From the IMG/VR virus record IMGVR_UViG_3300018048_000077, positions 1 to 22,416 of that record: a DNA stretch of 22,416 nt; one strand, written 5' to 3'. The notes beneath the pieces were generated by a model. It saw nothing but the letters and a program-made list of their open reading frames with translations. It searched no databases and was not told the DNA's origin. The position numbers and the translations under genes were made by a program. The stretch is from a virus. Of this stretch, positions 1 through 22,416 are shown in pieces (the stretch's first letter is position 1; each line of letters starts with the position of its first letter).

Positions 1-1
1 A

Positions 2-385
2 AAGCCTGACATCGTTATTGCTGACATGGCTGACAAGTTCACCATGAAGGGCAGCTATACGGCTGCACACGAGGCTCTGAAGGCCATGTACGTGCGCTTT
101 CGTATCATTGGCAAGCAGTATGGATGCTGCATCTTTGCAATGTCGCAGATGTCTGCTGAAGCCGAGGGCAGGGTGATGGTCAATCAGTCCATGCTCGAAG
201 GCAGCAAGACAGGCAAAGCTGCTGAAGCAGACATCATGTTCTGCCTGACAAAGAACCCGATGGTTGAAGGACAGGACATCGATGACACAGAGCGACACTG
301 GGTGGTTGTAAAGAATAAGCTTACAGGTAAGCACGGGATGGTGCATACGCATCTGAACCCAGACACTGCCACGTTTAGTGTATAA
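2..385 (+). CDS. DnaB-like replicative DNA helicase, C-terminal fragment (cut by window start)
   Basis: The open frame runs in from the left edge, so only about 127 C-terminal residues are present and the true start is outside. It reads as the end of a RecA-fold replicative helicase of the DnaB/T7 gp4 type, which unwinds duplex DNA ahead of the polymerase. Visible marks are a Walker B-like strand ending in acid (PDIVIADMADKF), a strand followed by Ser-Gln (CIFAMSQMS, like DnaB motif H3), a helix with GKAAEADIMFCL (like H4, where DnaB has an acidic residue before a hydrophobic strand), and a final strand VVVKNKLTGKHG resembling the DnaB 'KNR.G..G' segment. The Walker A motif would be upstream. 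The gene opens the replication module, and the DNA polymerase lies two genes downstream. A RadA/KaiC-type ATPase is an alternative, but the context favours a helicase. Confidence 0.75.
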   Translation, partial: KPDIVIADMADKFTMKGSYTAAHEALKAMYVRFRIIGKQYGCCIFAMSQMSAEAEGRVMVNQSMLEGSKTGKAAEADIMFCLTKNPMVEGQDIDDTERHWVVVKNKLTGKHGMVHTHLNPDTATFSV

Positions 386-387
386 CT

Positions 388-399
388 ACTGTTGACAAA
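388..399 (+). repeat. Intergenic 12-base motif, copy 1
   Basis: ACTGTTGACAAA sits just after the helicase stop codon and just before the ribbon-helix-helix gene. The identical 12 bases recur at 2628-2639 just after the polymerase stop. It contains a perfect sigma70 -35 hexamer (TTGACA, 392-397), but no convincing -10 lies 16-18 bases downstream. It may be a regulatory site rather than a complete promoter. The 3' end of this copy also overlaps the AAAGGG sequence (397-402) that could be the ribosome binding site of the next gene. Confidence 0.4.
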
Positions 400-408
400 G
401 GGTATGAT

Positions 409-597
409 ATGCCAAGACCAAGATTAATCGAGGAAGACAAGCGCGTTTACAATTTAGTTCTGGGCGAAACGATGTTTGGTGAACTGCATCAAATTGCATT
501 CGATCAGTCAAAGCAGCAAGGAAAGATGGTCAGTGTCGCACAACTGATCAGGGAAGCAATCACGAGGTATTTAGATGAAACTAACACTGGACGTTGA
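409..597 (+). CDS. Small ribbon-helix-helix (Arc/MetJ/CopG-type) protein
   Basis: This 62-residue protein matches the ribbon-helix-helix pattern. It has a basic N-terminus, a short strand (residues about 13-18, RVYNLVL), a helix (GELHQIAFDQ), a turn, and a second helix with the family-typical run VAQLIREAITRYLDE. Proteins of this fold dimerise, insert the paired strand into the DNA major groove and usually act as repressors or antirepressors. The start is supported by AAAGGG six bases upstream. The last 23 bases overlap the start of the DNA polymerase gene, so the two are probably translationally coupled. It lies beside a 12-base motif that is repeated elsewhere, and an autoregulatory role is possible but is inference. 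No specific target can be read from the sequence. Confidence 0.6.
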   Translation: MPRPRLIEEDKRVYNLVLGETMFGELHQIAFDQSKQQGKMVSVAQLIREAITRYLDETNTGR

Positions 598-2626
598 AAA
601 CACTGTCACGCGCCGTGACGGCAAGCTGCACCTAGACCCATTTGAGAAAGAGAACTCGCTGGTCATGGTGGGTATACTCACCGATCAGGGCGACGAAACA
701 ATTGTATCTTTCGATCATGCAGAGTGTTCGTCTCCCGATCAGGAGTCTTTTGACTTGGTGCAGATGCTCCTTGACGAAGCCACAGTCCTGATTGCGCACA
801 ATGCTGCGCACGATCTGGCGTGGATGTGGGAGAGCGGGTTCAAGTATGATGGTCCTGTGTTTGATACGATGCTGGTCGAGTACGTCATCCAGCGTGGCCA
901 GAAGCAGCCGCTATCTCTCGAAGCCTGTGCCGAGCGCTACGAGCTTGAGGTGCAGAAGCAAGACACGCTGAAGAAATATATGGCGGATGGGGTGAGCATC
1001 CGTGACATTCCTTACAACGAACTTTGTGATTATCTGGCCGCTGACCTTCACGCTACGCAGCAACTGGCTGACAAGCTGAACCTCTATCTAAATACGCAAG
1101 AGGGCAGTGGCCTGATGGATACGGTGCTGCTGACCAACTGCGTTTGTAAGACCCTTACACGTATCTACTGTAACGGCTTCAAAGTAGATCGTGCTGCACT
1201 TGAAGAAGTGACGGAGCAGTTCACAGCCGAGAAAGAACAGATCGAGGCAGAGCTTCAGCGTGACATCAAGGAACTGATGGGTGATACGCCCATCAATCTG
1301 AACAGCCCAGAGCAGCTATCGCAGGTTATCTTCAGTCGCAAACTCAAGGACAAGAAGACATGGCCGGATCGCTTCGATCAATTTATGCCTATCGGTTTGT
1401 TTCGGCAGACAGTCAATGCCCACACCAGCATCGTGTTCAAGACGAAGGTGCGGCAGTGTAAGGACTGTAGCGGAGCAGGGCGTAAGCGTGTCCGCAAGAA
1501 GGACGGCTCACTGGGCAAGGCAGTTCGCATCTGCCAGACATGCGAGGGTGAGGGCGTCCTGTATGACGACACACGAGATGTTGCTGGCCTGAAGTTCAAC
1601 GCCCCATCTGCCAAGTGGGTTAGTGCCAATGGCTTCGGCTGCTCGAAGGGCAACCTTGAGCATCTTGAGGGTGTTGCCCGATCTAAACAAATGAAACGAG
1701 CAGAGGCGTTCCTGTTGAAGGTCCGCCGTCTGTCTGCACTCGACAGTTATCTATCTAGTTTCTGCGGTGGCATAGCCACCTTCACCAAGCCTGACGACAT
1801 CCTTCATGTCCGGCTGGTGCAGCAGATGACATCGACAGGCCGTCTGGCAAGTCGTGAACCCAACCTTCAGAACATGCCACGCGGCGGCACATTCCCTGTG
1901 AAACGAGTCTTCGTATCACGATGGGAAGGTGGCCAGATCATGGAAGCTGACTTCGCTCAGTTGGAGTTTCGTGTGGCTGCATTTCTGAGCCAAGACGGAG
2001 TAGCAATTGAAGAAGTTTCTACTGGATTTGATGTACACTCATACACCGCTCAGGTTATTACCGATGCTGGTCAGCCTACGGATCGACAGACAGCGAAGGC
2101 GCATACATTCGCGCCGTTATATGGAGCGACGGGCTTTGGAAGAAGCCCAGCGGAAGCAGAGTACTACGAACACTTCACGCAAAAATACAAAGGCATCGCA
2201 AATTGGCATGCCCGATTGGCTACGGAAGCTCTGACAACAAAGAAGATACGCACACCATCTGGACGAGAGTTCAGCTTTCCTGACGTTGTTCGCAAGCGGG
2301 GCGGGAGCGTTAGCTACTTTACGCAGATCAAGAACTATCCCGTTCAGTCGTTTGCAACTGCTGACATCGTTCCGCTTGTACTGCTGCAACTAGAACAGGC
2401 GCTTCTAGATAGCGGCTTACGTAGCTTGATTGTAAACACTGTGCATGACTCGTTTGTTCTGGACATACACCCTGAAGAATTTGGCCAGGTTATGCGGGTA
2501 ATTAAACAAGTGTCGGATCAAATGACAGACAGAATAAACATGGCATTCAATATCGATCTCAATGTTCCGATGCTGCTCGAAGCAAAGGCTGGTCCGAACT
2601 GGCTTGAGACTGTTGACGTGGAATAA
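575..2626 (+). CDS. Family A DNA polymerase with 3'-5' exonuclease and an inserted DnaJ-type zinc-finger segment
   Basis: This is a 683-residue replicative polymerase. The proofreading domain (about 1-170) shows Exo I as LDVENT (D6, E8), Exo II as AHNAAHDLAW (D80) and Exo III as YLAADLHAT (Y153, D157). The polymerase domain (about 370-683) shows motif A MEADFAQLEFR (D459), motif B RQTAKAHTFAPLYG (R504, K508, F512, Y516) and motif C VHDS (H624, D625). F512 aligns with E. coli Pol I Phe762. Motif C has Ser where Pol I has Glu883. Between the domains, residues 295-327 carry two CxxCxGxG units (C295/C298 and C320/C323), as in the DnaJ central zinc-binding region. This insert is known from HMO-2011-type phages and its role is unknown. 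The start ATG follows GAGG (564-567) by seven bases and overlaps the upstream gene. Confidence 0.96.
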   Translation: MKLTLDVENTVTRRDGKLHLDPFEKENSLVMVGILTDQGDETIVSFDHAECSSPDQESFDLVQMLLDEATVLIAHNAAHDLAWMWESGFKYDGPVFDTMLVEYVIQRGQKQPLSLEACAERYELEVQKQDTLKKYMADGVSIRDIPYNELCDYLAADLHATQQLADKLNLYLNTQEGSGLMDTVLLTNCVCKTLTRIYCNGFKVDRAALEEVTEQFTAEKEQIEAELQRDIKELMGDTPINLNSPEQLSQVIFSRKLKDKKTWPDRFDQFMPIGLFRQTVNAHTSIVFKTKVRQCKDCSGAGRKRVRKKDGSLGKAVRICQTCEGEGVLYDDTRDVAGLKFNAPSAKWVSANGFGCSKGNLEHLEGVARSKQMKRAEAFLLKVRRLSALDSYLSSFCGGIATFTKPDDILHVRLVQQMTSTGRLASREPNLQNMPRGGTFPVKRVFVSRWEGGQIMEADFAQLEFRVAAFLSQDGVAIEEVSTGFDVHSYTAQVITDAGQPTDRQTAKAHTFAPLYGATGFGRSPAEAEYYEHFTQKYKGIANWHARLATEALTTKKIRTPSGREFSFPDVVRKRGGSVSYFTQIKNYPVQSFATADIVPLVLLQLEQALLDSGLRSLIVNTVHDSFVLDIHPEEFGQVMRVIKQVSDQMTDRINMAFNIDLNVPMLLEAKAGPNWLETVDVE

Positions 2627-2627
2627 T

Positions 2628-2639
2628 ACTGTTGACAAA
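2628..2639 (+). repeat. Intergenic 12-base motif, copy 2
   Basis: ACTGTTGACAAA begins two bases after the polymerase stop and is identical to 388-399. It precedes a separate TTGACT box (2641-2646) that makes a better -35 for the TATAAC at 2663. This copy may therefore be an operator or activator site next to a promoter rather than the promoter itself. Confidence 0.4.
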
Positions 2640-2640
2640 C

Positions 2641-2668
2641 TTGACTACAAAACAAGATCTGGTATAAC
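2641..2668 (+). promoter_or_regulatory. Sigma70-like promoter with extended -10, upstream of the 291-residue protein gene
   Basis: TTGACT (2641-2646) and TATAAC (2663-2668) are separated by 16 bases. The -10 is preceded by TG at 2660-2661, giving TGGTATAAC, an extended -10 arrangement. Transcription would start near 2675, leaving a leader of about 24 bases before the ATG at 2699. This is the longest gap in the replication module (2627-2698) and the only one before position 8282 that holds a full-looking promoter. It suggests that the genes from here on are boosted separately by host RNA polymerase. Confidence 0.55.
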
Positions 2669-2698
2669 TACGGATTCTTTACACAAGTGGAAAAGCTA

Positions 2699-3574
2699 AT
2701 GACGACACTGACAACAATCGACGAAAACAATTACGAAGCTATGGCTTTGATGATGGGTGTAAACCCAAACCAGAAGGCCAAAGGATCAACCCTGCCGCGT
2801 TTGCGGATTTGGAATCAGGGTGTAAAAAACAAAGACGGAAAGCGTTCCGTCGAGGTAGTGCCAGCAGGATTCTATCGTCTGGAAGACCCAGACAAAGCTA
2901 TGTACTTTGCAGAGACGGTTACCATCCGTCCGTTTCTGCAACGCTTTATGTACAAGCGTTACAATGCAGATAAGAACGATTTCACCAAGACGGTTATGCA
3001 CGAGAATCTGCAAGTCGATCTGAAAGATACGGCTGGTGGTTTCAACTGCGGTAAGCCAGCAGGTTACATCGAAGACTTCGATAGCCTGTCAGATGAGATG
3101 AAAGAGGCGATCAAGCAGATCCGCCGTGTTCGTGTCATCCTCGGTGAAGTCGAGATGAACAATCCAATCGACGAAAACGGCAACGCCGTTGAGGTCGGCA
3201 CAATGCCTTTCATCTGGGAAGTGGACAACAAGACCGCCTTCAAAACTATGGGCGAACCGTTCAACCAGTTGGGCAGGCAGCGCAAGCTTCCGATTCAACA
3301 TAAGATCACACTCGACACATCTGAGCAGGAGCTTCAGACAGGTGGCGCTTTCTTCCTACCAGTGCCATCTCTCGACCTGACGAAAGCTGTCGTGATCAAT
3401 GATGAAGATCAGAAGCGCTTCAGTGACTTCCTTGAATGGATCAAGTCGTACAACGAGTACGTCATCTCAAGCTGGACAGATAAAAGCAGTCAGAGTGCAA
3501 CAGCCGACGAAGAGAAGCTGATGTCTACCGTCTCTGCCGATGTCTTTATCGATGTTGAAGATGACGCAGCTTAA
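2699..3574 (+). CDS. Replication-module protein of unknown family, possible ssDNA-binding protein
   Basis: I do not recognise this 291-residue protein by motif. Translation from ATG 2699 gives MTTLTTIDENN. A GTG at 2687 would add four residues but has no ribosome binding site, whereas GGA sits about seven bases before 2699. The protein is soluble, mixed alpha/beta, rich in charged residues, and ends in an acidic tail (ADVFIDVEDDAA) of the kind ssDNA-binding proteins use to recruit partners. It lies between the DNA polymerase and an exonuclease-like gene, behind its own promoter. Phage T7 needs an ssDNA-binding protein (gp2.5) alongside the same set of enzymes, and no other gene here fills that role. 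That function is inference from position and tail only. A recombination or annealing protein, or a nuclease partner, is equally possible. Confidence 0.7.
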   Translation: MTTLTTIDENNYEAMALMMGVNPNQKAKGSTLPRLRIWNQGVKNKDGKRSVEVVPAGFYRLEDPDKAMYFAETVTIRPFLQRFMYKRYNADKNDFTKTVMHENLQVDLKDTAGGFNCGKPAGYIEDFDSLSDEMKEAIKQIRRVRVILGEVEMNNPIDENGNAVEVGTMPFIWEVDNKTAFKTMGEPFNQLGRQRKLPIQHKITLDTSEQELQTGGAFFLPVPSLDLTKAVVINDEDQKRFSDFLEWIKSYNEYVISSWTDKSSQSATADEEKLMSTVSADVFIDVEDDAA

Positions 3575-4400
3575 TGAACTGAAGATACATCAGTGGTTGC
3601 AGAATGCCATCAAGGGCAGTGTTGCAATGTCTGATGAAACAATCGAGTGCGTCGTGGGGGAAATCTCCACGGCGCTTTCTAAACAGTTCCAAGAAACTCG
3701 CGAAGAAAAGTTTCGCTGGCGCATGTCCAATGTGGGCAGGCCTTACTGTCAGCTTTGGTATCAGAAGAACAAGCCAGAGCTAGCGGAGAATAAGAATACT
3801 GTATTCCTGCTCAACATGATCGTCGGTGACATCGTCGAGGCGGTGTTCAAGGGCGTGATGAAGGAAGCGGGTGTAGCCTTTCAAGATAGCAAGTCAGTCG
3901 AAGGTAAGTTTGGCGAAGCCAATATCAAAGGCACAAACGACCTGACACTAGACGATGCTGTTTGGGACGTGAAGACAGCCAGCAACTGGTCTTACAACAA
4001 CAAGTTTGAATCAGCAGAAAAGCTAGCAGCCGACGATACATTCGGCTACGTCGCCCAGCTTTGCGGTTACGCCCATGCCGATGACGTAGAACCGGGTGGA
4101 TGGATCGTTCTCAATAAGAACTCAATGGAGTTCAAGTTTGTTCCATACGATATCCCTAATCAAAACGAAGTTGTGCAGGAGATAGCGGACAAGGTTGTTG
4201 AACTAGAGGCTAACAAGTTTCGCCGTTGTTACGAGCCGGTTGAAGAATTCTACAGACGCAAGCCTACCGGCAATAAAAAGCTGTCTGTTGCCTGTGGGTT
4301 CTGCTCGTTCCGATACGACTGTTGGAATGGTCGCATCAAAGAAGAACCGTCTCGCTGCTCTACGGCTCAAGAGAAGCCAATGGTTGCGTATATCGACTGA
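3561..4400 (+). CDS. Cas4/AddB-like PD-(D/E)XK nuclease with a predicted Fe-S cluster
   Basis: About 279 residues from ATG 3561. ATGs at 3540 and 3552 are in frame and possible, but none has a clear ribosome binding site. Numbered from 3561, RecB-family nuclease marks are GDIVEAVF (E93), a GTND turn (D127), the catalytic WDVKTA (D136, K138) and YVAQLCGYA (Q166, Y170; the QxxxY motif). Four cysteines fit an iron staple: C63 in GRPYCQLW, then C245-x2-C248-x5-C254 near the C-terminus. This is the spacing seen in AddB and Cas4, where a 4Fe-4S cluster ties the nuclease ends together. The expected activity is end-directed DNA degradation, perhaps serving the role of the T7 gp6 exonuclease (host DNA breakdown, primer or recombination processing). 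The gene overlaps the preceding stop and ends in an ATGA overlap with endonuclease I. Confidence 0.85.
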   Translation: MTQLNELKIHQWLQNAIKGSVAMSDETIECVVGEISTALSKQFQETREEKFRWRMSNVGRPYCQLWYQKNKPELAENKNTVFLLNMIVGDIVEAVFKGVMKEAGVAFQDSKSVEGKFGEANIKGTNDLTLDDAVWDVKTASNWSYNNKFESAEKLAADDTFGYVAQLCGYAHADDVEPGGWIVLNKNSMEFKFVPYDIPNQNEVVQEIADKVVELEANKFRRCYEPVEEFYRRKPTGNKKLSVACGFCSFRYDCWNGRIKEEPSRCSTAQEKPMVAYID

Positions 4401-4861
4401 TGTACTCATCGAAAGCATACAGAGCAGCCCGAAAACTAGGCTTTCGCAGCGGACTTGAAAAAGTAATCTGCGAAAAACTTACCAACGATAACGTCAAGTT
4501 TGCCTACGAGCAGACCAAGATTGAGTGGGAAGACCTAGCCTACAGAACCTACACACCAGACGTCATCTTGATGAACGGTGTGATCGTTGAAATTAAGGGG
4601 ATGTTTACTACCGCAGATCGAAGGAAACACCTGAAGATCAAGCAGCAGCATCCTGAACTAGACATACGTTTTGTTTTCGAAAGCAGCCGCAGGAAACTGC
4701 GCAAGGGTTCTAAATCCAGCTACGCCGATTGGTGCATTAAGAACGGCTTTCGCTACTACGACAAAGAAATTCCAGAAGACTGGGTACGGGAAAAGGGCAA
4801 GGCCATCCGCACCAAGTTCATTCGATTCAAAGGGGAAAAGAAAATTGTACGATCTAAATGA
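4400..4861 (+). CDS. T7-type endonuclease I (Holliday junction resolvase)
   Basis: This 153-residue protein (T7 gp3 is 149) has the family's catalytic layout almost residue for residue: RSGLEKVI (E20), YTPDVIL (D54), VIVEIKGMF (E64, K66). T7 uses E20, D55, E65 and K67. The following stretch HLKIKQQHPELDIRFVF, then SSRRKLRKGSKSSYADWC, also matches the T7 enzyme. The family works as a dimer that cuts branched DNA such as four-way junctions, resolving replication intermediates before packaging and helping to break down host DNA. A longer reading frame begins at 4322, but the ATG at 4400 is the likely start. It forms an ATGA overlap with the upstream stop, and the T7-like sequence begins there. 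Confidence 0.95.
   Translation: MYSSKAYRAARKLGFRSGLEKVICEKLTNDNVKFAYEQTKIEWEDLAYRTYTPDVILMNGVIVEIKGMFTTADRRKHLKIKQQHPELDIRFVFESSRRKLRKGSKSSYADWCIKNGFRYYDKEIPEDWVREKGKAIRTKFIRFKGEKKIVRSK
4831..4836 (+). promoter_or_regulatory. Strong ribosome binding site that supports a TTG start at 4845
   Basis: AGGGGA lies eight bases upstream of TTG 4845, inside the endonuclease I gene. No ATG occurs in this frame between here and the conserved part of the next protein, so the site decides the start of the 106-residue gene. Confidence 0.6.
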
Positions 4862-5165
4862 CTACGTCGTGATTGTAAGTCCAACCGTTGAAGACGGTGC
4901 GTGGATGGGTGATGTCGAAGTAAAGATCGCTTGGAATGGCGACAACGACCTAGACGACAACGACCACAGCATGATGCTGCATGTCACGCACATGTTAGCT
5001 GCTGCATTGGAGTTGGCTGAAGTAGATGAAAATGTTGCGCACAGATTAACAAACATCGTGAAGATCCGAAGCGAAGATGAAGACGAAGATCAGGCCGTAG
5101 ATATCGAACGTGAAGACGGCAATGTCATTCGTATTAACTTCGGCAAGACACAGGGTTCGGCCTGA
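4845..5165 (+). CDS. Small acidic protein of unknown function, probable TTG start
   Basis: About 106 residues starting MYDLNDYVVIV if TTG 4845 is used. The frame is open further upstream (to 4671), but that part is a shadow of endonuclease I. GTG 4869 is an alternative start with a weaker ribosome binding site. The protein is strongly acidic, with runs such as NDLDDNDH and SEDEDEDQ, and has a helical centre (HMLAAALELAEV). It has no cysteine motif, signal peptide or membrane segment. It overlaps endonuclease I by 17 bases and the DUF3310 gene by one base, so it is part of one coupled operon. The charge pattern would suit a DNA mimic or a binder of basic proteins, but nothing establishes this. 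Confidence 0.7.
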   Translation: MYDLNDYVVIVSPTVEDGAWMGDVEVKIAWNGDNDLDDNDHSMMLHVTHMLAAALELAEVDENVAHRLTNIVKIRSEDEDEDQAVDIEREDGNVIRINFGKTQGSA

Positions 5166-5455
5166 TGCATCACGAAGAATACATGCGCATCCGCAACGAA
5201 GATTATCATAAGCAAAAGCACGTCGAGAAAAAGACCGACGTGGACATGGTCAACAGCCCACCACATTACAACGAAAACAGCATTGAATGCATTGAGGCAA
5301 TACAAGCAGCCACAGGTGATGGCTTTGAATATCACCTACAAGGGACGGCAATAAAGTACCTCTGGCGGTTTAGATACAAGGGCAAGCCCCTCGAAGATCT
5401 GAAAAAAGCCAGGTGGTACTTGGACAAGTTAATAGAAGAGTACGAAAACAAATGA
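5165..5455 (+). CDS. DUF3310 family protein (T7 gp1.7-related)
   Basis: This 96-residue protein shows the DUF3310 signature: VNSPPHYN (residues 29-36), ECIEAIQA (41-48), GTAIKYLWRF (60-69) and LEDLKKARWYLDKLIEEY (76-93). In T7 the related gp1.7 protein has been reported as a nucleotide kinase acting on dTMP/dGMP, but many small DUF3310 proteins have no tested activity and this one lacks a Walker A motif. Its place two genes before ribonucleotide reductase fits a nucleotide-pool role. The ATG overlaps the upstream stop (TGATG), and the gene ends in an ATGA overlap with the next. The first 28 residues are charged and poorly conserved-looking, so an internal start is possible. Confidence 0.88.
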   Translation: MHHEEYMRIRNEDYHKQKHVEKKTDVDMVNSPPHYNENSIECIEAIQAATGDGFEYHLQGTAIKYLWRFRYKGKPLEDLKKARWYLDKLIEEYENK

Positions 5456-5613
5456 AACTGCGGGTACTTCTAATCGTTGATCTGGATGAAGATTCACCAA
5501 TCGTTCCCGCAGACGACAATGTCGAAGAGCAGGTTGAAGAGCTGCTCCGGGAATACTTCCACGATGTCGATATAGAAGTAGGCCGCGTTAACGTGGAGAG
5601 GATTCATGAATAA
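5452..5613 (+). CDS. Small acidic protein of unknown function
   Basis: A 53-residue protein starting MKLRVLLIVDLDED at ATG 5452, inside an ATGA overlap with the DUF3310 stop. A frame open from 5413 is only the shadow of the DUF3310 gene. It has an N-terminal hydrophobic strand (VLLIVDL), an acidic helix (NVEEQVEELLREYF) and a C-terminal strand (DIEVGRVNVERI), giving a beta-alpha-beta outline. It overlaps the first eight bases of the ribonucleotide reductase gene and carries that gene's ribosome binding site (GGAGAGG, 5595-5601). A ferredoxin-like mini-domain is conceivable; no function is known to me. Confidence 0.7.
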   Translation: MKLRVLLIVDLDEDSPIVPADDNVEEQVEELLREYFHDVDIEVGRVNVERIHE

Positions 5614-7543
5614 CCTACTGCCTACAGACTACCAATCTTTCATACATAAAAGCCGTTACGCTCGTTGGCTCGATGCAGAAGGCCGTCGTGAAGACTGGTC
5701 AGAAACTGTTGATCGATACTTTGATTATATGACTCGCTGGATTGAAGAGAAGCACAACGTGCCGATCACAAAGCCAGAGATTGATGAACTCAAAGAAGCT
5801 GTTCTTAATCTGGAAATTATGCCTAGCATGAGGGCTTTGATGACAGCAGGTAAAGCGCTTGAGCGTAATCACCTAGCTGCTTTTAACTGTAGCTACCTGC
5901 CTCTGGATCACCCCCGTGCGTTTGACGAACTTCTGTACATTCTGATGTGCGGAACAGGCGTAGGGTTCTCTGTCGAGCGTAACAATGTAGACAAGCTGCC
6001 TATTATCGCAGATCACTTTGAAAACTGTGATGATGTGATCAAGGTAGAGGACAGCAAAGAAGGCTGGGCAAAAGCCTTCAGAGAACTCATCACGCTGCTG
6101 TATGACGGCAAAGTGCCTACATGGGACTTGTCTGCGCTAAGGGCTGCTGGTGAGCGTCTGAAGACCTTTGGTGGCCGTTCTAGTGGCCCTCAGCCCCTGA
6201 ACGAACTGTTCGAATTCACAACAAGGTTGTTTGAACGGGCAGCAGGCCGTCGTCTTTATCCCATCGAATGTCATGACATTGCCTGCAAGACAGGCGAGGT
6301 GGTTGTAGTAGGGGGTGTACGTCGCTCTGCACTGATCAGCCTGTCCAATCTTAACGATGACCAGATGCGCCATGCCAAGTCAGGTGCATGGTGGGAGAAC
6401 GAAGGCCAGCGTTCTTTGGCAAACAACTCTGCCACCTACAAATACAAGCCGGACATGGAAACATTCATGCGTGAGTGGCTTTCGCTTGTAGAAAGCAAGT
6501 CAGGTGAGCGGGGCATATTCAACAGACAAGCAGCAAAGAACAAGGCTGTCGAGAATGGTCGCCGTGACGTAGACCACGACTTCGGAACAAACCCGTGCTC
6601 TGAAATAATACTGCGCCCGTATCAGCTATGTAACCTTACAGAGATTGTAGTACGCGAGACTGATACACATCAGACGCTTGCTCGTAAGGTTCGTTTGGCC
6701 ACTATCCTTGGGACATGGCAGTCAACGCTTACCAACTTCAAGTACGTCCGTAAAATCTGGTCGAACAACACTGAAGAAGAGCGGCTGCTGGGTGTGTCTC
6801 TGACAGGGATTATGGATAATGAAATACTGTCGGGCAGGTCAGCGCAGTTTGGCATGAACATTGGCCACATACTGGAAGACCTGCGCAGTATCGCTGTTCA
6901 TACTAATAAACAGCTTGCGCAAAGACTGGGAATACCACAGTCCACCGCTGTCACATGTGTGAAGCCATCAGGTACTGTGTCACAGTTGGTCGATAGCGCT
7001 AGCGGCATTCACGCAAGGCACAGCAGCAATTACATTCGCACAGTGCGTGGGGACAACAAAGATCCACTGACGCAATTCATGGTCGATCAAGGCATTCCGA
7101 ATGAGCCGGATGTCATGAAGCCAGATCAGACTACTGTGTTTAGCTTTCCTATGTCTGCACCTACAAATTGCGTAGACCGCAACGCTATGACTGCAATCGA
7201 GCAGCTTGAGATGTGGATGATCTACGCACGTGACTGGTGTGAACACAAACCTTCCGTGACAATCTCTGTACGTGAAGGGGAGTGGATGGATGTAGGGGCA
7301 TGGGTATGGAAGAACTTTGACTACTGCTCAGGCATCAGCTTCCTGCCACACTCTGATCACACCTATCAGCAAGCGCCGTATCAAGACTGCAGTGCTGAAG
7401 AATACAAGCAGATGCTGTCACAGATGCCACCCCAGATCGATTGGGGTTTACTGAAAAACTACGAAGCAGAAGATAACACGACTGGATCACAGGAACTGTC
7501 CTGTACAGCGGGTGTTTGTGAAGTGGTGGATATTGCTAGTTGA
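5606..7543 (+). CDS. nrdJ: Class II (adenosylcobalamin-dependent) monomeric ribonucleotide reductase
   Basis: This 645-residue enzyme reduces ribonucleotides to deoxyribonucleotides for phage DNA synthesis. Residues aligned with the Lactobacillus leichmannii triphosphate reductase are visible: AAFNCSYLPL (C95, like C119), GTNPCSEIIL (N329, thiyl radical C331, E333; like N406, C408, E410), QLCNLTE (C342, like C419) and a C-terminal redox pair in SCTAGVC (C633, C638; like C731/C736). No NrdB-type partner gene or glycyl-radical C-terminus is present, which agrees with cobalamin-dependent class II. It is about 90 residues shorter than the lactobacillar enzyme, with much of the loss between C95 and C331. 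The start is backed by GGAGAGG upstream. The enzyme needs adenosylcobalamin from the host, so the host must make or import B12. Confidence 0.95.
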   Translation: MNNLLPTDYQSFIHKSRYARWLDAEGRREDWSETVDRYFDYMTRWIEEKHNVPITKPEIDELKEAVLNLEIMPSMRALMTAGKALERNHLAAFNCSYLPLDHPRAFDELLYILMCGTGVGFSVERNNVDKLPIIADHFENCDDVIKVEDSKEGWAKAFRELITLLYDGKVPTWDLSALRAAGERLKTFGGRSSGPQPLNELFEFTTRLFERAAGRRLYPIECHDIACKTGEVVVVGGVRRSALISLSNLNDDQMRHAKSGAWWENEGQRSLANNSATYKYKPDMETFMREWLSLVESKSGERGIFNRQAAKNKAVENGRRDVDHDFGTNPCSEIILRPYQLCNLTEIVVRETDTHQTLARKVRLATILGTWQSTLTNFKYVRKIWSNNTEEERLLGVSLTGIMDNEILSGRSAQFGMNIGHILEDLRSIAVHTNKQLAQRLGIPQSTAVTCVKPSGTVSQLVDSASGIHARHSSNYIRTVRGDNKDPLTQFMVDQGIPNEPDVMKPDQTTVFSFPMSAPTNCVDRNAMTAIEQLEMWMIYARDWCEHKPSVTISVREGEWMDVGAWVWKNFDYCSGISFLPHSDHTYQQAPYQDCSAEEYKQMLSQMPPQIDWGLLKNYEAEDNTTGSQELSCTAGVCEVVDIAS

Positions 7544-7557
7544 CTATGGAGCAAACA

Positions 7558-7782
7558 ATGCAAAGCAAGCAGGTAGAAGAGGGGGCAATTGTCGTCGATG
7601 GCGTCAATTACCCCCTGTCAGAAATGAATGGTAGGCAGCTTTATTTAATCAGCCAGCTACAGGAAATCCAGACGGAGAAGAAGCGAGCAATCGCTGTTTT
7701 GGATCGCCTCAATGTCACCGAATCCGGCTTTACATCACTCTTGAAAGAGACGTTAGCCGATGCTTCAACTGACACTGGATGA
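7558..7782 (+). CDS. Short coiled-coil protein of unknown function
   Basis: A 74-residue protein starting MQSKQVEEGAIVVDG. I chose ATG 7558 because GGAG (7548-7551) lies six bases upstream. TTG 7540 or ATG 7546 would extend it by a few residues. It has a short beta hairpin (AIVVDGVNYPLSEM) followed by a long helix (GRQLYLISQLQEIQTEKKRAIAVLDRL) with heptad-like spacing. This outline resembles small marine-phage proteins of the DUF6447 kind ('IDG.EY.l.dL' then coiled coil), but that is from memory and tentative. It starts 14 bases after the ribonucleotide reductase stop and overlaps the next gene by 23 bases. Confidence 0.65.
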   Translation: MQSKQVEEGAIVVDGVNYPLSEMNGRQLYLISQLQEIQTEKKRAIAVLDRLNVTESGFTSLLKETLADASTDTG

Positions 7783-8281
7783 TTCCGAAAAGAAGATAGC
7801 TACAGCGCTTGCAAGAGCGCGGTATGCTAACTCGCGAAAGAACAAGCTAAAGAAGACAGACCTACCAAAGGCTTCTGTACTTGATCCGGATATAGAAGGC
7901 GTGATGTCAGAGCTTGCTCTGTGCAAATACTTTGGTGTGTACCCAGATCAAGTGTTTGAAATAGGTATAAGATCCGCAGCCAACGGAACAGATAAAGGTG
8001 ACGTAGTCTACGGCGATCTATGTATCGACGTTAAAAGCACGAAGCATACAAATGGCCGCTTGTTTTCTATGAAGGAAAACCAGGCGGTCGATTTGTTTGT
8101 GCTGATGATTGGCAGGCGCGGCCAGTACAGGGTGGCAGGATGTATGTACGCATCAGACCTGTACAAAGAAGCTCGATGGGGGCATCACGGCGTGTTCAAG
8201 AAACCCTGCTATGCTGCTGAACAACATGAATTAATACCCTTTAATAAAGTATTCCCCGACTTGATTATGCAAGCTAGTTAA
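7760..8281 (+). CDS. Putative PD-(D/E)XK nuclease-like protein
   Basis: This 173-residue protein has a plausible restriction-endonuclease-fold core: a helix with acid (VMSELALCKYFG, E51), a strand GDVV (D81) and the catalytic-type strand CIDVKSTK (D90-V-K92), followed by further strands (VDLFVLMIG, YRVAGCMYA). The spacing E...D...DxK is usual for this superfamily. Its substrate is unknown; candidate roles are host DNA degradation or DNA repair. It is distinct from the Cas4-like enzyme at 3561, because it lacks the QxxxY motif and Fe-S cysteines. ATG 7760 lies inside the end of the previous gene. The last bases include the -35 box of the promoter that serves mazG. Confidence 0.7.
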   Translation: MLQLTLDDSEKKIATALARARYANSRKNKLKKTDLPKASVLDPDIEGVMSELALCKYFGVYPDQVFEIGIRSAANGTDKGDVVYGDLCIDVKSTKHTNGRLFSMKENQAVDLFVLMIGRRGQYRVAGCMYASDLYKEARWGHHGVFKKPCYAAEQHELIPFNKVFPDLIMQAS

Positions 8282-8289
8282 TTTATACT
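8261..8289 (+). promoter_or_regulatory. Sigma70-like promoter upstream of mazG
   Basis: TTGATT (8261-8266) and TATACT (8284-8289) are spaced by 17 bases, close to the host consensus. Transcription would begin near 8296 and give mazG a short leader of about 15 bases. The -35 lies in the coding end of the previous gene. A further TTGACT at 8291 has no matching -10. Confidence 0.5.
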
Positions 8290-8310
8290 TTTGACTAATG
8301 GATTTACGTC

Positions 8311-8721
8311 ATGAACAACGATAATCAAAGCAAGGTTTTAGACACGCTAGAGGAGCATGTCGCGGACTTTTATGCACAGAGATCGAGGGCAAAGATCAAG
8401 ATGGATATCAACGAGTACCAACAGAAGGCACTGAAGACAGCCATATTCCCGAAGGAATACGCAATAATTTACCCCGCTCTGGGGTTAGCAGGCGAGGCTG
8501 GTGAAGTCGCTGATAAGGTCAAAAAAATAGTCAGAGATCGTAACACCTCTGACCAAATGAAACGTGATATCGCTGCGGAGATTGGTGACTGCCTCTGGTA
8601 TTGTGCAGTGCTAGCGAATGATCTGGGGTTTGACCTCGCCCAGATTGCAGATTCCAATCTTTCTAAATTAGCAGATCGCCAGCAGCGGGGTGTTCTGCAC
8701 GGAAGCGGTGACAAGCGGTAG
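8311..8721 (+). CDS. mazG: MazG-like nucleotide pyrophosphohydrolase
   Basis: This 136-residue protein has the MazG metal-binding helices: GLAGEAGEVADK (E62 and E65 of ExxE) and AAEIGDCLWY (E90 and D93 of ExxD), followed by SNLSKLADRQQRG, typical of phage MazG. The family cleaves nucleoside triphosphates to monophosphate and pyrophosphate. In marine phages it has been proposed to sanitise or rebalance nucleotides, or to act on ppGpp. The MazG domain proper begins at MDINEYQQKA (residue 31, ATG 8401). ATG 8311 adds 30 charged residues but lacks a clear ribosome binding site, so the start is uncertain. It is the last gene of the rightward module, with its own promoter and a terminator 27 bases after the stop. 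Confidence 0.9.
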   Translation: MNNDNQSKVLDTLEEHVADFYAQRSRAKIKMDINEYQQKALKTAIFPKEYAIIYPALGLAGEAGEVADKVKKIVRDRNTSDQMKRDIAAEIGDCLWYCAVLANDLGFDLAQIADSNLSKLADRQQRGVLHGSGDKR

Positions 8722-8748
8722 GGTGTCCTCGACTACTGCTGGCTTCTT

Positions 8749-8794
8749 AGCCCCTCGACAGGTTCTTCTCCTTACTGTCGGGGGGCTTTCTTTT
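8749..8794 (+). terminator. Rho-independent terminator of the rightward module
   Basis: A 13-base stem pairs AGCCCCTCGACAG (8749-8761) with CTGTCGGGGGGCT (8775-8787), with one G-T pair, around a 13-base loop. It is followed by TTCTTTT (8788-8794) on the plus strand. The minus strand shows no T-run after the stem, so it works for rightward transcripts only. The right arm, T-tract and part of the loop are also the coding end of the convergent minus-strand gene. Confidence 0.85.
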
Positions 8795-11555
8795 GTGCAA
8801 GTCCACCTTTGCGCATCATAGGTACACCTTTGCCCTCTACAAGATCTTTGAACTCGTCTGTGAACTCTATAGCCATGTTCTTACCATCTGCGTCATCAAG
8901 CTCGATTGTAGCCTTCTTGACGGGATCGCCCAACGCTCTCAAGAATTCATCTACCCGTTTCGGCATGGCACGATCATACACATCTGTGTACCCATCATTG
9001 ATAGCGCCGAAGTCAAATGAAGCATCCATCTTCAGACGTTTGTTGGCCATAATTTCGCCGCCTACAGCGCCACCAAAAACCTGCGTTGTACTCGCTCTTC
9101 TAGCGCCATCATTACCCTGCTGAATTTCATTAGCTGTTTCAAAGATATTGCGATCACTTGATCCAATAAATAGACCGTCTCTATCGAACAGAGCATAGTG
9201 AGGTGATTCTCCACTACCTGTTTTGCGTAGCTTTACAACTTTGACATCACCCTGCGCTAGCGTTCTTCTGACGAAAGCCCTCTGGACTTCAATAAGGCGA
9301 TCTCTTGTATCCGCATTTGGTCCGATCTTTAAATCAGCAGTGTCGTAGTCCGCTTGTGTAAATTCGTTGGGATTTATGTTGCTACGGAAAAAATCATCTT
9401 GTGTGGAATTCTCTATAAATGATGTCGCCTTCTCCCCTGTCCGCGTAGTCACGTCAATATTCTCATATTGCGTAAACACCGCTCTGCCATTGACGTTGCG
9501 GACTTGATCTGCGTTGGCAAACGCAATCCCATCATAACCTTCCATGACAGCCCTTCTAGTAGCCAGAGCTAGAACCATGCGTTGATAGTTATTATCCCTT
9601 CCGGGCAAGTCCATAGGCATGTCTGCTTTGTCCGAACCGAAGGCGTCTGACTGTACTTCTTCAACTAGCAGATACTTCTTATCACCTTTGACCCTGTCAG
9701 TAGTGCGATAGTGGGCAACCGTATTCTCAGCAAAATTGCTGCCTGTATCCACGCCCTCAAAATGTCGAGCTACGTAATCGAAATTAGAAATGTCTCCCTG
9801 CAGCGCTTCGAGATATCTGTCGTAGACTTCAGACGGTTCACTACGATCTAGCTGGTTAATGATACTTTGATCATTCTGACCTTTAGCTACTGCCCTGCTG
9901 CGGATAGCCGCTTCCATTTCGCCCATAGCGTTTCTATGCAAAGGCACAGAGGACGTAAGCGTCTTCAGCATATTTGCTGATTGAGTGGGCAGCACTCCCA
10001 GTTCTTCAACAGCATCCCTGAATTTACGTGCGAAGATATCCCCACCACCTTGAAGCTCAATGTCAGCTATGATTCCGGCAATCTGCGGGGCTGACGTTGT
10101 CATTTCCATGAAAAGCATGGCATCGCCCTGTGCGTACTCAACGATGTAATCGTAGAAATGGTGTTCGGCCCACTTCTCGTAAAATTCATCTGCGTCCTCA
10201 AAGCCCAGCCCTTTGTCAACCAATTCCGTGTGCTTCATTCGCACTACATTCATGATGTCTTCATCAAGTTCCCCCAGAGGTACTCCGGCATCAGCCATCG
10301 CAAGCTCTGTTTCATCGATTAACCTAGCTTGGTCTTCGGTAAGTTCTTGGCTTACACCACGTCTTACATTGCTCGTGACTTGAACGGGGAATTCACGGTA
10401 ATTGAAAGTTTCAGCATCACCTCTTGCAATTTCTCCTGTTGTCACCCTTCCTTTTTTATCCGGTATGACAAGTGAAAAACCACCGTACTGAGGTGTTCCT
10501 GCCACATCACCCAGCCTAGCTGCTGCAAAGTTACTTCCTGTTCCCGGACGCAGGGTAAGGTCGCCTGTACCGTCTACGTCATAAAAAGGCTGCACAGCCG
10601 AATTCGGATTGTAAGAAAGCTCTCTGTCCCGGATCGTAATAGGACGCTCTCGAAGCATCGTCTGTATTTCTTCAAGCGAGAAAGTGTTGCTTACGTCATC
10701 GTTTATCTCAGGAAGGCGTAGCGATAACTCGTCAGTACGAATGCCCTGATCACGGAAAAACTTCAGCCACTGTCTACTATTAGCTTTTTCCGGAGCATTT
10801 TCGAGAGACGCATCTAGGCGGCTGTACAGACCTGCTTCGTCGGGTTCTACATCTATCTTGACGCGATTAGGTTGCGTAACCAAAGAAGGTGCGGCTGTTG
10901 CTTTGCGTGTCTTCTTAGTCTCAGCACTGATCATGCTGATAGCTGCACCGACAGGCTTATCGTCGTCTGCAAACTTATCTACACGCTCTGCAGCCCTCTC
11001 AGCCGCCTCTGGATCAAGGTCGAACAGTTTACGCAGTCCATCCTGTATCTGATCACCGTACTTAGACACGGCTTTTGAACCGAACTTCAGGCCTGTTCCA
11101 GCACCGAACATGATGCCACCTGGAATAGCTCCTGCGCCTGTAGCAGCTAGGTATGCACCACCAAGCTGCAGAGCATCACCAGCAACACCTACGGTCTTCA
11201 GTGTAGTATCGAGTGTCCTGCCTTCTTTTACGTCTTCAGCAAGGGACGGTATGGGCTTTACTTCTTCGCCTGTCGTCAGTGCGCTTACAGGGTTCTCTAC
11301 GCCTGCACCAACTGCTTCAGCTATGCCAGATCCACCCAGCATAGCGACAGCAAGGTCTGCGCTATCCAGTGCGAACTGCTTTGCACCGGCAGCAAACTGC
11401 TCGTTGCTAGATGGTCTGTAGCCAGTGTCGTACTGGCTGACCATGCTATCAACCTGCTCTTGCTCATCCATCAATGCATCGACATCAAGACTAGGCTTTT
11501 GCTTGCCCAGTGCTTCATTCATGATTTGATCTATGTACATATCTTTTGCGGCCAT
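8772..11555 (-). CDS. Large virion-associated protein with a domain seen in phage polyvalent proteins
   Basis: A 927-residue protein and the last gene of the leftward late operon. Residues about 60-160 contain Gly/Ala-rich hydrophobic stretches (around AVAMLGGSGIAEAVGAGV and GAIPGGIMFGAGTG) that could contact a membrane. Residues 243-305 resemble a helical module common in large phage virion proteins (LYSRLD...QWLKFFRDQGI..DEL...SLEEIQTML). Residues about 595-690 hold the familiar set FAENTVAHYRTTDR, LLVEEVQSD and GYDGIAFA, which recurs in phage polyvalent and MuF-associated proteins ('EEIQSDW...GYD.IAW'). I know no proven activity for that set. The C-terminus has MMRKGGLA, a short tail seen on several marine phage structural proteins. 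The ATG shares one base with the upstream stop (TAATG). It is probably packaged and ejected as an internal virion protein, by position. Its 3' end doubles as the terminator for the opposite strand. Confidence 0.75.
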   Translation of the reverse strand: MAAKDMYIDQIMNEALGKQKPSLDVDALMDEQEQVDSMVSQYDTGYRPSSNEQFAAGAKQFALDSADLAVAMLGGSGIAEAVGAGVENPVSALTTGEEVKPIPSLAEDVKEGRTLDTTLKTVGVAGDALQLGGAYLAATGAGAIPGGIMFGAGTGLKFGSKAVSKYGDQIQDGLRKLFDLDPEAAERAAERVDKFADDDKPVGAAISMISAETKKTRKATAAPSLVTQPNRVKIDVEPDEAGLYSRLDASLENAPEKANSRQWLKFFRDQGIRTDELSLRLPEINDDVSNTFSLEEIQTMLRERPITIRDRELSYNPNSAVQPFYDVDGTGDLTLRPGTGSNFAAARLGDVAGTPQYGGFSLVIPDKKGRVTTGEIARGDAETFNYREFPVQVTSNVRRGVSQELTEDQARLIDETELAMADAGVPLGELDEDIMNVVRMKHTELVDKGLGFEDADEFYEKWAEHHFYDYIVEYAQGDAMLFMEMTTSAPQIAGIIADIELQGGGDIFARKFRDAVEELGVLPTQSANMLKTLTSSVPLHRNAMGEMEAAIRSRAVAKGQNDQSIINQLDRSEPSEVYDRYLEALQGDISNFDYVARHFEGVDTGSNFAENTVAHYRTTDRVKGDKKYLLVEEVQSDAFGSDKADMPMDLPGRDNNYQRMVLALATRRAVMEGYDGIAFANADQVRNVNGRAVFTQYENIDVTTRTGEKATSFIENSTQDDFFRSNINPNEFTQADYDTADLKIGPNADTRDRLIEVQRAFVRRTLAQGDVKVVKLRKTGSGESPHYALFDRDGLFIGSSDRNIFETANEIQQGNDGARRASTTQVFGGAVGGEIMANKRLKMDASFDFGAINDGYTDVYDRAMPKRVDEFLRALGDPVKKATIELDDADGKNMAIEFTDEFKDLVEGKGVPMMRKGGLAQKKAPRQ

Positions 11556-14500
11556 TACTTAAACTTGCCTCTTTCGGCTTTGGCATACGCATTGCCAGCA
11601 CGGTATGCACCTAGCTGTTCAACGGTAGCCCCGAAATTTTTTATGTAATATTGGTTGACTACAGTTCTAATTCTTTGAGGGGTTGCGCCCCATTGCTGCC
11701 TGTCAAATACAGAAAACTGTCTTTCCTTACCTGTTTCGTCGGTGACAGTTTCCGTATCCATAGAGCTTTTTCCGATTGCTATTTCACGAGCAATACTTCG
11801 GGCTGTGGCATACGTGTCGATTATGTAATTTTTCTTTTCAGCATCAGTCATGTTCTGATACGAACCACTAGATATATTCACTAAGTCAGGCGCTACTATT
11901 CCGAGTTCTTTAGTCAGCAGCCGGTTTGCTTCTGCGTCACCTGTAGATGGATTGATTTCGTTGTAGGTAATACCAAGTCTTACAATTTCGTCTTCTAAGC
12001 CAGTACGAGCTTCTGTCTTTCTAATACCTGTAAAGGTAGTAACTAGAGGACTTTGATACGTAAGGTTGCCGGGTCTTGTTGCGCTCTCCAAAGGCGGTCT
12101 ATCTTGATTCATGTAAGGAATGCCGCGTGTAGCCGCTGTCACGAAGGAGTCGGCAAAACGACCGCCTGTAGTGTTTCCACGCTGTCCTCTCATGTCGCGC
12201 ACAATGGCTTCTTCGCTATCAAAAGTGCGAACAATATCTCGTACTAATCCGGTTACAAAGTTGACGTTAAGTGGCCCACCAAACAATTCACCAAAGAAGT
12301 TGCCTGCTAATTCAGCCAACTTTTGATTTCCAATTGAGTCTTTGCTGGCTGTTCCGCCAAGTTCACCTTCTGTTTGTGCTGCCTTGAACAAGCCATCAAT
12401 GATGTAAAGCTGCGTTCCCGCCAGCCTAGTTCCTAATAAGCCTTCAACAATGTCACGGGTAGGCAGACTCTTGCCTGTACCCATTTCACCCACGTCTTCA
12501 CGGAAATCGGAGTCTCCAATGGTATTGTTGGTAAGGTTGCCAAGACCTCTTCTAGCAGACCTGAGCAGACTTTTTTCTACGGGTACATCGGGGACATCTA
12601 CTCCCAGTAGTCTGGGGTATTTAACGAGTATGTCTGCAACCAGAAGGTAGGGGGCTAAGGGGAAGAAGGGCCGTAGATCGCCTATCTTACCTTCTTCGTC
12701 TCTGTACTCGAACCACTTCACATCTTGGTTTGCAGCCCGATGTGCTACCGATTCAAACAGCATGTATGTTCCGATTATGCCTTTGGACACATCGGTCATG
12801 CCTTCATTCAAAAACTTTTCATTGCCAGTGGCAGCGCCTCTAGCAAGTTTGTAAACGCCTTTGCCTGCCTTGCCACCAAGAACATAGTTAGCTGTAAAGT
12901 TTAGGGCAGATACAGTAAATCGAGGGAAGGTAAAGACACTCGTGCCAATGAACGGCATTCGCTCTACCAATTGAACAAAGCGACTTTGCCAAGGGCCAGT
13001 AGGCATGTCAGCAAACGTAAACTCTAATGCTTCTCTAACTGCCTTCTGCTGGAACTCCAGCGGAACTTTGCCCTTTTTAGCTATTGTCTCTGCAATGCTC
13101 AGGCCGGTCTGCCGTCTAAGCTGCTTTTCAAGAGCAGACGTATATATGGCTCGTCTAACAAGGCCGTCGTGTGTCATGTTGAAGTAATTCAACAGTCGCA
13201 CAGGGGCAGCTAGTTCACCATCTCCGATATCTGTCAGGCTTCTAGATATCTGTTGTAGTAGCTTTGGGTTGCTGCCGAGCGTTGCTGCTACAACATCTTT
13301 ACTAAAGCCCTGATCGTTGAGATTGCGCACCATGCCAAATGCATCTGACAAGGCAGAACCAAGACTATAATCAGGTACGTCCTGACCTAGTGCCTTCTGC
13401 GCTTTACGAATGGCGTAAAAACCTGCTGCATCGATAATGTCTGCAGCCGCATCCATAGTTCCTCTAATGCCAGTAGTTCCAACATTTCGGATTAGTGTAG
13501 GAATCTGTGAAACCAGAAGACCTCGCCGGTTTCTATCCAGCGTCATTGCTGTTCCGGTGGGATTGGCGAAGGCTTGAACGCCCCTTTGAATTATGCCGAC
13601 AGGTTTCTTATCGGTCAGGTAAGCTGTAAGTGCATCTGTACGTGTCCTATCAAGAACACCGGCTCTGGCGAGTTTCTTTGCAAACTGGCTAGCGGCGTTC
13701 ATCTGTCGAGCAGCATCGCCTACAGTTACACGGTATATCTGTGCAAACTCTTCAGCAGATACGCCGTTTCTTGCTAGAGCACCACTCAGAGCGTCTTCGT
13801 CCAACCGACCTACAAGATCCTCGTTTTGCAATACACGGAATACTGTATCTGAAATCTGCTCATCGGCTACTCGCTCACCAGAGGGGGTTCGTAGCTGAAG
13901 AGCGAGTTCTTTGTTTGGCAAGTCCTCAAGCATTTCATTGAGGAAATCATAAACATATCTGTTGATATCCAGTCTTAGTTCTGGGCTTATCATGTCACCC
14001 GATTCACCGGCCATCCTATCCAAAATAGCCCTGCCACGAGGCGCATCAAAGGGTGCGTCTGGCGTATTCGGAGATGCTTTTACACGCGCTGTACGGACTG
14101 GATCTGGATCGAGTGAATCAATGGCTACTTGTTCAGGTGTTCTGTTGCCATCGTTACGAGCTAGTGCGCGATCCGCATTAGCATCGAGCAGGGCTTCTGT
14201 TCCTTCATCCGCTAAGTCTCTACCAAAGACCGAGTTTACCCCCTTTGATAAACCAAGCCCAATGCCCTGCGCCGCTGCACTGCCTGCTCCAGAAGCACCA
14301 AATGCTATGCCGGTACGACCAAAATCGTATTCGTCGCGAATGCCTGTTTCTTTCTCTACCTTTTGCAGACCTAAGTCCATGCCAGCACCAATAGTGCCGT
14401 CCGTCAAAAACGGAACAGCACCGTATCTGGCCATACCCAGCATCAGTCCTTTTACACCCTGCTTTGCAAGTTGCTTGGCAGCAATACTGCCAACACCAAG

Positions 14501-14941
14501 ACCGGCGATATTAACAGGATCAGCTATATTGTAATACGCATAGTCAGCAATAGCGCTGCCCACGCCACCGCCACCTTCACTCATGAAGCCGGGAAGCTGG
14601 TTGTACAAGGTGTATGCGTTTAAAAACTTCTTGCGCTGATCTGCGTTTGCCTTGCGCATGTAGTCGATCTGACCAGTAAGCTCTATGGAGCGGTTTTCAA
14701 ATGACCGCATGTGGGTCAAAAACCGTTCTACGTAATCTTCGTTTTCTTCATCATCCTGCTGCTTTCCCTTATCGCCAAGCCTGTCAGACATGTAGGCACG
14801 GACGTTGTTTAGGTAGCCTTCATTAGAAGCCAACCCATCAACGGTAATGTCATCTGGTGTAGGTCTAGTGCGACGAGTCGGTATAGCAGCATTAGTATCA
14901 TCATCGGCAAACCCGTCTTCTTGAGTATAAATTATAGCCAT
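11555..14941 (-). CDS. Large internal virion protein, probable DNA-ejection protein
   Basis: This is the largest gene in the window, 1128 residues. It has an acidic, disordered-looking N-terminus (1-70) and a Gly/Ala-rich hydrophobic region of about 120 residues (about 118-240, including GFMSEGGGGVGSAIAD, NIAGLGVGSIAAK and GIAFGASGAGSAAAQGIGLG) that could form membrane-spanning or pore-lining segments. A long, mostly helical remainder follows. Its size and place among late genes match the ejected core proteins of podoviruses, such as T7 gp16, but no lytic transglycosylase motif was found and there is no direct sequence signature to T7. On the minus strand, TAAGG before the ATG overlaps the upstream gene's stop codon. 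It ends in a one-base TAATG overlap with the 927-residue gene, suggesting coupled synthesis of the two. Confidence 0.75.
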   Translation of the reverse strand: MAIIYTQEDGFADDDTNAAIPTRRTRPTPDDITVDGLASNEGYLNNVRAYMSDRLGDKGKQQDDEENEDYVERFLTHMRSFENRSIELTGQIDYMRKANADQRKKFLNAYTLYNQLPGFMSEGGGGVGSAIADYAYYNIADPVNIAGLGVGSIAAKQLAKQGVKGLMLGMARYGAVPFLTDGTIGAGMDLGLQKVEKETGIRDEYDFGRTGIAFGASGAGSAAAQGIGLGLSKGVNSVFGRDLADEGTEALLDANADRALARNDGNRTPEQVAIDSLDPDPVRTARVKASPNTPDAPFDAPRGRAILDRMAGESGDMISPELRLDINRYVYDFLNEMLEDLPNKELALQLRTPSGERVADEQISDTVFRVLQNEDLVGRLDEDALSGALARNGVSAEEFAQIYRVTVGDAARQMNAASQFAKKLARAGVLDRTRTDALTAYLTDKKPVGIIQRGVQAFANPTGTAMTLDRNRRGLLVSQIPTLIRNVGTTGIRGTMDAAADIIDAAGFYAIRKAQKALGQDVPDYSLGSALSDAFGMVRNLNDQGFSKDVVAATLGSNPKLLQQISRSLTDIGDGELAAPVRLLNYFNMTHDGLVRRAIYTSALEKQLRRQTGLSIAETIAKKGKVPLEFQQKAVREALEFTFADMPTGPWQSRFVQLVERMPFIGTSVFTFPRFTVSALNFTANYVLGGKAGKGVYKLARGAATGNEKFLNEGMTDVSKGIIGTYMLFESVAHRAANQDVKWFEYRDEEGKIGDLRPFFPLAPYLLVADILVKYPRLLGVDVPDVPVEKSLLRSARRGLGNLTNNTIGDSDFREDVGEMGTGKSLPTRDIVEGLLGTRLAGTQLYIIDGLFKAAQTEGELGGTASKDSIGNQKLAELAGNFFGELFGGPLNVNFVTGLVRDIVRTFDSEEAIVRDMRGQRGNTTGGRFADSFVTAATRGIPYMNQDRPPLESATRPGNLTYQSPLVTTFTGIRKTEARTGLEDEIVRLGITYNEINPSTGDAEANRLLTKELGIVAPDLVNISSGSYQNMTDAEKKNYIIDTYATARSIAREIAIGKSSMDTETVTDETGKERQFSVFDRQQWGATPQRIRTVVNQYYIKNFGATVEQLGAYRAGNAYAKAERGKFK

Positions 14942-14950
14942 GAATCTGCC

Positions 14951-16834
14951 TTAATCGATTGTATCAAGATGGGGCTTACCGTCTTTTTCTATTACTTGAA
15001 CCAGCGTACCATCAGGCATCATGTAGACTGTTCCAAGCTGCGACCTTGTAAGTGGGGATATGACAGTTTGAGCACCGCCGCTACCACTAGGCGATCCAAC
15101 ATACACGTCATTCACAGGAATCCGGTCGAAGGTTAGACCGAGAGCTGCAATAGCCTCCGGACCTTGCTCAAATCCTCGAATAGCATTGGCGTAAGTTGCT
15201 CTGTGTCTTTCGACTACAGTTGTGAATGCCACCCTAGCGTCGTCAGTGCCTTCCCATGTAGGTGTTACAGCACCTGTCACTTCATCTTTCAGATACTTAA
15301 TCTTTCCGTCCAAGCCCTTCGCATTCAGCTTGGCTTTCAAAGTGGTATTGTAATTAGATGTCAGTGAAGGGAATTTAGGATCAGTGCTTGCTCTATCCTT
15401 AGTGGTGGCATCTGTGTACATGGCCAGTGAAGCAAGGACGTTGTCTTTTGATTCTATAAGCTGATCGTATTCAGGATCAGATGGATCGACATCCTGCAAC
15501 GCACCATCAATCTCAAGGATTGCAGCTTGGAACGTGGCTGGCGTCCGTGCATCAGCGACCTGCTCTTTAAGCAGTGCCAGACGCTGATCAAGAATTTCTG
15601 AATTAACACCCGCCAGAGCATTCTTGTTCTGTTCGCCTTCGATCTGCTCACCCAGAAGTGTAGTACGAAGACTGCCCTGTTCGACTTGGATACGCTGTAG
15701 CTGAAGAGCGAGGCTAGCACGAATGCCTGCAGTGCTTGCGTCTACCTTCTTCATCATGTTGTCGTATGTAGCAGCGGTGATATTAAGGCCAAGCTGCTCC
15801 ATCTGCTTCTCAAACAGTTGTGGGTCTTGTTCAAGCTTCAGTTCTTTGAGTTGGATATCTAGACCCATTGCGTCCTCGCGCAATCTATCTAGAGCAACCG
15901 CAAGTGATGATTTTTCAATGTTATCTGCTTGAGTGGCTTCGGCCAGAGCGTTGTCCAAGTTCAGCCCCTCGATCCGCGCTTCAAGCTGTTCGAGCAGTAG
16001 GGGTTGCTGTTCTTTCAAGAAAGCTAAATTGTCTTTGTCGAGAAGATTTCGTGTGGTGAGGGCTTCAATCTGAAGTCCGCCCTTTACATCCGCATATTTA
16101 GCTTCAGCACCTGTAATCGTTGACTGATTTTCTGCTGTCTCTGTCGTAGCTGATTTCGTCCTGAAATCGAGCGCATCGATTGCATTAGGTTGCATGTTTA
16201 CTGTCGCACCAGAGGCGTTGAACACTGCACCTGGCTGCGTCTCTTCAATACCACCAGAAGCTGCTTGGAAAGACGACAGCATTTGATTGCGAATAGCATC
16301 AGCGCGTTTGTCTGACGGACGCATAGTGATTTCACCAGAGCCAGCAACAATACTCTGTGCAAGCGCACCGAAGTCAGCAGTTGTCTGCGGCATGCGAGTA
16401 TCGACATAAGCCGCTGCTTGCACGTCAATAGGTCTGCTGACTGCACCTTCTGGTACAGCAATAGTTTTATTCAGCCAGTCAATTGTATCGTTCTTAGTCC
16501 ACTCTGTGGGCTTACCATCACGTCTTTGCTGATCTTGCCAAGCAATTGTATGTGCTTTCAGTTCACTCCCTATGGTTGTGCCTGCATCATTGCCATATCT
16601 TGCATAGGCAGCTTCTATCTGCGCACCGTTAAGCCCCAATGAACTCAGCTTTTCTGCTGTATCCACGTATTGAGTTCTTACTGTTTTTCTAGCTCGGCGT
16701 TGCTCAAGTGCATCCGTAGCCACCAGATTAACGGCTGTCTTGATGTTGTCGTTTGTAAGCTGACGCTGCTCATCATTGAACTGCATGCCCCGCTTGGAAA
16801 ACCCGGCAAGTCCTGCTGCTATACTAAATGCCAT
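14951..16834 (-). CDS. Helical internal virion protein (probable)
   Basis: A 627-residue protein, largely predicted alpha-helical, with long Gln/Glu/Leu/Ala-rich segments (about 260-450, for example LLLEQLEARIEGLNLDNALAE and LALQLQRIQVEQGS) suggesting coiled coil. The N-terminus (MAFSIAAGLAGFSKRGMQ) is short, hydrophobic and then basic, a pattern common at the start of marine phage internal proteins. The C-terminal part (about 500-627) is more mixed, with a Gly-rich linker (VGSPSGSGGAQ) and a strand-rich end. No enzymatic motif was seen. It lies directly upstream of the 1128-residue protein with a nine-base gap, mirroring the T7 order of a mid-sized internal core protein before the largest. 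The equivalence to gp15 is positional inference only. GGAG lies upstream of the ATG. Confidence 0.7.
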   Translation of the reverse strand: MAFSIAAGLAGFSKRGMQFNDEQRQLTNDNIKTAVNLVATDALEQRRARKTVRTQYVDTAEKLSSLGLNGAQIEAAYARYGNDAGTTIGSELKAHTIAWQDQQRRDGKPTEWTKNDTIDWLNKTIAVPEGAVSRPIDVQAAAYVDTRMPQTTADFGALAQSIVAGSGEITMRPSDKRADAIRNQMLSSFQAASGGIEETQPGAVFNASGATVNMQPNAIDALDFRTKSATTETAENQSTITGAEAKYADVKGGLQIEALTTRNLLDKDNLAFLKEQQPLLLEQLEARIEGLNLDNALAEATQADNIEKSSLAVALDRLREDAMGLDIQLKELKLEQDPQLFEKQMEQLGLNITAATYDNMMKKVDASTAGIRASLALQLQRIQVEQGSLRTTLLGEQIEGEQNKNALAGVNSEILDQRLALLKEQVADARTPATFQAAILEIDGALQDVDPSDPEYDQLIESKDNVLASLAMYTDATTKDRASTDPKFPSLTSNYNTTLKAKLNAKGLDGKIKYLKDEVTGAVTPTWEGTDDARVAFTTVVERHRATYANAIRGFEQGPEAIAALGLTFDRIPVNDVYVGSPSGSGGAQTVISPLTRSQLGTVYMMPDGTLVQVIEKDGKPHLDTID

Positions 16835-16836
16835 AT

Positions 16837-17352
16837 CTATGCACTCCGTCTTGCCATGAGGCTTTCAACCACTGGCTCTTCTTCAGGTTCTGGGGCAGGG
16901 GCTGCATCCGATAAAAACGGATCATCTACCGCTTCCACAGGCGGCTTGTCTCGCATCTCTGTAATTACAGAGCGAAGCAACTCTGGGCTATGTTGGCCTT
17001 CTGTTTCAGTGCCAAGCGTGTATTCAATTCCCGCTTTGTCGGCTGCGCCTTTGATAAACTCTACAAGGATCGGGCTGATCATGACGCTGATGTCTACGCT
17101 GTGAAGACCCTGCATAACACCACCCATTGTCATCACTTCGACAAGCGCAGTGATAGGCAGTTCAGTTTCTTCAAGGATGTCCAGCATCCTGTTCATCATC
17201 TCTGGGTCAGACAGACGCTTCATGTAGAAGTCTACGGCTTCTTCGAGCGTCGACATCTTTGGTGGATTTTCCCACGGACGATTGCCCGGTTCAGTCGTTA
17301 AAGATTGTCCGGGTATAGGGCCATCGAGAAGGGGGTTTTCAGGACTTCTCAT
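16837..17352 (-). CDS. Conserved marine-phage protein of unknown function, probable virion protein
   Basis: A 171-residue protein with an N-terminal signature I recognise from many marine T4-like and podovirus genomes: PIPGQSLTTEPGNRPWENPP, followed by STLEEAVDFYMKRLSDPE and ITALVEVMTMGGVMQGLHSVDIS. No function is known to me for this family. It usually occurs next to structural genes, as here. The middle is amphipathic helix with several methionines. The C-terminal 40 residues are acidic and proline-rich (APAPEPEEEPVVE), probably flexible. Its ATG overlaps the upstream stop by four bases (ATGA), and it ends two bases before the 627-residue gene. A chaperone, scaffold or minor head-tail component is possible. 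Confidence 0.75.
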   Translation of the reverse strand: MRSPENPLLDGPIPGQSLTTEPGNRPWENPPKMSTLEEAVDFYMKRLSDPEMMNRMLDILEETELPITALVEVMTMGGVMQGLHSVDISVMISPILVEFIKGAADKAGIEYTLGTETEGQHSPELLRSVITEMRDKPPVEAVDDPFLSDAAPAPEPEEEPVVESLMARRSA

Positions 17353-17591
17353 TGAGCATCTCCGTACATCTGCTGGATAGTGCGCACATAGTTGGCTATG
17401 TAGCTTTTCTGATCCTGTGTCGCGCCCATAGCTTGAGATGGTGCTGGCTTTTCAGGGGCGTTAGCTTGCCGCCGCATCATGCCAAGCATGCGATCCTGAA
17501 CATCGGCTTTGAACCGACCCGATTGAGCATCTTGCTCGTTCACTAGCCGCATTATCTCAATGTAAGCTTTGCTTGCTGTATCGTTAGACAT
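17349..17591 (-). CDS. Small virion-module protein of unknown function
   Basis: An 80-residue protein starting MSNDTASKAYIEIMRLV. Two helices (SKAYIEIMRLVNEQDAQ and QDQKSYIANYVRTIQQMYG) flank a central, proline-containing linker rich in Met, Arg and Ala. There is no membrane segment or cysteine. AGGG upstream of the ATG acts as ribosome binding site. It shares a four-base ATGA overlap with the next gene, so the pair is probably co-translated and may work together. The family is unrecognised. Confidence 0.65.
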   Translation of the reverse strand: MSNDTASKAYIEIMRLVNEQDAQSGRFKADVQDRMLGMMRRQANAPEKPAPSQAMGATQDQKSYIANYVRTIQQMYGDAQ

Positions 17592-17600
17592 CTTTAATCC

Positions 17601-19550
17601 CTATCCAAACAATCCGCCGACGAAGTCGGATATGCCCGGCTTGACAATGTCGAAGATGAAACCGCCGATGGCTTCACTGTTAGACTGGTCCTGCGCCATC
17701 TTGGCGAGATCCGTCCGGGTCTTTGCGTTAATCTCTGAGATAGCCATCTCTGTCATGCGCGACTTATCGTTCTCTGACGATGTCCAAGCCCACTCCAGAA
17801 GATCACGGTTGTACTGCCATAGGTCGTTGTATGCAGTGGTAGATGCATCCAGCAGTGCTTCAGCATTAAACTGATTGGCAAAGTTCACCGCTGCTGTGTC
17901 AGCCGTAGCAATCTGTCTGCGCCACTGTGCGTTAGCTTGATCAACTACAAGGCGGTTCTGTGCGTTGAACTGCTCTCTTTGATTTTTTAGCTGTGTATTG
18001 AACTGCGATATAGCGTTGGTCTGACCTGCATTGTATTGCGACATCGAGTTAGATTGTGTGGCGTTAAACTGCGATACAGATGCATCAAGGTTAGCGAAGA
18101 ACTGGTCAGTCTGATTGGAGCTAGTGGCGTTGAACTGACGGGCAGCGTTGGTTGCTGCAGTGTCGCTAAACATGCTCTGAATACGAGCTTGACTGTTTAT
18201 CTGCGCCGTCTGCTGTTCATACGACAGATTAGTCATGTCGGTCTGCAGGAAGGCCTGTGCATTCTGCACTGCTGCTGCCTGTTGGTTTGTAAGGTTCTGC
18301 CGTTCCAGCGTAGACATCTGAGCAACTTGTGCCATCGTAATGGCCTGCCTTGCATTCATATTCTGGATATCAACCGTCTGCGCTAGTCGTGCATTCTCCA
18401 GTGCCACCTGCTGCTCTGCTGAGAAGTTTCTATTGGCGACATCGGCAATCCTAGCAGCATTAGCCACACGCGCTTGAAAGTCCTGATTGAAATCTAGCTG
18501 CAGGAACTGCGCACGTTGCTGTGCTGCCATCATTGCAGACTGCTGCCTGTTCGACAGATTCTTGATCTCAAAACCAGCAATCGTTTGAGCATCTGCCTGA
18601 GCGATAGGCATAGCTGATTCCATAGCTGCTTGGATGATCGCTTGTCCTGCTATAGTCGAAGCGCCAAGGCCACGGGCCGCTAAAGTATCCTCTGCACGGC
18701 GCATAGCCCCCGCAGCCCACGCCGGGGTTTGACCACCCTCGAAGTCCTGCATCAAGTTTGACAGTTGACCCTGTACCGTAGCTTGCTGCGTAGGCGTGGC
18801 TGTAGCGGCTGTAGAAGCTGTCTGGTCAGCCATTGTGTTGGCTGCAGTCATATCTACTGCCCCAGAAAAAGTCTCGCCTTCCTGAAGCGTTCTAGTGGGA
18901 GCGGTGATTTGTTGTGCTTGATTTATCTGTTGGGCTTGCTGTCCTGCAAGTGCGGTTGTAGCTGGGGTTTGTGTAGCCGCAGTCAACAGTGAATTATCAC
19001 CTACTGTGCCTTGCGCTGCAGTGTTTTGAGAAAGAGTTGAAGCAAGATTGTCTGCACTCTGGGCTACGTTATCTACCGTATTGGCAGTCATCGTTGTTGG
19101 GGCTGCTGCTGTCGTAGCCGTACCCTGCGTAACTGTGGCAGCAGGGGTGGTCGCTGCAGCCTGTCCGGCTGTCGGACCTATGTATTGGCTCTCATCTGTT
19201 CCATCGATAGCAGTTGCTTGCAGTCTTGCATCTTCGGTGATGAAGTCACCTGCCGATGTAAGTCTTCCTGCTGAGATGTTTTGAATGCCTGCCATGTCTG
19301 GGTCGCTGAAACCCTGACCATACTGCTGCGCTAGAGGATCTGTATCTGTTTTCTTCCTAGTAACATTTCCGCCAACAGCCATCTTTTTTACGGCTGCGTT
19401 CTGCACTTTCATAAACTGTCTTGCTTTTGCGGGGTTCTCTGACAAGAAGCTAGCCAATTGAGATAGAGGCGCAGACGAACTGAAGCCTAATCTGTTGGCG
19501 ATTTTGCGAAGGTCGCCATCATCAAAGCCGCTAAATTCTGTTCGAGCCAT
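17601..19550 (-). CDS. Q/N/A-rich virion protein built of 22-residue repeats
   Basis: A 649-residue protein. Residues 1-60 are helical and charged, with a MAVGGNVTRKK segment. Residues about 125-270 are low-complexity Thr/Ala/Gln. Residues 331-594 form about twelve consecutive units of exactly 22 residues (two 11-residue halves). Early units look like NLSNRQQSAMMAAQQRAQFL. Later ones become an 11-residue QFNA..SN.. repeat. The last 55 residues end in a hydrophobic Gly-containing tail (FIFDIVKPGISDFVGGLFG). An 11-residue period fits a right-handed coiled coil or an extended amphipathic helix that could insert into or span an envelope. I infer an ejected internal protein or tail-tube component. 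AGGAG seven bases before the ATG gives a strong ribosome binding site, which overlaps the previous gene's stop. Confidence 0.8.
   Translation of the reverse strand: MARTEFSGFDDGDLRKIANRLGFSSSAPLSQLASFLSENPAKARQFMKVQNAAVKKMAVGGNVTRKKTDTDPLAQQYGQGFSDPDMAGIQNISAGRLTSAGDFITEDARLQATAIDGTDESQYIGPTAGQAAATTPAATVTQGTATTAAAPTTMTANTVDNVAQSADNLASTLSQNTAAQGTVGDNSLLTAATQTPATTALAGQQAQQINQAQQITAPTRTLQEGETFSGAVDMTAANTMADQTASTAATATPTQQATVQGQLSNLMQDFEGGQTPAWAAGAMRRAEDTLAARGLGASTIAGQAIIQAAMESAMPIAQADAQTIAGFEIKNLSNRQQSAMMAAQQRAQFLQLDFNQDFQARVANAARIADVANRNFSAEQQVALENARLAQTVDIQNMNARQAITMAQVAQMSTLERQNLTNQQAAAVQNAQAFLQTDMTNLSYEQQTAQINSQARIQSMFSDTAATNAARQFNATSSNQTDQFFANLDASVSQFNATQSNSMSQYNAGQTNAISQFNTQLKNQREQFNAQNRLVVDQANAQWRRQIATADTAAVNFANQFNAEALLDASTTAYNDLWQYNRDLLEWAWTSSENDKSRMTEMAISEINAKTRTDLAKMAQDQSNSEAIGGFIFDIVKPGISDFVGGLFG
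17769..18560 (-). repeat. Coding repeat region: twelve 22-residue (66-base) units
   Basis: The units run without gaps from residue 331 to 594 of the 649-residue virion protein. Unit starts include NLSNRQQ, DFNQDFQ, NFSAEQQ, NMNARQA, NLTNQQA and NLSYEQQ. After residue 463 the 11-residue sub-period is plain, with QF/QY at steps of exactly 11. DNA identity between units is low, so the period is kept at the protein level. Confidence 0.8.
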
Positions 19551-19553
19551 AAT

Positions 19554-19778
19554 CTACTCCTTGCTCAGTGCGCGGTCGAGCTTGTCCTCGACTCTATGTA
19601 GAGCGTCAACTAAACGAGACATATCACCCCGCAAATCATTACGAGTCGCGTAGTCTTCCCTTGTACGTGAAAGAAGAACTTCTACTCGCTTAAGTTCTTT
19701 TGCTTGGCTTGAAAGAAAGTATGCCAAGCCGCCAATAACAAGGCCAACAAGAGTGTCTATGATCAATGCCATTTCCAT
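19554..19778 (-). CDS. One-TM coiled-coil membrane protein, possibly a spanin- or holin-like protein
   Basis: A 74-residue protein with one hydrophobic segment near the N-terminus (about residues 4-22, LIIDTLVGLVIGGLAYFL), followed by a charged helix (KELKRVEVLLSRTREDYATRNDLRGDMSRLVDALHRVEDKLDRAL) with heptad spacing of hydrophobics. This topology is like inner-membrane spanins (Rz type) and some small holins. No partner lipoprotein, endolysin or second holin lies nearby, so a lysis role is only a suggestion. An envelope-anchored assembly factor is equally possible. Its ATG shares one base with the stop of the adhesin gene, and it ends four bases before the next gene, so it is expressed with the tail genes. 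Confidence 0.65.
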   Translation of the reverse strand: MEMALIIDTLVGLVIGGLAYFLSSQAKELKRVEVLLSRTREDYATRNDLRGDMSRLVDALHRVEDKLDRALSKE

Positions 19779-19969
19779 TAAGCAGTCCCGCCTTGGACAG
19801 TTCCGTTTTGGGTCAAGGTTACATTGCTTAAACCGCGGATGTATTTTCCTGCTGCTGCACCACTAGACCCACCGCTGCCGCCAGAGCCGCCAGAACCATT
19901 GGTATGGTTGCCGTTGCCACCAGTGTTTCCTGTTGAACCAGTATTTCCTGATGAACCAGACGCACCGTA
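19778..19969 (-). repeat. 3' end of adhesin gene, paralogous to 22225-22416
   Basis: This 192-base segment encodes 63 residues (YGASGS... to ...VQGGTA), of which 56 match the segment at 22225-22416 in the same order without gaps. Codon choice differs at many positions, so the two are not a recent exact duplication. Confidence 0.9.
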
Positions 19970-20971
19970 GCCACCTCCAGCACCACCACTTCCGCCAGTT
20001 CCGCCCGTGCCACCAGAACCGGCATTCGTGCCACCTCCAGAGCCACCAGAACCGCCACTACCAGAAGAGCCTGACGTAGCAGATTGGCCATAACCTTGAC
20101 CTACACCACCAGAACCACCTGAACCGCCAGAGCCACCAGCGCCGCCATTATAATAGGTGTAATTTGTGATGAATTGATCTCTGTAAAGATCGTAGTAGTA
20201 ATCGCCACCACCAGCATTTAACCAAACCGAAAAGCCAGAATTGTAACGATAACCACCACTATCCCACGGGACGGCTTGACCGCCTTGCGTGCCTGTTCTC
20301 AAACCAGAGCCTTGCCATCTAATTTGGTAGTGACCGTAATAAATATTGCGGTAGTAATGGTGCTGCCCCGTTGTGCCGGGGGATGATCTGTTACCTAAAG
20401 AAGTAGAGCTGGTCGATCCTTGGCCACCCGTGCCGCCAGAGCCACCCGATCCTCCAGAGCCACCGCCTCCGCCACCAGCACGGATTGTACCATTGTTGAT
20501 GAGAGTACAGGCAACGTCAGCTTGGAAAGCATCGCCGCCTGCGCTACCAGCAGCACCGCCAGCGCCACTCAATGTGCCGTTGTTGGTAATCGTCAATCCA
20601 CCAGCCAAACCACTGTCTATCTGCAGTGCTTCTTGTGATGTACTGGTTGCACCCAGTTCTACGCCGCTGTTTACTACGATCTCTTTTGGGTAGTTAACAC
20701 CGTAGTCTGATCCAAACACGGATGACGCATCCTGGTTGGTTGCGCCACTGCTATAGGTTTTACGAAAGCCTTTTGCAGTATCACGAAAGTCAACAAAGCG
20801 AATAGCACCAGAGGTAGGAACAGAGGCAGCAAGATTAGTAGAACCATTGTTGCCTGCTTTTGCGAGGACATGGCTACCACCCCTGTACATTTCAGACATC
20901 TTAATCGTTCCAGAGCGTCCCCACTCTGTACGAATTTCTGACATCCTTACTGTTCCACTGCCTATAGGCAT
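19778..20971 (-). CDS. Glycine-rich tail adhesin (receptor-binding protein candidate)
   Basis: A 397-residue protein. Residues 1-32 hold a doubled MSE motif (GSGTVRMSEI...GTIKMSEMYRGG) that is frequent at the start of marine phage tail-fibre and adhesin proteins. Residues 127-170 repeat an NNGT(L/I).(G)GGG pattern. Residues 165-185, 275-330 and 325-375 are dense GGSGGSGG runs, and between them lies an aromatic patch (HHYYRNIYYGHYQIRW, and YYYDLYRDQF...YTYYN; about 204-275). Glycine-rich runs with exposed aromatic loops match the design of gp38-type adhesins, in which polyglycine II helices display receptor-contact loops. This would sit at the tail-fibre tip. The last 63 residues are 89% identical to the end of a second gene at 22225-22416. 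It starts directly after the fibre gene's stop (TAAATG). Confidence 0.82.
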   Translation of the reverse strand: MPIGSGTVRMSEIRTEWGRSGTIKMSEMYRGGSHVLAKAGNNGSTNLAASVPTSGAIRFVDFRDTAKGFRKTYSSGATNQDASSVFGSDYGVNYPKEIVVNSGVELGATSTSQEALQIDSGLAGGLTITNNGTLSGAGGAAGSAGGDAFQADVACTLINNGTIRAGGGGGGSGGSGGSGGTGGQGSTSSTSLGNRSSPGTTGQHHYYRNIYYGHYQIRWQGSGLRTGTQGGQAVPWDSGGYRYNSGFSVWLNAGGGDYYYDLYRDQFITNYTYYNGGAGGSGGSGGSGGVGQGYGQSATSGSSGSGGSGGSGGGTNAGSGGTGGTGGSGGAGGGYGASGSSGNTGSTGNTGGNGNHTNGSGGSGGSGGSSGAAAGKYIRGLSNVTLTQNGTVQGGTA

Positions 20972-21856
20972 TTAGATTGCTCCGAATGCTGTTACGTCGT
21001 CCACAGTCACGATCTCGCCATCATCCGCGAACTTGATCTTGGCTGTGCCGTTGTACTTGAAAAGAAGATTGTTTCCTGAAAGCTCGATAGTCCACTTGCT
21101 CGAACCAAACTGGATTGCCTGACCATTTGTATCGAGTGTTCCGCCAAGTTGCGGTGTTGTATCGGTGACTATGTTAATCGCTGTGAGATCGACAGTAGCA
21201 AAGCTGAGTTGACCGCTGCCGTCTGTCTTCATGAACTGGCCCGCAGAACCATCAGCTTGGGGATGGCTCAACCCATCAATAACAACAGAGCCAGAGCCAT
21301 TTGGAGTGATAGCAATATTACCATTGGAAGCAGAAACAATACTATTTCCATTGACATCTAAGTTCCCACCTAGCTGAGGGCTTGTATCCGTAAGTATGTT
21401 GATTGCAGTAAGGTCTACTGTCGCGAAGCTAAGTTGACCGCTGCCGTCTGTCTTCATGAACTGACCGGCACTTCCGTCTGCTTGTGGATGTGACAGTCCG
21501 TCGATTACAACAGAGCCTGTGCCGTTTGGCGTGATAGCAATGTTTCCATCAGATGCAGAAACAACGCTGTTGCCGTTGACATCAAGATCGCCACCAAGCT
21601 GCGGTGTGCTGTCGCTAGAGACAATCTCTGCAGGCAGACGTGCTGCAGCCAGAGTTCCGGACGCTACGTTGGTTGCATTCAATGCTGTAAGGTTTGCGCC
21701 TGATGCGGCTGGCAATGTAGCCGGAAATCTTCCGTCAGGCAGTGTGCCTGATGTAAGAGCCGATGCATTGTCTGAAGCAGGTACGTTGTCAAGCGCACCC
21801 GACTTAACGTCGCCGCTGCTATCCAACAGGTCTGACATATTGCGAGTGCGTGTCAT
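20972..21856 (-). CDS. Tail fibre protein with 75-residue tandem repeats
   Basis: A 294-residue protein. The N-terminal third (1-80) has short strand-turn units (SGTLPDGRFPATLPAASG, NVASGTLAAARLPAEI), typical of trimeric phage fibre shafts. Residues 82-156 and 157-231 are two near-identical 75-residue repeats containing TPQLGGDLDVNGNSVVS, GNIAITPNGTGSVVIDG and ADGSAGQFMKTDGSG. A third, partial copy starts at 232 (TDTTPQLGGTLDTNG), then diverges into a C-terminal domain. These units are widespread in marine phage tail fibres. The expected role is a distal fibre shaft or a host-contact scaffold. The gene sits between a small tail-associated gene and the glycine-rich adhesin, which may bind to its tip. 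GGAG upstream of the ATG supports the start. Confidence 0.85.
   Translation of the reverse strand: MTRTRNMSDLLDSSGDVKSGALDNVPASDNASALTSGTLPDGRFPATLPAASGANLTALNATNVASGTLAAARLPAEIVSSDSTPQLGGDLDVNGNSVVSASDGNIAITPNGTGSVVIDGLSHPQADGSAGQFMKTDGSGQLSFATVDLTAINILTDTSPQLGGNLDVNGNSIVSASNGNIAITPNGSGSVVIDGLSHPQADGSAGQFMKTDGSGQLSFATVDLTAINIVTDTTPQLGGTLDTNGQAIQFGSSKWTIELSGNNLLFKYNGTAKIKFADDGEIVTVDDVTAFGAI
21164..21613 (-). repeat. Two tandem 225-base repeats in the tail fibre gene
   Basis: Copy 1 (21389-21613) and copy 2 (21164-21388) encode 75-residue units that differ at few residues but at many third codon positions. A stretch of about 32 bases (agttgaccgctgccgtctgt onward, near 21208 and 21433) is identical in both. 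A partial third copy continues below 21164. Confidence 0.85.
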
Positions 21857-21859
21857 GGC

Positions 21860-22225
21860 TTACTCCGGCTTGGGATTGTCGGTCTTAATCTGAGCGACCT
21901 TTGCCACCCAAGCATCAAGTCCGTTCTCTGTTATAAATTCGATCTGTGTCGCAACCGATCCGTAGGCTTCTTCCCGCTTCTGCAAATACTCAGGACGTGG
22001 ATCGACATATTCTTCTGCTGGTTTCTCTGCAGCCGTTCTCGTTGCACCGGCAGATAAGAAAGATGGTGCTGTTCCACTAAGAAGGTGCGGGGGCGTCATA
22101 CGATGAACCATGTCATCGAGGTCCGCTTCCGTCATGTCTGCGGTCAAAGGGATGTACGTCCATGTATCATCTGGAAATACGACCTTAGCCAAGCCATTAT
22201 TAATTTCTGGGATACTATATTCCAT
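21860..22225 (-). CDS. Small tail-associated protein, possible fibre assembly factor
   Basis: A 121-residue protein. The N-terminal half (AKVVFPDDTWTYIPLTADMTEADLDDMV) and the C-terminal half (RPEYLQKREEAYGSVATQIEFITENGLDAWVAKVAQIK) resemble short modules found in phage tail-fibre accessory proteins. The second recalls the common 'R..aYpSigdQLD...' stretch of fibre and fibre-assembly proteins. It lies between two fibre/adhesin genes, starting on the stop of the upstream adhesin (TAATG) and ending three bases before the fibre gene. A chaperone-like or adaptor role is inference. Confidence 0.65.
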   Translation of the reverse strand: MEYSIPEINNGLAKVVFPDDTWTYIPLTADMTEADLDDMVHRMTPPHLLSGTAPSFLSAGATRTAAEKPAEEYVDPRPEYLQKREEAYGSVATQIEFITENGLDAWVAKVAQIKTDNPKPE

Positions 22226-22416
22226 TATGCTGTGCCTCCCTGCACAGTACCGTTTTGCGTAAGAGTGACATTAGAAAAGCCACGAATATAATTACCAGCA
22301 GAACCACCGCCCGAACCGCCAGAGCCACCAGAGCCACCTGAACCGTTACTGTGGTTGCCGTTACCGCCTGTGTTGCCTGTAGAGCCTGTGTTGCCCGTTG
22401 AACCGGACGCACCATA
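22225..22416 (-). CDS. Second glycine-rich tail adhesin, C-terminal fragment (cut by window end)
   Basis: Only the last 63 codons are inside the window; the gene enters from the right edge. The visible part is GGSGGS-rich, then has the closing strand segment AGNYIRGFSNVTLTQNGTVQGGTA. It aligns without gaps to the end of the adhesin at 19778-20971, with 56 of 63 residues identical. The stop codon overlaps the ATG of the next gene. A 66-codon open frame in another phase over the same bases is a shadow. This phage therefore carries at least two related adhesins in one operon, and this one would be translated first. The receptor-contact part is outside the window. Confidence 0.88.
   Translation of the reverse strand, partial: YGASGSTGNTGSTGNTGGNGNHSNGSGGSGGSGGSGGGSAGNYIRGFSNVTLTQNGTVQGGTA

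Follow-up and report, generated by a model that had tools for sequence, protein, structure and literature searches.

A viral genome fragment (IMG/VR record IMGVR_UViG_3300018048_000077; 22,416 nt, all of it analysed here and called the window) carries the same short word in two intergenic gaps of its replication module, and this raises the question of what reads the word. The first-pass annotation offered two answers, an operator set recognised by a small ribbon-helix-helix (RHH) protein encoded beside the first copy, or a phage-specific promoter module. The window belongs to an HMO-2011-type phage, a group described as dominant in the sea and widespread there (PMC9038755). This assignment rests on gene order and on a family A DNA polymerase with a partial DnaJ domain, for which the Pfam DnaJ_CXXCXGXG match reaches 23.9 bits, below the cut-off of 32.7, with both CXXCXGXG motifs present in the sequence.

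Repeated words in the early gaps

The 12-base repeat is real: ACTGTTGACAAA occurs exactly at 388-399 and 2628-2639 on the + strand, with no further site in the record at up to one mismatch and none in a reversed control, and the longest word common to both gaps extends to 13 nt (TACTGTTGACAAA, Table 1). A second repeat reported in the same gaps, TATAACTAC, is also exact, its other copy lying at 2663-2671; in gap 1 it shares two bases with the motif and the stop codon that it spans reads GTA TAA. The related word announced before mazG, TATACTTTTGAC, was recovered at 8284-8295. Only the description of both gaps as large has to be corrected, gap 1 being 23 nt long.

The search of the whole genome suggested by the annotation placed the core TTGAC[AT]AA in a third early gap as well, that before mazG: each early gap has a single + strand copy (392, 2632, 8291), these being the only ones on that strand in 22.4 kb, and the - strand has one (10219). 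When a Markov null was trained on the three gaps, 3 of 5,000 trials gave a shared word of 13, and in two nulls of 20,000 trials each the core never reached a second gap. Looser matches are at chance level, both for ACTGTTGACAAA at two mismatches (4 found vs 2.74 expected) and for TATAACTAC at one (3 vs 2.44). Chance as the origin of the exact pair was ruled out by the mismatch search, the reversed control and the shared-word and gap nulls.

Table 1. Features of the early region (all on the + strand)
Feature	Position	Remark
TATAACTAC across helicase stop codon	381-389	at best a weak -10 without -35
Motif copy 1, TACTGTTGACAAA	387-399	TTGAC to ATG, 17 nt; ahead of RHH-like gene
Gene for 62-aa RHH-like protein	409-597	overlaps polymerase start
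Family A DNA polymerase with DnaJ-like insert	575-2626	in most other HMO-2011-type loci examined, the 3' end holds the group's putative promoter
ACTGTTGAC in last polymerase codons (T-V-D)	2609-2617	19 nt before gap-2 copy
Motif copy 2, TACTGTTGACAAA	2627-2639	ACTGTTGAC part invariant in 7/7 aligned lineages
-35 hexamer TTGACT of predicted gap-2 sigma-70-type promoter	2641-2646	16 nt from -10; same sequence in L003-L005
Predicted extended -10, TGG + TATAACTAC	2660-2671	TATAACTA invariant in 7/7 aligned lineages
HMO-2011 gp13-like gene, 291 aa, acidic C-terminus	2699-3574	first gene downstream of promoter
mazG gap, TTGATT-N17-TATACT then TTGACTAA (8291-8298)	8261-8298	20 nt ahead of mazG start

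A probable promoter at the end of the polymerase gene

Bacterial sigma-70 promoters with an extended -10 carry TGn. Gap 2 (2627-2698) is best read, from its letters, as a host-type promoter of this kind, with the extended -10 TGG-TATAAC: it holds TTGACT-N16-TATAAC preceded by TGG, and it resembles the known class in its TTGACA/TTGACT hexamer, its 16-17 nt spacing, its TG-n-TATAAC and its orientation toward the downstream operon. The major head protein gene of the window's species is preceded by the same promoter type, TTGACA-N17-TATAAC (L104 12305). A stock promoter scan of the window gave no promoter excess (7 found vs 11.7 expected) and left the gap-2 site unlisted, the -10 there not ending in the T that the scan requires. 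Scanning the entire sequence with up to one mismatch in the -35 gave 17 sites vs 5 in the reversed control, so that single promoter sites can be due to chance.

Among the matches listed, 134 of 152 loci have a TAYAAC -10 starting no more than 2 nt after the polymerase stop codon, and in the same 134 a -35 with at most one mismatch to TTGACA lies at 16-18 nt spacing inside the polymerase codons. Nine further loci, from the window's clade and the L101 clade, have both elements in the gap, so that 143 of the 152 listed show a -10 plus a -35 at up to one mismatch; L006 has a weak -35 only (TTGCTT, 16 nt spacing), and neither element was found at the polymerase end of the remaining eight. The loci were gathered by peptide-pattern scans, limited to the matches listed and with near-identical contigs included. 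From the first list 77 of 80 were used (L070, L071 and L081 stop short of the polymerase stop) and from the second also 77 of 80 (L198 breaks off early; L014 and L019 had been counted before); the polymerase end is not in view in L007 and L048. L101 and L149 are one contig, and the sites of L152 and L153 are not independent of each other, nor are those of the window and L007. A polymerase search of genome_contigs returned no relative.

The polymerase stop codon is TGA in 134/134 promoter loci, against a comparison count of 37/90 early + strand genes in three annotated phages; since it is TGA in all 134, it would supply the TGn extension of the -10. The codons under the -35 are constrained as well. 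In 30 dereplicated polymerases, which were selected by their -10 and not by their -35 and represent 67 promoter-bearing ones from the first locus list only (the second was unused), the Leu codon is CTT in 30/30, the runner-up among 35 conserved Leu columns reaching 0.76 for one codon, and the Asp codon is GAC in 30/30 (17 columns, next 0.97); the third base of the Thr beside these frozen codons varies. Together with the invariance of TATAACTA in the clade (7/7), the frozen -35 codons of these 30 relatives point to selection on the gap-2 promoter letters.

In the window's clade the coding -35 hexamer is lost, its altered form lying 44-54 nt from the -10 as read in all seven lineages, and ACTGTTGAC stands in the gap instead. 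On sequence comparison, the clade's gap-2 promoter replaces one kept across HMO-2011-type phages. The copy of ACTGTTGAC in the last polymerase codons is also found in L152 and L153 and is absent in L006 and L101. The gene behind the promoter (Table 1) probably encodes a gp32-like single-strand-binding protein, to judge by its predicted model (pLDDT 74): on re-alignment against 973 chains the T4 gp32 core came out best (Z 7.6 over 163 residues, rmsd 3.8; caution level 8), and the first four rows are all T4 or RB69 gp32, with Z from 7.6 to 6.3, below that caution level. Pfam and PHROG assigned the protein to no family at their cut-offs, and Foldseek gave no match below E 0.006, its top rows being other folds.

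In gap 1, promoter scans listed neither a -10 at a distance of 16-18 nt after TTGACA nor a -35 upstream of TATAAC, and its TTGACA was ruled out as a -35 on the missing -10. TATAACTAC was likewise rejected as a second element conserved in gap 1, since L152 and L153 carry TATAGTGAAAA in its place; the whole arrangement, TATAACNACNGTTGACANAGG, was met in 4 stretches of viral_contigs, all from the window's species or L007. Motif copy 1 runs into the Shine-Dalgarno region AAAGGG of the RHH-like gene. Gap 1 offers no convincing promoter on which an operator could act.

The promoter module of the first-pass annotation is supported for gap 2, as a sigma-70 -35 with extended -10, and not for gap 1 or for a phage polymerase. 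A promoter served by the phage's own RNA polymerase or sigma factor would agree with a motif that is repeated, oriented and confined to gaps; it is made highly improbable by elements that fit sigma-70 at a spacing of 16-17 nt, by the lack of a partner element in gap 1 and by the result that no RNA polymerase family was found among the ten window proteins scanned. A phage-type RNA polymerase promoter was rejected, there being no sign of one.

A clade-specific box and its possible readers

Within gap 2, ACTGTTGAC and TATAACTA are invariant in 7/7 lineages while the spacing varies, and ACTGTTGAC is unchanged even where it stands 25-26 nt from the -10 (5 lineages). In L152 and L153 the box itself carries the -35; elsewhere in the clade a second and more variable -35 follows it at roughly one turn of the helix. 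With gaps called by a crude ORF rule, [CA][TA]GTTGAC occurs 18 times in 4,149 gap nt vs 18 in 73,690 coding nt over the seven clade loci, 4 in 946 vs 8 in 25,540 over four L101-clade loci, and 5 in 35,967 vs 227 in 973,153 over 82 other records (those above 7.5 kb, a subset of the larger comparison group). The motif search in related phages that had been proposed at the outset thus gave gap enrichment in the window's clade and no such enrichment in the 82 other records. ACTGTTGAC was counted 16 times in 77.8 kb of the clade, 4 times in 25.2 kb of the L101 clade and 31 times in 1.43 Mb of the others, with 0, 0 and 30 in the respective reversed controls.

The core of the box recurs in the RHH-like and mazG leaders and at the integrase end, with no -10 following at promoter spacing. 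An exact 13-mer, TACTGTTGACTAA, is found at three places of L153, a 21-bp inverted repeat marks the integrase end in L007, L152 and L153, and the boxes occur as direct and inverted repeats. The box is thus an oriented, gap-bound and recurring site, as expected of operators or stoperators, with fewer sites than in L5, and is likely a clade-specific putative regulatory site. Boxes as integrase arm sites were discarded: the only hint comes from the boxes that surround a tRNA-like stretch of L153, and gap 1, gap 2 and the mazG gap would be left unexplained.

It is also possible, though we do not favour it, that two unrelated look-alikes are involved without any common reader, the motif in gap 2 being no more than -35 sequence of a sigma-70 promoter (one in use and, 9 nt further up, a relic) and that of gap 1 and of the mazG leader a translation leader of the TGAC[AT]AAGG type beside the Shine-Dalgarno site. 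Gap 2 does have a usable promoter, late promoters of the window's species start ACTATTGACAAA, and ATGACAAAGG precedes ATG by a constant distance in the helicase leaders of L005, L007, L153, L101 and L150, as it does ahead of the polymerase gene in L101 and L150. Part of the leader box may indeed be a translation leader, because the Shine-Dalgarno region adjoins it and relatives keep only TGACAAAGG. Coincidence leaves unexplained, however, the ACTGTTGAC conserved at 25-26 nt from the -10, the 13-mer repeated in L153 and the integrase-end inverted repeat, and the other records with the same polymerase-end promoter show no gap enrichment. A common reader is plausible because the box is clade-specific, gap-enriched and invariant.

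As to the identity of such a reader, dimers of the RHH-like protein might bind the TTGAC boxes and shut both their own operon and the gap-2 promoter, by analogy with omega of pSM19035, which is described as binding 7-bp repeats overlapping promoters (PMC9499535). The direct and inverted arrangement of the boxes would suit this, as would the gap-1 leader, where 5/5 lineages that have the gene show GTTGAC 17 nt before its start and the 2 aligned leaders that lack it read ATGAC. The predicted model of the protein (pLDDT 77) has a strand at 12-17 and helices at 20-37 and 43-60, and NikR came first on structural re-alignment, confined to 31 chains, with Z 4.7 over 44 residues. The Pfam RHH_1 match is under its cut-off (16.5 bits against 20.5, E 0.0082), and 3/6 homologues match RHH_1 at E up to 1; the best Foldseek match has E 4.0 and is by title not an RHH entry, and searches of PDB sequences gave nothing useful. 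Using tblastn, no relative of the gene was found in the fetched parts of HMO-2011, CRP-345, CRP-1 and CRP-207. Against this reader, the gap-2 box is intact in the sisters L101, L150 and L151, where no such gene turned up in the DNA available, and no box stands at the gene in eight loci that carry distant homologues (L087, L088, L229-L231, L233-L235); several of the eight are near-copies, and some hold TGTTGAC elsewhere. A scan for the gap-2 tandem pattern returned 45 stretches, seven from the clade and 38 from other phages, and these 38 were part of the database searched by tblastn for the RHH-like gene. The part of the operator proposal that names this protein is unsupported because the box persists in lineages without the gene there and the homologue loci have no box at the gene, and we regard it as rather unlikely; the part that supposes a common reader stands as plausible.

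The reading that we prefer, at a probability of about 0.6, is that gap 2 is a sigma-70 promoter, the clade's version of a promoter of the whole group, and that the box is a candidate regulator site on early genes. Host sigma-70 RNA polymerase would read TTGACT-N16-TGG-TATAAC and drive the post-polymerase operon, with the probable single-strand-binding protein, the nuclease genes and onward. In other HMO-2011-type phages the promoter would be embedded across the polymerase end, with the -35 in Leu-Asp-Thr codons and the TGA stop codon as part of the extended -10. With the coding hexamer altered in the window's clade, the 9-bp box ACTGTTGAC would be new in the gap and may bind one regulator that tunes the clade's early genes by occupying promoter or leader, the RHH-like protein being a candidate only.

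Known systems and significance

HMO-2011, CRP-345, CRP-1 and CRP-207 resemble the window in gene order, in the DnaJ-insert polymerase and in a putative TATAACTA promoter at the polymerase end; unlike the window's clade, they fall among the records in which ACTGTTGAC is not enriched. Most HMO-2011-type loci examined differ from a standard sigma-70 promoter in having the -35 in upstream coding sequence and TGA as TGn, whereas the window's clade has its -35 in the gap. The RHH-like protein and the direct or inverted boxes over promoters recall omega/ParB of pSM19035 as described in PMC9499535, although the box sequence differs and contiguous runs of repeats there contrast with mostly single boxes here. 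Cluster A mycobacteriophages (L5, D29) offer a parallel in their operators and stoperators, the present boxes lying at gene junctions on the coding strand; the consensus there is different (GGTGGMTGTCAAG), and the sites number 24-26, whereas the 44 kb in view here show 5 clear ones (392, 2632, 8291; L104 1609, 12301).

A term search of the main text of a few papers on the HMO-2011-type group did not find the word promoter, and no described repressor was met in literature searches that were not aimed at repressors. A promoter legible at the 3' end of the polymerase gene in most of the loci examined would give a direct handle on the timing with which the replication operon is switched on. It is conceivable, if improbable, that the clade, in which an integrase gene was seen in L007, L152 and L153, has a stoperator-like immunity circuit of its own, in which the RHH-like protein or another repressor reads ACTGTTGACWAA boxes; if so, oriented ACTGTTGACWAA boxes over -35s and in early leaders would silence the replication genes in the prophage. 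The clade-specific box may provide a concrete and cheap test of lysogeny control in HMO-2011-type phages.

The repeated box in early gaps and in relatives

The 22,416-base virus fragment is judged from its sequence to derive from a phage of the HMO-2011 type. The polymerase carries a DnaJ-like insert. Over the first 4.5 kb the fragment aligns with HMO-2011 and the Roseobacter phages CRP-345, CRP-1, CRP-603, CRP-207 and CRP-2, with 12-35% of the query covered and 69-71% of the nucleotides identical. The IMG/VR contig G001 (36,333 bases) is 99.9% identical to the window over 16.3 kb and makes the late region of this species visible; a composite of the species comprises three pieces and 44.4 kb.

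Examination of the early gaps bore out the claim of the first-pass annotation that a 12-base motif is repeated in gap 1 (between the helicase gene and a gene for a 62-residue ribbon-helix-helix (RHH)-like protein) and gap 2 (after the polymerase gene). Both copies are exact, lie on the + strand 1-2 nt past a stop codon and remain the only ones in the window at up to one mismatch, with none in the reversed control; at two mismatches the motif is at chance level in the window, which counts against it. The word common to both gaps is actually 13 nt long, a length reached in 3 of 5,000 trials under a null built from three gaps. The shorter TTGAC[AT]AA occurs three times on the + strand of the window and once on the - strand, and ACT[GA]TTGACAAA four times in the composite (see table).

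The word [CA][TA]GTTGAC occurs 18 times in 4,149 gap nt versus 18 times in 73,690 coding nt of the window's clade (seven loci), 4 times in 946 versus 8 times in 25,540 nt of the L101 clade (four loci), and 5 times in 35,967 versus 227 times in 973,153 nt of 82 other HMO-2011-type records. The density of ACTGTTGAC in the clade is about 10 times that of other records, where it equals the reversed control. Three lineages (L007, L152 and L153) have the integrase end in view, and there TACTGTTGACTAA is one half of the inverted repeat ACTGTTGACTAAGTCAATAGT; the integrase itself was recognised in L153, and tblastn showed its relatives in L007 and L152. The integrase-primase gap of L153 holds a stretch resembling the 5' part of a tRNA-Lys gene, surrounded by several TTGAC boxes, and is likely, from its sequence, a phage attachment site; ARAGORN listed no tRNA there. 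Upstream of the helicase gene, four loci have a terminator-like hairpin with TTGAC[GT] in or beside its loop, followed by a T-rich stretch and a possible -10, and the terminator and the -35 of the next promoter seem to share letters.

Positions of box copies and of other features in the window and related loci
Feature	Sequence	Position	Strand	Remark
ACT[GA]TTGACAAA	Window	388; 2628	gene strand	12-mer copies of gaps 1 and 2
ACT[GA]TTGACAAA	L104 (late-side contig, same species)	1609; 12301	gene strand	at late promoters; 12301 ahead of major head protein gene
TTGAC[AT]AA	Window	392; 2632; 8291	+	one per early gap
TTGAC[AT]AA	Window	10219	-	inside late gene
TACTGTTGACTAA	L153	1935; 4813; 7047		integrase end; RHH leader; gap 2
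Integrase-primase gap	L153	1948-2239		likely attachment site
Hairpin ahead of helicase	L005	1100-1195
Hairpin ahead of helicase	L007	3105-3185
Hairpin ahead of helicase	L152	3470-3575
Hairpin ahead of helicase	L153	3473-3568
tRNA-Arg (tct) gene	L104	1298-1374	-
Two sigma-70-type promoters	L104	1400; 1613 (1400-1640)		directed away from tRNA-Arg (tct)
gp13-like gene	Window	2699-3574	+	first after gap-2 promoter

Predicted promoters at the polymerase end and in gap 2

Polymerase 3' ends were compared in 154 loci among the matches listed (77 of 80 from each of two lists), 152 of them with the end in view. A TAYAAC -10 begins at most 2 nt after the polymerase stop in 134 of the 152, with a -35 (up to one mismatch) 16-18 nt upstream that overlies the codons of the last polymerase residues, WLDT in most. 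The stop is TGA in all 134, so that its TG occupies the place of an extended -10; among 90 early + strand genes counted in HMO-2011, CRP-1 and CRP-345, 37 terminate with TGA. The arrangement is present in all four named genomes examined (HMO-2011, CRP-345, CRP-1 and CRP-207); the -35 is TTGACG in HMO-2011, and CRP-207 has a 16-nt spacing and a -10 two bases past the stop. When the named genomes and related sequences were scanned for promoters (up to one -35 mismatch), 17 sites emerged, including those at the polymerase end and before the head gene, versus 5 in the reversed control. No such -10 was found at the polymerase end in eight of the 152 loci, which form one side branch (L058, L060-L064, L069 and L079); there the frame of the next gene seems to open ahead of the polymerase stop.

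In 30 dereplicated polymerases whose loci have a -10 at the stop, the Leu over the -35 is always CTT, the sole single-codon column among 35 conserved Leu columns (next best 0.76), and the Asp is always GAC, the sole wholly GAC column among 17 (next best 0.97). The next codon, for Thr, varies at its third base, which falls outside the hexamer. These patterns indicate a constraint on the predicted promoter at the DNA level that is independent of the encoded protein.

Gap 2 is itself a predicted sigma-70-type promoter, TTGACT-N16-TGG-TATAACTAC in the window, and ACTGTTGAC and TATAACTA are its invariant blocks in the clade alignment. The -10 lies 27-36 nt beyond the stop, and the hexamer at the old coding site, 44-54 nt from it, departs from TTGACA in all seven clade lineages (TTGAGA in the window; elsewhere TAGACA, TAGATA, TAGAAA, TTTCCA or TTACTA). 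The box supplies the -35 in L152 and L153, at a spacing of 16 nt. In the window, L006, L101, L150 and L151 it is 25-26 nt away from the -10, with another hexamer (TTGACT, TTGCTT, TTGACA, TAGACA and TTGACA, respectively) at the -35 position; two of these five are exact. The box therefore varies less than the -35 beside it, a point in favour of some function in addition to binding RNA polymerase. In L101, L150 and L151 part of it also encodes the end of the polymerase (TGT TGA, final codon plus stop), and this coding overlap could be a partial source of its constancy there.

The RHH-like protein and the leaders

The proposal that the repeats are a promoter module is supported for gap 2, with its conserved elements, but not for gap 1, where no -10 follows the box; the TATAAC ahead of it spans the helicase end (GTA-TAA) and reads TATAGT in L152 and L153. 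Part of the gap-1 copy may be a translation leader, since L101 and L150, with no RHH-like gene found in the DNA in view, retain a similar leader with ATGACAAAGG, and helicase leaders share its form.

The RHH-like protein had also been proposed to read the box. It scores under the cut-off of Pfam RHH_1; its model (pLDDT 77) is strand-helix-helix, with a best Foldseek E of 4.0 and NikR at the top of 31 re-aligned chains (Z 4.7 over 44 residues). The best point for the proposal is that the leader box tracks the gene, lying 17 nt (TTGAC to ATG) before its start in all five lineages that have it. However, these lineages group together in the polymerase tree (92/92) as sister to L101, L150 and L151 (97/95), within one clade (100/100), and both sides have the gap-2 box, which is therefore independent of an RHH-like gene at that place; moreover, eight loci with distant homologues have tight operons and no box at the gene. 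The box is most likely a site through which one regulator would act, on the promoter in gap 2 and within leaders in gap 1 and before mazG.

Downstream gene and proposed control

The gp13-like gene is conserved among the HMO-2011-type phages (23 sequences aligned, with 42-65% identity to the window's protein), and its product matched no sequence family above the cut-off. Its model (pLDDT 74) gave no significant Foldseek match; when 973 chains were re-aligned, T4 or RB69 gp32 filled the top four of 29 rows (Z 7.6 to 6.3), and the majority of the 29 were single-strand-binding or related OB-fold proteins. Together with an acidic tail, this makes a gp32-like, single-strand-binding role likely, though not proven.

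The word "promoter" is absent from the main text of three papers on the HMO-2011-type group (PMC9038755, PMC6918029, PMC8528129). In arrangement, the operator/stoperator system of Cluster A mycobacteriophages (PMC5712189, PMC9283540) comes closest, but its consensus is unlike the box and its sites are far more numerous; we do not class the box set as a member of it, and treat the box as a candidate site. Conservation supports both the gap-2 promoter elements and the proposal that they take over from the promoter embedded in the polymerase end. Host sigma-70 RNA polymerase would start transcription near 2673-2680, under regulation that would act through the box.

Follow-up and report, generated by a model that had tools for sequence, protein, structure and literature searches.

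The window, the whole 22,416-nucleotide stretch of viral DNA analyzed here, encodes a family A DNA polymerase of the HMO-2011 type, and we consider it somewhat better than an even chance that a single-zinc, DnaJ-like knuckle at the tip of its thumb props a basic hairpin that grips the duplex, giving the enzyme built-in processivity. The insert that carries the knuckle is real and has already been described; the refinements presented here, beyond the known lineage mark, are its placement in the thumb, the exchange of Cys for His at one ligand, the existence of relatives that lack the insert, and the conservation of a basic hairpin. The zinc site and the thumb location are well supported, whereas the function is inferred.

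The polymerase gene and its HMO-2011-type relatives

The features of the polymerase, in window coordinates, are as follows.

575..2626, + strand: family A DNA polymerase with 3′-5′ exonuclease, HMO-2011 type, 683 aa
725..1087, + strand: 3′-5′ exonuclease domain, residues 51-171 (Pfam PF01612, E 1.3e-10)
1190..1279, + strand: thumb helix H, residues 206-235 (AlphaFold2 model; Klenow alignment)
1307..1333, + strand: thumb helix H1, residues 245-253, motif NLNSPEQLSQVI (model; aligned to Klenow FNLSSTKQLQTI)
1340..1633, + strand: thumb-tip insertion, ~98 residues (~256-353) (insert-less relatives; Klenow and T7 alignments)
1457..1480, + strand: first zinc knuckle, CKDCSGAG (C295, C298, G300, G302; residues 295-302) (sequence; ligand conservation)
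1481..1531, + strand: basic β-hairpin between the knuckles, residues 303-319 (strands 303-307 and 313-319; net charge)
1532..1555, + strand: second zinc knuckle, CQTCEGEG (C320, C323, G327; residues 320-327) (sequence; relatives)
1646..1684, + strand: thumb helix H2, residues 358-370 (model; L364 aligned to Klenow L617)
1688..2608, + strand: polymerase palm and fingers, residues 372-678 (Pfam PF00476, DNA_pol_A, E 1.6e-52)

An earlier note on this DNA had placed two CxxCxGxG units, C295/C298 and C320/C323, at 1457-1555. Translation of the 683-aa open reading frame showed these coordinates to be exact, with the codon of C295 at 1457-1459 and that of G327 ending at 1555, and C295 lies ~124 residues past the exonuclease match, in agreement with the ~125 given before. 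The pair is not a product of chance: in 200,000 shuffles of the polymerase, which contains 12 Cys and 43 Gly residues, one C..C.G.G motif arose in 0.08% of cases and two motifs in none. The Pfam family PF00684 (DnaJ_CXXCXGXG) matches residues 290-331 with an E value of 5.1e-5 and 23.9 bits, below its curated cut-off of 32.7 bits, and the fragment alone scored 29.3 bits.

HMO-2011-type polymerases are known to contain, between their exonuclease and polymerase domains, part of a DnaJ central domain that bears two CXXCXGXG motifs (PMC6918029, 2019; PMC9038755, 2022), and this partial domain is used as a criterion for recognizing them (PMC9038755, PMC8528129). Indeed, PF00684 is already listed in the GenBank record of HMO-2011. 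The earlier note's description of the insert as a lineage mark of HMO-2011-type phages is borne out by the literature (PMC9038755, PMC6918029, PMC8528129) and by the HMO-2011 polymerase itself, which is 62.8% identical to the window polymerase over 100% of its length. The window polymerase shows both the family A and the 3′-5′ exonuclease matches of the type, the two motifs by which the type is recognized (residues 295-302 and 320-327; PMC9038755), and, besides full-length similarity, the gene order of the group—helicase end, polymerase, hypothetical, Cas4-like exonuclease, endonuclease I, class II RNR, and MazG—with the order of the replication module matching that of HMO-2011. The polymerases of HMO-2011, CRP-1/2/3, and HTVC033P belong to the same family and have the same insert in the same place with two CxxCxGxG motifs; they differ in nothing of kind, the slightly diverged hairpin reading RKRVRKKDG in the window against a consensus near VIRKVKKDG. 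A literature search found no paper on the insert's function.

Searching with the insert only retrieved 12 HMO-2011-type records (11 phages, HMO-2011 being present twice) and one weak match in a 636-kb uncultured phage record. The contigs that account for the bacterial-genome matches with the insert lie in marine MAGs unrelated to one another: HMO-2011-type polymerase contigs (L290, L291, L292, L297, and L298) occur in MAGs with the labels Flavobacteriales, Neomarinimicrobiota, and Euryarchaeota, and two polymerase contigs are common to a Flavobacteriales MAG and a Neomarinimicrobiota MAG. Given this distribution, the insert-bearing contigs are probably misbinned phage contigs.

Some further features were observed in the window and in related loci. 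A small ribbon-helix-helix-like ORF of 62 aa (409-597, + strand; Pfam RHH_1, E 0.008, below cut-off) sits between the helicase and the polymerase and overlaps the polymerase start, whereas in HMO-2011 the helicase directly abuts the polymerase. The structural-gene half of the window contains a predicted 397-aa protein (19778-20971, − strand) with long glycine/serine-rich repeats. Phages MEP402, ICP2_2013_A_Haiti, and vB_Af_QDWS535 (L085, L086, and L090) encode the related polymerase in two separate ORFs.

Location of the insert in the thumb

Comparison with insert-less relatives helped to locate the insertion. The whole insertion is absent from the polymerase of Stenotrophomonas phage StenR_269 (L084, 35% identity) and from an IMG/VR relative (L171), in both of which the H1 segment runs directly into the H2 segment, and StenR_269 aligns well with Klenow around H1-H2. 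By alignment, the Klenow loop at ~595-605 corresponds to residues ~256-353 of the window polymerase. The thioredoxin-binding insert of T7 DNA polymerase precedes the segment FNPSSRD, which aligns with Klenow FNLSSTK and hence with NLNSPEQ in the window polymerase; the T7 H1 segment was placed by local alignment, as global alignment could not place it owing to T7's own insert.

The AlphaFold2 model, built from a 60-sequence alignment (pLDDT 91.5, pTM 0.83), contains helices at 206-235 (H), 245-253 (H1), 358-370 (H2), and 374-403, named H, H1, and H2 from the Klenow alignment, and insert strands at 288-294, 303-307, 313-319, and 328-336. Compared as a whole, the model gave matches to Pol I large fragments (VIA Z ~33); since Pol I chains filled the whole-model Foldseek and VIA lists, which were uninformative on the insert, the insert was also modelled alone.

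Alignment and model together place the insert in the thumb tip between H1 and H2, in the loop that follows the one holding the thioredoxin-binding insert of T7. The earlier note's contrast with T7, whose insert it put "elsewhere (thumb)", therefore needs correcting: the window polymerase likewise carries its insert within the thumb, only on the other side of H1. On the evidence of StenR_269, L171, and the model, the insert lies inside the polymerase fold, and its reading as a separate domain between the exonuclease and the polymerase is rejected. In the StenR_269 locus (L084, 2526-2792 and 2992-4836), whose polymerase has no zinc insert, a thioredoxin-domain protein is encoded two genes upstream of the polymerase.

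Conservation of the probable zinc ligands

Conservation was assessed in 235 distinct full-length polymerases from 287 loci, 232 of which carry the insert. All four ligands are kept in every insert-bearing polymerase (232/232), as CCCC in 223 and as CCHC in nine, and the spacing between C298 and C320 is 21 residues in 231 of the 232, so that the Cys/His ligands show the conservation and the constant spacing expected of a structural zinc site. The four positions, whose loss in close homologues had been named as grounds for giving up the claim, are thus retained as ligands in close and distant members of the group alike. G300, G302, and G311 are essentially invariant. Only 66% have Gly at 325, where the second motif has its first Gly, and about one-third of the members would therefore escape a search with the strict motif. 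CRP-738 (L088) is the only member seen with a longer inter-knuckle hairpin, of 33 residues.

On a tree built without columns 255-355, that is, with the insert left out, residue 320 shows at least four switches from Cys to His or back, and no other residue occurs there; the switches are confined to a sub-clade of 27 tips. Because the only exchange is between Cys and His, which removes one CxxC dithiol, it suggests metal binding rather than dithiol chemistry, with the qualification that recombination could have moved the state.

Fold of the module and its look-alikes

Structure prediction of the insert, which the earlier note had proposed as a check, gave a confident module from AlphaFold2 modelling without metal or DNA: the 57 residues modelled alone form a four-strand unit (pLDDT 86), and at the level of the fold a structure at odds with a zinc site was not seen. 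The top rows of the Foldseek search with this unit were zinc modules of DnaJA2, BSD2, anti-TRAP, and UvrA, all of them weak (E ≥0.1), and VIA gave Z scores of 3 to 4.3 against these four and lambda Q. With the insert profile, the best PDB match was the E. coli DnaJ zinc domain (1exk, E 5.6e-5), with whose two middle repeats the insert aligns, followed at distance by lambdoid Q (E 0.07) and anti-TRAP (E 0.11); in PHROGs, Q-like antiterminators were matched for 83 of 83 members.

The central zinc domain of DnaJ (type I Hsp40) thus resembles the insert in its CxxCxGxG knuckles and hairpin. However, DnaJ has four CXXCXGXG repeats and two zinc ions, whereas the insert has two repeats and what appears to be one zinc site, in a different protein in which Pfam matched no J-domain and the HPD motif is absent; with PF00684 below its cut-off as well, membership of the polymerase in the DnaJ family was rejected. 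Anti-TRAP, which carries two motifs (PMC2896485), lambdoid Q, and the C-terminal module of UvrA (CEACQGDG...CDQC in the E. coli sequence) are also zinc modules of the CxxCxGxG kind, but they are different proteins in different contexts, and none is a polymerase thumb insertion. By sequence and model, the module is best described as a single-zinc CxxCxGxG knuckle. Several proteins that bind DNA, RNA, or other proteins contain a knuckle of this kind, and the common motif does not fix its function. Of the original description as a "DnaJ-type zinc-finger pair", the DnaJ-type cysteine pair holds, and the finger pair is better read as one zinc site made from two knuckles.

The basic hairpin and a proposed role in processivity

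Among the 666 17-residue windows of the polymerase, residues 303-319 have the highest mean net charge (mean +4.9, minimum +3 in 232 sequences), and the conserved QNMPRGG motif marks the start of the next separate peak, at 433-449. Almost every sequence has basic residues at 306, 308, and 309.

In the proposed mechanism, the two DnaJ-like knuckles (C295, C298, C/H320, and C323) would build one tetrahedral zinc site, and this structural zinc would fix the four-strand module so that its central hairpin, 303-319, presents the conserved Lys/Arg residues. In family A polymerases the tip of the thumb runs alongside the freshly synthesized duplex, and the hairpin would therefore most likely contact DNA phosphates of the duplex behind the active site. 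Such a grip would slow dissociation and confer intrinsic processivity, the module doing the job of the thioredoxin-bound loop next door in T7 and of the thumb insert of Pol θ. Of the roles suggested in the earlier note, binding to DNA agrees best with these observations, and partnership with a host chaperone agrees least.

Other thumb insertions provide precedents. Thumb insertions serve processivity in the T7 and human mitochondrial polymerases (PMC7699545), and simulations of the T7 insert show its basic residues bound to the backbone of the DNA (PMC5984650). The T7 insert thus shares with the window insert its thumb location, basic residues, and suitability for processivity (PMC5984650, PMC7699545), but lies before H1 (the FNPSSRD segment) rather than after it, has no cysteine knuckles, and works with host thioredoxin. 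Insert 1 of Pol θ, residues of which contact the minor groove and matter for processive synthesis, and insertion 1 of plant organellar polymerases, which is lysine-rich, are likewise thumb insertions near DNA (PMC9962433, PMC7699545), for which no zinc motif is described; the likeness considered here is that of a thumb position close to DNA. Counting against a DNA clamp are the weakness of the insert's fold matches (Foldseek and VIA, above) and the Pol θ Insert 1 mutant T2161I, in which nucleotide affinity was changed and DNA binding was not (PMC11080051).

Alternative roles of the module

An acidic protein is an equally conceivable partner for the basic patch. The conserved gene directly downstream of the polymerase is relevant here.

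2699..3574, + strand: hypothetical protein, 291 aa, with an acidic C-terminal tail; candidate SSB

The tail is strongly acidic in 125 of 125 readable loci, with a net charge of −4 to −12 over the last 20 residues. We regard it as possible, at roughly half the likelihood that we give to the DNA grip, that the thumb module mainly docks protein, the hairpin binding a phage replication protein by its acidic C-terminal tail and coupling the polymerase to the replisome; the partner would most likely be this next-gene product or the helicase/primase. By analogy, the downstream product could be the SSB of the group, docking on the polymerase hairpin: the C-terminal tail of the T7 SSB binds the T7 thumb insert (PMC7699545), and a family A polymerase of a mobile element is predicted to bind its own SSB via the thumb tip (PMC10061031). 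However, the protein is annotated as hypothetical in those records of the group that were examined, and searches for a family or PDB chain, SSB families included, gave no convincing match. Docking and a grip on DNA are not mutually exclusive.

That the module is purely structural, stiffening a long thumb insertion with no direct partner, seems improbable. Zinc knuckles often merely hold a fold, and relatives without the insert exist, but neither the near-universal basic residues at 306, 308, and 309 nor the highest net charge in the enzyme would be expected of a purely structural loop. Recruitment of the host DnaK/DnaJ chaperone system, or action as a thiol-disulfide switch, is more improbable still and receives very little credence from us. 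The insert corresponds to the two repeats of DnaJ noted above, and these middle repeats form the zinc center tied to the DnaK interaction. The literature ties one of DnaJ's two zinc centers to DnaK and describes a weak thiol-reductase activity of DnaJ (PMC4428491), and the role of DnaJ in lambda replication has been mentioned by authors working on HMO-2011-type phages (PMC9038755). Nevertheless, Pfam matched no J-domain in the polymerase, the HPD motif is missing from it, the conserved surface is basic, and the change from Cys to His at 320 breaks a CxxC dithiol yet keeps a metal ligand, which disfavors a redox dithiol role.

Implications for HMO-2011-type phages

In the literature, HMO-2011-type phages figure as a marine group that is both dominant and broadly distributed, and the insert serves to recognize them. 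The Cys/His variants, and the large number of members whose second motif is degenerate, show that a strict criterion of two CXXCXGXG motifs would miss true members. With the insert placed at the thumb tip, what had been an unexplained "DnaJ domain" becomes the basis of a concrete hypothesis on processivity, and the refinements make the question of the insert's function testable. More tentatively, and with less than even confidence, the zinc-held basic clamp at the thumb tip may be one more answer to the processivity problem that arose independently among family A replicative polymerases, standing in for the thioredoxin that T7 borrows; an unrecognized phage SSB encoded by the next gene might control the clamp through its acidic tail.
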